A DNA stretch of 64,000 bases from Fibrobacter sp. (GTDB lineage: Bacteria > Fibrobacterota > Fibrobacteria > Fibrobacterales > Fibrobacteraceae), in the NCBI GenBank assembly GCA_024399065.1, contig JAKSIB010000018.1:1-64000 (forward strand), written 5' to 3'. Under the pieces are notes generated by a model. That model saw only the letters and a program-made list of their open reading frames with translations, ran no database searches and had not been told where the DNA came from. The position numbers were made by a program, and so were the translations under genes. Of this stretch, positions 1-64,000 are shown in pieces. The stretch's first letter is position 1. Every line of letters begins with the position of its first letter.

Positions 1-815
1 ACACGGTTGGCGCCGGCCTTGCAGGCGTGAATGGCGTTCATCAGGTAGTCCATCTGGGCAAAGTTCAACGTATCGGAGTTCAGCTCCAGAAGTTCCTGGG
101 CCTGGTCCACATCCATAGCAGAAATAAGGCCGTTGTCGGTAGGCTCCAGATACTTGGTGTTCTTGCCCGTCACCAGGCCTTCCAGCTTGATACCGTCCTG
201 GTTTCCGATGAAGAACAGCTTGCCCACCTTCATGTACTTGCAGAGTTCCGTGGCAAGTTCTGTGGAGCTGATGTTGTAGGCGTGACCAATCTTGTTCCAG
301 CCGATGGGCGGAATGATAGGCACGAAATTTTCTTCCAACAGCTGTTCCAGGATGTCCTTCTGGATACGTTCAATGCGGCCGGTGCGCATATAGTCCACAC
401 CGTTTACCACGCCCATGCTGCGGGCCAAAATCCAGTTGCCCTGAATACCACGGAGGCCGCTAGCGGTCAGGTGGCTCATGATGTGCTGGGCAGCGCCAAG
501 AGATGCCTGTTCCACATGGGGCAGGGCCTCTTCGCAAGTAAGACGTACGCCGTTATGGAACTTGGATTCCAGACCCCAAGCCTTCAGCTGGGCGTCGATG
601 GAATTGCGAGTTCCCGGCACGATAATGATCTTAATCCCGGACTTGTGCAAAAGTCCGATATCTCGCATGAGCACAGGAAACAGCGGATGGCTCATCAGAT
701 CATCTTCGATCTTCAGGACAAACAGCTGACCCTTGAAACGTTCCATGTAGCCGAACACTTCACGGATGAAACCTGCAACTTCGAAATGCTGTGAATTAAA
801 ATCAGATGGGTTCAT
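1..815 (-). CDS. argA: Amino-acid N-acetyltransferase (N-acetylglutamate synthase), 5' part
   Basis: First 271 codons of a gene running off the left edge. The product would acetylate glutamate, the first step of arginine synthesis. The visible part is an amino-acid-kinase-type domain colinear with the N-terminal half of E. coli ArgA: a DIGLLHKSGIKIIIVPG block (about residues 51-67), then VDYMRTGRIERI, matching the ArgA segment VDYCHSGRIRRI. The GNAT acetyltransferase half should lie outside the window. The ATG at 815 is 5 nt after a TATCTTTT promoter-like element, so the transcript may be leaderless. An acetylglutamate kinase is the main alternative, but the VDY..GRI block favours ArgA. Confidence 0.85.
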   Translation of the reverse strand, partial: MNPSDFNSQHFEVAGFIREVFGYMERFKGQLFVLKIEDDLMSHPLFPVLMRDIGLLHKSGIKIIIVPGTRNSIDAQLKAWGLESKFHNGVRLTCEEALPHVEQASLGAAQHIMSHLTASGLRGIQGNWILARSMGVVNGVDYMRTGRIERIQKDILEQLLEENFVPIIPPIGWNKIGHAYNISSTELATELCKYMKVGKLFFIGNQDGIKLEGLVTGKNTKYLEPTDNGLISAMDVDQAQELLELNSDTLNFAQMDYLMNAIHACKAGANR

Positions 816-820
816 GGGGT

Positions 821-828
821 AAAAGATA
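821..828 (-). promoter_or_regulatory. -7 element (TATCTTTT) of argA
   Basis: TATCTTTT on the minus strand lies 5 nt before the argA ATG. It matches the TAnnTTTG-type element seen before many genes here and lies in the gap between the FKBP stop and argA. Confidence 0.5.
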
Positions 829-832
829 GAAA

Positions 833-1708
833 TTACTTTGCAGAGTCTGCAGCGGGAGCAGCCAAATCTTCTGCAGCAGGGACTTCGGCGAGAACCTTAA
901 GCAGTTCCACTTCAAAGACCAGCATGGCGTTTGCAGGAATCAAGGGATCCACACCTTCTTCACCGTAAGCCAAGGCGCTGGGAATCCAGGCCTTCACCTT
1001 CTCACCTTCCTTCATGACCTGGAGAAGATCCTGCCAGCCTTCGATAACGGCACTTACCGGGAATTCCAGCGGTTCGCCACGTTTGACACTGTTGTCAAAT
1101 TCGGTACCGTCGAGAAGAGTTCCAACGTAATGGACTTTCACCTTGTCGGCTGCCTTCGGGGTGAGACCGGCACCTTCGGTTATTACTTTGTACTGAACGC
1201 CCTTGGTGGTCACCTTCACGGTGGAATCCATAATGTTCTTGGCCAGGAACTGGGCCTGTTCTTCTAGGGCCTTCTGTGCGGCAACCTTTGCATCGGCTTC
1301 CTTCTGGAGCTGCATCTTCAGGAGCAATTCCTGCAAAGCCTTTTCACAGGCAGTATCATTCATTTGAACGGTACGGCTGGAATCAATCTGGTCCTTGATG
1401 GCGCCCATCAGCACATCCATGTTCAGGGGGACATTCACATTGGCAACAGCCTTACCCAAGTCCATACCCAAGGCATAGCTATAGCGAGCCATCGGATCTT
1501 CAAGGGAAAACTTCTGTTCTGCAGGTGCGGACTGAACAGAAGAAACTTCGGCAGAATTTACCGGAGTTGCATTAGCAGACGAATCCACCACAGCAACCGC
1601 AGGGGCGCTCTGCGGTGCAGGAGTTGTTTCAACAGCAGGCTTGGAACCGCCACAGGCGACCATGGAGCCACAAATTGCCATGCCCAAAGCATAACGAGTC
1701 AAGTTCAT
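833..1708 (-). CDS. FKBP-type peptidyl-prolyl cis-trans isomerase lipoprotein
   Basis: 291 aa. A signal peptide ends in a lipobox (SMVAC, Cys about 19), so the protein should be lipid-anchored. A low-complexity A/P/S/V linker follows to about residue 65, then a helical FKBP N-terminal dimerisation-like region (YSYALGMDLGKAV, about 76-170). The C-terminal FKBP catalytic domain (about 180-275) shows VKVHYVGTLLDGTEFDNS and a late ALAYGEEGV...IPANAMLVFEVELL segment, as in FkpA/Mip proteins. It probably catalyses prolyl isomerisation during folding of envelope proteins. It lies just upstream of argA on the same strand, but the promoter-like element before argA suggests separate transcription. Confidence 0.9.
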   Translation of the reverse strand: MNLTRYALGMAICGSMVACGGSKPAVETTPAPQSAPAVAVVDSSANATPVNSAEVSSVQSAPAEQKFSLEDPMARYSYALGMDLGKAVANVNVPLNMDVLMGAIKDQIDSSRTVQMNDTACEKALQELLLKMQLQKEADAKVAAQKALEEQAQFLAKNIMDSTVKVTTKGVQYKVITEGAGLTPKAADKVKVHYVGTLLDGTEFDNSVKRGEPLEFPVSAVIEGWQDLLQVMKEGEKVKAWIPSALAYGEEGVDPLIPANAMLVFEVELLKVLAEVPAAEDLAAPAADSAK

Positions 1709-2003
1709 TTATTACCCTCAAAAATTTGATTTAAAACACACAAACTAACAGAATCTTATACAAGAGAACGTCAAGCGAACATTTTTTGATTCCGATTCAC
1801 AGACAACAAAATAGCGAATTTCTGGCAATAAAACCACTCGTTTTACACAGGAAAACCCGTTTTTTAGTGTAAATTCCGCAATTTCGGTCATTTTCGGACC
1901 CGTGTGCAAAATTTCACAAAAATCGCCATCTTGTAAACGGTGTGATACAAAGACCTTTAAAAAAAACTTACAAATTGTTAAATTATGCCCCCGAAGAGAG
2001 AAA
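1709..2003. other. AT-rich intergenic region
   Basis: About 295 bp between the divergent FKBP gene and a small plus-strand gene. It is AT-rich with many A and T runs and should hold both promoters. I see no convincing gene, tandem repeat or strong hairpin. Confidence 0.5.
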
Positions 2004-2240
2004 ATGGAGAAAATGATGAGCACCCGTTTCATGAACATCATCGATTCAGCAAACCTGAACAAGGAAAAGTTTGACGATTCCATGGAATCCCTGAAGGGTT
2101 CCCTGCAGCAGTCTGTCGAAGCTTCCAACAGCCTTTTTGTCAGCGATAGCGCTCCGAAGACCGGCTGGTTGAAAGGAAGCCTCTCCTATCCTTGGGTTCT
2201 GATTTGCACTATTGCCCCGGCAATCAAGGAAATCTTCTAA
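2004..2240 (+). CDS. Small hypothetical protein, 78 aa
   Basis: Starts with ATG at 2004, with in-frame ATGs at 2013 and 2016; a GGAG at 2007-2010 would serve the latter. The first 45 residues are polar and probably helical (NIIDSANLNKEKFDDSMESL). A hydrophobic stretch near the C-terminus (SYPWVLICTIAPAI) could bind a membrane. No family is recognised. A rho-independent terminator directly follows, and the gene has its own upstream region, which supports a real monocistronic gene. The exact start is uncertain. Confidence 0.55.
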   Translation: MEKMMSTRFMNIIDSANLNKEKFDDSMESLKGSLQQSVEASNSLFVSDSAPKTGWLKGSLSYPWVLICTIAPAIKEIF

Positions 2241-2265
2241 ATTTTTTTTGAAGAAAGATTTATGA

Positions 2266-2293
2266 AAGGTCCGCTGTAAGGCGGGCTTTTTTA
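2266..2293 (+). terminator. Rho-independent terminator
   Basis: GGTCCGC and GCGGGCT form a stem with one G-U pair, followed by a T run. It follows the 78-aa gene, and the T run merges into the next gene's promoter. Confidence 0.7.
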
Positions 2294-2301
2294 TATCTTT
2301 A
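2294..2301 (+). promoter_or_regulatory. -7 element (TATCTTTA), leaderless lipoprotein gene
   Basis: TATCTTTA ends 4 nt before the ATG at 2306, leaving no room for a ribosome-binding site. Confidence 0.5.
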
Positions 2302-2305
2302 AAAC

Positions 2306-3025
2306 ATGCTCAAACATCTTCTTTTTCTCTCAATCTCCTTGACCCTATTTGCATGCACGGATTCCGGAAACAATGCGACCAGTTTAAACAAACTTCCCAA
2401 AGATTTCAATGAAATGGAATACGTACAGATTCATAGGAATCTACGCTACTCCCAAGTCACCAGTTACATCAGGGAATACAATAAGAAAGTGGACGAGACC
2501 CTAACCAGGGAACAGTTGGTTGAAGACAGCGTCCGTTTCGACGTTGACACTGCATCTATCCATCGCTTTTTCACAGACCGAATAACTGGCGCCTTCCAAA
2601 ATTGCGACCATTCCGAAAGTTTCGTATGCGAAGACTTTACCGATGAGGAACGTGAAGAAGAATGGCGATGGCGATGGACTCCGGACACCATTTACACCTA
2701 TACGGAAAACCCTAATTCTCTCTATGGCGTAGACACTACTTACGAACTGAATTATAAAACCTCACTAGACGCCCGTTCAATGAGAATTATCCGCGGCTTC
2801 AATTTCCATGACAGGCTGGACGACTGGAATGCTGTGCGGGAAATTCCCTTGGATACAACAGCGATTCACAACCACTTCCTATCCGTCGCAAAAAACAAAG
2901 GCTGGCCTTACAGATATTGTAACGAATATGAAGCCGAGGGGGAGCCAGTCTTCCCCGAACCGCCCGCAGAAAAGCTATACTGCCTTGACGGTCAGGACGT
3001 AAAGGAAGCACATAATAATCACTAA
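2306..3025 (+). CDS. Hypothetical lipoprotein, 239 aa
   Basis: Signal peptide with lipobox LTLFACTDS (Cys 17), so probably an envelope lipoprotein. The mature part is acidic and rich in Asp, Glu, Tyr and Arg, with a striking [17 protein letters not shown] segment near the middle and four Cys in the C-terminal two thirds that could form disulphides. No known domain is recognised. It has its own promoter-like element and is followed by a hairpin, so it looks monocistronic. Confidence 0.75.
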
Positions 3026-3039
3026 GATCAAATTTTTTC

Positions 3040-3071
3040 GCCTCGCATATTTAAAAGTGCGAGGCATATTT
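3040..3071 (+). terminator. Hairpin after lipoprotein gene
   Basis: GCCTCGCA and TGCGAGGC form a perfect 8-bp stem followed by ATATTTTTAT. It abuts the folD promoter element. Confidence 0.65.
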
Positions 3072-3072
3072 T

Positions 3073-3080
3073 TATCTTTG
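3073..3080 (+). promoter_or_regulatory. -7 element (TATCTTTG) of folD
   Basis: A full TAnnTTTG match 30 nt before the folD ATG. The leader contains a GGAGAAA ribosome site, so this transcript is leadered. Confidence 0.55.
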
Positions 3081-3110
3081 GTCTCAAGAAAATTAAACCT
3101 GGAGAAAACT

Positions 3111-3953
3111 ATGGCAGCTCTCGTATTGGATGGCAAGGCACTTGCCAAGACTACCGAAGAAGAACTCAGCGCACGCGTGGCTAAGCTTAAGGAAAAGACC
3201 GGCAAGACCCCGATCCTCGCCACCATTCTCGTTGGCGACGATCCTGCTTCCGCTACCTACGTGAAGATGAAGGGCAATGCCTGCGCCCGCGTTGGCATGG
3301 ACAGCATCAAGGTCATCATGCCGCAGAACACCACTACCGAAGAACTGCTGAACAAGATCCAGGAACTGAATGAAAATCCGGACGTTCATGGCATTCTTTT
3401 GCAGCACCCGGTTCCCCGCCACATTGACGAACGCGCTGCTTTCGAAGCAATCGACGCCCGTAAGGACGTTGACGGCGTGACCTGCCTGGGCTTTGGCCGT
3501 ATGTCCATGGGTGAAAAGGCCTATGGCTGCGCTACCCCCCAGGGCATCATGCGTCTTCTGAAGGCTTACAACGTTGAGCTCTCCGGTAAGCACGCTGTGG
3601 TTGTTGGCCGTAGCGCCATCCTCGGCAAGCCCATGGCCATGATGCTGTTGAACGCCAACTGCACTGTTACCATTTGCCACTCCAAGACCCCCAACGTTCC
3701 GGAACTGGTGAAGCAGGCTGACATCGTCGTTGGCGCTGTGGGTAAGCCGGAATTCATCAAGAAGGAATGGATCAAGCAGGGCGCTGTGGTTATTGACGCA
3801 GGTTACCATCCGGGTGGCGTTGGCGACTGCGAAAAGGGCATGGAAGAAGTTTCCAGCGCATACACTCCGGTTCCGGGTGGCGTTGGCCCCATGACCATCA
3901 ACACTCTCATCTACCAGAGCGTTGAATCTGGCGAAAAGTACATTCTCGGTTAA
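3111..3953 (+). CDS. folD: Bifunctional methylenetetrahydrofolate dehydrogenase / methenyltetrahydrofolate cyclohydrolase
   Basis: 280 aa, the usual length for FolD. It interconverts methylene-, methenyl- and 10-formyl-tetrahydrofolate in the cytoplasm for one-carbon metabolism. Typical segments are visible: [48 protein letters not shown], the nucleotide-binding [18 protein letters not shown], and the C-terminal [14 protein letters not shown]. The ATG at 3111 is chosen because GGAGAAA precedes it by 4 nt; a longer frame from 3057 lacks a ribosome site. Monocistronic, with its own promoter and terminator. Confidence 0.95.
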
Positions 3954-3993
3954 TCCGGAATAAGTCGCAAATTTCGCGACTCATCAAAACTAA

Positions 3994-4023
3994 AAAGCTC
4001 GGCGTTACGCGCCGGGCTTTTTT
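3994..4023 (+). terminator. Rho-independent terminator of folD
   Basis: AGCTCGGCG and CGCCGGGCT pair with one G-U, followed by six T. Confidence 0.8.
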
Positions 4024-4032
4024 CATAGCCTT

Positions 4033-4380
4033 TTAATGACCAAACTGTATAGGAGGAACGGCGTTCGAATTAAAAATCAATGCCAAAACAAAAAGACCAA
4101 CGACAGTCCCTGTAGCAATAAGGATTCTCGCATAAGGAAAGTGACTACCATTCAAAGACCTTGCACCTGTATTTCCTCTGCCATAATCTACAGTATCTTT
4201 CTGCGCATCATATGCAGGGATCGGCAGATCATAGTTCTCCGAAGCCTGCACACTCTGCGTCTGAGCTGAATCCACCAGCAGAGTCGTATCCACCGGCTGG
4301 GAGACAACCATGTTCGCAGGCATCAGCTGTGCACAGCAAAGACTGATTGAACACAGTAAAACAACGATTATCCTCTTCAC
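4033..4380 (-). CDS. Hypothetical exported protein with C-terminal membrane segment
   Basis: 115 aa from a GTG start preceded by a G-rich GGGGGGAA ribosome site. It has an N-terminal signal sequence (MKRIIVVLLCSISLCC), a Ser/Asp/Gln-rich middle and a C-terminal hydrophobic helix of about 20 residues (ARILIATGTVVGLFVLALIF). It is probably a small periplasmic protein held in the inner membrane. No family recognised. It sits downstream of a similar small exported-protein gene, separated by a terminator hairpin. Confidence 0.6.
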   Translation of the reverse strand: MKRIIVVLLCSISLCCAQLMPANMVVSQPVDTTLLVDSAQTQSVQASENYDLPIPAYDAQKDTVDYGRGNTGARSLNGSHFPYARILIATGTVVGLFVLALIFNSNAVPPIQFGH

Positions 4381-4412
4381 AAGATTCCCCCCAAAATTTT
4401 CTCTTATAATAC

Positions 4413-4446
4413 AAAATGCCCCGCAAAAAAGCGGGGCACGTTTTTA
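4413..4446. terminator. GC-rich hairpin, probably bidirectional
   Basis: TGCCCCGC and GCGGGGCA form an 8-bp stem with A and T runs outside both arms. It ends the minus-strand gene at 4538-4870. Confidence 0.75.
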
Positions 4447-4537
4447 AAAAATCATCAATTAATAACTTCGTTATTTTTGATAACCGGCTCGGAAATGACT
4501 AAATAAATTTAGTCGCTTCACTCGCCTTAGTTATCAA

Positions 4538-4870
4538 TTATTTGTACTCAAGTTCCCGCAAAGAGGCCTCTGCCTCGGCGGAATTGGGCGAGAGAGAATT
4601 CTTCAACGTGGTCCCAATCAATTCAATACCCTTCTGAATAACCATGTTCTTGGCAGTTTCCTGCAAAGTCGGGTCAGCATTGATCGTGCTGATGGAATCA
4701 TCTAGAGCCTGAACGTCAATGTCGTTGGAATCGCGGACGACAACAAGAGGCTTACTATCCACAAGCTTGACAGAATCCTCTACGGCCTTCTTGGGAAGAA
4801 CCAGCTGCGCAAAGGACGCGCAGGCCAAAACCATCACAAACACCCCAACAGTCTTGCACCAGTTTTTCAT
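4538..4870 (-). CDS. Hypothetical exported protein, 110 aa
   Basis: The start chosen (MKNWCKTVGVFVMVLACASFAQ) gives a clean signal peptide; the upstream extension of the frame has no such signal. A TATATTTC element lies about 8 nt before the ATG. The mature part is charged (VEDSVKLVDSKPLVVVRDSNDIDVQALDD) with a predicted helix near the C-terminus. No family recognised. It resembles the gene at 4033-4380 only in being a short exported protein. Confidence 0.6.
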   Translation of the reverse strand: MKNWCKTVGVFVMVLACASFAQLVLPKKAVEDSVKLVDSKPLVVVRDSNDIDVQALDDSISTINADPTLQETAKNMVIQKGIELIGTTLKNSLSPNSAEAEASLRELEYK

Positions 4871-4923
4871 CAAGTTGAAATATAAAAATCGCCCACCCCT
4901 TGGGCAGGCAAACAAATAAAAAA

Positions 4924-4966
4924 TGCCCCCGGTAGACACGAAACTACTAGGGGGCGGTTTTTAACT
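4924..4966 (-). terminator. Rho-independent terminator of the CE4 gene
   Basis: On the minus strand GCCCCCTAGTAG pairs with CTACCGGGGGC around a TTTCGTGT loop and is followed by ATTTTTTATTT. Confidence 0.85.
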
Positions 4967-5001
4967 AAAGAGAAAGAGAGAAAAATTATGAAAGCAAAAG
5001 C

Positions 5002-6342
5002 TTATTTGCGAACGCGAACGGTCTGCATAGTCTTGCCAACTTCACCATAGCGCATGATGTAGACGCCTGCACCAAGACCCACATTCACTCGGTTCCACAT
5101 GTCGTTTGCGGCACCGGCTGCGGTGTAAGAGGACTTGAGCAGATGGCCATTTACATCAAACACGCTGCACTTGACAACACCGGAAACAACATTCATCACG
5201 ACATTGTTGCCGATTGCGAGAGTACCCGAGCTAGAGGAAGCCGGAGCAATTGCAGAAGAACTAGATGCCGGAGCTGCAATAGAGGAGCTAGAAGCAGGAG
5301 CTGCAGCGGAAGAGCTAGAGGCCGGAGCCGGGGCGTCGCCAGAAGTCAAGACGATGTTACCGCCATTGGGAACTGCATCAAAGTAAATGTAGCCATCCTT
5401 GATGGAAACATCAATAGCCTTGCTGTTCTGGGTAGCAGTAACCTTAGTCCAGTTGTTGGAATTCTTCACGCGGATAGACAGCGGATATTGGTACTTGCAG
5501 ATATTGTCAGCAATGTTGTGAGTCAACTTGAATTCCATGGTACCGGCGGCAGCACCAGAAACAGTTTCGATCTTGGAAGCCTTACGTTCCTTCACGTACA
5601 TGACGCCATCACGGAAAGTGGTAATCCAAATATCGGCATCGTTCTGCTTTGCCCAGCTAAGAGCGCCATCGATAGCGCTCAGATCGGTGGGAGAATAGGT
5701 TGCAGAACCATTGCTCTTGCCCTGGAAACCATGGGTAAGGAACATGACCCAGCCATTCTGCTGCATAGCCTTCTGCATCTGGCCAGTAAAATCACTGGTG
5801 CTCTTGATGGAGCCTTCGGAACCAGTCATGAGAGCAGGAACCTTGGTCCAGTCGGAAGGACCATCCTTGCCCATGATATCGGACACACCCTGCCAGGAAC
5901 CATTACAGATACGGCCTGCAATGTAGTTCTGGTTAACAGCAGACTGGTTAGGCACATTACAGTTGGGGTAAGCAACAGTAATAATACCACCATCCTGATT
6001 AATCTTTCCCTGGATATTTGTCTTGGAAGAAGCTTCTTCACCTGACATGTTATTGCCATGGGAGTTACTATGGCTAGCAATTTCGTGACCGTTATTGGCC
6101 ATCTGCTGGAAACCGCTCCAGTTGGGGTTCCAGTTGTACACCAGGTTAAAGGTACCCTTATAACCGTACTTGTCAAAAACCGGGGCACCGTCAGTTACGT
6201 GGCTAGGTGCGCCATCATCAAAGGTAAAGCTTGCGGCACCCTTGCGGAAGCCAGCCCAAGTAGCAATTTCCTGGGAAGAAGCAACAGTTGCACCAAATGC
6301 GATAACAGCTGCGCCAACAATCAATTTTTTATTCATAATCAT
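5002..6342 (-). CDS. Secreted polysaccharide deacetylase (CE4, NodB-type) with C-terminal sorting tail
   Basis: 446 aa. The signal peptide is MIMNKKLIVGAAVIAFGATVASSQ. The NodB domain (about 30-270) keeps motif 1 TFDDG (two Asp: base and metal ligand) and motif 2 HSNSH (His metal ligands). It probably removes acetyl groups from xylan, chitin-like or other plant glycans. After a beta-rich region comes a linker of repeated APASSSS blocks. A C-terminal domain of about 60 residues follows (CSVFDVNGHLL ... GAGVYIMRYG ... TVRVRK), resembling a T9SS type A sorting domain. The ATG at 6342 is chosen because AGGGAGGGG lies 8 nt upstream. Its neighbour upstream is a second CE4 gene, but a hairpin separates them. 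Confidence 0.85.
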   Translation of the reverse strand: MIMNKKLIVGAAVIAFGATVASSQEIATWAGFRKGAASFTFDDGAPSHVTDGAPVFDKYGYKGTFNLVYNWNPNWSGFQQMANNGHEIASHSNSHGNNMSGEEASSKTNIQGKINQDGGIITVAYPNCNVPNQSAVNQNYIAGRICNGSWQGVSDIMGKDGPSDWTKVPALMTGSEGSIKSTSDFTGQMQKAMQQNGWVMFLTHGFQGKSNGSATYSPTDLSAIDGALSWAKQNDADIWITTFRDGVMYVKERKASKIETVSGAAAGTMEFKLTHNIADNICKYQYPLSIRVKNSNNWTKVTATQNSKAIDVSIKDGYIYFDAVPNGGNIVLTSGDAPAPASSSSAAAPASSSSIAAPASSSSAIAPASSSSGTLAIGNNVVMNVVSGVVKCSVFDVNGHLLKSSYTAAGAANDMWNRVNVGLGAGVYIMRYGEVGKTMQTVRVRK

Positions 6343-6519
6343 CACACACCCCTCCCTTTTCATTCGGGTAGAGTCTCCTTAAGCCTAGAACTACATTTTT
6401 TTCATTCCAATATGGAATAAACGCAAACACATTGTGTTGTACGACGTTACAACACTTGCGGTTTTTAGGCGAAATTAGCCTATTTTGACAATATTTCTTT
6501 ACAAAAGCTTTACAACAGC

Positions 6520-6562
6520 AAACAAAAAAAGCTCCCGGAAAAACATTCCGAGAGCATTATTT
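6520..6562 (-). terminator. Hairpin after the second CE4 gene
   Basis: GCTCCCGGAA and TTCCGAGAGC pair with one mismatch, flanked by an A run that becomes a T run on the minus strand. Confidence 0.7.
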
Positions 6563-6596
6563 TTACCCGAGTCCGGCCCGAGTCAACTACCCAAAA

Positions 6597-8303
6597 TTAC
6601 TTACGGACACGAGCCGTTTGAGTAGACTTGGCACCTGTGAATCGAAGAACATAGGCGCCTTCACGAAGGCCCTGGTTGACATTGTTCCAGATTTCGCCCA
6701 CAGACCCTGCCGTTACATGGGCCGACTTCACCAAAACACCATTCATGTCAAAAACAGAGCATCTGATCATGCCAGGACCCACATTCCACTGAACCGTATT
6801 TGCAATGGCGTCTGTTCCGGAGGAGGAACTTTCAGCGGGATTTTCAGCAACAGAGCTGGAAGATGCCGGCGGGGGTTCCACAGCAGCGCTAGCCAGCTTG
6901 ATCCAGTCCACGTTCAAGTTGTCGTTATTGATGGTAAGGCGGAGAGTCTGCTTACCTGCGGCAAGTTCAATTTCATCACCTGCACTTTCGGAATAAGTGT
7001 TCCAGTCGCCCTTGGCAGCCACAGCCACCGTAGACTTGCTGGAACCCACAGAAACCGTTACAGAACCATCGGCGTTATTGCCGGTAGCTCCATTCACAGA
7101 AACCTTGTACTTGCCTGCGGTCTTAACATCCAGAGTATATTCGAAGTAGTCGCCTGTAGTGGTATAACCGAGGGCGAGACCTGCACCAGCCTTTACAATG
7201 CCAGCGTCGTCAGCGCGGTAACCCGTGGTATCGCTTCCGCTATTGGCATGTTCAAAGGCATAGGTATCGTAGTTCTCACCTTCGATGGTTCCCGGGATTT
7301 CAATGGCACCCTTGAAAGGTTTGATTTCGGGAGGTTCGCCAGTCACATTCAATTCCAGGGCCATGAATTCAATGGTGTAGGAGCCGTCTGCATTCGGAGC
7401 GATGACCTTGCCCTTCTGGGAAACGGTACGGCCGGCCACGTTCTGGATGTTCACGCGGAGAGGCACTGACTTGGGCATGGCGGAATGGGGAGAAGTCCAA
7501 GTGACTTTGAAACCATCGGAGGTTGTAGTGGCGGAAGCCTTGTCGATGGCGAAGTGGGCACGGTAGTAAGCAGCCACCACACCGAAAGGAGCAATCCATA
7601 ATCCCTTATTCTTGGCCTCGTTCATAATGGAGGTCATGTCGTTGGTGGCGATACCATAAGTGTCGTTGACGCCCACGCCATGGTTCAGCTGCACCGTCCA
7701 GGCTTTCTGACTCTTGGCGGTACCCATGTTGTTCTTGGCGTTGCTTGTGCTGGAACCACCCTGGGTGTAGCAGTTGGAACTGATGTTCATCCATTCCGGT
7801 TCGGAACTCCAGCCATAGTACTTGGCACCGGCGCAGTTACGGTTGGCAATGTGATCCTTGCTGATGGCATTAGCCACATTGTTGTTGCTAGCACAGAAGG
7901 GAGTTGCAAATGTATAGACTTCAGGAGCGCCCTTAGAAAGCAGGCTGCTTTTCCAGCCGCTGGTTTCGGCAGTCAGGTCCACGCCGCCGGTCATATCCTT
8001 GTGGCTCTTGGAATGGTTGCCAATTTCGTGACCATTCTTGGCATAATTCAGATAATCGCTCATGTTGCCACTACCTGCGCCCATGGCTCCGGTAATAAAG
8101 AAGGTAACCTTCACATCTGAATTAGCATTGAGGTAACTTCCGATCGCACCCAGCTGGTTATAGCCGTCATCAAAAGTAAAGGAAACTGCGCCATCGTGGC
8201 CATTCCAGGGAACCGTGGTAATGGGGCCAGCCCAGGCAGAAACAGAACATGCGGTCGCCATAGCAAGCATAGCGGCAAAACATCTAGTACTAGATTTTTT
8301 CAT
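6597..8303 (-). CDS. Secreted polysaccharide deacetylase (CE4) with CBM6-like module and sorting tail
   Basis: 568 aa. Signal peptide to about residue 25. The NodB domain (about 30-250) has TFDDG and HSKSH metal-binding motifs. A beta-sandwich follows, then a CBM6-like module (about 337-470) with IEGENYD, GYTTTGDYFEYTLDV and a terminal NVDWIKL strand, typical of CBM6/35. Then come two SSSS linkers and a tail (CSVFDMNGVLVK ... GAYVLRFTG ... ARVRK) similar to that of the neighbouring CE4. It probably deacetylates plant polysaccharide while docked by the binding module. A GGATAG-type site precedes the ATG. Confidence 0.88.
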   Translation of the reverse strand: MKKSSTRCFAAMLAMATACSVSAWAGPITTVPWNGHDGAVSFTFDDGYNQLGAIGSYLNANSDVKVTFFITGAMGAGSGNMSDYLNYAKNGHEIGNHSKSHKDMTGGVDLTAETSGWKSSLLSKGAPEVYTFATPFCASNNNVANAISKDHIANRNCAGAKYYGWSSEPEWMNISSNCYTQGGSSTSNAKNNMGTAKSQKAWTVQLNHGVGVNDTYGIATNDMTSIMNEAKNKGLWIAPFGVVAAYYRAHFAIDKASATTTSDGFKVTWTSPHSAMPKSVPLRVNIQNVAGRTVSQKGKVIAPNADGSYTIEFMALELNVTGEPPEIKPFKGAIEIPGTIEGENYDTYAFEHANSGSDTTGYRADDAGIVKAGAGLALGYTTTGDYFEYTLDVKTAGKYKVSVNGATGNNADGSVTVSVGSSKSTVAVAAKGDWNTYSESAGDEIELAAGKQTLRLTINNDNLNVDWIKLASAAVEPPPASSSSVAENPAESSSSGTDAIANTVQWNVGPGMIRCSVFDMNGVLVKSAHVTAGSVGEIWNNVNQGLREGAYVLRFTGAKSTQTARVRK

Positions 8304-8374
8304 GAATCAATCTATCCTTTTCCTGATCCAATCTATATACTTATACACCAGCATGAAATATACGAACAAAAGAA

Positions 8375-8394
8375 GCGTTGTCTGGCAACAACGC
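8375..8394 (-). terminator. Hairpin after SIR2-like gene
   Basis: GCGTTGT and ACAACGC form a 7-bp stem; on the minus strand it is followed by TTCTTTTG. Confidence 0.6.
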
Positions 8395-8421
8395 CCCTTA
8401 AAATTTTAGAAACATCAATAT

Positions 8422-9438
8422 TTATAGCGCTTTTTCCAGGAAATTCTTGGCGTCGCAGGACTCCACCACCTCTGTACCCAGCAGGTTTTCCAGGCGGACA
8501 AGATCCGGATGGCCTTTTCGTTCAAAAACCACTACTTTTTTGAAGCGTTCGCGATGGCTTAGCAGAAATTCCAGATTATTCACGTCGGATTTCGGGAAAC
8601 CGTAACCGACAAAGTAGATTTCCTCGGCGTTTTTCAGGTAATAATCCGCCTTGCTCCACAAAACATTGAACAAACTTCCGCGAAGGAAACTTTCTTTTGC
8701 ATGAGCCATAGGGATATAAATTGGAGTGTCCTCGCAATAAATGGGGAAACTGCGGTCTTCCGGTTCCACCTGGCAAACGTTCTTCAGGTCCAGCTCATCT
8801 ACCACGCCTTTAACAGGGAACCAGTTGAGGGAACCATGAAGTTTTATCAGGTCCACTGTATGCAGCAACTTTTCGCGACGGGCGGAACGGTCGGCGCGAT
8901 CAATGCGGACACCATAATCCACGGAAATGGTCTCACGAAGTTCCGGGTCCCGAGCAATGGCAGACTCGATCAAGGTATCGTAATTGAAAGAAAGCAAAAG
9001 GGTGTCACGGCGGCCTTCGGAAGGACAGTTCACGCAGGATTTCAAGAACTCGCGAAGGACCACAGCGTTCTCCGTGGAGAGAGCCTCGTCATGGCGAATC
9101 ACACTGGCAATAAAACGCAGCAATTCGAAACGCAGGCTTGCGTGGTAAAGTCGCTCACGTTCTCCCGGGAAAATTCTAGCGGACAGAATAGACGTGGCCA
9201 ACGTCTCAATGCTCAAATATTCGCTTTGGCCATTGCACAAGTCCAGAAAGCGCTTGCAATAATCACGGAAATGCGGAAATTCCTCCGGAATGCCAAAGGG
9301 GATCAATTCGTTCAAATCACGAAGAGTGGGCATCTGGGGCAAAAAGGACTTGCTGAAGCCCGAGCCCAAAACATAAATACGGCGGTAACCATTAGGTGGC
9401 ACTGCCCTAGAAGAATCAATATTTTCCATATCAGCCAT
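8422..9438 (-). CDS. SIR2-like domain protein
   Basis: 338 aa, no signal peptide, so cytoplasmic. It shows the SIR2-like (STALD) layout: N-terminal nucleotide loop VLGSGFSKSFLPQMPTL (about 24-40), then LLSFNYDTLIE, then IKLHGSLNWF with the catalytic-type His, then a late YFVGYGFPKSD loop. Such proteins often hydrolyse NAD+ and several belong to anti-phage systems, but no partner gene is adjacent. It may be a stand-alone NADase or simply a nucleotide-binding protein. It is flanked by terminators on both sides and is monocistronic. Confidence 0.75.
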   Translation of the reverse strand: MADMENIDSSRAVPPNGYRRIYVLGSGFSKSFLPQMPTLRDLNELIPFGIPEEFPHFRDYCKRFLDLCNGQSEYLSIETLATSILSARIFPGERERLYHASLRFELLRFIASVIRHDEALSTENAVVLREFLKSCVNCPSEGRRDTLLLSFNYDTLIESAIARDPELRETISVDYGVRIDRADRSARREKLLHTVDLIKLHGSLNWFPVKGVVDELDLKNVCQVEPEDRSFPIYCEDTPIYIPMAHAKESFLRGSLFNVLWSKADYYLKNAEEIYFVGYGFPKSDVNNLEFLLSHRERFKKVVVFERKGHPDLVRLENLLGTEVVESCDAKNFLEKAL

Positions 9439-9455
9439 ATACTGAATCTATATAA

Positions 9456-9488
9456 AAAAAGACCCTGCGGGTAATGCAGGATCTCTTT
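9456..9488 (-). terminator. Rho-independent terminator of lipoprotein gene
   Basis: On the minus strand GATCCTGC pairs with GCAGGGTC, followed by seven T. Confidence 0.85.
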
Positions 9489-9532
9489 TAATTTCGAGAA
9501 AAGAATTACTTTGTCTGTAGCAAAAGTTCTTC

Positions 9533-9976
9533 TTACTTGGCACGCTTCTTGAAAAGGTCAGCGTCATTGGAGAAGTTGTATGCCCAACCAGCAGCACCTT
9601 CCAGGGAAGCAAAGTCTTCATCATAAACGAGGACGCGGTCGCCACCGGAAACAGCCTTGAAGTATTCATAGGTACCATCTCTGTCGGAAAGACGGCCTTC
9701 ATAGTAGAAGTCTTCTTCGTAGTACGGATCATCATCACCCGGGAGATACATTTCGATGGTAACGACAGCATTGTAGTTAAGGTCGCCCCTTACACGAACA
9801 TAAGAGCCTTCACCCAGGTCTTCGCAGGAAGAAGGATCGCTATCATCGGCACAATAGGATGTGTAGAAATAATTGTAATTGAGGGAATAGGTTGCGTCGG
9901 TGATTTCAATGGTGCAGCCAACAAAAGCCAGGACCATGGACAGGGCAGCGACGAGTTTAACAATAGACTTTCTCAT
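9533..9976 (-). CDS. Hypothetical lipoprotein, 147 aa
   Basis: Signal peptide with lipobox VLAFVGCTIE (Cys 21). The mature part is very rich in Tyr, Asp and Glu (for example DDDPYYEEDFYYEG) and probably beta-rich. It has two Cys (YCADD and SCEDL) about 10 residues apart. No family recognised. A strong AAGGAG ribosome site precedes the ATG. Confidence 0.75.
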   Translation of the reverse strand: MRKSIVKLVAALSMVLAFVGCTIEITDATYSLNYNYFYTSYCADDSDPSSCEDLGEGSYVRVRGDLNYNAVVTIEMYLPGDDDPYYEEDFYYEGRLSDRDGTYEYFKAVSGGDRVLVYDEDFASLEGAAGWAYNFSNDADLFKKRAK

Positions 9977-10034
9977 TTGTTTCTCCTTTTGAGTTTTGCG
10001 ATAATATAAACTTAATAAACACGGCTGTCAACAT

Positions 10035-10697
10035 CTAAAAGAACATATTGCCATCATCCAAGCCCGTTACAGGCTCAATCCGTTCATCGCCATTCGGTCC
10101 AATCACAATAGCCAGGCCGCTCAGAAAGTTCATCCACACTCCCGGGGTGAAGTCGAACTTGCAAAAATGGGCAAGACAGGGAACAATCCAGGCATCGTGG
10201 GAGGCAAATATGTTGAAGCGGGCCGCCCCCTTTTCCAACATCATGGAACGCATCTCTTCGGCACGTTCGTGGAGGTCGTGATATGCCGGATGCACCCCGT
10301 CACGGATCCAATCGCAGATACTGGGATAGAACTTTTCGTTGAGCACCGCGTGGTACTGGTCGAAGTCCTTCACAAAGAAATCGCCCAGCGGATCGAGAAT
10401 CTGGACTTCTGCGGGAGGCGGACCACCGGCAGCTTCGCGACCAAGACCGATCCTTTGAGCCGTTTCAACACAGCGCCCCACCGGACTAGAAAAATAAACG
10501 GCATCTCCTTCGATTGGGAGCTGCGATCCCAAGACAAAGGCCTGTTCTCTTCCTTTGTCTGTAAGGCCAACATGGGCGCCACCATCGGAATCTTGAGGCG
10601 TAATGTGACGACGCTCCCCATGGCGGATCAATAAATAAACCCGTGCATTAGGCGAGAGGTTCGCAAAAAAATCCTTTGCAGAAACATACTGATTCAT
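10035..10697 (-). CDS. Histidine phosphatase superfamily protein
   Basis: 220 aa from the ATG at 10697. The N-terminal RHGE motif (LLIRHGERR) supplies the phosphorylated His, and FASHDAWI supplies the second catalytic His. LTDKGREQAFVLG and YFSSPVGRCVETAQRIG are typical of the phosphoglycerate-mutase-like fold. Substrate unknown; candidates are sugar phosphates, nucleotides or phosphoproteins. It lies 23 bp downstream of a PAP2 phosphatase gene on the same strand, so the two may be co-transcribed. Confidence 0.85.
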   Translation of the reverse strand: MNQYVSAKDFFANLSPNARVYLLIRHGERRHITPQDSDGGAHVGLTDKGREQAFVLGSQLPIEGDAVYFSSPVGRCVETAQRIGLGREAAGGPPPAEVQILDPLGDFFVKDFDQYHAVLNEKFYPSICDWIRDGVHPAYHDLHERAEEMRSMMLEKGAARFNIFASHDAWIVPCLAHFCKFDFTPGVWMNFLSGLAIVIGPNGDERIEPVTGLDDGNMFF

Positions 10698-10720
10698 GAG
10701 ACCCAAAATTCAATCCACTA

Positions 10721-11293
10721 TTAGAACGAAAGCATCGGCAGCCAATCCGCCAGTACGCCAGAAATAGGAATCCAGGCATAGTGCGCCACCATAAAACACA
10801 GAAGACCAAAAATGATTCCAAAGATTACATCAGAAAGCCAATGCAAGCCAAAAACTACGCGGAGGAAACCCCAGGAAAGCGGCAGCAGGAACAAGAACCA
10901 ATAATAGCAGGGCAAGGCCAGCATCACTGTTGTCGCTACAGCCAGATTGTTCATAGTATGGCCAGAGGGAAAGCTGAACTGGTCCATCAAAGGCAGCTCC
11001 TGTTTCACAGAAGGAAGCACCGAGAACGGGCGAGGGCGTTTCACATTCAGCTTGATCAGTTCATAAAGGGTCACCACAATAGTAAAGGCAAAACCCGCAT
11101 TCAGCATAATGGGGAGTGTTTCCTGCCAGCCACGATGAATCCAAAGAAGCAACGCAACAATAATCCAGAAATAACCGTCACCCAGACGAACATAAATACG
11201 AAGAATCTTCTTCGTTCTCTCGGAACAGTGCCTAAAGGTAGCCGTCCAGTAACGAGAAATTCGTTCATCTATTTTCTGTATTTTCGCTAGCAT
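10721..11293 (-). CDS. PAP2-family membrane phosphatase (copy A)
   Basis: 190 aa from the ATG at 11293. An integral membrane protein with the three phosphatidic-acid-phosphatase-2 motifs: KRPRPF, SFPSGHT and RVVFGLHWLSDV. It probably dephosphorylates a lipid phosphate such as undecaprenyl pyrophosphate, phosphatidate or phosphatidylglycerol phosphate; the active site should face the periplasm. It is a tandem paralogue of the next gene, with the same N-terminal pattern (IQ..DE..S.YWT) and a shared YVRLGDGY block. Confidence 0.88.
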   Translation of the reverse strand: MLAKIQKIDERISRYWTATFRHCSERTKKILRIYVRLGDGYFWIIVALLLWIHRGWQETLPIMLNAGFAFTIVVTLYELIKLNVKRPRPFSVLPSVKQELPLMDQFSFPSGHTMNNLAVATTVMLALPCYYWFLFLLPLSWGFLRVVFGLHWLSDVIFGIIFGLLCFMVAHYAWIPISGVLADWLPMLSF

Positions 11294-11332
11294 CACATTT
11301 GAAAACTAGCTTTTTACAAGAAACGGTTCGAT

Positions 11333-11902
11333 CTAAACAAAAGGAATCTGCGGAAAATATCCGGCAAGAATAGAAGAAACAGGAATCCAGATTAAGCTGC
11401 CTACAAAAAAACTGACTATACCTAGAACGAATCCGCAAACAATATCTGAAAACCAGTGCACACCGTAATAGACTCGCAGGAGTCCCCAGGTCAAAGGAAG
11501 CAAAAGCATGAGCCAACCGTAGGCTGGAACAGCGTAGAACACCGCAGAAGCCACCGCCAAATTATTCATTGTATGGCCCGAAGGGAAACTGTATTTGTCC
11601 AGAGGCGGAACCTCGGCCTTAATCTGAGAAAGCTTTTCGCAGGGGCGCAAACGTTTGGTACTAAGTTTCACGATTTCATAAATCGCAAGGGCAGCCACCA
11701 AGGCACAAAGCGCCCTACCAAGAATAGGCCAGAACACATCGAGGCCGACGTTGTAAATCACAAAGGCAATAAAAGCAGCCCAAAGATAACCGTCACCGAG
11801 GCGCACATAGAACTTTAGGAACTTATTCACACCCTTGGAAAACTGGCGACTGGTCCAGTACAGGGAAACCTTTTCGTCAAAACTCTGAATTCTCTTTAAC
11901 AT
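11333..11902 (-). CDS. PAP2-family membrane phosphatase (copy B)
   Basis: 189 aa from the ATG at 11902. It has the same PAP2 motifs as copy A: KRLRPC, SFPSGHTMNNLAVA and RVYYGVHWFSDI, with several transmembrane helices. The two copies arose by tandem duplication and have diverged well. KRPRP has become KRLRP in motif 1, which may affect substrate or rate. The 39-bp gap to copy A suggests an operon A/B plus histidine phosphatase. Confidence 0.88.
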   Translation of the reverse strand: MLKRIQSFDEKVSLYWTSRQFSKGVNKFLKFYVRLGDGYLWAAFIAFVIYNVGLDVFWPILGRALCALVAALAIYEIVKLSTKRLRPCEKLSQIKAEVPPLDKYSFPSGHTMNNLAVASAVFYAVPAYGWLMLLLPLTWGLLRVYYGVHWFSDIVCGFVLGIVSFFVGSLIWIPVSSILAGYFPQIPFV

Positions 11903-11938
11903 CAAAAAAAATCTAGAAATTTCCGTAGCGGTTTTTCC

Positions 11939-11946
11939 TAAATTTT
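11939..11946 (+). promoter_or_regulatory. -7 element (TAAATTTT) of ackA
   Basis: TAnnTTTn element about 40 nt before the ackA ATG. The leader contains AAGAGGAAAAA, a good ribosome site. The divergent PAP2 promoter must lie in the same gap. Confidence 0.4.
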
Positions 11947-11985
11947 TTCCATATTACATAAGCACCTTGAAACTAAGAGGAAAAA

Positions 11986-13158
11986 ATGCGTGTACTCGTT
12001 CTTAACTGCGGCAGCTCTTCTGTAAAGTTCGCTGTCATTGATACTGTTACCAAGGAAGCTCTTTCCAGCGGTCTCGTTGAAAACATTGGCGTTGATGGCC
12101 ACTTCAAGGGCAAGGGCCCCGTCGACAAGCAGGACTACAACTTCGATTGCCCCACCCATGCTGAAGCAGTTGCTGCCGTCCAGAAATACCTGGGCGACCA
12201 GAACCTCATCGACGGCATCGAAGCCATCGGCCATCGCGTAGTGCATGGCGGCAAGTACATCAAGAGCGAAAAGGTTACCCAGGAAGTTATCGACTACATC
12301 CGTAGCATCACCTTGTTCGCCCCGCTCCACGAACCGGCTCACGCAACCGGCATGGAATGCGCCATGAAGTTCTTCCCGAACCTCCCCCAGGTGGCAGTGT
12401 TCGATACCGCCTTCCATCAGACCATGCCCCGCAAGGCATTCCTCTACGGCATCCCCTACAAGTTCTACGAAGACGACGCCATCCGCCGTTACGGTTTCCA
12501 CGGCACCAGCCACCGCTTCGTAACCGCAGAAGCTGCTGCAATTCTCGGCAAGAAGCCGGAAGACTGCTGCTTCATTACCGCTCACCTCGGTAACGGCTCC
12601 AGCTGCTCCGCCATTCTTAACGGCAAGTGCGCCGACACCACCATGGGTTTCACCCCGCTGGATGGTCTCATCATGGGTACCCGTTCCGGCTCCATCGATC
12701 CCGCAATCCTCTTCTTCATCAGCAAGAAGTACGGCTACGATATCGACCGTCTCGACAAGATGGTGAACAAGGAATCTGGTCTTCTCGGTCTCTCCGGCCT
12801 TTCCAACGACATGCGCACCTTGAGCCAGGCTGCAAGCGAAGGCCACGTTGGCGCACAGATCGCTATTGAAACCTTCTGCTACAAGCTGGCCCGCGAAATC
12901 GGCGGCATCGCCATGGCCCTCCCCCGCATCGACGCTCTCGTCTTCACCGGCGGCATTGGTGAAAACAGCTTCCTGGTCCGTAAGACCGTCATGGAAAACC
13001 TCAAGCTCCTCGGCTACGAAATCGATGACGATCGCAACATGAAGAGCGGCAAGGAATCCGGCCACATCATCTCCAAGGATGGCACCCCCACCGCTATGGT
13101 TGTTGCCACCAACGAAGAACTGCTCATCGCTCTCGACACCGAAGCAATGGCTAAGTAG
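11986..13158 (+). CDS. ackA: Acetate kinase
   Basis: 390 aa. It converts acetyl phosphate plus ADP to acetate plus ATP, a main energy step in fermenting bacteria. Acetate-kinase signatures are present throughout: VLNCGSSSVKFAVI at the N-terminus, HRVVHGG, FDTAFHQTMP, YGFHGTSHRFV, AHLGNGSSCSAI, MGFTPLDGLIMGTRSGSIDP and FTGGIGENS. No phosphotransacetylase gene is beside it. It has its own promoter region and a strong terminator, so it is monocistronic. The GC-rich codon use suggests high expression. Confidence 0.97.
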   Translation: MRVLVLNCGSSSVKFAVIDTVTKEALSSGLVENIGVDGHFKGKGPVDKQDYNFDCPTHAEAVAAVQKYLGDQNLIDGIEAIGHRVVHGGKYIKSEKVTQEVIDYIRSITLFAPLHEPAHATGMECAMKFFPNLPQVAVFDTAFHQTMPRKAFLYGIPYKFYEDDAIRRYGFHGTSHRFVTAEAAAILGKKPEDCCFITAHLGNGSSCSAILNGKCADTTMGFTPLDGLIMGTRSGSIDPAILFFISKKYGYDIDRLDKMVNKESGLLGLSGLSNDMRTLSQAASEGHVGAQIAIETFCYKLAREIGGIAMALPRIDALVFTGGIGENSFLVRKTVMENLKLLGYEIDDDRNMKSGKESGHIISKDGTPTAMVVATNEELLIALDTEAMAK

Positions 13159-13213
13159 GCTCCAGGTACGAGGCACGAGTTCGTTCGCGCTTCACGCTCA
13201 CTTTGAGGTTAAA

Positions 13214-13244
13214 GAGAAAGGCTCCGCATTGCGGAGCCCTTTCC
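13214..13244 (+). terminator. Rho-independent terminator of ackA
   Basis: AAAGGCTCCGC and GCGGAGCCCTTT form a long GC-rich stem with a very short loop, followed by a T-rich stretch. Confidence 0.85.
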
Positions 13245-13304
13245 TGTTTGCAATTTTTGATTTTATGATGCAGCCCGAAGCGTACATCTTTTTTTTCTTA
13301 GAGA

Positions 13305-13382
13305 CAAGCTAGACAAGGCGGAGGGACCGAAGCTGTATTGAAATACAGCGAGAGTCCCGACAACGCAGCATCACGCAGCTTA
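13305..13382. repeat. Nested-hairpin element between convergent genes
   Basis: Layered inverted repeats: AAGCT/AGCTT outermost, then a GCG/CGC pair, then GGGAC (13323) with GTCCC (13354), then GCTGTAT with ATACAGC capped by TGAA. The internal loop CGAA/GAGA lies between the last two stems and could form tandem G-A pairs. It looks like a structured 3'-end element or dispersed palindromic repeat, in the gap between ackA and the convergent Ig-like gene. Confidence 0.5.
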
Positions 13383-13392
13383 TAAGGAAAAA

Positions 13393-16092
13393 TTACTTGA
13401 TGGTATAAGTCTGCTTGTTCACCTGGAGGATCTTGCGACCCTGAACCTGTGCTGCAGCATTGCGAACATCAGATTCGCTGACCGGCAGCTTCTGCTTCCA
13501 CATCACGCGACCCTGCATATCGAAGATTGCAGCCACGCCGCGGTTTGTGAGAATTGCATTCTGCCAAGTAGCCTTCGGAGCAGCAATCATCGGCTTGATT
13601 GCTGACGGAGCCTTACCGAACTTCACCACAATGTTAGACATAACATAGAGGTTTGCAGCATCCACGCCCTTAATACCGATACCGAGTACAGAACCCATAG
13701 TGTACTTATAATCTTCAGCGGCAGTCACATACAGAGAGTCGCCATCGACTTCAGTAGTAAGCATTTCAGAAGTTTTTGTAACGGTATAGGTCAAAGCTTC
13801 GCCATCCGGATCAGAGATGTACTTGGTCAAATCGATTACAAAGCTAAATGCAGAGTCTGCGTCAACATAGACGGTATCGCCCTTAACAACAACCGGCTTG
13901 TCATTTACGCAGGAAATAGATGCAGGAATCTTAAGATCGGTGGTTGCACCGTTCTTGTCCTTTGCAGTAACAATGACTTCTGCATCACCGCAAGCATCCT
14001 TCACAGCCTTGATGGAGATAATGCCGCTAGCAATGGACGGAGCCAGGAGGCTATCATCGCTACGGACAGAGAATGTCAGTGCAGTGGCAGCATCCTGGTC
14101 ATCGGTAAACCAGCTCAGTACTTCTGCTTTGGAGTATCTAGAAACGGTGGTGAAATCTTCCTTGAGTGCTGCCAGACGGTTACCGACAGTATCAAGAACT
14201 CCTTCCACAATTTCCGGAGCATGATTTCTGTAAACGACGTTGATGGATACAACAGCCATATCAGTGGTATCGCCATCACCATAGGCAATCACATAACCAA
14301 AGGCATCTTCACCTTCAAAACCCTCTTCAGACTTGTAGGTAAAAGAACCGTCTTCGGCCAAAGTCACTTCGCCATTGCTTGCAGGAACAACCAGAACTGC
14401 AGTAACTTCGACATCGTCCGGGTTTTCGTCATTTGCCAGCACACCGTTCTTTGCAGCCACCTTAAACAAGGAGTCCTGAGGAATGGTGTAGGAATCATCC
14501 TTTATGCGAGGATCGTCTGCAACAGGTTCCACCTTGATGTAGCAGATTACAGAGGGAACTGCAATCTTATGGTCGCCTGCAGAGAAGGTCACCTTGGCAA
14601 CGCCGTTAGCATCTTTGATTGCAGAAATTTCAACACCGTAGAAACCATCTACTGCAGAGTAGCTTGCATTGACGATACCGGAAGCCTTTGCAGAGTAGAC
14701 GATATCATCGTCACCATCAGGATCGGTAACCGTAATGTTTTCTGCAGGAATAAACACAGAGAACTTTTCAAAATCTTCATCCACGGTAAGAGTGTCACCG
14801 AAGTCATGTTCATCACCGGCTTCGTCAACAAAGGTCTTTGTTACAACAGTCACCTTGGGAGCGTCGTTCACCGGAGTAACAATAATAGTAGCGGTACCAA
14901 CGTTACTTACGCGAGTCGGAGTCTTGACTTCATAGAAACGATAGGTGAAGTAATCCTTGCCGAAGTAATCCTTTTCGGGAGCATAGGTGAACATACCCGT
15001 GGAAGTATTCACAGTGAATTCGCCATGTTCCGGTTCGCTCACAATTTCAAAGGCGAGCGTGTCACCATCAGCATCAGTACCCATAAACTTCAAATTGTTC
15101 ATCTTGGCGGTAAGACCGTTCTTATAAGAAGAGTCTTCGGGAACTTCGATTTCAAAATCCTTGGCTACCGGGAGGTTTTCGGTGTCAACGGTATTGATTG
15201 TGAAGCTGAAGGTTGCGGTCTTCTTGGTGGGATCGGTTGCCGTCAGGGTAACAGTTGCGGGGCCCTTAGGATTCGAGGCAGTTGCAAACTTGATAGTGCT
15301 ATTCTGATCATAAGCGGCAGAATCAACCAACACAACGGACTTAGATTCGCTGACGATTTTTACGGTAATTACCAAATCATCACCATCGGCATCCTCAAAG
15401 ACTTCCTTCATGTCCATGGTATGAAGTTTGCCTTCATCCAGAGACAATTCTCCACCGTTGTAACCGGAGAAGCCCTTGGTAACATTCGGAGCGTAGGTCA
15501 CGCATTCTGTACCCAAGGTAAAGCTATGGAGGATAACAGCGTTTGATTCACTCTTTGCTGTATTGGCATGGGTGTTCTTATAGCTGAACTGGACACCTGT
15601 TTGGGAACCAACAGCCCAAGTCTTTGCAGTGGCAGATTTCCAACCCTGGGTCAAGTCTGCAAATGCAACAAAGACCTTCTTGGGATTGGCGGCAGCATCC
15701 AATTCATAACCATAGTAGTTATCATCGGTAATGGTGGACTGCTTAAAATCTACGCGGAACGGAGCTTCAGCTTCGTAAACCAGGCAAACACCCTTATAGG
15801 TAGAAAGGGATACAGCCACATCCTTATAAGTGGTTGCATTCTGCTGCCATGCAAAACCATAACCTGCACCGGCACTGGTCTTGCCCATGGGAACCTTAAA
15901 ATCCAAAACCTTGGCACCATTTACATTCGTAGTATCAATCGCAGCACCACTGCCTTCTTCATAGGCAAATGTATAGAAGTACGCCGGTTCCTTGGTGACT
16001 TTTTCACCTTCATCGGACCAAACAACAGCCGTAGCTGCAGATGCGGCACCGGCCAAAAGGCCAAGTGCCAACAAAGAAACTTTTTTGTTCAT
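13393..16092 (-). CDS. Large secreted protein with cadherin/Ig-like tandem domains
   Basis: 899 aa from the ATG at 16092 (GAGAGG ribosome site and a clean signal peptide MNKKVSLLALGLLAGAASA). The first 200 residues look like a beta-sandwich carbohydrate-binding region. Then come several domains of the VCBS/cadherin/tandem-95 type: repeated NLPVAKDF.IEVPEDS, FTYAPEKDYFGKDYFTYRF, VNDAPKV, FTYKSEEGFEGEDAFGYV and DPDGDD-type calcium-binding loops. The C-terminus (AAIFDMQGRVMWKQ ... ILQVNKQTYTIK) resembles a T9SS-type tail. It is probably a surface adhesin or scaffold. No catalytic domain was recognised. Confidence 0.75.
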   Translation of the reverse strand: MNKKVSLLALGLLAGAASAATAVVWSDEGEKVTKEPAYFYTFAYEEGSGAAIDTTNVNGAKVLDFKVPMGKTSAGAGYGFAWQQNATTYKDVAVSLSTYKGVCLVYEAEAPFRVDFKQSTITDDNYYGYELDAAANPKKVFVAFADLTQGWKSATAKTWAVGSQTGVQFSYKNTHANTAKSESNAVILHSFTLGTECVTYAPNVTKGFSGYNGGELSLDEGKLHTMDMKEVFEDADGDDLVITVKIVSESKSVVLVDSAAYDQNSTIKFATASNPKGPATVTLTATDPTKKTATFSFTINTVDTENLPVAKDFEIEVPEDSSYKNGLTAKMNNLKFMGTDADGDTLAFEIVSEPEHGEFTVNTSTGMFTYAPEKDYFGKDYFTYRFYEVKTPTRVSNVGTATIIVTPVNDAPKVTVVTKTFVDEAGDEHDFGDTLTVDEDFEKFSVFIPAENITVTDPDGDDDIVYSAKASGIVNASYSAVDGFYGVEISAIKDANGVAKVTFSAGDHKIAVPSVICYIKVEPVADDPRIKDDSYTIPQDSLFKVAAKNGVLANDENPDDVEVTAVLVVPASNGEVTLAEDGSFTYKSEEGFEGEDAFGYVIAYGDGDTTDMAVVSINVVYRNHAPEIVEGVLDTVGNRLAALKEDFTTVSRYSKAEVLSWFTDDQDAATALTFSVRSDDSLLAPSIASGIISIKAVKDACGDAEVIVTAKDKNGATTDLKIPASISCVNDKPVVVKGDTVYVDADSAFSFVIDLTKYISDPDGEALTYTVTKTSEMLTTEVDGDSLYVTAAEDYKYTMGSVLGIGIKGVDAANLYVMSNIVVKFGKAPSAIKPMIAAPKATWQNAILTNRGVAAIFDMQGRVMWKQKLPVSESDVRNAAAQVQGRKILQVNKQTYTIK

Positions 16093-16137
16093 GTTAACCT
16101 CTCGATTCCAATACACCTTAATCTATATAAATAATAA

Positions 16138-16168
16138 GAAAAACGTACCCCCTCCCACAAGGGAGGGC
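16138..16168 (-). terminator. Hairpin after ABC-F gene
   Basis: CCCTCCC and GGGAGGG form a 7-bp stem; on the minus strand it is followed by GGGTACGTTTTTC. Confidence 0.6.
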
Positions 16169-16224
16169 CGATGGGTCGGAGAACAAAGTATCGAAAAATA
16201 GGCTAAAAAAGGGTAAAATTTTAC

Positions 16225-18120
16225 TTAACCCAAACTGTCCAAAATTTCAAATCGTTCGTAGGCTTTTTCAAGCTCTGCTTCACGGTCAGAAATTTCCTTC
16301 TGGAGTTCTACGATGCGGGCCGCATTGGTGCAGACTTCCGGCTTGCAAAGTTCTTCCTGGCGGGCGGCGATTTCAGATTCCAGCTTCTCAATTTTTTCGG
16401 GAAGGGCGGCGTATTCGCGCTCTTCGTTATAGCTACGCTTTTTCTTCTTGGCAGGTTCTGTTGCGGATGCCACGGAGGAAGTTGCAGAGGAGGCGCCGGA
16501 ACTGGCGGCAGCACGGGCAGCTTCCTTTTCTGCGGCAATCTTTGCAGCTGCAGCGGCTTCCTTGTCACGCATTTTCTTATTGGCTTCGTAATCGGAATAA
16601 CCACCAACGGCTTCAAAGATGTTTCCGTCTTCCTCGATGGCGTAAATTCCCGTAGCCACAGAATCCAGGAAGGCACGGTCATGGCTCACCGTCAAAACAG
16701 TACCCTTGTATTCGGCCAGAAGCTCTGCCAAAAGATCCAAGGTTTCCATGTCCAAGTCGTTGGTAGGTTCATCGAGAACAAGCACGTTGCTGGGATGGCT
16801 AAAGAGGCAAGCCAAGAGCAAACGGTTTCGTTCACCACCGGAAAGGGCGCTGATGGGGCCACGGGCGCGGTCTGCGGAGAACAGGAAGTCTTGCAGATAA
16901 CTTAACACATGGCGTTTGACTCCATTCAGGGTAACGTAAGCCTGACCATCACCGATGTTTTCCACCAGGGACTTGTCTTCGCGGAGGCGGGTGCGCATCT
17001 GGTCAAAGTAAGCAATTTCAAGATTGCTGCCCAGCTTGATTTCACCGACGTCGGGCTGCAATTCACCAAGAATCAACTTCAGGAGAGTTGTCTTGCCGGA
17101 ACCGTTAGGGCCTACGATACCAATGCGGTCGCCACGGGAAACTTCAGTGCTAAAATCGTTGATAAGGGGCACTGAGACGCCGCCGGTAGTTTCGTCGGCG
17201 TAGGAATAGGTAACGTTCTTAAGGCGGGCCACCATGCGGCCGGAGCGTTCCGCCTCGGTAATCTGCATGGAAACGTTTCCTGTGCGAGTTCTACGTTCGG
17301 CACGTTCCTGACGCATCTTGATGAGAGCGCGGACGCGGCCCTCGTTACGGGTGCGGCGAGCCTGGATGCCCTTACGGATCCAGACTTCTTCTTCGGCAAG
17401 ACGCTTGTCGAACAAGGCGTTTGCCTTTTCTTCTTCAGCCAGCGCCTGGTCGCGGAACTGGACAAACTTGTCATAGGGAAAATCCCAGCTACGGACGCGA
17501 CCGCGGTCCAGTTCGAAAATTCTTGTTGCAGTGCGACGTACGAAAGCACGGTCATGGCTTACAAACATCACGGCACAATTCAATCGGGTAACGATACCTT
17601 CCAGCCACTGGATGGCAGGAATGTCAAGATGGTTCGTCGGTTCATCCAGCAAAAGCAAATCCGGATCTTCCGCGACAGCGCGAGCAAAAAGCACACGACG
17701 TTTCTGGCCACCGCTGAGGCTATCATACATTGCATCCGCATCAATGCCCGTCTTGCCGAGGATTGCTTCTGCCGCAGCATCATGATGCCCTTCGCTATCA
17801 GAACCGTCCTTGGCTCCAGTCCATCCGGCGGAACTACCTGCCGCCACCTTCCCCATCACGATATCGCGCACCGTGCCATCGATGTGGGCAGGGATTTCCT
17901 GGATCATGCGGCTTACGCGAAGCCCAGTCTTCTTGACAACATCGCCGGAGTTGTACTCCATCTCGCCAGTAAGAACCTTAAGCAAAGTAGACTTGCCTTC
18001 GCCATTACGGCCCACCAGGCAAATACGGTCACCCGCTTCAATGTCAAAGGAAACACCATCCAAGAGCGGAGCAGAACCGCCGAGGCGCAAAAGAATATTC
18101 TGTGCGGAAAGTATGGGCAT
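16225..18120 (-). CDS. ABC-F family ATPase (Uup-like)
   Basis: 631 aa, no membrane segments. Two ABC domains: Walker A GRNGEGKST then LSGGQKRR and LLLDEPTNHLD; second Walker A GPNGSGKTT, then LSGGERNR and LVLDEPTNDLD. A linker between them follows the ABC-F pattern. The C-terminal tail (about 510-631) is an Ala/Lys-rich stretch and a coiled coil (YAALPEKIEKLESEIAARQEEL), typical of Uup. ABC-F proteins act on the ribosome. TATTTTTG lies 4 nt before the ATG, so the mRNA is probably leaderless. Confidence 0.9.
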   Translation of the reverse strand: MPILSAQNILLRLGGSAPLLDGVSFDIEAGDRICLVGRNGEGKSTLLKVLTGEMEYNSGDVVKKTGLRVSRMIQEIPAHIDGTVRDIVMGKVAAGSSAGWTGAKDGSDSEGHHDAAAEAILGKTGIDADAMYDSLSGGQKRRVLFARAVAEDPDLLLLDEPTNHLDIPAIQWLEGIVTRLNCAVMFVSHDRAFVRRTATRIFELDRGRVRSWDFPYDKFVQFRDQALAEEEKANALFDKRLAEEEVWIRKGIQARRTRNEGRVRALIKMRQERAERRTRTGNVSMQITEAERSGRMVARLKNVTYSYADETTGGVSVPLINDFSTEVSRGDRIGIVGPNGSGKTTLLKLILGELQPDVGEIKLGSNLEIAYFDQMRTRLREDKSLVENIGDGQAYVTLNGVKRHVLSYLQDFLFSADRARGPISALSGGERNRLLLACLFSHPSNVLVLDEPTNDLDMETLDLLAELLAEYKGTVLTVSHDRAFLDSVATGIYAIEEDGNIFEAVGGYSDYEANKKMRDKEAAAAAKIAAEKEAARAAASSGASSATSSVASATEPAKKKKRSYNEEREYAALPEKIEKLESEIAARQEELCKPEVCTNAARIVELQKEISDREAELEKAYERFEILDSLG

Positions 18121-18124
18121 AGCA

Positions 18125-18132
18125 CAAAAATA
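18125..18132 (-). promoter_or_regulatory. -7 element (TATTTTTG), leaderless ABC-F gene
   Basis: Full TAnnTTTG match on the minus strand ending 4 nt before the ATG at 18120. Confidence 0.55.
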
Positions 18133-18157
18133 GCTTTTTTAAAAAAGCACGAGATAT

Positions 18158-18165
18158 TATATTTC
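18158..18165 (+). promoter_or_regulatory. -7 element (TATATTTC) of barrel gene
   Basis: Ends 6 nt before the ATG at 18172. It is paired back to back with the ABC-F promoter, about 25 bp apart. Confidence 0.5.
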
Positions 18166-18171
18166 AAAACA

Positions 18172-19263
18172 ATGAAACTGGTAAAATTTTTAGCTGCAAG
18201 TTTGATGTTCGCGGCCCCTCTGTTTGCCGAGGCGGACACCACCAGCGTATCAGCTAAGGATACCACAAAGCATTTCCAGCGTTTCACCGCACTGCCTGTC
18301 CTCGGCTATTCCGAAGAAACCCAGCTACAGTTTGGCGCCATGGGCATCATCTTCTTCAAACCCGAAGTCGAAGGCGGCAAGGTTCCCGAAATAGACATCA
18401 CCGCCTACGGATCAACCCGCGGACAGTTCCAGTTCATTCTGGAACCCTTCTACTACCTGTATCACGACAAGATTTCAGGCTCCGCCGCGTTCCGCTACCA
18501 GAACTGGGTGGCCAGCTATTTTGGCAGAGGCAACAATCCTAACTTCGACAAGTCCGTGATTTTCGACCGCGAAAAATTTTTATTGGAATCCACCCTGGAA
18601 TCAAGCGTCGGCCTTCCGAAACAACTGAAATACGGCGCTGTGATTCACATTGAGAATTCCGACATCAGTTTCCGCAAAAGTGACGCGCTGGAACTTCCCG
18701 ACGATCATTCCGGATGGAGAAACGGCGTCGGTTACCAAGCCTCCTTCGACTCCCGCGATAACACCAACTGGAGCAGGCACGGATTTTTGGTGCAGTGGCA
18801 GCAGATGTTCTACAACGACAAGCTGGGCGACTTCTCCTTCGACATCGAGAAGTTCGACGTCCGCGGATTCACGGATCTCCACTTTTGGAATATCACCATG
18901 GCAACGGCGGTTCTCTGGCAACGAGCTAACGGCGACGTACCCTTTGACATGCTGGCTGGCCCCGACGGAATCAAGCGTTTCCGCGGTGTAGAAAGTCTCT
19001 TCTTCAACGACAAGCAATCACTGATCGTGCAGGCGGAACTGAGGAAATTCCTGGGCTGGCGCCTGGCGGGCACCATCTTCTTTGAAGGCGGTAAAGCCGG
19101 AGACCATTTCAGCGAACTCATGAGAAACAAGTGGCACCAGGCCATTGGCTTCGGTGGGCAGTTGGCCCTGAACCTGAAGGAGCAACTGTACGCCCGCGGA
19201 GAATTTTCCCTGGTAGATTACAAGCATCTGGGACTGACAGTCTACGTCCGACACGCTTTCTAG
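18172..19263 (+). CDS. Outer-membrane beta-barrel protein (BamA/surface-antigen-like C-terminal barrel)
   Basis: 363 aa. Signal peptide MKLVKFLAASLMFAAPLFAEA, then alternating hydrophobic/aromatic beta-strands to the end. The protein ends in an aromatic residue (LTVYVRHAF), typical of barrels inserted by the BAM machinery. Segments such as QAELRKFLGWRLAGTIFFEGG and a final strand pair around YARGEFSLVDY resemble the Omp85 barrel half without POTRA domains. The role is unknown; similar short barrels are annotated as surface-antigen-like proteins. The start at 18172 is set by the signal peptide and the promoter 6 nt upstream. Confidence 0.75.
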   Translation: MKLVKFLAASLMFAAPLFAEADTTSVSAKDTTKHFQRFTALPVLGYSEETQLQFGAMGIIFFKPEVEGGKVPEIDITAYGSTRGQFQFILEPFYYLYHDKISGSAAFRYQNWVASYFGRGNNPNFDKSVIFDREKFLLESTLESSVGLPKQLKYGAVIHIENSDISFRKSDALELPDDHSGWRNGVGYQASFDSRDNTNWSRHGFLVQWQQMFYNDKLGDFSFDIEKFDVRGFTDLHFWNITMATAVLWQRANGDVPFDMLAGPDGIKRFRGVESLFFNDKQSLIVQAELRKFLGWRLAGTIFFEGGKAGDHFSELMRNKWHQAIGFGGQLALNLKEQLYARGEFSLVDYKHLGLTVYVRHAF

Positions 19264-19264
19264 G

Positions 19265-19290
19265 TTGCAAGGGACGACGCCCCTTGCGTT
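19265..19290 (+). terminator. Hairpin after barrel gene
   Basis: GCAAGGG and CCCCTTGC pair around ACGACG, followed by a moderately T-rich sequence. Confidence 0.6.
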
Positions 19291-19340
19291 TCATATTTTC
19301 CTCCCGACAGGACAACATCCAAAGCCCATACTCCAGCAAT

Positions 19341-19380
19341 AAAAAAAAGCAAGCGCGGGCCAGAGACCCACGCTTGCCTT
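19341..19380 (-). terminator. Rho-independent terminator of nuoA
   Basis: GCAAGCGCGGG and CCCACGCTTGC form an 11-bp stem with one wobble, followed by eight T on the minus strand. Confidence 0.85.
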
Positions 19381-19403
19381 TTGAGATAGAATAAATTCTA
19401 GAA

Positions 19404-19796
19404 CTAGTCCTGAATCTTGGTCCAGTTCAGCACACCCTTCTTCATGAGGTAGCAGTAACCGGCTTCGAGAATCACGAGGAAGCCCAACAGGACATAGAGG
19501 AGTTCCCAACCGCCGACCAGGAACTGAATGGTCCAGGGGTAGAGGAAGGCAACTTCAAGGTCGAACACCAAGAAGAGCATTGCAACCATGTAGTACTTGA
19601 CCGGGTAACGTTCGTTGGAAGTACCGGAAACGTGAGCAATACCGCATTCGTAGGAAGTACCCTTGATAGCGGTGTCCTTGATCTTGCCCGGGTGGAGGAT
19701 CCAGTTAGCGAGGAGCAAGATGGTGGGGACGCAAAGAGCCAAAACGACCAAAATGGTCATAGCAAAAGTAGTGTCGAAAATTTCAACGTTTGTCAT
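19404..19796 (-). CDS. nuoA: NADH-quinone oxidoreductase subunit A
   Basis: 130 aa with three transmembrane helices. The NuoA signature is clear: YECGI followed by RYPVKYYMVAMLFLVFDLEVAFLYPW, with the conserved acidic FDLE in the second helix. It forms part of the membrane arm of respiratory complex I. Unusually, nuoB does not follow: the gene has its own promoter element and its own strong terminator, so it stands alone here. The remaining nuo genes must be elsewhere or absent. Confidence 0.92.
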   Translation of the reverse strand: MTNVEIFDTTFAMTILVVLALCVPTILLLANWILHPGKIKDTAIKGTSYECGIAHVSGTSNERYPVKYYMVAMLFLVFDLEVAFLYPWTIQFLVGGWELLYVLLGFLVILEAGYCYLMKKGVLNWTKIQD

Positions 19797-19804
19797 AGTG
19801 AGGA

Positions 19805-19812
19805 GAAAGATA
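19805..19812 (-). promoter_or_regulatory. -7 element (TATCTTTC) of nuoA
   Basis: Ends 8 nt before the nuoA ATG. Back to back with the FISUMP lipoprotein promoter. Confidence 0.5.
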
Positions 19813-19851
19813 GTAAAAAACTTTTTTCTGGTTATGTGAAGATTTGTAAAC

Positions 19852-19859
19852 TATATTTG
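19852..19859 (+). promoter_or_regulatory. -7 element (TATATTTG), leaderless FISUMP gene
   Basis: Full TAnnTTTG match ending 5 nt before the ATG at 19865. Confidence 0.55.
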
Positions 19860-19864
19860 AATCC

Positions 19865-20683
19865 ATGAAAAAGACCACTACATTATTGGGAATATTGGGT
19901 GTGGTAGGGATGTTTTGCGCATGTACGACCGATACAATCTCGGCCCCGGACAGCAACCAGACGTCTCCAAACTCTTCGACCTCCGTTTCTGGCGGAAATA
20001 ACTCCAGCAACGATCCTTACGTAAAGGACTCCGTTGTTCACGAAACCGTTTACCTTTCCTCTTCCGGCAAGCGTCCCGTGCCCTACTCCAGTGCAGGCGA
20101 CGATCCTTTCTGCTGGGATGACAAGGATTGCAAACCTGCAACCCCGGCCTCCAGTTCTTCCATCGCAAGCATCGAAATCAACATTTCCTCCGAAGCACAG
20201 AATCCTCCGACAGTTAGCGGCAACACCTTGACCGATAACCGTGACGGCAAGAGCTACAAGATTGAAACCATCGGTGGCAAGCTTTGGATGGCTGAAAATC
20301 TGAACTTTGAAACCAAGAGTGGCTACTATTGCAAAACCGCAAGCAGCGATGATATGTGTGCCTCCTATGGTGGTTTCTACTCCTATTCCGGCGCTCTGCG
20401 TGCCTGCCCCAGCGGTTGGCGTCTCCCCACCCAAGCCGAAGTGGAAGCCCTCGATAAGAATGTCAAACATGAATGGTGGCAGGTCGGTGGACGATTCAAG
20501 CTGGCAGACGGTGAAGCAACCGACTACGGTCTTGAAGACGAACAGGGCTACATCTGGATTGAAGCAAACGACGAATACAGTTCCTTCCGAATCAAGAACT
20601 ACAACGAAGACAGTCCTCACGAATTACAGTCTGGCTCCACCGGTGAACGCGCCTACAACGTCCGCTGCATCTCCGACCAGTAA
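19865..20683 (+). CDS. FISUMP-domain lipoprotein (Fibrobacter major paralogous domain)
   Basis: 272 aa. Lipobox GMFCACTTD gives a lipid-anchored protein. A long Ser/Asn/Pro-rich spacer (about 25-118) with SSSS blocks follows. The C-terminal domain (about 120-270) matches the F. succinogenes major paralogous family: TDNRDGKSYKIETIGGKLWMAENLNFET, CPSGWRLPTQAEV and a final YNVRCISD. The fold is related to C-type-lectin/SUMF-like domains, suggesting surface recognition, but the function is unproven. It is a single gene bracketed by its own promoter and terminator. Confidence 0.88.
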   Translation: MKKTTTLLGILGVVGMFCACTTDTISAPDSNQTSPNSSTSVSGGNNSSNDPYVKDSVVHETVYLSSSGKRPVPYSSAGDDPFCWDDKDCKPATPASSSSIASIEINISSEAQNPPTVSGNTLTDNRDGKSYKIETIGGKLWMAENLNFETKSGYYCKTASSDDMCASYGGFYSYSGALRACPSGWRLPTQAEVEALDKNVKHEWWQVGGRFKLADGEATDYGLEDEQGYIWIEANDEYSSFRIKNYNEDSPHELQSGSTGERAYNVRCISDQ

Positions 20684-20708
20684 TCGCACCTACAATCTTT
20701 AACCGAAA

Positions 20709-20737
20709 GCCTCCCCCTACCGGGAGGTTTTCTTTTT
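20709..20737 (+). terminator. Rho-independent terminator of FISUMP gene
   Basis: CCTCCC and GGGAGG form a stem followed by TTTTCTTTTT. Confidence 0.8.
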
Positions 20738-20746
20738 ATGCAAGAA

Positions 20747-20778
20747 ACCTCGCCGCTTATGCGACGAGGTCCTTTTTT
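20747..20778. terminator. Second hairpin between convergent genes
   Basis: ACCTCGCCGC and GCGACGAGGT pair with one mismatch around TTAT, followed by CCTTTTTT on the plus strand. It may serve the zapA operon on the other strand. Confidence 0.6.
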
Positions 20779-20795
20779 CAATTTCTTTGGATTGA

Positions 20796-21116
20796 CTACA
20801 ACTTATCGAAACTGGTGCGGTTCATGCCTTCGTCCAAAAGGAGCGAAAGGTTCTTGAGATCCTGTTCCATGGTATCGTAGTAAATCTTTGCACGGCGAAG
20901 CTGCTTGCGCAGTTCGAAAATCTCGGACGTAAGCTCAACGGCCAGCAAGGCCAGTCGCTTACGGTTTTCCATCTGGAACTTTGCCGAGCGATCAAACCGC
21001 TGGTCAATAAATTCGCTGATTTCCTTCAGTTCCGCATCGGGCAAGTCCGTGCGAATTTGAATGCTTTCCTGAGCGACAACTACGCTTACAGATCTGAGAC
21101 TTTCGTTTTCAGCCAT
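20796..21116 (-). CDS. zapA: Cell division protein ZapA-like
   Basis: 106 aa. Short beta N-terminal region (SVSVVVAQESIQIRTDLPD), then a helix with the ZapA-type pattern (LKEISEFIDQRFDR ... NRKRLALLAVELTSEIFELRKQL) and a C-terminal coiled coil. ZapA binds and cross-links FtsZ filaments at midcell. The start overlaps the stop of the upstream coiled-coil gene (TAATG), so translation is probably coupled. The family call is fairly firm from length and pattern, although sequence identity is low in this family. Confidence 0.7.
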   Translation of the reverse strand: MAENESLRSVSVVVAQESIQIRTDLPDAELKEISEFIDQRFDRSAKFQMENRKRLALLAVELTSEIFELRKQLRRAKIYYDTMEQDLKNLSLLLDEGMNRTSFDKL

Positions 21117-22105
21117 TACTTACTTCCTACGCCGAATGGATCTTCGTCCAGCAGCCAGTTCAATCTAAAAAAACTTGTCTGCGAGCCCTCCTTGTTGCTC
21201 GCAGAGTTTTCGGTCTTCTTTTCGCTTGCCGGATGGACTTCAATGGTAGGAAGTTCCTCTTCGGCAGATTCCTGTGCAACATCTTCTGCGGCAGTTTCTT
21301 CAACCACATCGTCCACCATATCTTCGGAAAGTTCTTCCTGTTCAATGGGAAGGTCGGTACCGAGTTCGTTTTCGATAGTGGAAACCAGCTGCTGGAACTT
21401 TTCCTGGGCTTCGTCGATTTCATCGGCCTGTGCCTGGAGCAATTCGTTCTTTTCAGCGATAATTGCGTTAAGTTCTTCGATCTTCTGGTTGGTGCCGTTA
21501 AGCTGTTCGGTCAAGTTGGCAATGGTCACCAGCTTGTCGTTGATCTGCTGGTTAAGAGAGCCTACCTGAGAATTCAAGGTGTCCAGCTGAGAAGAGAATT
21601 CCTGGAACTTGCCTTCGTCATCTTGAATACGAGCTTCGCATTCCTGGATCTTCTTGTCGCAAGCATCAAGCTTTGCAGCATCTTCCTGGATACGGGCCTG
21701 GTATTCCTGGAGTCGATTTGCACTTTCCTGGAGGAGGCCTGCGCTCTGCTGGAGCTTATTGTCCTTTTCCTGGACCTTGCAGTTCAAAAGTTCAATCTGA
21801 GCCTTGAGATCATCCACAGCCTTATTCTTTTCGGACATCTTTTCGTTAAGGCCGGCGATTTCAATTTCCTTGACGTTCAAGGACTGAGTCTGTGCAATAG
21901 CTTCGTTTTCGCGAGCGTTAAGAGCAGCCTTGTAATCAACGATGCTTGCGTTAGCCTTTTCCAGAAGCATGGCCTTGTCCTGGAAGGAAGCCTGGGAAGC
22001 AGACAGCTGCTGTTTGAGTTTCGCATTTTCTTCTTTAAGGGCGCGAACTGTTCCCAGAACTCCTTCGATCTTCTGGGAAAGTACATTTACCTTTTCAAAA
22101 TTCAT
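21116..22105 (-). CDS. Coiled-coil protein, possible ZapB-like division partner
   Basis: 329 aa. Residues about 1-245 are one long heptad-rich coiled coil (LSQKIEGVLGTVRALKEENAKLKQQL at the start, then many Gln/Glu/Leu heptads). An acidic stretch follows (EEELSEDMVDDVVEETAAEDVAQE type) and a short C-terminal segment ending in LNWLLDEDPFGVGSK. The N-terminus resembles ZapB, which is much shorter. It is translationally coupled to zapA, so a role in divisome organisation is inferred. GGAG precedes the ATG. Confidence 0.65.
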   Translation of the reverse strand: MNFEKVNVLSQKIEGVLGTVRALKEENAKLKQQLSASQASFQDKAMLLEKANASIVDYKAALNARENEAIAQTQSLNVKEIEIAGLNEKMSEKNKAVDDLKAQIELLNCKVQEKDNKLQQSAGLLQESANRLQEYQARIQEDAAKLDACDKKIQECEARIQDDEGKFQEFSSQLDTLNSQVGSLNQQINDKLVTIANLTEQLNGTNQKIEELNAIIAEKNELLQAQADEIDEAQEKFQQLVSTIENELGTDLPIEQEELSEDMVDDVVEETAAEDVAQESAEEELPTIEVHPASEKKTENSASNKEGSQTSFFRLNWLLDEDPFGVGSK

Positions 22106-22204
22106 CTTTGCTCCGTAAGTTGAATATCTATGGATAATTTACTTCTACAAAATAATTAAAAAATTATCAGGGCAACGATAAAAAATTTTTAAATTCAGTC
22201 TATT

Positions 22205-24106
22205 ATGATTTCCGTCAATGAACACATCCAGAGGCGACTCTCGGAGCTTCCCGACCACCCCGGCGTCTACATCATGAAAAACGCCGCGGGCAAGATCATC
22301 TATATCGGGAAAGCCAAGGTTCTGAAGAACCGCGTGCGTAGCTACTTTGACGGAAGCGAACATAACGGCCACCGCGCAGCAACCCTGATGTTGCCTTATA
22401 TTCGCGACATCGAGTGGATCATTACCGAGACGGAAGAAGAGGCTTTGATTCTGGAAGCCAACCTTATCCGAAAGCACACCCCGAAATACAATGTGCTCCT
22501 GAAGGACGACAAGCATTTTCCATACTTGGCATTTTCCGTGCGTGACCCGTTCCCCAGGCTTTTTATCACCAGGTCTGTCCGCAAGGATAATTGCCAGTAT
22601 TATGGCCCCTATATGGGCACCCGAACTACAGACAAGCTAATCGACCTGGCCGCCCGACTTTTCGGCATCCGCGAATGCACCATGGACTTGCCGGCACGTT
22701 CACCCCAGCGCCCATGCTTGAACTACCATATCGGTCGTTGCAGGGCTCCCTGCGCAGGGCTTATCAGCCGTGAGGACTACTACAAGGACGTGATGCAGGC
22801 AAGGCTCCTCCTAGAAGGCAAGCGAGATGACCTTCAGGAAATTTGGACTCGCGAAATGAACGAGGCTGCAGCCAACCTGGATTTTGAAACCGCCGCCAAA
22901 AAACGCGACGCCATCCAGGCTCTGCAATCCACAGGGGTCCACGCCAAGACGGACACTTCCGATCCCAACTTGTCCCTGGATATCGTGACCCTCCGCCGCA
23001 ACGGAACCCTGGCCGCCGCCGTGATTCTGGAATACCGCGAAGGTGTGCTGACAGGTCGCAGGCACTACCGCCTGGAATGCGAATTGGAAGATGACGAAAC
23101 CGAAATCTTCCGCCAGATGATTCTAAACTGGTACATGGATCAGGACTTTGTCCCGAAGGAAATTGCCACCGACATCCCGCTGCCCGAAGACGCAGAATCC
23201 TTGCAAGCGGCGCTTACAGAAAAGGCCGGACGCAAGGTATTCTTCAACATTCCCCAACGTGGTGAAAAATTAGGCTTCCTGAAATTAGCAGGCGCCAACG
23301 CCGACATGATCCTTGTGGAAATGCGTGCGGAAGTCCAGAAGTACAGCGAAATCGACCAGAGCGTTTTCGAACTGCAGAAGGTTCTCGGCCTAAAGAAGAC
23401 TCCCTTCCGCATCGAGTGCGTGGATATTTCACACCTCAGCGGCACCAACACCGTGGCAAGCCTCGTGGCCTTCAAGAACGGAAAGCCCGACAAAGCCAAT
23501 TATCGCAAGTTCATCATCAAGACCGTGGAAGGCGTGGACGACTTCGCCAGCATGCGCGAAGTCATGACCCGCCGTATCCGCCGTCTGGAAGAAGAAGGCA
23601 CCCCTATGCCGGACCTTTGGGTTTGCGACGGTGGTAAAGGCCAGGTGGACGCCACCATGCAGATTCTAAAAGAGCTGGGTCACGACAAGGACCTCCCCCT
23701 CATCGGTCTCGCCAAGCGCCTGGAAGAAATTGTGTTCCCCGACGAACGCAAAAGCATTGTGCTGCACCGTACCAACCCGGCCCTGAAACTTTTGCAGAAC
23801 GCCCGTGACGAAGCCCACCGCTTTGCCATTACCTACCAGCGCAGCAAGCGCAAGAAAGACCTGGAAGTGGAATGGCTGAAGCAACCCGGCGTAGGTCACG
23901 AAACCCGCATCAAAGTTCTCAGCAAGTACAAGAGCGCCGAAGCCTTCATGGCAGCCCCCTTGGAAGACATCGAAATCCTCCTGGGAAAGGTTCGCGGCAA
24001 CAAGCTCCGCGAACAGGTGGCTCAGTACTGCGCCGACTTCATCACCCCCTTTAAGGACGAGCCCGACGAAATCAGAGAAGACTGGGAAAACAACGAAAAC
24101 CCGTAA
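22205..24106 (+). CDS. uvrC: UvrABC system protein C
   Basis: 633 aa, usual length about 600. Makes the two incisions in nucleotide-excision repair. N-terminal GIY-YIG nuclease (LPDHPGVYIMKNAAGKIIYIGKAKVLKNRV), a Cys-rich segment (CLNYHIGRCRAPC), a UVR motif near residue 215 (NEAAANLDFETAAKKRDAIQAL), a UvrC/RNase H-like domain with ECVDISHLSGT and WVCDGGKGQV, and C-terminal helix-hairpin-helix segments (QPGVGHETRIKVLSKYKS). Its stop is followed by a gap holding a candidate small RNA. Confidence 0.95.
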   Translation: MISVNEHIQRRLSELPDHPGVYIMKNAAGKIIYIGKAKVLKNRVRSYFDGSEHNGHRAATLMLPYIRDIEWIITETEEEALILEANLIRKHTPKYNVLLKDDKHFPYLAFSVRDPFPRLFITRSVRKDNCQYYGPYMGTRTTDKLIDLAARLFGIRECTMDLPARSPQRPCLNYHIGRCRAPCAGLISREDYYKDVMQARLLLEGKRDDLQEIWTREMNEAAANLDFETAAKKRDAIQALQSTGVHAKTDTSDPNLSLDIVTLRRNGTLAAAVILEYREGVLTGRRHYRLECELEDDETEIFRQMILNWYMDQDFVPKEIATDIPLPEDAESLQAALTEKAGRKVFFNIPQRGEKLGFLKLAGANADMILVEMRAEVQKYSEIDQSVFELQKVLGLKKTPFRIECVDISHLSGTNTVASLVAFKNGKPDKANYRKFIIKTVEGVDDFASMREVMTRRIRRLEEEGTPMPDLWVCDGGKGQVDATMQILKELGHDKDLPLIGLAKRLEEIVFPDERKSIVLHRTNPALKLLQNARDEAHRFAITYQRSKRKKDLEVEWLKQPGVGHETRIKVLSKYKSAEAFMAAPLEDIEILLGKVRGNKLREQVAQYCADFITPFKDEPDEIREDWENNENP

Positions 24107-24227
24107 ATTTCGTCAAAACCCGCAAAAAAGATACGGATAACACAGTCCGGACTTCATTACAATTTGGATTACAAATATTTTCATTCCGCTGCTTGTCTGG
24201 CGACGCCTTATTAGGTATATTAAGTCT
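24107..24227. other. Intergenic region with candidate sRNA promoter
   Basis: It holds a perfect palindrome AGTCCGGACT shortly after uvrC, then a promoter-like pair: TTG at 24193-24195 and TATATTAA at 24216-24223 with 20 nt between, the spacing expected for a Bacteroidota-type -33/-7 promoter. Confidence 0.5.
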
Positions 24228-24430
24228 AGGCATCCCACGGATCAACGCCCGATCTAACAGTATTATTAAAGCTCGTTGCTCTTGTGATACAGTTTAGGCG
24301 CGCCATCGGCCAAGCGGCTTCGGGCCAGCTCCGATTATAGTACGCAGCGCGAAAAACGAATTTCCGAGGCACTGCTATCTTTTTATAAAAAGTAGCTTCG
24401 AGTGTTTTGCCGTGAATGGATGCCACACCT
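24228..24430 (+). ncRNA. ssrS: Candidate 6S-like small RNA
   Basis: A gene-free stretch of about 200 nt with strong secondary structure. The ends pair: GGCATCC-CACGG (24229-24240) with CCGTG-AAT-GGATGCC (24410-24424). Inside are large unpaired regions, a long apical arm closed by CGTT/AACG and containing GCGCG pairs and AUCGG/CCGAU around a UUCG-type tip, and a side hairpin GCTATCTTTTT/AAAAAGTAGC on the 3' side. Rod shape, central bubble and length fit 6S RNA, the regulator of housekeeping RNA polymerase. A promoter-like pair ends about 5 nt before the predicted 5' end, and a terminator follows. The 6S identity is inferred from structure only. Confidence 0.5.
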
Positions 24431-24432
24431 TT

Positions 24433-24480
24433 AAAAAAAGACCCACCCGCATTACATTTGCCGGTGGGTTCTTTTTTAAG
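24433..24480. terminator. Bidirectional rho-independent terminator
   Basis: ACCCACC and GGTGGGT form a stem with A and T runs on both sides. It ends the candidate small RNA on the plus strand and the lipoprotein gene on the minus strand. Confidence 0.85.
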
Positions 24481-24485
24481 CTTTT

Positions 24486-25646
24486 CTACTTTCGCGACTT
24501 TACCTTTTTCCAATTCTCGAAGTCCGGTTTCGTGGGAACGGATGAATCCAGCTGGTGGGAGCACTTGTAGGTTTCGCCTTCAAATTCCACGACGGTGGTA
24601 TCCTTGTTGCCCCACTTCAAGGAATCAAAGACGCAGGCACCGATTTCCCTTTCCAGATCCGTAAAGGGACGAAGGATATTGTGCGCATAAGTATCATATC
24701 CCCCATCATCACGTCTCCACGAAGCTCGTCCATACCCCGCGCAAACCAGGCTATCTTTGTAGAATACGGAAGTGGAATCTTCAATGACAAAAGTTTCCCC
24801 GCTACGGGATTCCTTGGGAATTCCGTAAGTAGCTTCCTGGACATTCCTTAAATAATCAAGTCCATCATCCACATCCATGTACCAGGAATCCATACGTTTA
24901 ACCAAGGACACCCATTCCTTTGTAATATAATCCGCCGATTTTACACGGTCTCTAAAGTTCTTCCACGATCCTGTCGAAAAATCACTCCGAAATCTTTCAA
25001 CATTCTCTACGAATTCCAAATCTGTTTTTCCGTACATGAATAGAAAATACGGAAAAAATTCCACAAGATTATTTTTTAGGTAACCACCCATACTTGTCTT
25101 AAACTTTTCGGAGACATTTATCACATAAGGCATCTCATCTGGGTTGTTATACACAGAAAGGATTTCAAACAAAGCCCTCTTTTTGGCCGCATCAAAAGGA
25201 AGACCTTCCTTCATCAGTTGCATAACACGGGGAACCTCTAAGTGAGAGAACAACCTCAAATCAGCAGGATCGTCACCAAGCCCAACATCAAGAAGATCTA
25301 TTATCGATTCAAATTCAATATCAACGGTTCCGGAATCAAGATTTGACCACTCTGCCTTAATAACAAACTGGACATACCTGTTCTTGTAATTACGCTTTTC
25401 TATTTCGTATTTCCCTTTGACCTCCAACTCCGTACACTGATTGAAATTTGAATCCAGTTCAAAAGCTTTTATTTCCTTAACATAAACTTTCGACGGGAAC
25501 AATAGTTTTCCATTTAAAGTTCTACCATTCAATCGCCACTGGACAGCATATTCAGACTCATCACTAGCATATTGAATATTTGCAGAATCATCACCAGAGC
25601 AACCCCACAAAAAGGATATCACAAACAGCCAAAGAATTTTTTTCAT
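24486..25646 (-). CDS. Hypothetical lipoprotein, 386 aa
   Basis: Start at the ATG at 25646; upstream in-frame GTGs exist. Lipobox SFLWGCSGD. The N-terminal part (about 20-110) is beta-rich; the middle is helical and rich in aromatic residues (FFPYFLFMYGKTDLEF). The C-terminal third has three Cys and a TTVVEFEGETYKC segment. No known domain recognised. The upstream lipoprotein gene ends 2 bp before this start, so the two are an operon and may work together at the envelope. Confidence 0.7.
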   Translation of the reverse strand: MKKILWLFVISFLWGCSGDDSANIQYASDESEYAVQWRLNGRTLNGKLLFPSKVYVKEIKAFELDSNFNQCTELEVKGKYEIEKRNYKNRYVQFVIKAEWSNLDSGTVDIEFESIIDLLDVGLGDDPADLRLFSHLEVPRVMQLMKEGLPFDAAKKRALFEILSVYNNPDEMPYVINVSEKFKTSMGGYLKNNLVEFFPYFLFMYGKTDLEFVENVERFRSDFSTGSWKNFRDRVKSADYITKEWVSLVKRMDSWYMDVDDGLDYLRNVQEATYGIPKESRSGETFVIEDSTSVFYKDSLVCAGYGRASWRRDDGGYDTYAHNILRPFTDLEREIGACVFDSLKWGNKDTTVVEFEGETYKCSHQLDSSVPTKPDFENWKKVKSRK

Positions 25647-25648
25647 CG

Positions 25649-26176
25649 TCACCACGCCGGTTTAATAGAAGAAGCACATTGTTCAAAGGACTGTTGTCCC
25701 AATTCAATATCCCAGGAGAGCGTGGCTACATCATTATTTATGTCAAGATGAAAATGATGCTCTACAATTTTTTCATCTTGATACTTGTCATCCATGCCAA
25801 TCTTCCCTTTGAACTTTGACAGAACAAAATCTGAGGGAGAAATCACTTCTACATAGGAATAACTTTCATTGTGTATCACTATTTGATCTGCCGTAGAACA
25901 CTCATTGGTATGGCATCCATATAAATCCAAATACATCCGTGCTTTTTCGCCGCCGTAGCTAACAATAAAACTTAGCAAGCCTGGACGGTACATATCTTGC
26001 ACACTAATTGCAGGATCATCAACTTCTTCCAGATTCAACGAATCTAAATATGCGAAATGTGTCTCCCCAACAATATCGGTATAGTAATCGGTGACATTCC
26101 CACACGAATCACTGCAGCTCGCAAGCTGCAGCGCAACAAACGCGACCGCCAATAACCCACCAAATCTTTTAATCAT
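25649..26176 (-). CDS. Hypothetical lipoprotein, 175 aa
   Basis: Start set at MIKRFGGLLAVAFVALQLASC, a clean lipoprotein signal (lipobox LASC); the longer frame upstream lacks one. The mature part has paired Cys residues (CGN..., CHTNEC) and is probably beta-rich. TATTTTTG occurs about 20 nt before the ATG. It forms a tight two-gene operon with the 386-aa lipoprotein. Function unknown. Confidence 0.7.
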   Translation of the reverse strand: MIKRFGGLLAVAFVALQLASCSDSCGNVTDYYTDIVGETHFAYLDSLNLEEVDDPAISVQDMYRPGLLSFIVSYGGEKARMYLDLYGCHTNECSTADQIVIHNESYSYVEVISPSDFVLSKFKGKIGMDDKYQDEKIVEHHFHLDINNDVATLSWDIELGQQSFEQCASSIKPAW

Positions 26177-26339
26177 AACTTGGAAGAAAATACAAAAATA
26201 TTCTCGTTCTGGATTATCTGCACAACATATTGGCCCTTGGGCAATGAGATATTGGACTTGTAGATTTTTTAATAGAGGGCTTTTCGCAAGCCAATCCAAA
26301 AAATTCGCTCCTTTTCCACCATTCCCATTTCAAAGAACT

Positions 26340-26347
26340 ATATTTGA
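26340..26347 (+). promoter_or_regulatory. -7 element (TATATTTG) of FISUMP pair
   Basis: Full TAnnTTTG match about 50 nt before the ATG at 26400. The leader carries GGTTAGGAT just before the start, a sequence repeated before the second gene. Confidence 0.5.
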
Positions 26348-26399
26348 CATATACGCTGCGGTTCTTTGCAGCTCCGAAGGGAATTACACTGGTTAGGAT

Positions 26400-27011
26400 A
26401 TGGTAAAGCAAATTTCAGCTATTTTTGGCATCGCTTTTTTGATTGCTGCTTGCGAAACAAAAACTTCTGAGCCCGAAATTGAAGTCCATGTTGAACACGG
26501 CGAATTCACGGATTCTCGCGATGGACAAACCTACAAGACGGTAACCATTGAATCCCAGACATGGATGGCAGAGAATCTGAATTATAAAACTGACAAGAGT
26601 TTTTGCTATAACAACGTCACCGATTCTTGCAACATATACGGACGATTGTATTCGGAATACCGTTTCAACAACGCTTACATTGAGCTTTGCCCAGAAGGAT
26701 GGCACACCCCCAACAGAGAAGAATGGATTATTCTATTTGAAACTGTAGGGGGTACGGAAACGGCAGGAATCAAGCTGCATTCCAGTGATAGATGGATGTA
26801 CAGCTGGGACATCGGAGAAAACAAGTATGGTTTTTCCATCCTGCCCGCAGGAGAAAAGTGCAGTAATTTCGACGGCATTAATGAATGGGCAACATTTTGG
26901 GTAAGAGACAACTCAACGATTTATAATCAAGTCAACATCTCAGGAAAATATCCTTATTTTGAGAATACTGACTATGATTGCGCATTCTCCATCCGTTGTA
27001 TAAAAGACTAA
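26400..27011 (+). CDS. FISUMP-domain lipoprotein (copy 1 of tandem pair)
   Basis: 203 aa. Lipobox FLIAACETK, short spacer, then a complete FISUMP domain from about residue 35: TDSRDGQTYKTVTIESQTW, MAENLNYKTD, LCPEGWHTPNREEW and a final AFSIRCIKD. Four or more Cys could form disulphides. Likely surface-exposed; function unproven. The next gene is a tandem paralogue 26 bp downstream, so the pair forms an operon. Confidence 0.88.
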   Translation: MVKQISAIFGIAFLIAACETKTSEPEIEVHVEHGEFTDSRDGQTYKTVTIESQTWMAENLNYKTDKSFCYNNVTDSCNIYGRLYSEYRFNNAYIELCPEGWHTPNREEWIILFETVGGTETAGIKLHSSDRWMYSWDIGENKYGFSILPAGEKCSNFDGINEWATFWVRDNSTIYNQVNISGKYPYFENTDYDCAFSIRCIKD

Positions 27012-27037
27012 TACCCCGAATCATTTCAGGTTAGGAT

Positions 27038-27685
27038 ATGTTAAAACAAATATTGGCATTACTCAGTATCACAGTTTTTTTTGTAGCCTGTGATTTCGGG
27101 ACATCAGAGTCAGATGACAAGCTCCATGTTGTACATGGGGAGTTCGTAGATTCTCGTGATGGACAAACCTACAAGACGGTAACCATCGAATCCCAGACAT
27201 GGATGGCAGAGAATCTAAACTACAAAACTGATTCCAGTTTATGCTACAACGATTCCATAGAAAACTGCGAAATATATGGCCGGCTCTATAACAGAAACGA
27301 AGCACTATCTGCTTGTCCTAAAGGATGGCGCCTTTCAGACTATAGCGATTGGAACACCCTCGAAAACGTAATAAACAACGACTACGCCCGCAAACTCAGA
27401 GCATCTTCTGGCTGGGCAATTGAAAGAGTCAATGGCTCAGACGCCTATGGGTTTAACGTTTTGCCCGGCGGCGAATGCCGTGATGGACATTGCTATTACA
27501 AGGGGTACTTCGCAAAATTTTGGATCAACAAAGGGCTACCTATCGAGAGACCGGAAGGAACTGATTACGAAACATATGAAGGTCCTTACGGAGCAAGACA
27601 AATATCTGTTAGCGGCGAAGAAGAACTTAGCTTGTACTGGGGATACAAAACAACAGCATGTTCCGTTCGATGCATTAAGGAATAA
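27038..27685 (+). CDS. FISUMP-domain lipoprotein (copy 2 of tandem pair)
   Basis: 215 aa. Lipobox FVACDFG. The FISUMP domain shares 28 identical consecutive residues with copy 1 around the DSRDGQTYKT...MAENLNYKTD block but diverges elsewhere, including an extra YETYEGPYGARQISVSGEEE insertion before the final CSVRCIKE. It has the same GGTTAGGATATG start region as copy 1. This suggests a recent duplication with selection or conversion holding one block constant. Confidence 0.88.
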   Translation: MLKQILALLSITVFFVACDFGTSESDDKLHVVHGEFVDSRDGQTYKTVTIESQTWMAENLNYKTDSSLCYNDSIENCEIYGRLYNRNEALSACPKGWRLSDYSDWNTLENVINNDYARKLRASSGWAIERVNGSDAYGFNVLPGGECRDGHCYYKGYFAKFWINKGLPIERPEGTDYETYEGPYGARQISVSGEEELSLYWGYKTTACSVRCIKE

Positions 27686-27756
27686 AAAGCAAGGCCGCGA
27701 CGAAATCGCGATCTTCTTCAGGCTGGATTATCTCCAAAAAGAAAACCGCCGCGAAA

Positions 27757-28515
27757 CTAATCTTCGCAGCAGCTCTTGATCAGAAGAATCTGGGCAGGCA
27801 CATACACCGGCCAGACCAAGCCATCGGCAATGGCGGAAATCAATTCCATCACAGAGTGGTCATCGCTAGTGGCGAGAGCAAAACCCACCAGGGCGTCGCC
27901 AATGAAGAACACGATCATGCCGATTTTCATAAGCTTGGCCTTATGTGCAGAGAAGTATCCTACAGCACCAGCCTTGCAAGCAACAATCAAGGAACAAATG
28001 AGGAATGCTGCGTAACCGCCAATCACAAAAAGAATCTGCGGAACAAGGCCTACAAAATAGGCAATTGCCAGTACAGCAAGAACAACCACAGGCACAATCA
28101 AAATCTTGGGGAAGTGAGTATCAGTATCGCTTGTGCGGGTGTGTCTGTAAGTAAGGGCAGACTGGAAGAACATAAAGCAGGTGATACCCAGAATGGACGG
28201 GGCAATGGGGAAATCCTGAACAAACATGCCCAGCAATCTAAAGCAGACATCGGCCAGGGCAGAGCAGGTAAAGGCAATCTTCAGCCATTTGCCGTCACGA
28301 GGGCAGCAAGCAAAGCGGCTTGCATAAAAAGCCAGCACGGTGAGCAAGAAAGAGCTCAGGAACTTGGTGTAGTTCTGATAAGTGTGCGCATCCTGCAGGC
28401 AACTTTCGACAGCGCCGCAATGGAAAAGGTCTACCCAGTCCTTAATGAAATAGGTGGTAAAGACGATTGCAATCGCGATCAACAAAAATCTGGATACGTT
28501 ATTTTTCATGAGCAT
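27757..28515 (-). CDS. YhhN-like multi-pass membrane protein
   Basis: 252 aa with about eight predicted transmembrane helices. The pattern ALADVCFRL ... GITCFMFFQSALTYRHTR ... GMIVFFIGDALVGFAL ... WPVYVPAQILLI resembles the YhhN/TMEM86 family, some members of which hydrolyse lysoplasmalogens. The conserved Asp residues (AD.., GDA) are present. Fibrobacter is known to contain plasmalogen lipids, so a lipid role is plausible but inferred. TAAATTAC lies 5 nt before the ATG. Confidence 0.5.
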   Translation of the reverse strand: MLMKNNVSRFLLIAIAIVFTTYFIKDWVDLFHCGAVESCLQDAHTYQNYTKFLSSFLLTVLAFYASRFACCPRDGKWLKIAFTCSALADVCFRLLGMFVQDFPIAPSILGITCFMFFQSALTYRHTRTSDTDTHFPKILIVPVVVLAVLAIAYFVGLVPQILFVIGGYAAFLICSLIVACKAGAVGYFSAHKAKLMKIGMIVFFIGDALVGFALATSDDHSVMELISAIADGLVWPVYVPAQILLIKSCCED

Positions 28516-28676
28516 GGGGCGTAATTTAGCAAAACGCCTCTTGTATATAAAGCGAATTTACATAAAAGATTTTTTACCCTATTTTAGATAAAAGTTTGTT
28601 TACCTTATTAGCAATTACTAAACTGTAAAAGCCTTTTGGTCAAAAGATGTTCTTAACAGTCAGCCCGCAAAGGTTT

Positions 28677-30302
28677 TTATTTAGCAAAAATCAAATGAGG
28701 ACCTTTACGGCCACGAACTATACGGCCATTCACATAGAAAACGCGACCATCATTACGCATGCGATGCACTGCACGGGCGTTTTCAAGGCGGCGAGACGCA
28801 ATGGCCATGGTAGAATCCGCAGAACTACTTGAGCCAACAAAGCTGCTAGACGAAGTCGGATTAACAGTTTCACTGCTGGAGGAACTACTTGTTACGACTG
28901 GTCCCACAGGGGCTTTGTATTCATAAGCACCCAAGTCGGGAGCCTTGCCTTCGTAAGGCAATTTTACGTTGACACCCTTGTCGATAAACTGACTCTTGGG
29001 AGAAAGTTTCAGGAAATCGATATCGGGCAGGCTACCGTCAGCCTTGCGGGGGCCGAAAGCGCCGCCAAGAGGTTCCAGAGGTTTTCCTGTCACCGTCATG
29101 CTGGGATCATCGACGCTGACAAAATCTGCATTGGTCGCCGTCAAGTTCAAGTTCCAGGTGTAGTATTCGCCGGCAGCATAATCCCCGCCGATGTAAGAAG
29201 TCTTGTTGGGATAGGCGATGTTATTCTTCATGACGTGAGCCTTGGCTCCCTTCAATACAACGCCATCGGTACGGTTACCCGCAGCGTCCCAGGTACTCGC
29301 CCACATGTTGAAGGCGGAACCGTTCATGTAAGCTGTATTATTCAGCCAGTCGTTGCCACCGCTACTGTGGTTGGCGTAAAAACCAGAGGCCTTGTTCTTC
29401 CAGGCCACGCAATTTCTGATGGTGTGACGAACGCCAGTCTTGCTGCTGCCCGCCTTAAACCCGTTTCCGTTTCCATCCTTAGGCTTGCCAGTGCCGTAAT
29501 TGCTGTAGCCGTGACCCATGGCCCAGCTGTTTTCAATCACAACAGGAAATTCCTGGCTAATGAAATCCCAGCCATCGTCACTGTTCCACCAGGCGCGACA
29601 TCCGATAAACTTCGTCGTATCGCCGCCACTCTGGTAATGAACGCCAAAGCCATCTGCATTCTGCCCGTCACCTTGACGTCCATTAGGGTCGTAGTTGTCA
29701 TGACTATCGCAGTTCAGGAACAGATGGCCGCCGCCACTTCCCGAGCCTTTTTCATTCACGAAAAATCCGGATCCGCCGTGATGATGACTGTTGATCAATT
29801 CCAGAAAGATGTGCTTACTGCGGGAAACGTACACGCCCACGTTGGATTCACCCTTCATGGGAACGTTCTTGAATTCAAGCCCCTTCAAGTGAAGATACTG
29901 AGCCTGAATCAAGACGCCATTGGTATAGCGTACGTTATTGGTTCCGTTGGCAATGGGCATCTTGCTAAAGTCGAACACAGGAACCTCGCCAGGATAAGCC
30001 AAATAATGAATGCGGTTATTATCGCTAGCACCACTCTTAGTCAAGTGAATGCCAGCAAACATATTGTCGTTCTTCACATAGGTTGTATCCGTATGCATGT
30101 AGGTGCCGCCGCGAACCCAAACAGTATCACCAGCTACGACCTTTGAATTAGCCTTTTTCAAGGATGCGAAAGGCTTTTCCTTGGAACCCACATTGGCATC
30201 ATTTCCATTAGGAGCCACATAGTAAACGGAAGCCATGACAGACTGGGACAAAAGTGCAATAGTCACAGCAAACAAACTCATCTTTAAATTCAACTTAGCC
30301 AT
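28677..30302 (-). CDS. Secreted pectate lyase, PL9-like, with variant sorting tail
   Basis: 541 aa from the ATG at 30302 (GAGAG 7 nt upstream). Signal peptide, then YYVAPNGNDANVGSKEKPFASLKKA, the usual start of right-handed parallel beta-helix enzymes. PL9 hallmarks are visible: CDSHDNYDP, GQNADGFGVHY, CRAWWNSDDGWDF, GNGFKAG and CVAWKNKASGFYANH. It should cut polygalacturonan or rhamnogalacturonan by beta-elimination. Poly-Ser linkers (about 468-495) lead to a basic 44-residue tail ending in a VFYVNGR motif and IFAK, like that of the GH53 neighbour but unlike the usual tails here. Confidence 0.88.
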   Translation of the reverse strand: MAKLNLKMSLFAVTIALLSQSVMASVYYVAPNGNDANVGSKEKPFASLKKANSKVVAGDTVWVRGGTYMHTDTTYVKNDNMFAGIHLTKSGASDNNRIHYLAYPGEVPVFDFSKMPIANGTNNVRYTNGVLIQAQYLHLKGLEFKNVPMKGESNVGVYVSRSKHIFLELINSHHHGGSGFFVNEKGSGSGGGHLFLNCDSHDNYDPNGRQGDGQNADGFGVHYQSGGDTTKFIGCRAWWNSDDGWDFISQEFPVVIENSWAMGHGYSNYGTGKPKDGNGNGFKAGSSKTGVRHTIRNCVAWKNKASGFYANHSSGGNDWLNNTAYMNGSAFNMWASTWDAAGNRTDGVVLKGAKAHVMKNNIAYPNKTSYIGGDYAAGEYYTWNLNLTATNADFVSVDDPSMTVTGKPLEPLGGAFGPRKADGSLPDIDFLKLSPKSQFIDKGVNVKLPYEGKAPDLGAYEYKAPVGPVVTSSSSSSETVNPTSSSSFVGSSSSADSTMAIASRRLENARAVHRMRNDGRVFYVNGRIVRGRKGPHLIFAK

Positions 30303-30322
30303 ATATTCTCTCATGAAATTTT

Positions 30323-30372
30323 TAAAAAAAAGCGTAAGCCGCCTCCGAAATTTTCGAATTAGACTTACGCTC
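30323..30372 (-). terminator. Hairpin after GH53 gene
   Basis: GCGTAAG and CTTACGC form the outer stem; on the minus strand it is followed by eight T. Confidence 0.75.
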
Positions 30373-30397
30373 CTGTTTGGTTTTGGATGTAGAAAAG

Positions 30398-32236
30398 TTA
30401 CTTGTTATAGATTTTAATTCTAGAAGCGCGGCTTTGCAGATTGCTGGCGGAACGGCCGTTCACAAAGAAACTACGGTTATTTTCGCGCTGACGCAAGAGC
30501 TCGCGAGCCCTCTGAATACTGCGATTAGCGATTGCAGCGGTGGTAGAATCCTTTTCGCCTGCAGGCGGAACCACAACAGGATCGATGGATTCCACTACAA
30601 ACTGGATCTTGTCGATATTTGGGCCGCCATCTGCTGTAGTAGAAGTGAAGGTAATGTTGCTGACGCCAGCAGGCATCTTGAGAACCACATCCTTGCTCTT
30701 CCAACTGGTCCATTCGGAGGTAGATTCAAAATCCTGGGACTTCACCTGAACTTCGCCATTGACAGCAATACTTACAGGGCGATTGACAGTAGAACCGTTG
30801 GCGAAAACGATGCGAACCTTCTGTTCACCTTCACTGGGAAGGCACACGGGAATGGTCACGGAAGAACCTACGACGTTATCCAGGTTGGCGTAACCCTTGC
30901 CGGAGAAGCCTGCGTGCTTATCTTCAAAGATTGTGTTACTGAAAACTGCATTTTCTACTTCGTAGTTCAAGGAGTCCTTGCCTACGAACTTGAAGTTTGC
31001 CCCCAGATTCACTTCCTTGTTGAGAGAAGTCACCGTGTAATCCTTGGCGGTGCCAGAGTTATCCCCAGTCCAGCCTGTGAATTCCCAACCTTCCAGCGGG
31101 ACGGCGGTAAAAGTCACCTTGGAGCCTTCTGCGATTTCGGCACCTTCAATGCTCTGGGCAATTGTACCACCAGCTGCTGCAGCAGTCTTCACGGCAATCT
31201 TCTTAATTGCCTTTCCACCAACCCAATCAGGAAGCGTTGCGTTGTACTGCTTTGCGATTGCAGCCAGTTCATCAAGGCGAGCGTTAGCGGTGTACCTCTG
31301 ACCATCGCGATCGAACATAGGCTTGTTGCTGTAGCGGGTCGGTTCCCAAACAAAAGTACCCCATCCTAAGTCCCCAAAGTCATTCATAATGCCGTTAATC
31401 AGCTTAGTACGATCGGCGGTATATTCGCAGCTCAACACAGGCTTTTTCTTCTTGGTCACAAGGCCGAACATGTCGCGCCAATCCTGGCCATTGTTGGTGG
31501 TACCATAAGTGGAACCGCAAATGGCATCGTAATCGATGTTGGCGTCAATCTTGCTGTACCAACCTTCAAAACCGCCATCAGGACGGGGGCGACCATGCTG
31601 CATCACGATCTTGATGGAGGGATCGATATCGCGGACAGCCTTTACGCCGGAGTTGATGATGTTTGCAAATTCAGCAGTCTTGTTGATAGAAACGCCAGAA
31701 ACTGCGGAGTTGATTTCATTACCCACCTGAACCATGTCGGGGCGAAGGCCTGCCTTCATCAAGGCGTTCATGGTGGTCTTCACATGGTCATAAGCCAGCT
31801 TACCCATTTCGGCATTAGACTTTCCGCTCCAGGATGCAGGCACATACTGCTTGCCGATGGAAGCCCAGGTGTCGCTCATGTGGAAATCCAGGAAGAAGCC
31901 CATGTTGTGAGCCTTAATACGCTTGGCGAGAGCAATGGTATGGTCCAGGTCGCACCAGCAAACCTTGGAATTTGCACCGGAATAACTTTCCGTGGCGTAG
32001 CCAACGCAAGAATTCACGAAGGTACGAACACGAATGAAGTTGATACCGTGATCTTGAAGGATGTCAAACAGATCCTGTTGCTTGCCATCGTGATAATACT
32101 TTGCACCCAGGGATTCATCTTCCAGAACCCAGGAAACATCCACGCCCACAATGTAGGGGCGAGCCATGGCGGCGGCGGCAATTACACCCATAGCAATTGC
32201 AGCTTTCTTAAAAGTATTCATGAAATTGAACTTCAT
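30398..32236 (-). CDS. Secreted arabinogalactan endo-beta-1,4-galactanase (GH53)
   Basis: 612 aa. The signal peptide ends near MARP. GH53 catalytic domain about 28-345: GVDVSW, RVRTFV, DFHMSDTWA, VQVGNEI with acid/base Glu 174, and LSCEYTADR with nucleophile Glu 271. It cuts beta-1,4-galactan side chains of pectin. A short repeat domain (VTFTAVPLEGWEFTGWTG) follows, then a CBM35/6-like module (about 425-560), then a basic tail with the FFVNGR motif ending in IYNK. A perfect AAGGAG site precedes the ATG. The promoter is flanked by two pairs of the 12-bp TRTAGTACA repeats, so control by the nearby regulator is likely. Confidence 0.92.
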   Translation of the reverse strand: MKFNFMNTFKKAAIAMGVIAAAAMARPYIVGVDVSWVLEDESLGAKYYHDGKQQDLFDILQDHGINFIRVRTFVNSCVGYATESYSGANSKVCWCDLDHTIALAKRIKAHNMGFFLDFHMSDTWASIGKQYVPASWSGKSNAEMGKLAYDHVKTTMNALMKAGLRPDMVQVGNEINSAVSGVSINKTAEFANIINSGVKAVRDIDPSIKIVMQHGRPRPDGGFEGWYSKIDANIDYDAICGSTYGTTNNGQDWRDMFGLVTKKKKPVLSCEYTADRTKLINGIMNDFGDLGWGTFVWEPTRYSNKPMFDRDGQRYTANARLDELAAIAKQYNATLPDWVGGKAIKKIAVKTAAAAGGTIAQSIEGAEIAEGSKVTFTAVPLEGWEFTGWTGDNSGTAKDYTVTSLNKEVNLGANFKFVGKDSLNYEVENAVFSNTIFEDKHAGFSGKGYANLDNVVGSSVTIPVCLPSEGEQKVRIVFANGSTVNRPVSIAVNGEVQVKSQDFESTSEWTSWKSKDVVLKMPAGVSNITFTSTTADGGPNIDKIQFVVESIDPVVVPPAGEKDSTTAAIANRSIQRARELLRQRENNRSFFVNGRSASNLQSRASRIKIYNK

Positions 32237-32318
32237 AACTTACTCCTTTTTATCCAATCATCCCTATCCAAGCGTTCAAAGGTCCCTAATCCAAAGCGCC
32301 TAGACTTTTTATTTTTTT

Positions 32319-32389
32319 TATTGTACTATAATATGTACTACAACTTTATAGAAACAAATATAATCACTTTTACTACAAAGTGTACTATA
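32319..32389 (-). promoter_or_regulatory. GH53 promoter with two 12-bp tandem-repeat operators
   Basis: On the minus strand: TATAGTACACTT plus TGTAGTAAAAGT (32389-32366), then TATATTTG (32362-32355) as -7 element, then TGTAGTACATAT plus TATAGTACAATA (32342-32319). Each pair is two 12-bp units head to tail with no gap. The first pair covers the -33 region and the second lies just after the expected transcription start. A single inverted TAGTACA lies at 32406-32412. Confidence 0.7.
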
Positions 32390-32413
32390 AAAATTCAAAA
32401 TTTTTTAGTACAT

Positions 32414-32440
32414 GCAAAAAAGCCCCCTTTTCAGGGGGTA
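32414..32440 (-). terminator. Rho-independent terminator of LamG lipoprotein gene
   Basis: CCCCCT and AGGGGG stem; on the minus strand it is followed by six T. It separates the regulator/lipoprotein operon from the GH53 promoter. Confidence 0.85.
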
Positions 32441-32479
32441 ATTCCGCGTTTTTCATCAAAATCGGCAATTCTGAATTTT

Positions 32480-34519
32480 TTATTTCATTGCCTGCTTCTG
32501 CAGAGCATAGAAAAGTCGCATCCAGTTTTCACTCTGGGAACCGTCGAAGAAGAAAATTTCGTCCAGACCGCCCACCAAATTAGGTTCATCACCGCCAATG
32601 GCAGGATTGGTGCAAGTGGAGAAATCGCCTCCATTTTCAAACTGGTCCTTGCTGAGGGGCACACCATCCACATAGGTAAAGACACTGTCCCCACGGATGG
32701 TGAAGGAATAGTTGTGCCAGGTTCCATCCAGAATCCGTGCAGTACCATAAGTGGAATTATAAACGCCTTCCCCATCGTGGCGGGCGTCAATACGCAGGTT
32801 TACTGCAGCCTGATTACCACGCTGCTGCAGGATGAAGGCTACACTGTCCTTCTTCGCAGAGAGAATGCGAGTATAACTGGTTCCCGGTGTAGCCTGGGAA
32901 GCGCTATCAGCCTTGATCCAGATGGATGCGGACATCTGCGTTCCGTTATTGGTGAAGGGTTCAAAGCCTTCAATCATCTTCCAGGAATCCGTAGAATCCA
33001 GCCAGAGGGCGTTTCCGAGGATTCCCTCATTCTTAGAGCCCGTCAAGCTGTCAAATGATTCCGTATGGCGCGAAAGCACTACGGCGGTGTCGCCTACAGG
33101 CTTACCCCAATCATCGTAATAGCAGTTGTTCAACAAGTCAAATGAGAGAGTTCCACTTTCCGAGAAGACAACTTCCTTTAGGCTGCCCCAGTACAGCAGG
33201 GAATCCCCTTCGCTCTTTTGTAGAGGGATTACGCGACCTAGCGCATCCACAAGGCAGGCCTTCGTGGCAGGCTTTTCCAGACGGATGGGCAGAGGCATAT
33301 CCTTGAAGGGTTCATCTGCAGAAGATAGATCTTCAAAGCCTTCCGGAAGCGAAATGGTCAATGGAATCACTTTTGCATTGGCAATACTATCAGCATGAAT
33401 AAAGGTTGTTTCTCCATCTTTCAATGCGAAGTCCGACCAGAAAAAGCCTTCGTCAGTAATGTCGACTAACCAATGGGAGCCGCCGGGAATTTCAGGCAGA
33501 TGGTCCACCTTAACTAACCCATTTGCCACAGCAGCAGAATCCAGAACGTGGTTGATGACACTCAGGGTGGAATAGATGGTGTCATTCTTTAAGGATCTTG
33601 CGACAGGCACTGAAACTTTTATAGTGTCACCAATTTTACGGTCAAGAGGTCTCAAGTCAAAGTAGGCACTGGCCTTGCCCGCCGTGATTTCCCCATAGGA
33701 GGTTTCGACGCACTTGGCTCCTGTGGAATCCACATAATAGGCCGCACAGTCACCAAGTTCAAAGTGGATGTAGACGGTTCTTTCATCACCATCTCCATTG
33801 GAAACGACTGCGGAATCACAAATTCGGCCGCCAGCCATTTTCCATTCAAAATCCAGTATTCCCACAGCGTATTCAACGGAGTCCCGATGGAGACCAAATT
33901 CTCCATCGTAGATGATCAGGGAATCATTCCTGAATTCTTCATACTTGCATTTCAATGAAATGTTCATGTCGAAGGTTTTTGCGTCAAAAAACACATGTTC
34001 AATTTTCTTTTCGTTGGAGTCTACAGGATAGTCACTACTATGGAGTTTGATGGTCTGACTTACGATGAGATTGGTGATGCCCTTATCGCCGATGCGATAG
34101 GTTTCGCCCTCTTCGGCGTTTAGGTCAATGGCGATAGAACGTACGTCACCCTTTACCGGCAAGATGGTCAGGGAGTCATAATCTTGAGCAGGTACGCTAT
34201 CCATGGAAACATGGCCCGCAGCGATGTTCGATTCGCTTACAACCTTTTCCAAATAGGCGGTTGATGTGAAAACTGTGTCGCCCACGGTATCACGCTCCGT
34301 GCGGGAAAGCTGCAAGGTATCCCCTTCGGAGATTTCAAAGTCCGCAACGGAAATCATGACGCGTGCCACGCCATGACCTGTATTGGTTTCAATTAACACC
34401 TTGTTTCCGGTGTTGGTTTCAATAAGAATGCCTGCGACACCGCTGTCACTACTGCAGGCGGCAAACAGCATTGTCATAAATAGCAGAAACGCCGTCAATA
34501 CGAATTTCAAATTTTTCAT
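32480..34519 (-). CDS. Large lipoprotein with C-terminal LamG (concanavalin-like) domain
   Basis: 679 aa from MKNLKFVLTAFLL; lipobox MLFAACSSD. The N-terminus has a short internal repeat (LIETNTGNK, LIETNTGHG), then several predicted beta-domains. The C-terminal 190 residues look like a LamG/concanavalin fold: GNALWLDSTDSWKMI, MSASIWIKADS, DGTWHNYSFTIRGD, YVDGVPL and VGGLDEIFFFD. It probably binds a glycan at the cell surface. The regulator gene ends 15 bp upstream, so the two are an operon with a shared terminator. A sensory partnership is inferred. Confidence 0.75.
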   Translation of the reverse strand: MKNLKFVLTAFLLFMTMLFAACSSDSGVAGILIETNTGNKVLIETNTGHGVARVMISVADFEISEGDTLQLSRTERDTVGDTVFTSTAYLEKVVSESNIAAGHVSMDSVPAQDYDSLTILPVKGDVRSIAIDLNAEEGETYRIGDKGITNLIVSQTIKLHSSDYPVDSNEKKIEHVFFDAKTFDMNISLKCKYEEFRNDSLIIYDGEFGLHRDSVEYAVGILDFEWKMAGGRICDSAVVSNGDGDERTVYIHFELGDCAAYYVDSTGAKCVETSYGEITAGKASAYFDLRPLDRKIGDTIKVSVPVARSLKNDTIYSTLSVINHVLDSAAVANGLVKVDHLPEIPGGSHWLVDITDEGFFWSDFALKDGETTFIHADSIANAKVIPLTISLPEGFEDLSSADEPFKDMPLPIRLEKPATKACLVDALGRVIPLQKSEGDSLLYWGSLKEVVFSESGTLSFDLLNNCYYDDWGKPVGDTAVVLSRHTESFDSLTGSKNEGILGNALWLDSTDSWKMIEGFEPFTNNGTQMSASIWIKADSASQATPGTSYTRILSAKKDSVAFILQQRGNQAAVNLRIDARHDGEGVYNSTYGTARILDGTWHNYSFTIRGDSVFTYVDGVPLSKDQFENGGDFSTCTNPAIGGDEPNLVGGLDEIFFFDGSQSENWMRLFYALQKQAMK

Positions 34520-34534
34520 ACCCAACCTCAAACT

Positions 34535-35356
34535 TTACTTCTTCAAGTTGCTGAAAACGTGAAGATTGATATGTTCCACTTCGGTGGGAGTGTCCGTATC
34601 GGCGGCCACGATTTTGCGAACCACATCCTTGAACTTTTCGGCGGCGGCCTCCACCTTCTTGCGGCCCTTTGCAGAAACGCTAAAAGTAAAGGTGGTCATA
34701 TCGCGGGATTCCTTGCCTTCGGAATCCAAGGCCTGCTTGGAGAGTTCCAGGCACTGCTTCTGATACTGGAGAACCATCTGGCTTTTGCACTGCTGTACAG
34801 TAGCCATGCTTTCCTTGGTAGGTTTCCAGAATCCCTGATCGTTACGGCGGATCAGTTCCATCTTCTGCATCAAGGCGAGACTTGCCTGGATTTTCTTTTC
34901 GCTCACCGGCGGGAAAATTTTTTCAGAAAGTTCACTTACGTCGTCGGACACATCCAGAATTTCGAGGATTGCGTAGATGGTGCTGTTGTACCAGTTGGCA
35001 AAGAACTCGTAGCTGTCGGGATTGACGATAGCCTGGGGATTCTTGTTCAGACGCATCATTTCAGCGAAGGCGGCATCCCGGACTTCGGCGGTCTTGCCCT
35101 GGTCAAAATTAACCATGGCCTCAAAATATTTTGCCTCGTTTCCCTTGAGCCCAATAACATCTACAAAGCGGCCCAGCATGGTGTCGGTCACCTTTTTGCC
35201 CTGAACTACATCATTAAAATAGCTGCGGGTATTGGGGAGGCCCAGCAGGTTGCAAAATTCCGTACGGCTAAAATTTGGTTCCGCCGCCTGACGGCGTTCC
35301 TGATACTCAGCAAGAAACTTACGGAACTTGGTAAATTCAAAAATATTTGCGTACAT
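34535..35356 (-). CDS. TIGR02147-family putative transcriptional regulator
   Basis: 273 aa from the ATG at 35356. The start IFEFTKFRKFLAEYQERRQ matches the usual start of the family, whose members are numerous in F. succinogenes. The N-terminal third contains a helix-turn-helix-like region (SRTEFCNLLGLPNTRSYFNDVVQGKK). The rest is helical, including YNSTIYAILEILDV and LALMQKMELIRRNDQGFWKPT, which resembles a winged helix. It is divergent from the CE12/PL11 operon and co-directional with its lipoprotein partner. The 12-bp repeats in both directions make it the likely operator-binding protein, possibly autoregulated. DNA binding is inferred. Confidence 0.8.
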   Translation of the reverse strand: MYANIFEFTKFRKFLAEYQERRQAAEPNFSRTEFCNLLGLPNTRSYFNDVVQGKKVTDTMLGRFVDVIGLKGNEAKYFEAMVNFDQGKTAEVRDAAFAEMMRLNKNPQAIVNPDSYEFFANWYNSTIYAILEILDVSDDVSELSEKIFPPVSEKKIQASLALMQKMELIRRNDQGFWKPTKESMATVQQCKSQMVLQYQKQCLELSKQALDSEGKESRDMTTFTFSVSAKGRKKVEAAAEKFKDVVRKIVAADTDTPTEVEHINLHVFSNLKK

Positions 35357-35390
35357 AGGCAATAAATCCGTTAAATTTTCACAACCATAA

Positions 35391-35458
35391 TATAGTACAT
35401 AAAGTAGTAAATTCACACCATTTTTCTAAAAAATCATAGTACAAGTTATAGTTAATCA
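35391..35458 (+). promoter_or_regulatory. Two 12-bp repeat pairs in the regulator/CE12 gap
   Basis: TATAGTACATAA plus AGTAGTAAATTC at 35391-35414, and CATAGTACAAGT plus TATAGTTAATCA at 35435-35458. They are degenerate copies of the same tandem 12-bp unit, over the expected regulator promoter, with plus-strand orientation. Confidence 0.6.
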
Positions 35459-35537
35459 CATTTTTACCTATTCCAAAGTAATTAATACACAATTATCAAC
35501 AACTTTTTCACTTTTTTCTTGAAAGCACCCATTGATT

Positions 35538-35573
35538 TATAGTACAATTTGTAGTACATTATGTAGTACAATA
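35538..35573 (+). promoter_or_regulatory. Three perfect tandem 12-bp repeats before the CE12/PL11 operon
   Basis: TATAGTACAATT, TGTAGTACATTA and TGTAGTACAATA lie head to tail with no gap. A TTG at 35519-35521 and the TACAATTTG inside the repeat could be the promoter elements, so a bound protein would act at the promoter itself. Confidence 0.65.
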
Positions 35574-35615
35574 AACATGACCCTGGTTAGGTCGAAGAAA
35601 AAGGGATGTTTGGAA

Positions 35616-37670
35616 ATGATCAACGAATCAAAAAATTCTAAAAGTGATTTAGCAGTCAAGGCTGGAATTTTCCTCGCCGCATTTGGTTTAATCGCAGCCT
35701 TTTCCAGCACACATGCTGCAGATAGCTACAAATTTGACTTTGGTGATGGTCCCGTTGCCGCGGGTTATACCCAGATTAAGTCCAACACCAAATTCGACGC
35801 TACCAAGGGCTACGGTTTTGAATCGGGAACCATCAGCTCCGTAGACCGCCTTTGGGATGACGACCTGAAAACAGACTTTCTCACCTCCAAGGGAGACATG
35901 ATTTTCTCTGTGGTTCTTCCCCAGGGTAACTACGAAGTGTCCTTCACTTTTGGCGATGGCGAAAATGAAAGCGAGACCACCGTCTGGGCTGAAAATCGCA
36001 AGCTCATGTTTGACCGCGTCACCACTGCCGGCGGCGTCTTTAGCACACAGAGCGTTTCCCTTCGCCGTATGGAAACCAAGAGCATCGATGGCTCCGTTAC
36101 CATGAGCATCAAGGACCGCGAAAAGGATTACAGAACTTGGGACAACAAGCTGACCTTTATCATCAGCGGCAAGGCTCCCGCTGTGGCAGGCATTGAAATC
36201 AAGCCCAAGAACGACGTGACTACCTTGTGGCTCTGCGGAAATTCCACCGTAGTGGACCAGCTGACAGCTCCTTGGGCGGGTTGGGGACAGATGTCCCCGG
36301 GATTTTTCAAATCCAGCCTTGCCGTCGCCAACTACGCGGAATCCGGCCTTACCGCCAGCGGCTTTTATAGTATGAAGCGTTTGGCAAAGATTCTCGCCGA
36401 AGTCAAGAAAGGCGATTATGTGACGGTGCAGTTCGCCCATAACGACCAGAAGAACGCCACCGACGTGGCTAACTACGAAACGACCCTGACCAAGTATGCT
36501 AACGAAATCAAGGCCAAGGGTGCCATCCCCCTGTTCGTTACATCCACCGCACGCCAGGGCGAACTGGACCCGAAAACAAGCGTGGGCGGCCTTCCCGAAA
36601 AAATGCGCGCCCTTGGTCAAAAGCTTGGCGTTACCGTTCTGGATTTGAATCAGCATTCCATTAACCTGCAGAATGCCCTAGGCAACAACAAGGAAAAGCT
36701 GTACATGTACACCGCCAGCGACAAGACTCATTTCTGCGAATACGGCGCGTACGAATTGGCCCGCGCCATCCTGGAAGAAATGAAGACCAAGGTTCCTGAT
36801 CTGGCAAAGCACCTACGCGATAACCACGTTGCATTTGATTCCAAGAAGCCCGACGCTCTGGACATTCTGACTCAGGCAAAGGCTCCCATCACCGAAGGCG
36901 GCCTCATTCAGGTTCCCGAAGAACCGGAATCTTCCAGCTCGGGAGAAGCACCCGCAGAATCCTCTAGCAGCAAGGGCGGCGAATCCACCGAGGGAACAAC
37001 TTCCGCAGAACTTCCCGCAAATGCCGTCATCGGCATTCAGGGCGACCAGTTTGCTTCAGCTGACGGCGTCAAGGAAACCACAAACACAGGCTACACCGGC
37101 GAAGGTTACCTAAACATCGATAACGGTGCAGGAACCCGCGCCACTTACAAACTGGAAAAGGATTCAACCCGCGGCGACACTGTATATATTCGCTTTGCCA
37201 ACGGCTCAGATGCAAACCGCGACATGATCGTCAACGGCATCGAAGTTGAATTTCCGCCTACCGGCAGCTGGACCAATTGGAAAATCGTAAGCGTTCCTCT
37301 GAACCTCAGCAATTCCGTAAGGCTTGAAATGGAATCTCTGGCAGAAAAGGGCGGTCCCAATATTGACTGGATCGGATGGAGCGTAAATCATTCGGCAGAC
37401 TCCTCGGCCGAACCCCAAGCCATCTCCCAGAACATCACCGGCGCCGCAGCAAAGTTTAGCGCACACTTCTCCGGAAACAGCATCTTTCTAAACAATGCTC
37501 CCAATGGTTCCTATACAATCAGCATTTTTGATATGCAGGGCAACAAAGTCAAAAGCATTCAAAATGCCCAGGGCAATGAATTCAACGTCCAGCTGAATCA
37601 CGGAACTTATATCATTCGCATTTCACAGGACAATCGCATCTTTGAAATGACAAGAATCATTAAACGATAA
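35616..37670 (+). CDS. Secreted SGNH esterase, CE12-like (rhamnogalacturonan acetylesterase) with CBM and sorting tail
   Basis: 684 aa from the ATG at 35616 (AGGGATG upstream). Signal peptide to about residue 35. A malectin-like beta-domain (YKFDFGDGPVAAGY) is typical at the start of CE12 enzymes. The SGNH domain follows with WLCGNSTV (block I, Asn in place of the usual Asp), AESGLTASG, FAHNDQKN and SDKTHFCEYGA with the DxxH dyad. It probably removes acetyl groups from rhamnogalacturonan. Ser-rich linkers lead to a CBM35/6-like module (about 465-600) and a T9SS-like tail (YTISIFDMQGNKVK ... TYIIRIS ... IIKR). First gene of an operon with PL11, 25 bp downstream. Confidence 0.85.
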   Translation: MINESKNSKSDLAVKAGIFLAAFGLIAAFSSTHAADSYKFDFGDGPVAAGYTQIKSNTKFDATKGYGFESGTISSVDRLWDDDLKTDFLTSKGDMIFSVVLPQGNYEVSFTFGDGENESETTVWAENRKLMFDRVTTAGGVFSTQSVSLRRMETKSIDGSVTMSIKDREKDYRTWDNKLTFIISGKAPAVAGIEIKPKNDVTTLWLCGNSTVVDQLTAPWAGWGQMSPGFFKSSLAVANYAESGLTASGFYSMKRLAKILAEVKKGDYVTVQFAHNDQKNATDVANYETTLTKYANEIKAKGAIPLFVTSTARQGELDPKTSVGGLPEKMRALGQKLGVTVLDLNQHSINLQNALGNNKEKLYMYTASDKTHFCEYGAYELARAILEEMKTKVPDLAKHLRDNHVAFDSKKPDALDILTQAKAPITEGGLIQVPEEPESSSSGEAPAESSSSKGGESTEGTTSAELPANAVIGIQGDQFASADGVKETTNTGYTGEGYLNIDNGAGTRATYKLEKDSTRGDTVYIRFANGSDANRDMIVNGIEVEFPPTGSWTNWKIVSVPLNLSNSVRLEMESLAEKGGPNIDWIGWSVNHSADSSAEPQAISQNITGAAAKFSAHFSGNSIFLNNAPNGSYTISIFDMQGNKVKSIQNAQGNEFNVQLNHGTYIIRISQDNRIFEMTRIIKR

Positions 37671-37695
37671 ATCAAAAAATGAGGAAAAATTGGGT

Positions 37696-39855
37696 ATGAA
37701 TATCACAAGAAAATCAATCGCAGCATTGGCCACCATGATGGCCTTCGGCTTGGCCACCGACGCCGTAGCCGCAAGAAAGTTTGAATATCTGGATCGCGGC
37801 GTTGTCGCTGTCCGACAGAACAACACCAACGCCTTGGTAACCTGGCGCAGTCTGGCCAGCGACGAAGACAATCTCGGCTTTAATGTCTACCGCGTCACCG
37901 GCAAGGACACCGTAAAACTCACAAGCGCACCCGTCACCAAGGGCACCAACTTCGTAGATGGCAAGGCCGACTTTTCCAAAGCAAACACCTACTTCGTAAA
38001 GAAAGTGCTGAACGGCAAGGAACTGGAAACCAAGGGCAGCTACACCATGCCCGCCAACAAGGGCGTCGGCCCTTACGTCACCGTTCCTATCAAAGCTGGG
38101 ACTGCCGTTCATTTTGTTTGGGTCGGCGACCTGGATGGAGACGGCGCTTACGACTATCTTCTGGACCGCCCTACCGATGACGAGCAGAAACTGGAAGCCT
38201 ACAGCAGCACCGGAAAATATTTGTGGACTCTGAATCTGGGCCCCAATAGCGCCAACAAGAACAACATTACTCCGGGCGCGTCTACTCTAGACGTTGGCAT
38301 GTGGGATGGCGCCACCGTCTACGATATTGATTCCGACGGATACGCCGAAGTCATCGTCCGCATCGCCGATGGCGTTACCTTTGGCGACGGCAAGAAATTT
38401 TCTCTCAGCGGTACAAACGCCCAGGTCGTCGCAGTCCTGGACGGACGTACCGGCGCCCTTAAGGCGACCGCACCTGTTCCCAATGATTACATCAAGATTG
38501 GCCCCATGGCCGCCATGATGGAAATCGGCTACCTAGACGGAGTGAACCCCAGTGTAGTTTGCTGGTTCAAGAACCGCAACGCAGACAAGAGTTTTAATAG
38601 CCTGATGGTCGCCTACGGTTATCAGGGCGGAAAGTTCGTTCAGCGCTGGAAATATGACGCAGGCAAGCAGGGCGGCGGCGCAGAAGCCCACCAGATCCGC
38701 ATTGCCGACGTGGATTACGACGGCAAGGACGAAGTACTCCACATGGGTTACGCCCTCAATGGCGACGGCACCTTACGTTACAAAGTTCCTGTTGTAGTTC
38801 ATGGCGACCGCTGGTATGTAGGAGCCTTCAACAAGGGCGACAAGGAAATGATGGGTTACGGCATCCAGCAGGACCATCCCAACAATCTTCTGGAATACTA
38901 CTATAACGCAAGTACCGGTAAACTGATTTGGACTCATTACGGTGATGAAAGTTGCGCAGGCCAGTGCGACGTTGCCCGCGGAAACGTTGGCGACATCGAC
39001 CCCAATTACGCCGGCCTTGAAGTCTGGAGTTTTCAGGGAACTTACAATGCCCAAAGCGAAAAGCTAATCGCCTCCAACTACCTCTATCCCGTCATTCGCT
39101 ACTGGTGGGACGGAGACCTTGGCGCAGAAAGCTATAACGACGGCAAGATCGAAAACTGGAATTACGAAACCAAGGGCGTAGAACGTCAGGCCACCACCTG
39201 GAAAATCTACGGCAGTAGCGGAAGCGAACGCGGGGCCGCCATGTTCCACGGTGACGTTTTCGGCGACTGGCGCGAAGAAAGCATTCTGGTAAATTACGAA
39301 ACCAATGAGCTGGTGATTTTCACCACGGACATTGCCAGCGATTACAAGTTCTACACCCACATGCAGAATCCTTGCTACCGCAACGGCACCACCACCAAGG
39401 GCTATGTGCAGGCAAGCATGCTGGACTACTACCTAGGTTGGGACATGGACACTCCCAAGAAACCCGACATTGAAATCATCGGTGGCGAAAGGGAACCCAG
39501 TTTTGCTGACGCGACAGAACCGGAATCCAGTTCTTCCGTCGCCGAATCAAGCTCTAGCGTAACTAAAGATGAATCCAGTTCAAGCAGTGAAGTCTCGCAG
39601 GCTCTTTCCCAGAACATCGCCGGCACTGCAACCAAATTCAGCGCACAATTCTCAGGAAGCAACATCATTCTGAATCATGTTCCCAATGGTTCCTATACAA
39701 TCAGCATTTTTGATATGCAAGGTCATAGAATCCAGAACATTCAAAATGCCTATGGAAATGAAATCAACGTCCAGCTAAATCGCGGAACTTACCTCATCCG
39801 TATTTCACAGGACGGCAGATCCCTAGGAATATTCAGGGCCATCAAGCAAAAATAA
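37696..39855 (+). CDS. Secreted rhamnogalacturonan lyase (PL11)
   Basis: 719 aa from the ATG at 37696 (GAGGAAA upstream). Signal peptide to about residue 26, then EYLDRGVVAVRQNNTNALVTWRSL, the usual PL11 N-terminus, and a long beta-propeller with Asp-rich calcium loops (GDLDGDGAYDY, DIDSDGYAEV, DVDYDGKDEV) and HGDVFGDWREE. It cleaves the rhamnogalacturonan I backbone by elimination. Two SSSS linkers follow, then a sorting tail nearly the same as in the CE12 gene upstream. It shares the operon and the 12-bp repeat operators, so both should respond to the same signal. Confidence 0.92.
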   Translation: MNITRKSIAALATMMAFGLATDAVAARKFEYLDRGVVAVRQNNTNALVTWRSLASDEDNLGFNVYRVTGKDTVKLTSAPVTKGTNFVDGKADFSKANTYFVKKVLNGKELETKGSYTMPANKGVGPYVTVPIKAGTAVHFVWVGDLDGDGAYDYLLDRPTDDEQKLEAYSSTGKYLWTLNLGPNSANKNNITPGASTLDVGMWDGATVYDIDSDGYAEVIVRIADGVTFGDGKKFSLSGTNAQVVAVLDGRTGALKATAPVPNDYIKIGPMAAMMEIGYLDGVNPSVVCWFKNRNADKSFNSLMVAYGYQGGKFVQRWKYDAGKQGGGAEAHQIRIADVDYDGKDEVLHMGYALNGDGTLRYKVPVVVHGDRWYVGAFNKGDKEMMGYGIQQDHPNNLLEYYYNASTGKLIWTHYGDESCAGQCDVARGNVGDIDPNYAGLEVWSFQGTYNAQSEKLIASNYLYPVIRYWWDGDLGAESYNDGKIENWNYETKGVERQATTWKIYGSSGSERGAAMFHGDVFGDWREESILVNYETNELVIFTTDIASDYKFYTHMQNPCYRNGTTTKGYVQASMLDYYLGWDMDTPKKPDIEIIGGEREPSFADATEPESSSSVAESSSSVTKDESSSSSEVSQALSQNIAGTATKFSAQFSGSNIILNHVPNGSYTISIFDMQGHRIQNIQNAYGNEINVQLNRGTYLIRISQDGRSLGIFRAIKQK

Positions 39856-39877
39856 ATTCTCCCCCATCACACCAAAA

Positions 39878-39916
39878 GACCCCCGCACCACTTGGTGCGA
39901 GGGCTTTTTTAAAGTT
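39878..39916 (+). terminator. Rho-independent terminator of CE12/PL11 operon
   Basis: CCCGCACCA and TGGTGCGAGGG form a long stem with a tiny loop, followed by six T. It also lies at the end of the convergent GH43 gene. Confidence 0.8.
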
Positions 39917-39927
39917 CAACAGTTTCT

Positions 39928-41625
39928 TTACTTCAAGTTGATTTTCTGAATCTTGCGGCCAAACTTCACGAAGTACATTCCAGCAGAGATTCCATCAAGA
40001 GCTACTGCATTACCGCGTCCACGGAAAAGCGCAACACCCTGGGCATCCATCAATACGTAATCCGTAACCGAGGAGAACTGGAGACCGTTCGCTCTGGAAG
40101 CGCCGATGATGTTCACCCCGGGATACATCGTTGCAACGAGCAGGTTCTGGGAATCATCCGAGGAATTATTTACTTCGCTGGATGAAGATGGCGACATCAC
40201 AGATGAAGAAGAAATTTCTTCCGGTTCCTCTTCCTTCACATAATCGCTTTCGTCACCCATGTACTGGAACAAGTAAGACTGATTCAATGTTCCGGTCTGC
40301 TTCCACACCACAAGGGGCATGCCCGATTCTTTAGAGATATTCAGCACGTCGGCCACGTACTCGCTGGCGGTATCGGCATAAAGGCGGTAGCCGTCTTCTA
40401 CGTTGAAGTTCTCGATAATGAACTGGCGGGCCTCCGCTGCGGTCTTCACTGTATCCAACAGATCCCCCTTGCCGAAGGTCAGGTACTTACCCGTTTCTAC
40501 GTTCTTGAGCGTATAGCTGTAGCCGTCTACGCGATTCAACGCCCAGAGCTGAGACCAGCTTTCTTCCTGGTCCATCTGGATTACGTTACCGCCGGCACCG
40601 TCAAGACTAAGGCCGCTATGCTTTGCCTTGATGCGGTACACGCCATCTTTCAGAGGCGTATGGTTCACCTTCTTTACGCCCTGCTTGGTCATCTTGATAT
40701 CGGCGATGGTGCTGTCGTTTTCGTAGTAGCAGTAATCCACGGCCACGGCGCGACGGAAGCTTCCGCCAATAGCACCAGTATGGTAGATATAGTACCACTG
40801 GTTATGGAATTCGATAAAGGCCTGGTGACTGGTGTTGGAATTGTCGTTGTAGCCCACGATCACCTTGGAATTGGAAACAGGACCAGTAGGAGACTTAGAA
40901 GTGGCCTGACCGATTCGTTCTTCCCAGCCGTAAGCATAGGTAAGGAAATAGTAGTCCTTGCGCTTATGCATAAAAGCAGCCTCGGTGAACATGGGAGGCG
41001 TAATATCAAACATCTGGCCTTCCAGCTCGATCATGTTTTCCTTGAGACGGTACCCCTTGACAGCACCGTTGCCCCAATAAATGTAGGCCTGTCCATCGTC
41101 ATCGATCATGACGGTAGGGTCAATATCGTAGTTCACTTCCTTGCCGGGAGTCATGGCGCTGGTGATCAAAGGCTTGCCCAGGGCATCCTTGAAGGGGCCT
41201 GCAGGGTGGTTGGCCACAGCCACACCGATGGCAAAATCCTTGCCGTCCCAACCGGTAACGTACCAGTAGAACTTTCCGTTACGTTCGATGGTCTGGCTTG
41301 CCCAGGCATGCCACGTCATCCACTTGAAGGAATCGATGGAGAGGGCCTCGCCGCGGTCCACCCACTTATCCATGTCGCCAGAGGAAATAATATGCCAATT
41401 CTTCATGACATATTCATCCTTGCCTACGGCGGCTTCGTCGTGACCGGCGTAGATGTACACCGTGTCGTTATATACCAGGGCGGCCGGGTCCGCAGTAAAA
41501 ATGTTCGTTATGATTGGGTTTGTGGCCGCAGAGGCTAAAGCTGTTAAAACCAGGGATATTGCCGCACCCTTGAAAAGGGAATTGCGAGTCAATCCAAAAG
41601 ACAAAGTCCCATCCAGAAACTTCAT
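39928..41625 (-). CDS. Secreted GH43 glycosidase with beta-trefoil module (copy 1)
   Basis: 565 aa from the ATG at 41625 (AAGGA upstream). Signal peptide, then a five-bladed propeller GH43 domain: FTADPAALVYNDTVYIYAGHDE (base Asp), YDIDPTVMIDDDGQAYIYWG and MFTEAAFMHKRKDYYFLTYA (acid Glu). Likely an alpha-arabinofuranosidase or beta-xylosidase. The region about 345-480 (YRIKAKHSGLSLDGAGG, QLWALNRVDGYSYTLKNVETGKYL) resembles a ricin-type trefoil. A Ser linker and a T9SS-like tail (YVLMDAQGVALFRG ... GMYFVKFG ... INLK) close it. Divergent from the GH43 arabinanase operon. Confidence 0.88.
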   Translation of the reverse strand: MKFLDGTLSFGLTRNSLFKGAAISLVLTALASAATNPIITNIFTADPAALVYNDTVYIYAGHDEAAVGKDEYVMKNWHIISSGDMDKWVDRGEALSIDSFKWMTWHAWASQTIERNGKFYWYVTGWDGKDFAIGVAVANHPAGPFKDALGKPLITSAMTPGKEVNYDIDPTVMIDDDGQAYIYWGNGAVKGYRLKENMIELEGQMFDITPPMFTEAAFMHKRKDYYFLTYAYGWEERIGQATSKSPTGPVSNSKVIVGYNDNSNTSHQAFIEFHNQWYYIYHTGAIGGSFRRAVAVDYCYYENDSTIADIKMTKQGVKKVNHTPLKDGVYRIKAKHSGLSLDGAGGNVIQMDQEESWSQLWALNRVDGYSYTLKNVETGKYLTFGKGDLLDTVKTAAEARQFIIENFNVEDGYRLYADTASEYVADVLNISKESGMPLVVWKQTGTLNQSYLFQYMGDESDYVKEEEPEEISSSSVMSPSSSSEVNNSSDDSQNLLVATMYPGVNIIGASRANGLQFSSVTDYVLMDAQGVALFRGRGNAVALDGISAGMYFVKFGRKIQKINLK

Positions 41626-41723
41626 ACCAATCCATCCTTTTTTAGGCAATCCCGGGAAAATTCACCCAAACACTCCCAGGAGAGCCAATCCATAAACACA
41701 TCCTAAATATACCCTTTTTTCGC

Positions 41724-41823
41724 CAAATGTAGACTTTTTTTTCACTAAAACGTAAATATTTTTAAGTTTGTAGACGTATTTAAGTAAAAGTGTTGACTTT
41801 TTATTCATTTTTGTGTAGATTTT
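41724..41823. promoter_or_regulatory. Divergent GH43 promoter region with repeated TGTAGAC motif
   Basis: TGTAGAC at 41728 and 41769, TGTTGAC at 41791 and TGTAGAT at 41814; the last three are 22-23 bp apart. TACATTTG on the minus strand (41731-41724) is a likely -7 element for the minus gene; TAGATTTT (41816-41823) may serve the plus gene, whose ATG has an AAGGAG-type site. Confidence 0.5.
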
Positions 41824-41848
41824 AGTTATCCTAAAAAAAGGAGTGTTT

Positions 41849-44239
41849 ATGGGATTTGGGTTAACCAGCCGTAAAGGGCTTGGGATTTTTTCTGCTGCGT
41901 TCGTAGCCATGGTCATGGCCGGCCAGAGTGTTATGGCTGCCGATTGGTATGCCAAGGATAATCGTCAGGGTGGGCACGATCCTACCATGTTCCGTGATGA
42001 AAACGGTTACATTCTAATGTCCACCAACAACAATTTGGCCATGTCTACATCCGAAGATATGGTCAGGTGGACAGGCAAGGGCCGCGCCCTTAGCGACAAG
42101 CCTAATTGGGATTCCTGGCTGCACAAGGCCGTGGGCGGAAAACACGACGGCATCTGGGCTCCGGATCTGTTCAGAATGGGCAACAAGTACGGCATTTTCT
42201 ATTGCGGTTCCGTATTTGGCCAGAGAACTTCTGCAATTGGTTTGGCTACAAACTCCAAATTGGATTTCAGCAACCCTTCTGCAGGCTGGGCTGACCAGGG
42301 CGAAATCGTTCGTACCACCAATAACAACAATTACAATGCGATTGACGCCGACGTGGTGCAGACTGCCAATGGCGAATACTGGATGACTTACGGTTCCTGG
42401 AATAGGGGTGGTATTCGTCTCGTGAAGCTTGACCCCAATACCGGCAAACAGGCTGCCGACGACAAAACCAACTACCAGATCGCTACACGCAACGGAAGTG
42501 GCATCGAAGGCCCGAGCCTCATTGAACACGATGGTAAGTACTTCCTGTTTACCGCTTGGGACGTATGCTGCAAGCAGGGCGACGAAATCGAGCAGACTAC
42601 CTACAAGACCGCCATGGGTCGCGCCGACAAGGTGAACGGCACTTACTACGACCGTAGCGGCAAGAAACTGAACGATGGCGGTGGCACCATCTTGATGCAG
42701 CGCTACAGCCGTTACGTTGGTCCCGGCGGCGGCGAAGCTTTCAAGGACTTGAACCGCATTCGCTTCGTTCATCATTACTACGACCTGACTGGCGACAAGT
42801 TCAACCATATTCACATTCGTGACGTTGTGTTTACCGATGACAACTGGCCGGAAATGGGTCAGCCCTTTTTGGGTCGTTACCTGAGTGCCGAAGCTGAACA
42901 TGGCGCCATGACTCGTGCAGTTTCTGGTGACATCACTTTCAACTACACAAACGACGCTTCCAACGGCGAGTACGTTGGCTACATCAACACCAAAGGTAGT
43001 AAGATTCGCCTGCCCATGAACATTATGCAGGCTGGCGACTACATCATGCGCTATCGTTATGCTAACGGCGGCGACGCAGATGCCACCCATAAGGTGACTG
43101 TCAACGGGAAGTCCCAGACAGTAAAGCTTCCAAAGACTGGTGCGTGGGGCAAGTTCCCTGAAAGTTCCGTGGCCATGATTCCTACCACTCTTAAGCGTGG
43201 TGGTAACTTCATCGAAGTGGAACCGGACCAGAACTATGCAGAACTGGACCGTATCGACTTCCTCCGCGTGATTCGTGATACCATTCCGGCTAACGGTTTT
43301 GATAACGGTATCAAGGTTCGCCTCACCGACAAGGATCAGTTCGCCATTAAGGCCGGCGGTTATGCCATCTTCGAAAACGTGGTGACCGACTCCATCAAGA
43401 GCACCGATGTGAAGGTTCAGCTCCAGCAGTGCAGCGGCGGTACCTTGAGTATCCGCGATGGTTCCAAGAGCGGCACCGAACTTTCCAAGTGCACCATTCC
43501 TGCTTCTTGCGGAACCGGCACCTGGACCGAAGTCTCCTGCTCTGCAACCGCAAAGCTCAAGGGCGTGAAGGACTTCTACCTGACTGCAGCCGACAACAGT
43601 GGCGAAGTTCTGGTGGGCAACATCAAGTTCGGTAATGGTGCTCCCGCTCCTGCAACCCTCACCAAGCATGGCGCAGGCCCTTCTTCACAGACTGTTGAAG
43701 CTGGCGCAGAAATCACTGGCTTCTACTACGAATTTGCAAATGCCTCTGGCGTCAAGGTGACTGGCCTTCCCGCAGGCATCAAGGCTGACGTGGACGCAGC
43801 CGGCAAGAAGGTGACTTTCAGCGGCAAGGTGGATGCAAATGTTGCTGCAGGCGAATATGCCTACACCATCGAAACCACCGGTGGCATTGAAAACGCAAAG
43901 CTCACTGCAACTATCACCGTGACTCGCATGGATGTTCCTGCAGTTTCCAGCAGCTCCGCAAAGCAGGAAACATCTAGTTCCAGCATCGCTCCGGCTGAAT
44001 CCAGTAGCAGCACTGGAACTGCAGCGCTTGCTCCTGTGGCAGTTGCAAAGCTAGGTTACTCTGTAGTTCGTAACGGCAACAACTACACAGTACGTTTCGA
44101 CAAGGTCGGCAACTACAATCTCTACGTTCTGAATTCTATGGGCCAGGTTGTAACTCGCAAAACCGTGGGCTTGCAGTCCGAGATAACGATTGAAAATCTA
44201 CCTCAAGGAAACTTCATCTTTAGGGTGATGAAACGTTAA
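41849..44239 (+). CDS. Secreted GH43 enzyme, arabinan endo-1,5-alpha-arabinanase-like, with CBMs
   Basis: 796 aa from the ATG at 41849 (AAAGGAG upstream). Signal peptide, then a GH43 domain (about 32-340): GGHDPTMFRDENGYIL (base Asp), IWAPDLFRMGNKY, IDADVVQTANGEYWMTYGSW and SGIEGPSLIEHDGKYFLF (acid Glu). This is the layout of endo-arabinanases, which cut arabinan side chains of pectin. A CBM6-like module (about 345-475), a second shorter binding region, an Ig-like putative-Ig segment, SSSS linkers and a T9SS-like tail (YNLYVLNSMGQVV ... FIFRVMKR) follow. First gene of an operon with a second GH43. Confidence 0.9.
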   Translation: MGFGLTSRKGLGIFSAAFVAMVMAGQSVMAADWYAKDNRQGGHDPTMFRDENGYILMSTNNNLAMSTSEDMVRWTGKGRALSDKPNWDSWLHKAVGGKHDGIWAPDLFRMGNKYGIFYCGSVFGQRTSAIGLATNSKLDFSNPSAGWADQGEIVRTTNNNNYNAIDADVVQTANGEYWMTYGSWNRGGIRLVKLDPNTGKQAADDKTNYQIATRNGSGIEGPSLIEHDGKYFLFTAWDVCCKQGDEIEQTTYKTAMGRADKVNGTYYDRSGKKLNDGGGTILMQRYSRYVGPGGGEAFKDLNRIRFVHHYYDLTGDKFNHIHIRDVVFTDDNWPEMGQPFLGRYLSAEAEHGAMTRAVSGDITFNYTNDASNGEYVGYINTKGSKIRLPMNIMQAGDYIMRYRYANGGDADATHKVTVNGKSQTVKLPKTGAWGKFPESSVAMIPTTLKRGGNFIEVEPDQNYAELDRIDFLRVIRDTIPANGFDNGIKVRLTDKDQFAIKAGGYAIFENVVTDSIKSTDVKVQLQQCSGGTLSIRDGSKSGTELSKCTIPASCGTGTWTEVSCSATAKLKGVKDFYLTAADNSGEVLVGNIKFGNGAPAPATLTKHGAGPSSQTVEAGAEITGFYYEFANASGVKVTGLPAGIKADVDAAGKKVTFSGKVDANVAAGEYAYTIETTGGIENAKLTATITVTRMDVPAVSSSSAKQETSSSSIAPAESSSSTGTAALAPVAVAKLGYSVVRNGNNYTVRFDKVGNYNLYVLNSMGQVVTRKTVGLQSEITIENLPQGNFIFRVMKR

Positions 44240-44253
44240 AAAAGGGATAAAAA

Positions 44254-46017
44254 ATGGGTTTGGGTAAAACAATTAAAAAACTTCGCGCAGGTTTTGCAGC
44301 AATCCTTGGCACAGGAATCGCTTCTGTGGCCATGGCAGCAAACCCGCTGACTACGGCATTCTATTCTGCCGACGCAGCGGCACTTGTCCATAACGACAGC
44401 TTGTTTATTTTTGCGGGCCACGACGAACAGGGCCCTCAGGGTGGAAACGCATTCTTCCTGATGAACGACTGGCATGTTCTCGTAACCGACGACATGCAGA
44501 ACTACCACGACTACGGCGCTGTTCTCTCTTGGCGCACGTTCTCATGGGCTTCGGGAAACGCCTTTGCCGGTCATTGCGAATTCCGTAACGGAAAATACTA
44601 CTGGTACGTTGCTGTGCACCACGCCACCATCAAGCAGGACGAAGGATTTGCCATTGGCGTTGCCGTGGCGGACCATCCGTCTGGTCCCTGGAAGGATGCA
44701 ATCGGCAAGGCACTGATTACGGACAACACTCCCAATGACGTAGCCTTGAACATCGACCCCGCTATTTTCTACGATGGCAACGATATCTGGATGTATTGGG
44801 GTTCCTGGAACGCAGGCCGCCGTGTAAAACTGAAGGAAAACATGATCGAACTTGCGGGCACTCCCGAGGACGTTAAGATCAAGGACTTCTTCGAAGCTCC
44901 CTGGGTCCACAAGTACCGCGGCAACTATTACTTCAGTTACGCTTCCGGCTATCCTTCCACCATCAACTACTCCATGGCCAAGAGCATGAACGGTCCCTGG
45001 ACACAGATGGGAACCATCAACGATAAGATGGAAAATTCCGAGACAAACCATCAGGCAATCTTCCGCTATCTGGGCCACTGGTACTTTATGTATCACGGCG
45101 CTACAGCTCCCGGCGGCTGGACTTACCGTAGGTCTGTGAACATCGACTACTTGTATTACGACCAGGATGCAAAAATCCAGAAGATCAAGCGCACCACTGA
45201 CGGCGTAGACAAGGTGAATAACGCCATCGTACAGAACGGTGAATTCCGCCTGACTGCAAGCCACAGCAACTTAAGCTTTGCAGATGCAAACGGAATCGTG
45301 GTACAGCAGACCACAAACGAAAACGATCGCAACCAGTACTGGAAAGTAACCCACAACGACAAGAACCGCCGTCATTATTCCTTGCAAAACGTCGGCACCG
45401 GCAATTACTACTGCCCCTCTGCCACCTTGCTGGATACGGTTAAAACTTCCAAGACGACTTGTGAAATTCGCATTGAAAATGCATCCGAGGCAAAAGGCTA
45501 TTACCTCTACGGTGATTACGAAAGCGACTTCGTGGGCGACGTGCTGAACGTTTCCAAGGACGTGGGCATGCCTGTGATTACCTGGGTTCGCACCGGCGCA
45601 GACAACCAGAAAATCAAGATGGTAAAGGCCAAGGCTCCGGAACTTTCCAGCAGTTCTGTTGCTCCTGAAGTTTCCAGCTCCAGCGAAAAGCCCGCAGTTT
45701 CTTCTTCTAGCGAGGCGCCAAATTCCTCCGACAGCGAAAATACTGATGTAGATTCCAACATCACCGAAGCCATCGTTTATGGCGGTGCGGGTGCTAGGAA
45801 TGGAGCTTGGGACGGTTCTTTGAACGGCGCAGATTTCAAATACGATGACGCCACACGCACCGTCTACCTGGGAACTTCCAACAGCTGGGCTGTTCTTGAT
45901 TTAAACGGAACCGTCATCAAGAAGGGAACCGGAAACCAAATTCAAATGAGTAATTTCCGACCGGGCGTACTTCTGGTACGCAGCGGAAAAATGATGATGA
46001 AAATCAGCAACAAGTAA
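44254..46017 (+). CDS. Secreted GH43 glycosidase with beta-trefoil module (copy 2)
   Basis: 587 aa. Paralogue of the 39928-41625 gene, with the same order: signal peptide, GH43 propeller (FYSADAAALVHNDSLFIFAGHDE, LNIDPAIFYDGNDIWMYWG, FFEAPWVHKYRGNYYF), trefoil-like region (EFRLTASHSNLSFADANG, YWKVTHNDKNRRHYSLQNVGTGNYY), Ser-rich linkers and a tail ending in MKISNK. In the first motif the usual ADPAA is ADAAA, but the catalytic Asp is kept. The two paralogues flank the arabinanase on opposite strands, suggesting duplication around it. Only 14 bp separate it from the arabinanase gene. Confidence 0.88.
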   Translation: MGLGKTIKKLRAGFAAILGTGIASVAMAANPLTTAFYSADAAALVHNDSLFIFAGHDEQGPQGGNAFFLMNDWHVLVTDDMQNYHDYGAVLSWRTFSWASGNAFAGHCEFRNGKYYWYVAVHHATIKQDEGFAIGVAVADHPSGPWKDAIGKALITDNTPNDVALNIDPAIFYDGNDIWMYWGSWNAGRRVKLKENMIELAGTPEDVKIKDFFEAPWVHKYRGNYYFSYASGYPSTINYSMAKSMNGPWTQMGTINDKMENSETNHQAIFRYLGHWYFMYHGATAPGGWTYRRSVNIDYLYYDQDAKIQKIKRTTDGVDKVNNAIVQNGEFRLTASHSNLSFADANGIVVQQTTNENDRNQYWKVTHNDKNRRHYSLQNVGTGNYYCPSATLLDTVKTSKTTCEIRIENASEAKGYYLYGDYESDFVGDVLNVSKDVGMPVITWVRTGADNQKIKMVKAKAPELSSSSVAPEVSSSSEKPAVSSSSEAPNSSDSENTDVDSNITEAIVYGGAGARNGAWDGSLNGADFKYDDATRTVYLGTSNSWAVLDLNGTVIKKGTGNQIQMSNFRPGVLLVRSGKMMMKISNK

Positions 46018-46039
46018 AAGCCTACTCACAAAACCAAAC

Positions 46040-46075
46040 AAGTCCCGTGGCAAAACTGCCGCGGGATTTGTTTTT
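46040..46075. terminator. Hairpin between convergent genes
   Basis: TCCCGTGGCA and TGCCGCGGGA pair with one wobble, followed by TTTGTTTTT. Confidence 0.8.
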
Positions 46076-46077
46076 AG

Positions 46078-47082
46078 TTATACGCCGCGGAATTTTTTCT
46101 TCTGGTCCAGCTTGGCGAAGATACCAGCAAGAATGGTACCGCTTATGGAATGGTAGGCGCAACTGATAGCGCAGGGAACCACGCACAGAGCGGCATTGGG
46201 ATTAGCAGCGATGTTCTCGGGATTAGCAAAGAAGGCTGCCGCAAGCACCGTTGCCATGCCCGCATTCTGCACGCCAACTTCGATGGCGATGGTACGTTTC
46301 TTTGCCGTGGTGAATTTAAGGACGCGACCTACACTATAGCCCAGCACATAGCCAAGCGCATTGTGGCAGAACACCACGGCAAGCACCAGGAACAATAGGC
46401 TTACGCCATTGTTCAGCAGATGCGGGCGCACCGTTACGATAACGCTACCCACAATAAGGCCAAGGCCGATGACGCTTACCGAAGGCATGTTCGCCTGGAT
46501 TTCCTTAAAGCCGTTACGATGACCGAAGAAATGGTTCATCAGGAAGCCTGCGGTCACAGGGCCCACGGTCACATAAAGGATCTGCAGGAACATCCCCACC
46601 GCATTCACGTTGATGCTGGTATCTGCAAGCCACAATACCAAAAACGGGGTAACAATCGGCGCAAGCAAGGTGCTGACGATTGTCATGCCCACAGAGAAGG
46701 CAACGTCTCCCTTGGCAAGATAACTCATCACATTGCTGGAGACGCCGCCGGGGCAGCAGCCCACCAGAATGATACCTACAGCGAGATACGGATCCAGTCC
46801 GAAAACTTTCGTAAGGCACAGGGCAACCAGCGGCATGATGGTGTACTGAGCCAAGGCGCCAGCACAAATATCCAGCGGGCGCTTCGCCAAGTTCTTGAAA
46901 TCTTCAATGCGAAGGGTCAAGCCCATGGACAGCATGATAATGCCGAGAATGACCGAAGAAACGTTTCCGTGAACCCAGGCAAATGTAACAGGGGCAAAGA
47001 AAGCAACCACCGCGCAGGCGATTACAAAAAGAGAGGTATAGGTGGAAAGAAAACGGGTCACCGCCCTAATAACTTTAAGCAT
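46078..47082 (-). CDS. BASS-family (bile acid:sodium symporter-like) transporter
   Basis: 334 aa, about ten transmembrane helices. Typical BASS segments: ILGIIMLSMGLTLRIEDF near the N-terminus, VGCCPGGVSSNVMSYLAKGD, and EVGVQNAGMATVLA in the later crossing region. Members move organic anions such as keto acids, pantoate or bile acids with sodium; the substrate here is unknown. The ATG is 4 nt after TATATTTG, so the mRNA is likely leaderless. Upstream, 25 bp away, is an ADP-ribosylglycohydrolase gene on the same strand. Confidence 0.9.
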   Translation of the reverse strand: MLKVIRAVTRFLSTYTSLFVIACAVVAFFAPVTFAWVHGNVSSVILGIIMLSMGLTLRIEDFKNLAKRPLDICAGALAQYTIMPLVALCLTKVFGLDPYLAVGIILVGCCPGGVSSNVMSYLAKGDVAFSVGMTIVSTLLAPIVTPFLVLWLADTSINVNAVGMFLQILYVTVGPVTAGFLMNHFFGHRNGFKEIQANMPSVSVIGLGLIVGSVIVTVRPHLLNNGVSLLFLVLAVVFCHNALGYVLGYSVGRVLKFTTAKKRTIAIEVGVQNAGMATVLAAAFFANPENIAANPNAALCVVPCAISCAYHSISGTILAGIFAKLDQKKKFRGV

Positions 47083-47086
47083 GACC

Positions 47087-47094
47087 CAAATATA
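47087..47094 (-). promoter_or_regulatory. -7 element (TATATTTG), leaderless BASS gene
   Basis: Full consensus ending 4 nt before the ATG, in the 25-bp gap after the ADP-ribosylglycohydrolase stop. Confidence 0.55.
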
Positions 47095-47107
47095 GAATGG
47101 TTCCGTC

Positions 47108-48130
47108 TTACTTGCTAGCCACGAATTTCTGGAAACGAAGGAGTATATCCAAAAGTTCCTCGGGAAGACGGTTCACTGTTTCACGCTGGATTTCTTCGGG
47201 AACACCATAAACGGCCTCGGCCATGGCGCAGGCGATGCAGCAAAGGGTATCGCTGTCGCCACCCAAGGAAACTGCAAGGCGCGCCACTTCTTCGAAGGAA
47301 TTGCCTTCGCGGAAGGCGCAGAATGCCTGAGGGACCGTGCCTTGGCAGGATTCATCCATATGGTAGCCGGGGCGAATCTTGTCACAAGTCATCTGGCTGA
47401 TAGCATAGCCATAGGTGCGTTCCACATAATCCAGAATTTCCTGCTTGGACTTGCCTGCACGCCCCAGGAAGATGGCGGCCGCCACCGCCTTGGCTCCCTT
47501 GATGCCTTCGGGATGGTTGTGGGTGACGCGGGCAGAGATTTCCGCATACTTCTCCACTTCTTCCAACGTGTCGTAGGCCCAGCCTACTGCGGAGACACGC
47601 ATGGCGGAACCATTGCCCCAGCTGTTGTAGGGCTGCGGGTTATCGCTTTCAAGCCAGCGGCAGAAGCGGCCACCGTAGCCTGCGTAAGGGAACCTGCGAC
47701 CCAGAGAGCGCATGGAGAAAACCATAGCTTCTTCAGTCTTTTGTTCGTCGGGCTTGTCCTTAGTCGCGTCGAATTTGTCCTTAGCCGCGTCGGGCTCTCC
47801 GCCGAAACCTTCCGCGAAACCCATCATCACGGCGTTTGCCACAGCCACGGTCATCACGCTATCGTCGGTATATTCCGAAGTCCTGGAAAAAAGCGGGAAG
47901 TCCGTACCCTTGTAGTTGTTGCTGTCAAATTCATAAGGCGAACCGATGGTGTCGCCGGCGATGGCTCCCAAAAGGCAAGTATCCTTCTTGAGATTGGACC
48001 TGTTATTTTCTACAGGCGAATTTTCCTTGGCATTTTCTGTTGCCAGAGGTTCATCATCAAAATCGCCCCAAAGCATATTGCTTGCTGCATTGCGAAAAAC
48101 TTCACGTATTCTTTTTTCACGTTCCGTCAT
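47108..48130 (-). CDS. ADP-ribosylglycohydrolase family protein
   Basis: 340 aa. The domain starts near residue 52 (CLLGAIAGDTIGSPYEFD) with the metal-binding YTDDSVMTVAVA block and ends with GGDSDTLCCIACAMAEAVYGVPEEI, both typical of the family, which removes ADP-ribose from proteins or small molecules. The first 50 residues are a polar extension. An inserted charged loop (about 116-136) is encoded by a 21-bp direct repeat at 47754-47795, giving DKFDATKDKPDE-type residues. AAGGAG precedes the ATG. Confidence 0.88.
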   Translation of the reverse strand: MTEREKRIREVFRNAASNMLWGDFDDEPLATENAKENSPVENNRSNLKKDTCLLGAIAGDTIGSPYEFDSNNYKGTDFPLFSRTSEYTDDSVMTVAVANAVMMGFAEGFGGEPDAAKDKFDATKDKPDEQKTEEAMVFSMRSLGRRFPYAGYGGRFCRWLESDNPQPYNSWGNGSAMRVSAVGWAYDTLEEVEKYAEISARVTHNHPEGIKGAKAVAAAIFLGRAGKSKQEILDYVERTYGYAISQMTCDKIRPGYHMDESCQGTVPQAFCAFREGNSFEEVARLAVSLGGDSDTLCCIACAMAEAVYGVPEEIQRETVNRLPEELLDILLRFQKFVASK

Positions 48131-48284
48131 AACGACTCCTTCTACTAGGTTCCTAAACTATATCGTTTTGTTTTTAACAATTGTAAAGATACCTTGTGAA
48201 GGCTCGCGGGAGGTCGCCTAGCATGCGACATGGGAAAATACGATCTGCAACAAAAACGCAAAAAATCAATGGGAACAAGAATCA

Positions 48285-48980
48285 CTAGCGAAAAATTTCG
48301 ATGATATTCTTGTTAGGTGCCCGCTGGGCGTAATAGCTTTCCAGGATTTGCAAGATCGATTCCTTTTCCCGCGGAATAAACCGACGGTGACTCATGTAGA
48401 AGTTTTGCGCCCCGCAGGCTCGCAGGAATTGAATCTGCTGGTAAAGCAGCTGCACGTTATAGGAGTCAGGCCTGTTATGACCTACCGTTGGGTAAGTAGA
48501 ATCTACCAAGAAAGCGGATTCCCCAACAGTAAGCATCAAGGAACCTTTGGCATGACTGCTGGGGATAGGCTCAATATGAAACTTCAAGCCGTCTTCAAAC
48601 TGTAAGGGCGACTCAACAACCTGAGTGCCGCTGCGGGCGCGAATGCTTTCGTCGCAATGACGAAAAGTCTCGCGTCCAACAAAGAGATTGTCGAAGGAGA
48701 CCCGCGAAAGGTTGAAGAAATGGTCCCGATGGAAATGGGAAATGACGATATTTTTCTTGAGAGGTGCGGCATCTTGATGCAAGTGCTGCGCGGTACCCGG
48801 CGCTACGCCATCGCAAGGTAAGTTGTTGATGAAATCCGCCGCCTCATCACTGGCACCCACATCAAAAATCCACCAGACGGTCTCGCCACGGATGGCGTAT
48901 ACATCGGCACTCAGCGGGTTTGTTTCGCTAGGCATTGACGCCGGCAGATGAAGGATTCTTGATTGCAAATTACCAGACAT
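48285..48980 (-). CDS. Metallo-beta-lactamase-fold hydrolase
   Basis: 231 aa from the ATG at 48980. The metal-binding motif HFHRDH (ISHFHRDHFF) is present, with later ligands in SSHAKGSLML and LVDSTYP. No signal peptide, so cytoplasmic. Residues YNVQLLYQQIQFLRACG and a C-terminal SHRRFIPREKESILQILESYY are not assigned. Substrate unknown. TACATTTG ends 6 nt before the ATG. It sits downstream of a 300-bp region full of GTGAC repeats, which may control it. Confidence 0.8.
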   Translation of the reverse strand: MSGNLQSRILHLPASMPSETNPLSADVYAIRGETVWWIFDVGASDEAADFINNLPCDGVAPGTAQHLHQDAAPLKKNIVISHFHRDHFFNLSRVSFDNLFVGRETFRHCDESIRARSGTQVVESPLQFEDGLKFHIEPIPSSHAKGSLMLTVGESAFLVDSTYPTVGHNRPDSYNVQLLYQQIQFLRACGAQNFYMSHRRFIPREKESILQILESYYAQRAPNKNIIEIFR

Positions 48981-48986
48981 GATTCT

Positions 48987-48994
48987 CAAATGTA
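48987..48994 (-). promoter_or_regulatory. -7 element (TACATTTG) of MBL gene
   Basis: Full TAnnTTTG match 6 nt before the ATG. Confidence 0.55.
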
Positions 48995-49027
48995 GCTATT
49001 CAGAATGCGCAGCAAGCTTTTTGGAGA

Positions 49028-49255
49028 TTTTTTGTCACCAAAAGACTCTTTTTACAAAGTTAGTGACAAAAATGTTACGTTGTATAAAACTACACTAACA
49101 ATTTTAAGTGTTTCCGCCAACTCAAATAGTCACCAAATCGGCCACACCGTTCTTTTAGTGACATCAATCTTTCCTGCAAATCTGCAAATTCAGTTACTTT
49201 ATTCAAATTTTTTGTCACTAAACAAGCTTTTTTCTCAATTCAGTGACACAAAAAT
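49028..49255. repeat. Cluster of six TTAGTGACA-type sites in a gene-free region
   Basis: The 302-bp gap 48981-49282 has no credible gene. It holds GTCACC or GTGAC cores with A/T-rich flanks at about 49034, 49062, 49129, 49158, 49213 and 49242. The first two and last two form inverted pairs with arms like TTTTTTGTCACYAA and TTAGTGACAAAAA. It looks like an operator cluster or a palindromic repeat element. Confidence 0.5.
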
Positions 49256-49282
49256 CAAAAATTGGCATCAAACCGCCGCAAT

Positions 49283-50122
49283 CTACACCTTCAGCGTCCG
49301 CAAATAGGCCTTATGTTCATCGGTCACGCGGAAACTTTCAATAGATTTCTGAATGGTCTTGTTGTGAGTCCACGGATCCAGCTTACGCTTTTCAATATAA
49401 GGCACAGCGTCGTCCCACTGTTTTGCAAGTGCGGTGGCGAAGTACCAGGCCACTTCCATCTGCACATAGTATTCGGGATTTGCAAGCGTAACGCCCGCGG
49501 GAGTTGCCGCAGCCACCCTCGGGTTCGGCGCCATCACCGCGGCCGGCCCACTTGGAGCCCCTTCCGGCAGCGACTTGAACTTGGCCGTATCCACAGCGGC
49601 CACCCACTTCAAAAACTTCGGGTCGTAGCGGTCATCCAGGAACAAGTCCATCAGCATGTTGATGCCGAACCGCACCACATAAGGATGGTCCGACTTGACC
49701 CACTCCTGAATACGCTTCAGAAATTGCGGCACGTCCTTCAGCAGGGCACGGGGCTTTTTCCCGTCGCAAATGGCCCAGTTGTCGATATAAGGCAAGAACT
49801 GTTCCGTGCGGGCAAGGCACTCGTCAAAATCCTTGATGTGCTCCAGCAGCATGGAATGGATATGGTTTTCCTCGAAGTACTTGTGGGGAAGCGTGTCCAT
49901 GAACTTCGCAACGGACCCACCAACGGTCCGCGCGGTCCCAGTCTGCGACTTGTCCGAAGTTTTAGCAGTACAAAAAAATTCCTTGGCCAGCTTTCGCAGT
50001 ACAGGAACCCTCACCCCGATAAGGGAGTCACAGGAAATTCCCGGCACCAGTGCCGTATGGAAATCCTTATACTTCAAATCCTGATTTTCAAAAAGTTTCT
50101 GAACAAGTTCCTTGTGGGTCAT
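49283..50122 (-). CDS. DNA alkylation repair protein, AlkD-like
   Basis: 279 aa, all helical, as in HEAT-repeat DNA glycosylases. Family segments: ISCDSLIGVRVPVLRKLAKEF, HKYFEENHIHSMLLEHIKDFDECL, FLPYIDNWAICDG and EVAWYFATALAKQW with DPWTHNKTIQKSIESFRV at the end. It would remove alkylated bases or act in DNA binding. An A/P/G/V-rich insertion (about 200-225) is unusual. It lies 12 bp after the BASS-like gene upstream, with TATCTTTG in that gap. Confidence 0.8.
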   Translation of the reverse strand: MTHKELVQKLFENQDLKYKDFHTALVPGISCDSLIGVRVPVLRKLAKEFFCTAKTSDKSQTGTARTVGGSVAKFMDTLPHKYFEENHIHSMLLEHIKDFDECLARTEQFLPYIDNWAICDGKKPRALLKDVPQFLKRIQEWVKSDHPYVVRFGINMLMDLFLDDRYDPKFLKWVAAVDTAKFKSLPEGAPSGPAAVMAPNPRVAAATPAGVTLANPEYYVQMEVAWYFATALAKQWDDAVPYIEKRKLDPWTHNKTIQKSIESFRVTDEHKAYLRTLKV

Positions 50123-50126
50123 GCCA

Positions 50127-50134
50127 CAAAGATA
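50127..50134 (-). promoter_or_regulatory. -7 element (TATCTTTG) of AlkD-like gene
   Basis: Full consensus ending 4 nt before the ATG at 50122, in a 12-bp gap between same-strand genes. Confidence 0.5.
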
Positions 50135-51031
50135 CTATTTCTGCGGTTTGACCTTCGCACTCATGTAGGTGAGCACCAGGTTCTGCCACACCACATAGCA
50201 GGTGGGAGCGATGGCAGCCACGGGGCCTGCATAAAGGCTTGCAATCCAGATGACCAAGGTGGTGTTCTTCTGGCCCATGCTCTGGGAACTTTCGATGGGG
50301 TGCTTCTTGTCGCAGAACCAGCCCAGCACAAACTGCAGAATGCAAATGACCAGGGCAACGATAGCCAGCAGCGGAAGGGTGCCGCTGTTCCACAGGTCGG
50401 CAAAGCCCATTTCACGAATGTCGCGGCTTGCCTTGGCAAGAATCACGAACACGGAGAAAGTCCAGATGAAGATGGTGTACTTGGAGAACTTTGCCACCTT
50501 GTCGGCAAGTTCCGGGTAGAAGGAACGTACGCCAAGGGCAAGTGCCAGCGGGATGGAAATGATAGGCTGGATGGAATTGAAGATACGCAGGGCGATATCT
50601 GCAAAGCCCGCCTCCGATCCGGTCAAGTAGCCATATATAATAGGGATGCTGAAGCAAGCGATCAAGTGGCCACTCAGGAAAATCTTGAGGGCAAGCACGG
50701 GATTTCCGCCCAGCATTTTCGCCATGGCGGGCGCAGCGTTGGCCGGCGGACAAAGGCAGATGATGGCACCGCCCAGAAGAACTTCACGAGGCAGGCCGAA
50801 AACTTCCACAGAAGCCCACAGGAGGGCTAGCAACAAGAGACTTGCAATAAAGGCTCGGACCTCAATCTTGAAGGTATAGCCGTGTTCCTGGGGCGGGACC
50901 TTGCCGATAAAGGTCAACAGCATCATGGTTCCAATCTGGAACGGCAAAGTCGGCGCAAGAACGCTGGCCTGGGGGAGCAAAATGCCAAGAATAATGGCAA
51001 TCGGCATCAAAATGGCACGTAAGTTCTTCAT
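50135..51031 (-). CDS. Bile acid:sodium symporter-like (SBF) membrane transporter
   Basis: 298 aa, nine or ten transmembrane helices. CPPANAAPAMAKMLGGNPVLALKIFLSGHL corresponds to the conserved crossing region, and SMGQKNTTLVIWIASLYAGPVAAIAPTCY to the second. It is a distant relative of the BASS transporter at 46078. Substrate unknown. TAAATTTG lies 8 nt before the ATG with a TTG 20 nt further upstream, a good Bacteroidota-type promoter. It diverges from ktrB. Confidence 0.75.
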   Translation of the reverse strand: MKNLRAILMPIAIILGILLPQASVLAPTLPFQIGTMMLLTFIGKVPPQEHGYTFKIEVRAFIASLLLLALLWASVEVFGLPREVLLGGAIICLCPPANAAPAMAKMLGGNPVLALKIFLSGHLIACFSIPIIYGYLTGSEAGFADIALRIFNSIQPIISIPLALALGVRSFYPELADKVAKFSKYTIFIWTFSVFVILAKASRDIREMGFADLWNSGTLPLLAIVALVICILQFVLGWFCDKKHPIESSQSMGQKNTTLVIWIASLYAGPVAAIAPTCYVVWQNLVLTYMSAKVKPQK

Positions 51032-51039
51032 AACGGGCG

Positions 51040-51047
51040 CAAATTTA
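51040..51047 (-). promoter_or_regulatory. -33/-7 promoter of SBF-like gene
   Basis: TAAATTTG on the minus strand, with TTG exactly 20 nt upstream, the best -33/-7 pair in the window. Confidence 0.6.
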
Positions 51048-51078
51048 GCTTATGTGGGGGTACACGGCAAGGTTTTTC

Positions 51079-51086
51079 TATCTTTG
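51079..51086 (+). promoter_or_regulatory. -7 element (TATCTTTG), leaderless ktrB
   Basis: Full consensus 5 nt before the ATG at 51092; divergent from the SBF-like promoter. Confidence 0.55.
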
Positions 51087-51091
51087 CCCTT

Positions 51092-52483
51092 ATGCTACAC
51101 TCAAGATACGACGCGTTTTCCTACGTGGAAAATGCAGACGAAAAGAAGAAGAAACAGGGCAATCCCATTTTGCTGATCGTGTCGGGCTACCTGGCCCTGA
51201 TCACCCTCGGCGCTATACTGCTTTCCCTCCCCTTCGCCCAGCGTGAACCTGTGGGCATTCTGGACGCATTCTTTACCGCAGGGTCTGCGGTTTGCGTTAC
51301 AGGACTTTCCACTATCGATATTAGCAGCAGCTTCACCGGCTTTGGCAACTGGGTTCTTGTTTTCCTGATGCAGAGCGGCGGTCTTGGTATCATGACCATT
51401 TCTACGGTTATCATCCTCCTGGCCGGCATGCACCCGGGGTTCAACCATCAGTCCGCCCTCCTGGCCAACTACACCCAGGAAGGTAACGTGGATGCAGCCC
51501 GCATCCTCAAGGCTGTGATTCCCTTTACCTTTATACTGGAAGCCATCGGCGCCGTGTGCTATTTCACCCAGTTCTCCGGAATGGGCCTCTACGACCGCAT
51601 TTTCTGTAGCATTTTCCAGGCCATCAGCTCCTTCTGCAACGTGGGCTTCACCCTGTTCCCGGATTCCCTGGTGCAGTTCCAGCTGAACCCCGTCGTGAAC
51701 ATGACCACCTGCGTTCTGGCATTGGCCGGCGGTTTCGGCTTCCTGGCCATTACCGAAGTCCGCTACATGTTCGACTTCAAGAATAGAGCTCTCCGCAAGA
51801 TTTCTCTCCATACCCGTATCGCTATCGGCTTTACCCTGATTATCGTTCTGACCAGTATCGCTTTCTTCACCTTCAGCGAATGGGGCAACACCTTCTCCAA
51901 TCTGAACTTTGGCGAAAAGCTGGAAACCAGCGCCTTCATGGCCTTCACCAGCCGTACTGCAGGTCTCAACTCCGTGAACGTTCCTGCCCTCAGCGTGGGT
52001 TCCCTGTTCTTCTTCATTATTATTATGTTGATTGGCGCCAACCCGGGTAGCTGCGGCGGCGGTATCAAGACGACCACCACTGCAGTGATTTTCCTTCTAG
52101 GCTTCAACCGCCTCCTTGGTCGAAACAAGACCCAAGTCCACGGTCGAACCATCCCCGAAGATACCGTGGATAAGGCTGTCCGAATTTTCGTTATCGCCAT
52201 CGTGGTGATTGTGCTCGCCACCTTGATCCTCCTGCAGACCGAAGTGGCCAACGCCTCCATCGAACAGACCTCCTTCCTGACGGTCTTCTTTGAAGTGGTA
52301 AGCGCCTACAGTACCTGCGGGCTTTCCATGGGCCTCACCCCTGATTTGACAATTCCGGGCAAAATCATCATCTTTATGGTGATGTTTATTGGTCGAATGG
52401 GCCCCTTGTTCCTAGTTTCCGCCGTTACCAAGAAGCAGGAAGACGGCATGTGGTACGCCGAAGAAGACATTATGGTGGGTTAA
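51092..52483 (+). CDS. ktrB: Potassium uptake channel subunit, KtrB/TrkH family
   Basis: 463 aa. Four M1-P-M2 repeats with selectivity-filter Gly segments: GSAVCVTGLST, FCNVGFTLFPDS, SRTAGLNSV and YSTCGLSMGL. NPGSCGGGIKTTTTAV is the usual M3-loop signature. It forms the membrane pore for Na+-coupled K+ uptake. The length and the KtrA-sized RCK gene immediately downstream favour Ktr over Trk (TrkA is about twice as long). The N-terminal 25 residues are a charged cytoplasmic tail. Confidence 0.9.
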   Translation: MLHSRYDAFSYVENADEKKKKQGNPILLIVSGYLALITLGAILLSLPFAQREPVGILDAFFTAGSAVCVTGLSTIDISSSFTGFGNWVLVFLMQSGGLGIMTISTVIILLAGMHPGFNHQSALLANYTQEGNVDAARILKAVIPFTFILEAIGAVCYFTQFSGMGLYDRIFCSIFQAISSFCNVGFTLFPDSLVQFQLNPVVNMTTCVLALAGGFGFLAITEVRYMFDFKNRALRKISLHTRIAIGFTLIIVLTSIAFFTFSEWGNTFSNLNFGEKLETSAFMAFTSRTAGLNSVNVPALSVGSLFFFIIIMLIGANPGSCGGGIKTTTTAVIFLLGFNRLLGRNKTQVHGRTIPEDTVDKAVRIFVIAIVVIVLATLILLQTEVANASIEQTSFLTVFFEVVSAYSTCGLSMGLTPDLTIPGKIIIFMVMFIGRMGPLFLVSAVTKKQEDGMWYAEEDIMVG

Positions 52484-52501
52484 GTTTCACTTAACCCACA
52501 G

Positions 52502-52623
52502 GTATGAAGTATGAATTATGAATTACGAGAAACAACTCCAGAATTCATGATTTTACCTCAAGCAAAGTGTCGCGGCGAAACTTTCCTGCGAACTTTCATA
52601 CTTCATAAATCATAACTAGTAAC
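52502..52623. repeat. Imperfect inverted repeat between ktrB and ktrA
   Basis: TATGAAGTATGAA at 52503-52515 recurs inverted as TTCATACTTCATA at 52595-52607, and both arms extend as degenerate ATGAATTATGAATTA-like sequence. About 80 bp of unrelated sequence separates them. The layout suggests a small palindromic mobile or REP-like element. Confidence 0.5.
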
Positions 52624-52633
52624 TGCAAAAATG

Positions 52634-52662
52634 GAAAAATGCTAAGCATTTTTCTATTTTTG
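52634..52662 (+). promoter_or_regulatory. ktrA promoter with adjoining palindrome
   Basis: GAAAAATGCT-A-AGCATTTTTC, a perfect 10-bp inverted repeat, directly abuts TATTTTTG (52655-52662), which ends 5 nt before the ktrA ATG. The palindrome could be an operator or a weak terminator for ktrB. Confidence 0.5.
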
Positions 52663-52667
52663 CTTAT

Positions 52668-53324
52668 ATGGCATCTAAACAATTCGTAGTTATCGGCCTC
52701 GGCAATACCGGCTACTTCCTGGCACGTCACCTGACCGCCCTCGGTCACGATGTGATGGTGGTGGACCCCAGCCCCGAGAAGATCCAAGACATTTCTAACC
52801 AGGTGGCCCAGGCTGTCGTCGCTGACGGCACCCGTAAGAAGCAGCTCCAGGCACTGCCTCTCGCCAAGGTGGACAGCGTCATCTGCTGTATCGGTGAAGA
52901 CCTGCAGGCTTCCCTCCTGACCGTCCTCAACCTCCGCGAGCTTGGCGTCAAGCACATTATCGCCAAGTCCAGTAGCCCCGCCCACACCACCATCCTGGAA
53001 AAGCTGGGCGTCGCAGACATCTTCCACCCGGAACGCGACATGGCCATTTCCCTGGCCGAACGCTTGAACCGTCCTAACATGCTGGACTACCTGCCCTTCA
53101 TGGAAGGTTTCTCCATCGTGGAACTGGCCTGCCCGGAAAGCTTCTGGGGCAAGACCTTGAAGGACTTGAACCTTACCCACAAGTTGGGCATCCAGGTGAT
53201 CGCCATCCGCGACCCGCTTGAACCCACCCCCAAGATCGGTAACATCGCAGACTACCCCCTCAAGGAGAACGATGTGCTGTTCGTGATCGGTCCCAACGAC
53301 GCTCTGGACAAGTTCAAGGGCTAA
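52668..53324 (+). CDS. ktrA: Potassium uptake regulatory subunit KtrA (RCK domain)
   Basis: 218 aa, the typical KtrA length. Rossmann-type RCK_N domain with nucleotide loop VIGLGNTGYFLARHLTALGHDVMVVD and the later VADGTRKKQLQAL block. The C-terminal RCK_C (about 135-218) starts at FSIVELACPESFWGKTL and ends LFVIGPNDALDKFKG. It should form an octameric ring gating KtrB in response to ATP/ADP or NAD(H). Separate promoter from ktrB, 184 bp downstream, so the two subunits may be set independently. Confidence 0.92.
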   Translation: MASKQFVVIGLGNTGYFLARHLTALGHDVMVVDPSPEKIQDISNQVAQAVVADGTRKKQLQALPLAKVDSVICCIGEDLQASLLTVLNLRELGVKHIIAKSSSPAHTTILEKLGVADIFHPERDMAISLAERLNRPNMLDYLPFMEGFSIVELACPESFWGKTLKDLNLTHKLGIQVIAIRDPLEPTPKIGNIADYPLKENDVLFVIGPNDALDKFKG

Positions 53325-53390
53325 CCTGGCGCAGCAAAACACAAACTCAGGTTCGTCGCAAAGAACATAGGGGCGTAATCCCCGAAAACA

Positions 53391-53422
53391 AAAAAAGGCT
53401 CGGTTCAAACCGGGCTTTTTTT
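53391..53422 (+). terminator. Rho-independent terminator of ktrA
   Basis: AGGCTCGGTT and AACCGGGCT stem followed by seven T. Confidence 0.8.
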
Positions 53423-53456
53423 ATTTGAATTCAGAGTTTCAAAAAGAACTTTTGGA

Positions 53457-54044
53457 TTAGAACACCGGACGGCTAACGGCAGCCTTGTCCTTGGACTTGC
53501 CACCCTTGGCGGACTTTTCGGTAGCCAGGGTACGGTGGGTAACGGAACCAACAGCGAAGTAGCGGCCGCCCTTCTGGACGAGAGCCGTACAAACGTTAAG
53601 GACCTTAACGGCGTACCACTGCTGATAGATGTTCAGGACGTTTTCTCTGAGAGTAGAAGTTTCTGAAATAGCCGGAGCGCCGGAAGGCTTACCATACTTG
53701 AGGGTAAACTGCTCGGACATGTAGCTCACAGCATCAAAAGACTTGTTCAAACGGGCGCGTTCCACACGGCCAGTACGAATTTCAAAGGAATAGAACTTGT
53801 CATTCTTGTTGAAAATGAAGTCTACCTGGACCGGCAGTTCACCAAACATAAAGACGGGAATGACGACTCGTTCGCCTTCGCCACGCTGACCATAGGGTTC
53901 GTAACCCAACTTCATTACTTCTTCAATAACGGTTTCGCGGGAGGCGCCAAAGGGGATACCAGCGAAATCATTATAACGCTGAGCACATACTTCTATAGAT
54001 AGAAGCAGCGTCAAAATGGTTACAATGATGCTAAGTCTTTGCAC
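53457..54044 (-). CDS. Hypothetical exported protein, 195 aa
   Basis: GTG start at 54044, chosen because AGGAG lies 6 nt upstream and the product then begins with a signal peptide (MQRLSIIVTILTLLLSIEVCAQ). The mature domain begins FAGIPFGASRETVIEEVMKLGYEP, a pattern seen in small periplasmic proteins where FG.s...v...l...GY recurs. A basic, Lys-rich C-terminal tail follows. No catalytic motif was recognised. Function unknown. Confidence 0.65.
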   Translation of the reverse strand: MQRLSIIVTILTLLLSIEVCAQRYNDFAGIPFGASRETVIEEVMKLGYEPYGQRGEGERVVIPVFMFGELPVQVDFIFNKNDKFYSFEIRTGRVERARLNKSFDAVSYMSEQFTLKYGKPSGAPAISETSTLRENVLNIYQQWYAVKVLNVCTALVQKGGRYFAVGSVTHRTLATEKSAKGGKSKDKAAVSRPVF

Positions 54045-54137
54045 AGTAATCTCCTAGTACCAATGTAAAAGATAGTAAACTTTTCTTATCTGGTAAGACC
54101 TTATTGTATATTTTCTTAGAAAAAAGCCGTAATTAGC

Positions 54138-54145
54138 TATATTTT
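54138..54145 (+). promoter_or_regulatory. -7 element (TATATTTT), leaderless aroC
   Basis: Ends 5 nt before the aroC ATG. Confidence 0.5.
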
Positions 54146-54150
54146 TTTAC

Positions 54151-55233
54151 ATGTCTAGCACTTTTGGTAAAATTTTTTCTGTTTCGACCTGGGGTGAATC
54201 CCATGGTCAGGCCGTCGGCTCCGTCCTGGACGGCTGCCCCGCAGGTCTTCCCCTCACCGAAGAAGAAGTTCAGGCCGAACTGAACCGTCGCCGCCCTGGT
54301 CAGAACAAAATGACCACCCCCCGCGATGAAAAGGACCAGGTGAAGATCCTTTCTGGCGTTTTTGAGGGAAAAACCACAGGTACCCCCATTTCTTTCGCTG
54401 TTTTCAACGAAGACCAGCGTAGCCACGACTATTCTGAAATCCAAAAGTGGTACCGTCCGGGCCATGCAGACCTCTGCTACGACCTGAAGTACGGTTTTAG
54501 AGACTACCGCGGCGGAGGACGTAGTTCCGCACGCGAAACCATCGGCCGTGTCGCTGCAGGCGCCGTGGCCAAGAAGCTTTTGAAGCAGGTAGCCGGCACC
54601 GAGATCTTGGCATGGGTGAACTCCATCGGCAATGTGGACTGCGGCCCCCTGAACCTGAACGAACTTTCCCTGGACCAGATCGAAGCCTCCCCCGTCCGCT
54701 GCCCGGATCCGGAAGCAAGTGCCAAAATGGAACAAGTGGTCATGGACGCCCGCTCCAACATGGACAGCGTCGGCGGTACCGTCTGCCTTTTGGTGAAGAA
54801 TCCCCCCGTGGCTCTCGGTGAACCGGTATTCGACCGTCTGGACGCACTTCTTGCACAGGCAATGCTTTCCATTCCTGCAAGCAAGGGCTTTGAAATCGGT
54901 AGCGGTTTTGCAGCCGCCCGCATGCACGGAAGCGAACACAACGACGAACTTTTCTTCGACGGCAACTCCTACCATACCAAGACCAACAACGCAGGTGGCT
55001 CCTTGGGCGGTATCAGCAACGGCGAACCCATCTACTGCAAGGTGGCCTTCAAGCCCACCGCAACCATCAGCCAGGAACAGAAGACTGCTGGCCGTGGTGG
55101 CGAAAACGGAACCTTGGCAGCTCGTGGCAGACACGACCCCTGCGTCGCAGTCCGCGCACCTGTGATTGTAGAAAGCATGGCAGCCCTAGTTCTCGCAGAC
55201 TTGTTCCTGCAGCAGAAGCGTCATTGCCTGTAA
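54151..55233 (+). CDS. aroC: Chorismate synthase
   Basis: 360 aa. It converts EPSP to chorismate, the last common step to aromatic amino acids, using reduced FMN. Signatures: STWGESHGQAVG, RRRPGQNKMTTPRDEKD, RPGHADLCYDLKYGFRDYRGGGRSSARET, NMDSVGGTV, GFEIGSGF, NAGGSLGGISNG and GRHDPCVAVRAPVIVE. lpxK follows 19 bp downstream, so the two may be co-transcribed. Confidence 0.96.
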   Translation: MSSTFGKIFSVSTWGESHGQAVGSVLDGCPAGLPLTEEEVQAELNRRRPGQNKMTTPRDEKDQVKILSGVFEGKTTGTPISFAVFNEDQRSHDYSEIQKWYRPGHADLCYDLKYGFRDYRGGGRSSARETIGRVAAGAVAKKLLKQVAGTEILAWVNSIGNVDCGPLNLNELSLDQIEASPVRCPDPEASAKMEQVVMDARSNMDSVGGTVCLLVKNPPVALGEPVFDRLDALLAQAMLSIPASKGFEIGSGFAAARMHGSEHNDELFFDGNSYHTKTNNAGGSLGGISNGEPIYCKVAFKPTATISQEQKTAGRGGENGTLAARGRHDPCVAVRAPVIVESMAALVLADLFLQQKRHCL

Positions 55234-55252
55234 TAAACCCGAAGGTCGCGGG

Positions 55253-56149
55253 ATGAAAGCTCTCGACTCTATCCGGAGAATAATTGCCGCCTACTACTGG
55301 GCGGCTTATTCGTTACATCACGCCCTATGCCTCAGGCCAGGCAAACCTCTCAAGCATTCAAGGCTTGTGGTTGTCGGAAGCTACCGAACTGGCGGTGCAG
55401 GAAAAACCCCCTTCAGCCTCTGGCTTGCAAAGAATCTTCTGGCCCACGGAAAAACCGTGGCAGTCCTTTGCCACGAATACGCCTACGACGAAATCGCGTT
55501 CATGAAAAGTGAACTGAAAGGTTTCCAGTACGCATCGGTCATCGGGACAAGAAATCGTTATATGACGGCGCAACTGTTGGACAAGGCTGAAACCAAGGAA
55601 TTCAAGGGATCGCCGGACTACATCATCTGCGACGACGGTTTCGAAGACAGCCGACTCCGCCCCTACAAGATTTTCAGGCTGGACTGGGAGAATGAACCTA
55701 CCGACATCAACGAGTTGATTCCCGCAGGAAAATTCCGCAGTCTAAAGCAAGACCACAGAAGAGACGAAGCCATCACCACGGCGATCCGCTGCTACGGGAC
55801 ATCTCCTGACGTCGCATTCCAAATCTACGACATCACAAATGCCGCAGGTGAATACCCGAAGTACAGACAAAGTATCGCAGTCTGCGGTCTAGGCGATCCG
55901 AAACGTTTTGTCCAGGATTTGAAACGAGCAGAATATCCTCCGCGGAAGTGCATCACTTGCCCCGATCACGACCGGAATTTTTCAAAAAAATTATCCGGAG
56001 TTCTCCTGAAATATCCCCTGGAAAATATCATCATCTCCGAGAAGGATTCCTACAGGCTTTCCCAGGACTTGCTTCGCAATCCACAAATTTTTGTAGCAAA
56101 ACAAAAGGTTTCTGTCTTCAATGACACCTATTTAAGGGCTCTTTTATAG
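55253..56149 (+). CDS. lpxK: Tetraacyldisaccharide 4'-kinase (LpxK-like)
   Basis: 298 aa, slightly short for LpxK. It phosphorylates the lipid A disaccharide at the inner membrane. Visible motifs: a membrane-associated N-terminus (RIIAAYYWAAYSLHHA), Walker A VVGSYRTGGAGKTPFSLWL, IICDDGFEDSRLRPY (the DDGxxxxxL motif, with E in place of the usual Q/H), ELIPAGKFR and a late IAVCGLGDPKRFVQDL, matching the LpxK GIA.P..F block. The family is clear but the sequence is divergent; the substrate is presumed. It follows aroC in an apparent operon. Confidence 0.8.
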   Translation: MKALDSIRRIIAAYYWAAYSLHHALCLRPGKPLKHSRLVVVGSYRTGGAGKTPFSLWLAKNLLAHGKTVAVLCHEYAYDEIAFMKSELKGFQYASVIGTRNRYMTAQLLDKAETKEFKGSPDYIICDDGFEDSRLRPYKIFRLDWENEPTDINELIPAGKFRSLKQDHRRDEAITTAIRCYGTSPDVAFQIYDITNAAGEYPKYRQSIAVCGLGDPKRFVQDLKRAEYPPRKCITCPDHDRNFSKKLSGVLLKYPLENIIISEKDSYRLSQDLLRNPQIFVAKQKVSVFNDTYLRALL

Positions 56150-56178
56150 CTTTTTGAGCTTTCCCAATTCTTTCTTAC

Positions 56179-56186
56179 TATATTTT
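56179..56186 (+). promoter_or_regulatory. -7 element (TATATTTT) of RavA-like gene
   Basis: About 24 nt before the ATG at 56211; the leader contains AAGAAGGAA, so this gene is leadered. Confidence 0.45.
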
Positions 56187-56210
56187 TCTTACTTAAGAAG
56201 GAATGGGATA

Positions 56211-57668
56211 ATGACGCTTACTAAAAGAATTTCTGAATTGCTGGCCGCACTTTGCAACGGCATTCCCGAAAGAGAATCTTGCATCCAGTTGGGATTCCTG
56301 GCTACAGTTACCGGCGCCCCCATCTACATCTTCGGACGTTCTGGCTCCGGCAAGTCTCTCATTGCAAACCGCTTGGCTGCATCTTATAAAAGCGCACGCG
56401 TCTTGAACGTGGGGCGCCGTCAGCAGACATTCCCCAGCAAGCTGAACGCATTCGACATTATCATCTTCCAGAACTTCAATCCTCTGGACGAAACCACCAA
56501 GGAAAATATCCATACCGCCATTCACGAACGTGAAGAAGCAGCCTTGGTATTGACTGGCGACCAGCGTCCCGAAACTGCGCTGAGCAGGATTGAAATCACG
56601 GACCACATCGTCCTTTCCATTTCCCTGCCCGAAAGCCTTTCTCCGGCAGCCCTGTGCGGACTTCTACAGGACCAGAGTAAACTAGAAGAAGCCCACATTC
56701 CCATGGGCCTCGCCCTTTCTCCAGAGGAACTTAAGCTTTGGAATGCGGACATCAAGAAAGTCACCCTTTCCGAAGAAACCTTGGCCATCATCGGTAAGCT
56801 GGCAGAAATCTGCGACCAGAACGACATCTACGTTCCCATCCGTAAGTGGATCGCCTTTACCAACATGATGAAGGCCATCGCATTCTTCAACGGTAGAACA
56901 GAGACCCGCTTCACCGACACGTTCTTCCTGGGCTCCCACGTTTGGGGCAGATCCAACGCCAACACTGCAATTTCCGATAATTTCTGCAACATCATCCAGT
57001 CCATTCTCTTGAAGGACATGCCTGAAATTCTGGAAAAGCCCTACGATGCAAACGCTACTTACAACAAGGTCAAGACCTTGCTGCACAGCAGCAACAACCT
57101 GTACGAAACCAAGATGTTCAACAACGAACCTTGCCTTTCCTACCGCATCACCATCGCAGGGGAACCCGCACCGCTTTACGTTCCGCTCCGCTACATGGAA
57201 ACCGACGAAGACTTCAACCCCTTCAACGAATTGAAGCAGGTCGAAACCCGCGTCCGCTGCAACTACCACGGGACCTCCAGTTGCACCATTTCCATTGACT
57301 CCAGCGTCAAGGGCGTGGGCCTCCGCAGTTCCATGCAGCGCAACAACGCAAACCCGGGCAAGTTCGAAGACTTCGCTACACTCCCCAGCTACATCCTCCG
57401 CGAAAACGATCCGGAAGTTGCAGCAAAGAAGGCCTCCCAGTTGGAAGAACTCAAGAAGGAAACTGCCGCCCAGATGGAACGCCAGACCAAGCTCCTGCTT
57501 GCTCTCCGCGACTTGTTCCGCGCCAACAAGGCCTACCGCGAAGACCTGTTCTGCAACACCACCATCTTTGACAATGTCCAAAACAATCTCCGCAGGATCT
57601 TTGAATCACTTACTGCAGTAGCAGGCAAGATCAAGGAAACCGCAGACCTGTTCGAAGCAAAGCAATAA
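56211..57668 (+). CDS. RavA-like MoxR-family AAA+ protein with altered Walker B
   Basis: 485 aa (RavA about 500). Walker A is intact (FGRSGSGKSLI, about 45-55). The region VTLSEETLAIIGKLAEICDQ ... YVPIRKWIAFTNMMKAIAFFNGRTET corresponds well to the RavA helical bundle (VSDRRWKKA...AFFSGR). But the segment where MoxR proteins have hhhhDE reads FDIIIFQNFNP, so both acidic Walker B residues are missing, and the usual AxNE sensor is LTGDQRP. ATP hydrolysis may be lost. A C-terminal coiled coil follows (about 410-450). No ViaA-like VWA gene is adjacent. Confidence 0.7.
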   Translation: MTLTKRISELLAALCNGIPERESCIQLGFLATVTGAPIYIFGRSGSGKSLIANRLAASYKSARVLNVGRRQQTFPSKLNAFDIIIFQNFNPLDETTKENIHTAIHEREEAALVLTGDQRPETALSRIEITDHIVLSISLPESLSPAALCGLLQDQSKLEEAHIPMGLALSPEELKLWNADIKKVTLSEETLAIIGKLAEICDQNDIYVPIRKWIAFTNMMKAIAFFNGRTETRFTDTFFLGSHVWGRSNANTAISDNFCNIIQSILLKDMPEILEKPYDANATYNKVKTLLHSSNNLYETKMFNNEPCLSYRITIAGEPAPLYVPLRYMETDEDFNPFNELKQVETRVRCNYHGTSSCTISIDSSVKGVGLRSSMQRNNANPGKFEDFATLPSYILRENDPEVAAKKASQLEELKKETAAQMERQTKLLLALRDLFRANKAYREDLFCNTTIFDNVQNNLRRIFESLTAVAGKIKETADLFEAKQ

Positions 57669-57715
57669 TTTCAAGCGGAACGAAATCCGCAGCTTGCCCG
57701 ACACAAAACAGAAAT

Positions 57716-57756
57716 TAAAAAACCGAGATCCTTCATGGACCTCGGTTTTCTTCTTG
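57716..57756. terminator. Hairpin between convergent genes
   Basis: AAAACCGAG and CTCGGTTTT form a 9-bp stem around ATCCTTCATGGAC. A/T flanks make it usable in both directions. Confidence 0.8.
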
Positions 57757-57766
57757 ATTCAATCTC

Positions 57767-58159
57767 TTACATGTTTGCCAAGCCAGAAACATCGTCCGGC
57801 ACTTCAGGGCGAACAACCAATAGAACCGCATTCTGGGAAATAATCACGTAACGTTCGCCGTTCACTTCAAGTTCCGTTCCGCTGGCATGCAAGTAGAGAG
57901 CTTCGTCCCCTTCCTTCACCTGGAGCGGAACATAGTTCACTGCCTCCGCATTATCGCCACGGAAAACCGCATCAGGATCCTGGTTTGCAGGAATCGGGTA
58001 GCCAGGGCCCACCTTCACGACAAGGCCGGTATGCACCGAGTCATGTTCCTTGACGCTGGGCGGCAAATAGAGACCGCTACTGGTTTTATTTGCAGCTTCC
58101 AAAGGCTTAATAAGGATTCGATCACCGATGACAACAATATTCTTTAACGGGTTCAGCAT
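57767..58159 (-). CDS. GroES-like (Cpn10) co-chaperone paralogue
   Basis: 130 aa versus about 97 for GroES. It matches the Cpn10 fold: VVIGDRILIKPLEAANKTSSGLYLPPSVKE at the start and YVPLQVKEGDEALYLHASGTELEVNGERYVIISQNAVLLVV at the end. Between VKVGPG and YVPL there is an insertion of about 25 residues (IPANQDPDAVFRGDNAEA) that replaces the usual short turn. No groEL gene is adjacent. It may be a divergent co-chaperone or a GroES-derived protein with another role. TATCTTTA lies 5 nt before the ATG. Confidence 0.75.
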   Translation of the reverse strand: MLNPLKNIVVIGDRILIKPLEAANKTSSGLYLPPSVKEHDSVHTGLVVKVGPGYPIPANQDPDAVFRGDNAEAVNYVPLQVKEGDEALYLHASGTELEVNGERYVIISQNAVLLVVRPEVPDDVSGLANM

Positions 58160-58192
58160 GCAGGTAAAGATAGAATTCTATATATTACAAGT

Positions 58193-59143
58193 ATGATTTT
58201 CGTTGCCCTGTGGACAGCAATATTGGTATTCCTTGCAGCGTATCTTTGGCGTAGCCCGAAGATTAAAAACTGGCTCAAGGTTCTGTGGCGCGCCAAACGT
58301 TGGAAGCGCTGGATTGTTGTATCCATCGCCTTCCTTGGGACCATTACGGCAACTTACTGGACACACCCGAAAGTCGAAGAAAAAGTCACCGACACAACAG
58401 AGCTTTTTTACAACTATTCAGCAAATGCGATTCTTAAACTGGATTCCATCCAAAAAATCAAACTGGAACCGGGACTAGACCTTAGCAAGCCCAAGCCAGA
58501 AATCGCATACGTACTCCCGCTCATCATCAATGCCTACAACGAAATTGTCACAAAGCCAACCATGCCCGTACTTGTGCGACTTGATGACATGCTCATGATC
58601 GAGATGCGCGGCTACAAGCAATTCAAGAACAGAGCGATTCTTTTGACAAGGCTTCTAAAAAAGAACCTCGGTAACCGATACAACATCTATATCGATGTGG
58701 GTGAAAACTCCATTCACACCTTGCAGATTTCCTACACCGGCGAGCCCTGGGACATTGAGCAACTTTGCGCCCTCCCAGTTCTGGAATACTCCCGAGCCAA
58801 TCAAATTGATCCCGCACTTTTAATGTCCATCATCCGCCATGTTTCCAACTTTGATTTCAATTTCAAGGGAACCAAGGATAAGCGCGGAATTCTCCTGCTG
58901 AAAGAAGGTGAAGGGCTGGAACAAATTGAGCTTGGTGCACAGCGCCTAAGTAAGTTGTTGCAAATAGGCATCAGTCGCGAAAATGCAGCAGCCACATTCT
59001 ATCCTGACTACGGCATCGGCGACAAGCCCGAAAACTGGAAACAGTCTCCCTTAGCAAAAAGCTGGGTGGACCAGGTCCTTGCAGATGTAACCTTCTACCG
59101 CGAAAACGGGCTGCATATCAATTTTGCAAACAACGCAAAATAA
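58193..59143 (+). CDS. Membrane-anchored protein with lysozyme-like C-terminal region
   Basis: 316 aa. Two hydrophobic N-terminal segments (about 1-20 and 40-55) separated by a Lys/Arg/Trp-rich loop. A middle domain with several beta-strands (LVRLDDMLMIEMRG) follows. The C-terminal part (about 210-316) reads like a soluble lytic transglycosylase fold: YSRANQIDPALLMSIIRHVSNFDFNF, then GILLLKEGEGLEQIELGAQRL. But the catalytic Glu of the usual RxES motif is Ser, and the GLMQL-like motif is not kept. It may be an inactive relative or something else; the family call is tentative. Confidence 0.45.
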   Translation: MIFVALWTAILVFLAAYLWRSPKIKNWLKVLWRAKRWKRWIVVSIAFLGTITATYWTHPKVEEKVTDTTELFYNYSANAILKLDSIQKIKLEPGLDLSKPKPEIAYVLPLIINAYNEIVTKPTMPVLVRLDDMLMIEMRGYKQFKNRAILLTRLLKKNLGNRYNIYIDVGENSIHTLQISYTGEPWDIEQLCALPVLEYSRANQIDPALLMSIIRHVSNFDFNFKGTKDKRGILLLKEGEGLEQIELGAQRLSKLLQIGISRENAAATFYPDYGIGDKPENWKQSPLAKSWVDQVLADVTFYRENGLHINFANNAK

Positions 59144-59164
59144 ATTCGCCCATTAGCTTTTTGC

Positions 59165-59172
59165 TAAATTTG
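59165..59172 (+). promoter_or_regulatory. -7 element (TAAATTTG), leaderless GTG-start gene
   Basis: Full consensus ending 5 nt before the GTG at 59178. Confidence 0.55.
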
Positions 59173-59177
59173 GCATC

Positions 59178-61058
59178 GTGATTCAAGTACAGAACGTTTC
59201 TAAGTCTTTTGGCATGCAGGTCCTTCTGGACCAGGCAAGTTTTTTGGTGGGCGCCCATGAACGCGTGGGCCTCGTAGGTCGTAATGGTTGTGGCAAGTCT
59301 ACTTTGTTCAAGATGATTCTTGGCCAGGAATGTTTGGACGGAGGTACCATCGACATTCCGAAAAAGTACACCATTGGTTATTTGCAACAGCACATCAACT
59401 TCACTCACGCAACAGTTCATGAAGAAGCCTGCAGCGTGTTGAAGCCCAATGAAGATGGCTGGATTGAAGAACACAAGGTGGAAGCAATCTTATTCGGTCT
59501 GGGTTTCGATGAAGAATCCATGAGCAAGGATCCCATGCTTCTTTCCGGCGGTTTCCAGATTCGTTTGAATTTGGCAAAGGTGTTGGCTTCTGAGCCAGAC
59601 ATGCTGTTGCTTGACGAACCGACCAACTACCTGGACATTGTGTCCATGCGTTGGCTCAGCCGCTTTTTGCGCAACTGGAAGGGCGAAGTTCTTCTCATTA
59701 CCCATGACCATCATTTCATGGACGAAGTCTGCACCCACACCGTGGGCATTCACCGCCACAAGATCCGTAAGGTAAAGGGCACTGTAGAAAAGCTCCGCGA
59801 GACCATTGCCGAAGAAGAAGAAGTGGCAATGCGCACCCAGGAAAACGAAGCCAAGAAGAAGGCTCAGCTGGACCAGCTCATTGAACGTTTCCGCTACAAG
59901 GCAGCAAAGGCCGCCATGGTTCAGTCCAAGATCAAGGCTGCAGCAAAGCTCGCCAACGGCGAACGCCTCACCCACGAACGTAATCTGGACTTCAGCTTTA
60001 CCGAAGCTCCGTTCCCAGGAAAGCGCATGCTCCAGGTTCATAATCTGGCATTCAAGTACGGTGACGGTCCGGAACTTTTCAACGAATTGGAATTTGAAGT
60101 TTTCAAGGGCGACCGCATCGCAATCATCGGCCCCAACGGGCGCGGCAAAACTACATTGCTGAACTTGATTGCAAAAGAACTTACACCCACCACAGGCGAG
60201 ATCTGTCACAACCCGAATCTGCAAATCAATTACTTCGGTCAGACAAACATCAACCGCCTTAATCTCGAAAACAACGTCGAAGAGGAAATCGCAAGCGCCA
60301 TCGCGGAAGTCTCCCAGAAGAGCCGTGCCCGCGGTCTTGCAGGCCTCATGATGTTCAGTGGCGATAATGCCCTGAAGAAAATCAAGGTTCTCTCCGGTGG
60401 TGAACGTAGCCGCGTACTTCTCGGCAAGATTCTTGCAAGCCAGTGCAACATGCTGCTGCTTGACGAACCCACCAACCATCTGGACATGGAATCCATCGAA
60501 AGCCTCATCGACGCTCTTGATGATTACGAAGGCACCGCCATGGTGGTGACCCATGATGAAGAACTTCTTCACGCCTTTGCTAACCGCCTCGTAGTTTTCG
60601 ATGGCGGCAAGTGCAGAATCTTCGAAGGATCCTACGCCGACTTCCTTGAAAAGGTGGGCTGGGCTGCAGAAAAGAAGCCGGGTGGAATGGATAGCGACAA
60701 CGCCAAGCTTTCCAACATCGACGTCACCAAGGACGCAGCCACCACCGCAAGCGCTGCACCTTCCGCAAAGATGGACCGCAAGGCTCGTGCTGACTACATC
60801 GCCGAACGTTCCAAGGTCATCAAGCCTCTGGAAAAGGCCATCGCCAAGATCGAAGAGGATATCGCCAAGGCAGAAGAACTCTCCGGAGAACTGGAAGCAA
60901 AGCTTGTGGCAGCCTCCGAATCCGGCGACGGCAATGCCATTACCGCAGTAGCCAAGGATATGGACGACAACAAGAAAAAGATCGACGACCTCTACACTCA
61001 ATACGAAATGAAGAGCGCCGAACTTGATGCTGCCAAGGACAAGTATCCGCTAGACTAA
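59178..61058 (+). CDS. ABC-F family ATPase (YheS/YdiF-like)
   Basis: 626 aa from a GTG start (GTG ATT CAA GTA CAG). Two ABC domains: Walker A GRNGCGKST, signature LSGGFQIR (Phe instead of Gln), LLLDEPTNYLD; then GPNGRGKTT, LSGGERSR, LLLDEPTNHLD. The interdomain linker carries the Lys/Gln-rich KAAKAAMVQSKIKAAAKL segment typical of ABC-F translation factors. The C-terminal tail (about 535-626) is a Lys/Glu-rich coiled coil. It probably works on stalled ribosomes. A second ABC-F lies at 16225-18120, and the two are not close paralogues. A strong terminator follows. Confidence 0.9.
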   Translation: MIQVQNVSKSFGMQVLLDQASFLVGAHERVGLVGRNGCGKSTLFKMILGQECLDGGTIDIPKKYTIGYLQQHINFTHATVHEEACSVLKPNEDGWIEEHKVEAILFGLGFDEESMSKDPMLLSGGFQIRLNLAKVLASEPDMLLLDEPTNYLDIVSMRWLSRFLRNWKGEVLLITHDHHFMDEVCTHTVGIHRHKIRKVKGTVEKLRETIAEEEEVAMRTQENEAKKKAQLDQLIERFRYKAAKAAMVQSKIKAAAKLANGERLTHERNLDFSFTEAPFPGKRMLQVHNLAFKYGDGPELFNELEFEVFKGDRIAIIGPNGRGKTTLLNLIAKELTPTTGEICHNPNLQINYFGQTNINRLNLENNVEEEIASAIAEVSQKSRARGLAGLMMFSGDNALKKIKVLSGGERSRVLLGKILASQCNMLLLDEPTNHLDMESIESLIDALDDYEGTAMVVTHDEELLHAFANRLVVFDGGKCRIFEGSYADFLEKVGWAAEKKPGGMDSDNAKLSNIDVTKDAATTASAAPSAKMDRKARADYIAERSKVIKPLEKAIAKIEEDIAKAEELSGELEAKLVAASESGDGNAITAVAKDMDDNKKKIDDLYTQYEMKSAELDAAKDKYPLD

Positions 61059-61082
61059 AACCCGCACGGTACATCACACAAT

Positions 61083-61121
61083 AAAAAAGGCGCGGAACAA
61101 ATCCGCGCTTTTTCTTTTTTA
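61083..61121. terminator. Rho-independent terminator between convergent genes
   Basis: GGCGCGGA and TCCGCGC(T) stem followed by TTTTCTTTTTT; an A run precedes it for the other strand. Confidence 0.8.
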
Positions 61122-64000
61122 CTTTCTCCGCTTTATACCGAAGGAGTAGGTGTCGAAACTGCTACCCGCAACAGTCTTGCCTGAGCGGATTTTCACTTTC
61201 ACCTTCGTCACATAGACTCCGGTACCTACAACTCGTCCCTTGTCACTATAGCCATCCCACTTGAAGAAAATATTTCCGGGATTGTCAAAGCAATTGGACT
61301 TTTCAGGATTTAACGGATTATAGAAAACCGTAGAATCGTTACAACGAATCGTTCCCTTGGCTTTGTTTACGAACCCGCCCAAATGGGTGTAGTAGTAGTT
61401 TTCCCAATCGATTCTCACGAGGGCCAAGGCAGAATCTCTATCCGCAGCAGACGAAAGATTCATGATTGTTTCGGTGGCCAGTTCTCCAATGCTAAAATTA
61501 AGCAAAGCTCCCGGCACACCCAGGCTGTCTACAATATCCTTAACCGACTTATTGGCAGGAACGGAAATCGGAACAATGTCCTTTCCATTTGCGAACTTTT
61601 CGGTATCGCTGCCAATACCAACAATTCCAGGAACCTTGATTTCAGTTCTCTGCTTCCCCCTAATACGAACCTTGGGGTTGTCAAAGTGCGGCGAGTTTCC
61701 GTTAAGATCGTGGATTTCACCAGGGATCAGCTTGATGGAATCACCAAGCACAGGCAACACGCCGTTTATTGAACGACGGAAGGTTATTTTGACAACATTT
61801 CCATTGGAACTCGACTGAGACAAGACATATTCCAAGGAGTCGGAAATATTGACCGTGTCTCGATAAATGCAGAATGTTGCCGCACCGGCAAAAACCTTTT
61901 CGGTAATACCTTCACTCATGTTCACCGTCATCACGCTAACATCGTCTGTTTTCGGCTCAATTATGGCACTCAAAATAACCGGTCCCACATGGTCTTCAAT
62001 GGACGCGCTCATGCCCAACTTGACAGAATCTCCAGTATCCTCATCCTGGTAGGTATAGTGATACTTTAAGGAGCCACTGTAAATCTCATCGGCAACACCG
62101 GTAAATACAGAAGTCAACAAACCCTTTTCATTTTTGATAATCAGGATTGAATCCATGAAAACCAGGGGTTCAACATTTTCCCTTCCACCAATCGTGTGGA
62201 AGATGCTTTCTCCAAAACTCCAGGACAAGGTGTCCGGAACATTTTCCTTAAAGGGCTTGCTAAACGGAATGGCCAAGCTATCAGGAATTCCATCACCATT
62301 CACATCAAACATTTTTGCACGATTGACAAAGGGAACGGGAGGCTCCTTGAAATGAAGACCAGTCCACTTCAATTCATTGGCAACAAATCCACTGGAAACC
62401 TTAAAGGAGGCATTGACCATGGCCGCTTCACCAACAACGTAGAAGGAGGCTAATCCCGAAGAATCCGTCGTAACAGAAGTAACCTTTTGTCCATTGGCAT
62501 CAAGGAACGACAACGAATCAGATGTTATGAAGTCCAAGGGCACAATACAATCCGTGCAAACGGTACCCACATAAAGTACGGCAATCTTTAAAGGAACCGC
62601 TTCGGGATATGTCACGTGAGCAAGAAGGGTGTCGTTTTTCGGATCAACACCGATGCGCTGGCCACGGAGATTCAAACCTGTCGGATCCAAAACTTTCAGA
62701 GTATCTGCAGGATCGAAAACATCCACGAATGCAATATCCGGCAACGGGTATTCCGGAACCACAAAGGAAATCATCTGAGACTGGGACAAGTCAGAAGCCA
62801 GGTAGCAAATCAACGTATAGTTACCGGAGGCCAGAGATCTAGAACGAACAATAGCGCTGGTGTCAATGGTGAAGCCAGACATATTTTCATTAATGAAAAT
62901 ACCGCCATAATTCAGACCCGGTTCTAGAGCAACGCCATCTCCAGTGAGATTGCCGCCCTTCAGCTGGAACACCGACTGTGCGGACTTCTTTTCAACCTTG
63001 GAAACACTGGTCACATCGCAACTCAGGGATTCATCAACCAACAGCTGCATTAAGTTGTACGAAATCGTACCGTCGGTGGTCGGAACCGCTTCTGTGTAGA
63101 AAGTCTTCTGCGTACGCAAATTGATGGATGTACGCATCTTGAAATTGGAACCATCGGCATTACGTTCCGAGAAGAAAATATGGAACGGATATTCCTGACC
63201 TTCTATCAATTTCAACTTAGGTTCGTTCTGTCCAATAGTGTCAAGATCCACAAAGCCTTCTGCGGGGCTATGGCATCCACCGATATCCACCACGAGATGG
63301 TTGTTGATGAAAACCCAAACATCATCGTCACCACGGAATTCAAAATACTGACCCTTCACATACTGGAACTGGGCAGAAATTTTCATGGCAAAACTATAGT
63401 TGTGAGTCTTTCCTCCCGCCTGATGCTGAAGGTTGTGGTCAAATTTCGGATTCTTCACGGTCATTGCGGAATCCAAATATTCAAGATCGTCAATAGGGAA
63501 GAAACCGCCATCCTCGTGGGATTCAGAAATGTCTGCCAGCCAGAAACCCTCTTCATCCAAAGTCAAGTCGATGTCACGGCAAACGCCATTTGTATAGGAA
63601 CGTCCCTTACTGTCGACAGCCACTTCTACAGGAATAAACCACTTTTCAATTTCGTGGGCGGCGGAACATTCATACCAAGGGTACACAGAAGAGTCTGCGC
63701 GGGCAGGATTTCCATTGACCAAGGTGTCCTGCACCATGCCCAGGGTGTATCCTCCAAGGGGATGCCAGGAAGATTGGCAAGTCTTATTGGTTGCGAGCTT
63801 GCCCGTAGAATCCAAGTACGTGACAGTCGTATAGTCGTTGCCGTAATAGATGTTACCAAAGTCTACGTCGATGGCGTCGTCAAATCCTTCACCAGCCCAG
63901 TCCACCACAAGTGCGGAAATTTTCATCGAGGGACAGATGCCCAAACGCTTGGGATAAGTTTCGCTAAACTTGGGTGCGCTATTGGAAGTAGGATAAGGAT
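61119..64000 (-). CDS. Fibro-slime domain protein, C-terminal part (5' end outside window)
   Basis: At least 960 aa, open at the right edge: the frame continues upstream of 63944 with no stop (about 19 codons to the edge). The fibro-slime domain (about residues 100-310 of the visible part) is recognised by FEFRGDDDVWVFINNHLVVDIGGCHSPAEGFVDLD and YPFHIFFSERNADGSNFKMRTSINL. Ig-like and beta-domains follow, and a C-terminal FlgD-like segment (FFKWDGYSDKGRVVGTGVYVTKVKVK) then YSFGIKRRK. Family members are linked to cellulose adhesion in F. succinogenes. A secreted or surface adhesin is inferred; the signal peptide is not in view. Confidence 0.88.
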   Translation of the reverse strand, partial: PYPTSNSAPKFSETYPKRLGICPSMKISALVVDWAGEGFDDAIDVDFGNIYYGNDYTTVTYLDSTGKLATNKTCQSSWHPLGGYTLGMVQDTLVNGNPARADSSVYPWYECSAAHEIEKWFIPVEVAVDSKGRSYTNGVCRDIDLTLDEEGFWLADISESHEDGGFFPIDDLEYLDSAMTVKNPKFDHNLQHQAGGKTHNYSFAMKISAQFQYVKGQYFEFRGDDDVWVFINNHLVVDIGGCHSPAEGFVDLDTIGQNEPKLKLIEGQEYPFHIFFSERNADGSNFKMRTSINLRTQKTFYTEAVPTTDGTISYNLMQLLVDESLSCDVTSVSKVEKKSAQSVFQLKGGNLTGDGVALEPGLNYGGIFINENMSGFTIDTSAIVRSRSLASGNYTLICYLASDLSQSQMISFVVPEYPLPDIAFVDVFDPADTLKVLDPTGLNLRGQRIGVDPKNDTLLAHVTYPEAVPLKIAVLYVGTVCTDCIVPLDFITSDSLSFLDANGQKVTSVTTDSSGLASFYVVGEAAMVNASFKVSSGFVANELKWTGLHFKEPPVPFVNRAKMFDVNGDGIPDSLAIPFSKPFKENVPDTLSWSFGESIFHTIGGRENVEPLVFMDSILIIKNEKGLLTSVFTGVADEIYSGSLKYHYTYQDEDTGDSVKLGMSASIEDHVGPVILSAIIEPKTDDVSVMTVNMSEGITEKVFAGAATFCIYRDTVNISDSLEYVLSQSSSNGNVVKITFRRSINGVLPVLGDSIKLIPGEIHDLNGNSPHFDNPKVRIRGKQRTEIKVPGIVGIGSDTEKFANGKDIVPISVPANKSVKDIVDSLGVPGALLNFSIGELATETIMNLSSAADRDSALALVRIDWENYYYTHLGGFVNKAKGTIRCNDSTVFYNPLNPEKSNCFDNPGNIFFKWDGYSDKGRVVGTGVYVTKVKVKIRSGKTVAGSSFDTYSFGIKRRK

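Follow-up and report, generated by a model that had tools for sequence, protein, structure and literature searches.

A 12-bp tandem repeat as the likely operator of a TIGR02147 regulator at a Fibrobacter rhamnogalacturonan-I locus

The modelled N-terminal fold (residues 9-92) of the regulator considered here aligns with, and may resemble, that of regulators with a helix-turn-helix (HTH) of the lambda-repressor/Xre type, such as HigA, GraA, SinR and the C proteins. Characterised regulators of this type bind mostly palindromes, whereas the locus described below features direct repeats and its regulator carries an extra C-terminal winged-helix-like domain. The closest known operator word is that of the CopY/MecI/BlaI repressors, TACANNTGTA (PMC7253601). 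These repressors share with our system the TACA/TGTA half-sites and possibly a winged helix of similar fold, but the repeats differ in having a spacer of 3, an asymmetric invariant G and tandem 12-bp repetition, and they do not form a symmetric TACANNTGTA operator. Direct-repeat operators are used by response regulators of the OmpR/PhoB type and are similar to our sites in their head-to-tail order close to promoters and their length of about one helical turn; however, our regulator is not a response regulator, the period is 12 and the sites lie in core promoters. As for the TIGR02147 family itself, the literature that we searched (mostly without subscription papers, so that absence is no proof) neither names it nor describes an operator or function for it; a DUF4423 protein appears in one Bdellovibrio proteome table. 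The transcriptional control of Fibrobacter succinogenes cellulases was left unanswered in the S85 genome paper, with few regulators found near those genes (PMC3079729).

We analysed a stretch of 64,000 nucleotides from Fibrobacter sp. (contig JAKSIB010000018.1), hereafter the window. Our results indicate that tandem repeats of a TRTAGTACA unit are an operator, very probably that of a TIGR02147 regulator, which most likely acts as a self-repressing repressor of rhamnogalacturonan-I (RG-I) and galactan genes. This would be the first operator definition that we have found for the family, although it remains a prediction without binding data.

Tandem repeats at the locus

The regulator matches TIGR02147 (Fsuc_second) over residues 4-272 of 273 with 251 bits (cut-off 50), its C-terminal part (residues 106-269) corresponds to Pfam DUF4423 (1.3e-24), and it is one of 25 full-length TIGR02147 proteins of its own genome. 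Its neighbourhood encodes a GH53 enzyme, a PL9-like lyase, a CE12-type esterase, PL11 and three GH43 enzymes (Table 1), a set that we assign to the degradation of RG-I, including its galactan and arabinan side chains. The PL9-like lyase gene probably belongs to the GH53 operon. In the case of the GH43+CBM6 gene, the operator was either lost or never present, a point that weighs against the operator model proposed below.

Table 1. Genes, putative operators and predicted promoter elements of the locus (window positions)
Feature	Position	Strand	Remarks
PL9-like (Pel9A-like) lyase	28677..30314	-	Pfam 9e-38; gene order conserved
GH53 endo-galactanase	30398..32236	-	Pfam GH53 5e-52; predicted regulon member
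GH53 operator pair B	32322..32342	-	just downstream of -10; near-invariant in 9 genomes
Putative GH53 -10, between the two pairs	32355..32362	-	TATATTTG; TTATATTT invariant in 9 genomes
GH53 operator pair A	32369..32389	-	upstream of -10, in -35 region; near-invariant in 9 genomes
LamG-domain lipoprotein	32480..34519	-	Laminin_G_3; lipobox LFAAC; next gene after regulator, 15-bp gap
TIGR02147/DUF4423 regulator, 273 aa	34535..35356	-	NCBIfam and Pfam DUF4423
Regulator putative core	35416-35411; 35394-35389	-	-35-like GTGAAT; TATATT
Degenerate operator pair	35391..35411	+	overlies the putative promoter of the regulator gene itself (- strand gene)
Second, weaker operator pair	35435..35455	+	CATAGTACA AGT TATAGTTAA; regulator/CE12 divergent region; retained in G009 and L280
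Putative CE12 promoter core	35532..35560	+	TTGATT 35532-35537, 17-nt spacer 35538-35554, TACATT 35555-35560; consensus match only
CE12-PL11 operator	35538..35570	+	three exact units TATAGTACA/TGTAGTACA/TGTAGTACA, head to tail, 12-bp register; units 1 and 2 occupy the spacer of the putative promoter and unit 3 lies over the putative start site; conserved in G009, two-unit form in G010, G003, G033, G035, G030, G020
CE12-type GDSL esterase	35616..37670	+	sorting tail; predicted regulon member
PL11 rhamnogalacturonan lyase	37690..39855	+	sorting tail; Pfam RGL11_C 4e-60; predicted regulon member
GH43+CBM6	41849..44239	+	no operator in window; homologue has one in G010, G003, G033, G035, G030

A preliminary description of the window had proposed 12-bp tandem units at five places, three perfect copies ahead of CE12/PL11, no comparable tandem array elsewhere in the window and a link to RG-I and galactan genes. 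All of these claims held. TRTAGTACA-N3 pairs were verified at all five places, the lack of other such arrays extends to the whole genome, and the linked genes (GH53, PL9-like lyase, CE12 and PL11) are joined in relatives by GH43 and GH127. Its statement that no operator was known for TIGR02147 also held within the literature searched. Single units with at most one mismatch occur 26 times in the window, compared with 9.4 +/- 3.1 in dinucleotide shuffles, none of which (0/100) reached 26. Seven pairs of units share a strand and lie within 40 bp of each other; the distance is exactly 12 bp in five of them and 24 in one. When the complete genome (3.82 Mb, 118 contigs) was scanned with the pattern TRTAGTACANNNTRTAGTAMA, allowing up to two mismatches, matches were confined to the sites of this locus, and the reversed-pattern control gave 0 matches. 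Rfam returned no match in 32000-36000, and therefore no known RNA element is present there.

That the repeats are non-regulatory leftovers, or chance low-complexity sequence in AT-rich spacers, is all but excluded. The intergenic DNA is indeed AT-rich and single units are found elsewhere by chance, but the array is unique to the locus, strictly phased, conserved amid diverging spacer DNA, and recurs at unlinked genes (see below).

The unit TRTA-G-TACA is a near palindrome and, therefore, its direction depends solely on the central G. Across the 29 curated pairs, neither unit ever has another base at this position. The curation was not blind to the central G; a scan permitting any central base yielded only G..G and its complement C..C. 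The preliminary description had the copies facing the enzyme genes, and this held in part: units point toward the gene at GH53, CE12, PL11 and GH43, but the opposite way at the regulator's own gene and, in a relative, at GH127, so that orientation is no strict rule.

The near-palindromic unit raises the possibility that a symmetric dimer binds the inverted repeat TACA-NNN-TRTA as the functional element, the 12-bp tandem appearance being secondary. The C-terminal domain has MecI/BlaI-type winged helices among its best matches, which, like the CopY-family operator word cited above, would fit this view. Yet we consider it unlikely: a G at the center of both units in every pair is not expected of a symmetric site, the spacer is 3 rather than 2, and related orthogroups have non-palindromic units (TTCTCA, GTGTTC, TGTRGAC) that nevertheless show similar direct spacing.

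Structural modeling predicts for the regulator a lambda-repressor-like HTH followed by a winged helix. In the full-length model (pLDDT 81), a helical domain at the N-terminus precedes a winged helix at the C-terminus (about 111-194); the N-terminal domain (about 9-92) modelled alone reaches pLDDT 92. Nearly all structural alignments of residues 9-92 were to lambda-repressor-like HTH domains, the best being HigA-like (Z 8.5, rmsd 2.7, 75 residues), with Foldseek E-values above 3 and no sequence match, so that the HTH assignment is no more than supportive evidence. Foldseek gave no match below 0.001, and a sequence search of solved structures found nothing significant. For the winged helix (residues 113-194), MecI (Z 7.6, rmsd 3.0 over 77) ranked level with ArsR and other folds; a Z under 8 could reflect no more than a common arrangement. 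Within the HTH, helix 46-51 (the SYFNDV region) is kept among orthologues and changed in other orthogroups.

Conservation of the repeats with the regulator

Eight additional Fibrobacter genomes encode orthologues with at least 66% identity. Every genome possessing such an orthologue (9/9) has pairs with no more than one mismatch, compared with 2/28 other Fibrobacter genomes (p = 4e-7). This count partly reflects linkage, since the regulator and the enzyme genes travel together within the genus. A stricter test within the family gives the same picture: a site lies within 260 bp of the start in 9/9 orthologues and in 0/169 other TIGR02147 genes. On the latter count, TRTAGTACA as a family-wide operator word was rejected. 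Five orthologue loci found later in another collection (L280-L284) all have the site, and paralogues of 46-49% identity (L287-L289) lack it; L286 was cut too short to judge, and L285 was left out of the count, not being counted as new relative to G001:C70. The outcome that the preliminary description had named as refuting, repeats not conserved beside orthologous regulators, was thus checked and did not materialize (9/9, then 5/5). Its main inference, that the regulator binds the repeats, is supported by this tracking, but binding remains inferred in the absence of binding data.

Could the repeats be the operator of some other protein, such as another TIGR02147 paralogue or an unrelated factor? 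In favor of this, sites are present in two genomes, G020 and G011, without a detected orthologue. However, the G020 assembly is broken, with a contig beginning where the regulator would lie, and the G011 assembly is 82% complete, so both exceptions are compatible with assembly gaps. Together with the presence of sites in every orthologue's promoter and their absence from the other family members, this makes a different protein very unlikely.

Conservation is also evident at the level of individual promoters. Among GH53 promoters aligned from nine genomes, the two pairs, 42-47 bp apart, and the intervening TTATATTT are kept, while much of the remainder differs. Within the genus, GH53 is found only in genomes having the locus or its sites, and separating the regulator from its targets by means of GH53 genomes without the regulator was ruled out for lack of any such genome. 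A GH53 homologue is present in G042, which belongs to another family; its promoter lies outside the sequence examined.

The word recurs at promoters that are not homologous, and two of these lie on other contigs of one relative (G026). There, PL11 resides on a different contig from the regulator and has two pairs directly before the gene (L103:7540-7593), and a third contig carries a GH127 beta-L-arabinofuranosidase gene with a single pair (L104:5192-5212). In G032, a gene fragment closely related to this regulator (62% identity to it over 34 aa) and truncated by a run of N faces a secreted glycosidase-like gene, called GH43-like by eye only and without a domain scan, which bears three pairs of the one-base variant TGTAGAACA at a 12-bp period.

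Promoter geometry and the sign of regulation

The preliminary description had left the sign of regulation open. We scored 18 promoters with a simple -35/-10 scheme; the resulting cores are sequence predictions without mapped start sites, and the starts are predicted to lie near 35567 (+) and 32350 (-). The repeats often fill the 17-bp spacer of a TTGAnT...TAyATT promoter, overlapping -10, or sit just downstream. They are located at -17 to +4 from the -10 start at CE12 (G000, G009), PL11 (G026) and the regulator (G000, G009, G003). The CE12 core reads TTGATT-[TATAGTACAATTTGTAG]-TACATT, with -10 starting inside unit 2 and identical geometry in G009; the PL11 core of G026 reads TTGACT-[CATAGTACATCTTGTAG]-TATATT. 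At the remaining CE12 promoters the repeats overlap -10, and at GH43 they begin 9 bp past the -10 start. The overlap with predicted cores is clear for CE12, PL11, GH43 and the regulators of G000, G009 and G003, but weak for GH53, GH127 and some regulators. No clear core could be scored for GH127 and some regulator promoters, and no good -35 or TTGAC-like box was found at the right distance in the GH53 promoters of nine genomes, where pair A sits in its place.

Since the sites sit in predicted promoter cores, we infer repression and autorepression, without expression data to confirm either. In the proposed mechanism, each TRTAGTACA unit would be occupied by one regulator molecule, in head-to-tail order, as 9-bp units at a 12-bp period would place one protein on each unit, side by side and nearly on one face of the helix. 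Binding would occur through the N-terminal HTH, with the winged helix possibly helping. The bound regulator would cover -35/-10 or the DNA just past -10, blocking RNA polymerase at the GH53 and CE12-PL11 promoters and at that of its own operon, including the LamG lipoprotein, until a presently unidentified signal tied to RG-I or galactan lifts the block.

Alternatively, the same regulator and operator might serve activation, either throughout or at some promoters only, with GH53 pair A recruiting polymerase to a promoter lacking -35. The GH53 promoters give this view its support: with TTATATTT kept, no -35 evident and pair A in its place, activation there cannot be excluded. On the other hand, the sites at CE12, PL11 and the regulator fall within a spacer of 16-17 bp and overlap -10, and those at GH43 and GH53 pair B lie just downstream of -10, both arrangements being typical of repressors. 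MerR-type activators that act from within the spacer use longer spacers (19-20 bp). We therefore regard activation as unlikely and repression as the better reading.

Related words and lipoprotein partners in the TIGR02147 family

A set of 178 TIGR02147 genes, most of them taken from six Fibrobacter genomes, was clustered at 58% identity. The regulator's own orthogroup shows the promoter 7-mer TAGTACA in 6/9 members (shuffle maximum 2). Other orthogroups have recurrent words of their own, namely GTTCTCA in cl0 (13/25, shuffle maximum 3), TGTGTAA in cl4 (6/8, maximum 2), GATACAA in cl7 (6/6, maximum 2) and GGAACAC in cl9 (6/6, maximum 3). Close copies recur at direct spacings of 11-13 or 23-25 bp in cl0, cl3, cl7, cl8 and cl9; cl10 has an inverted motif in place of direct repeats, and cl5 and cl12-cl15 show no repeated promoter word above shuffles. 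The cl11 motif GTTGTAAANTTCAACAACGG was set aside, as it apparently falls within the coding end of the upstream gene. The repeat architecture may thus extend to other orthogroups with different words, but these words are a lead and not a proof, because motifs were chosen post hoc and orthologues are not independent.

For 161 of the 178 regulators, an ORF that follows within -60 to +120 nt is a lipoprotein gene by a simple lipobox rule, most commonly with a 4-nt overlap, and six further partners are lipoproteins by eye. A lenient version of the rule flags 43/184 of the ORFs at these secretion-rich loci. For regulators from other families of the phylum, 21/30 satisfy the rule. Partner domains are carboxypeptidase-regulatory-like, LamG or FISUMP. 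The lipoprotein might be a sensor or simply a regulated output; the evidence decides neither. We do not claim that the paralogues are purely CAZyme regulators, as a clear glycosidase (GH26) was found in only one of eight neighbours tested.

A bolder reading, which we judge less likely than not, is that TIGR02147 represents a large unrecognised regulator class of the phylum Fibrobacterota. There would be dozens of paralogues in many genomes, most having their own secreted lipoprotein and their own phased word at their own promoter. Operator words and the HTH recognition helix would have diversified together, with the lipoprotein serving perhaps as a sensor or a substrate-binding output.

For a plant-fibre-degrading gut bacterium, the predicted operator marks the gene set devoted to one part of pectin. 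An orphan family, represented by 25 members in the genome studied, gains its first concrete, if still predicted, operator and regulon together with a predicted sign of regulation. The comparison between orthogroups offers natural variants from which a recognition code might be worked out, and the pairing of regulator and lipoprotein genes suggests a widespread module in the phylum.

Lipoprotein partners and an orthogroup without one

Directly after nearly all TIGR02147 genes, in the window as at the other loci examined (L007-L031, L250-L279), lies a lipoprotein gene, frequently with a 4-nt overlap. Many of these partners have in common an AG..(S/T)ETxN-like signature shortly past the lipid cysteine, which was found in other families of the phylum too. 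The orthogroup cl10, to which the regulator at locus L018 belongs, lacks a lipoprotein partner; its motif is an inverted CGTTGT...ACAACG rather than direct repeats.

Related regulators and a variant operator

In relative G032, three 12-bp pairs form a variant operator, TGTAGAACA; on one side of it lies a gene for a secreted glycosidase-like protein, on the other a fragment of a closely related regulator that is cut off by N. Another paralogue, at L026, has a GH26-CBM35 gene upstream, in the opposite orientation, with a conserved GTGGACAAAAATGTCAAC between the two. A 97% identical regulator is encoded on L280, a contig from horse faeces labelled as a Bacteroidales MAG; its source is likely a Fibrobacter.

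Coordinates of the features discussed
Feature	Sequence	Position
Lipoprotein gene	window	32480-34519 (-)
GH43+CBM6 promoter with ATGTAGACTTTTTT	window	41640-41860
Variant operator TGTAGAACA	L109 (G032)	1131-1228

The GH43+CBM6 promoter

The promoter of the GH43+CBM6 gene contains ATGTAGACTTTTTT, which is kept in five relatives (G010, G003, G033, G035 and G030) and resembles TGTRGACTTTT, the word of TIGR02147 orthogroup cl8. It is possible that a second TIGR02147 regulator feeds into this promoter.
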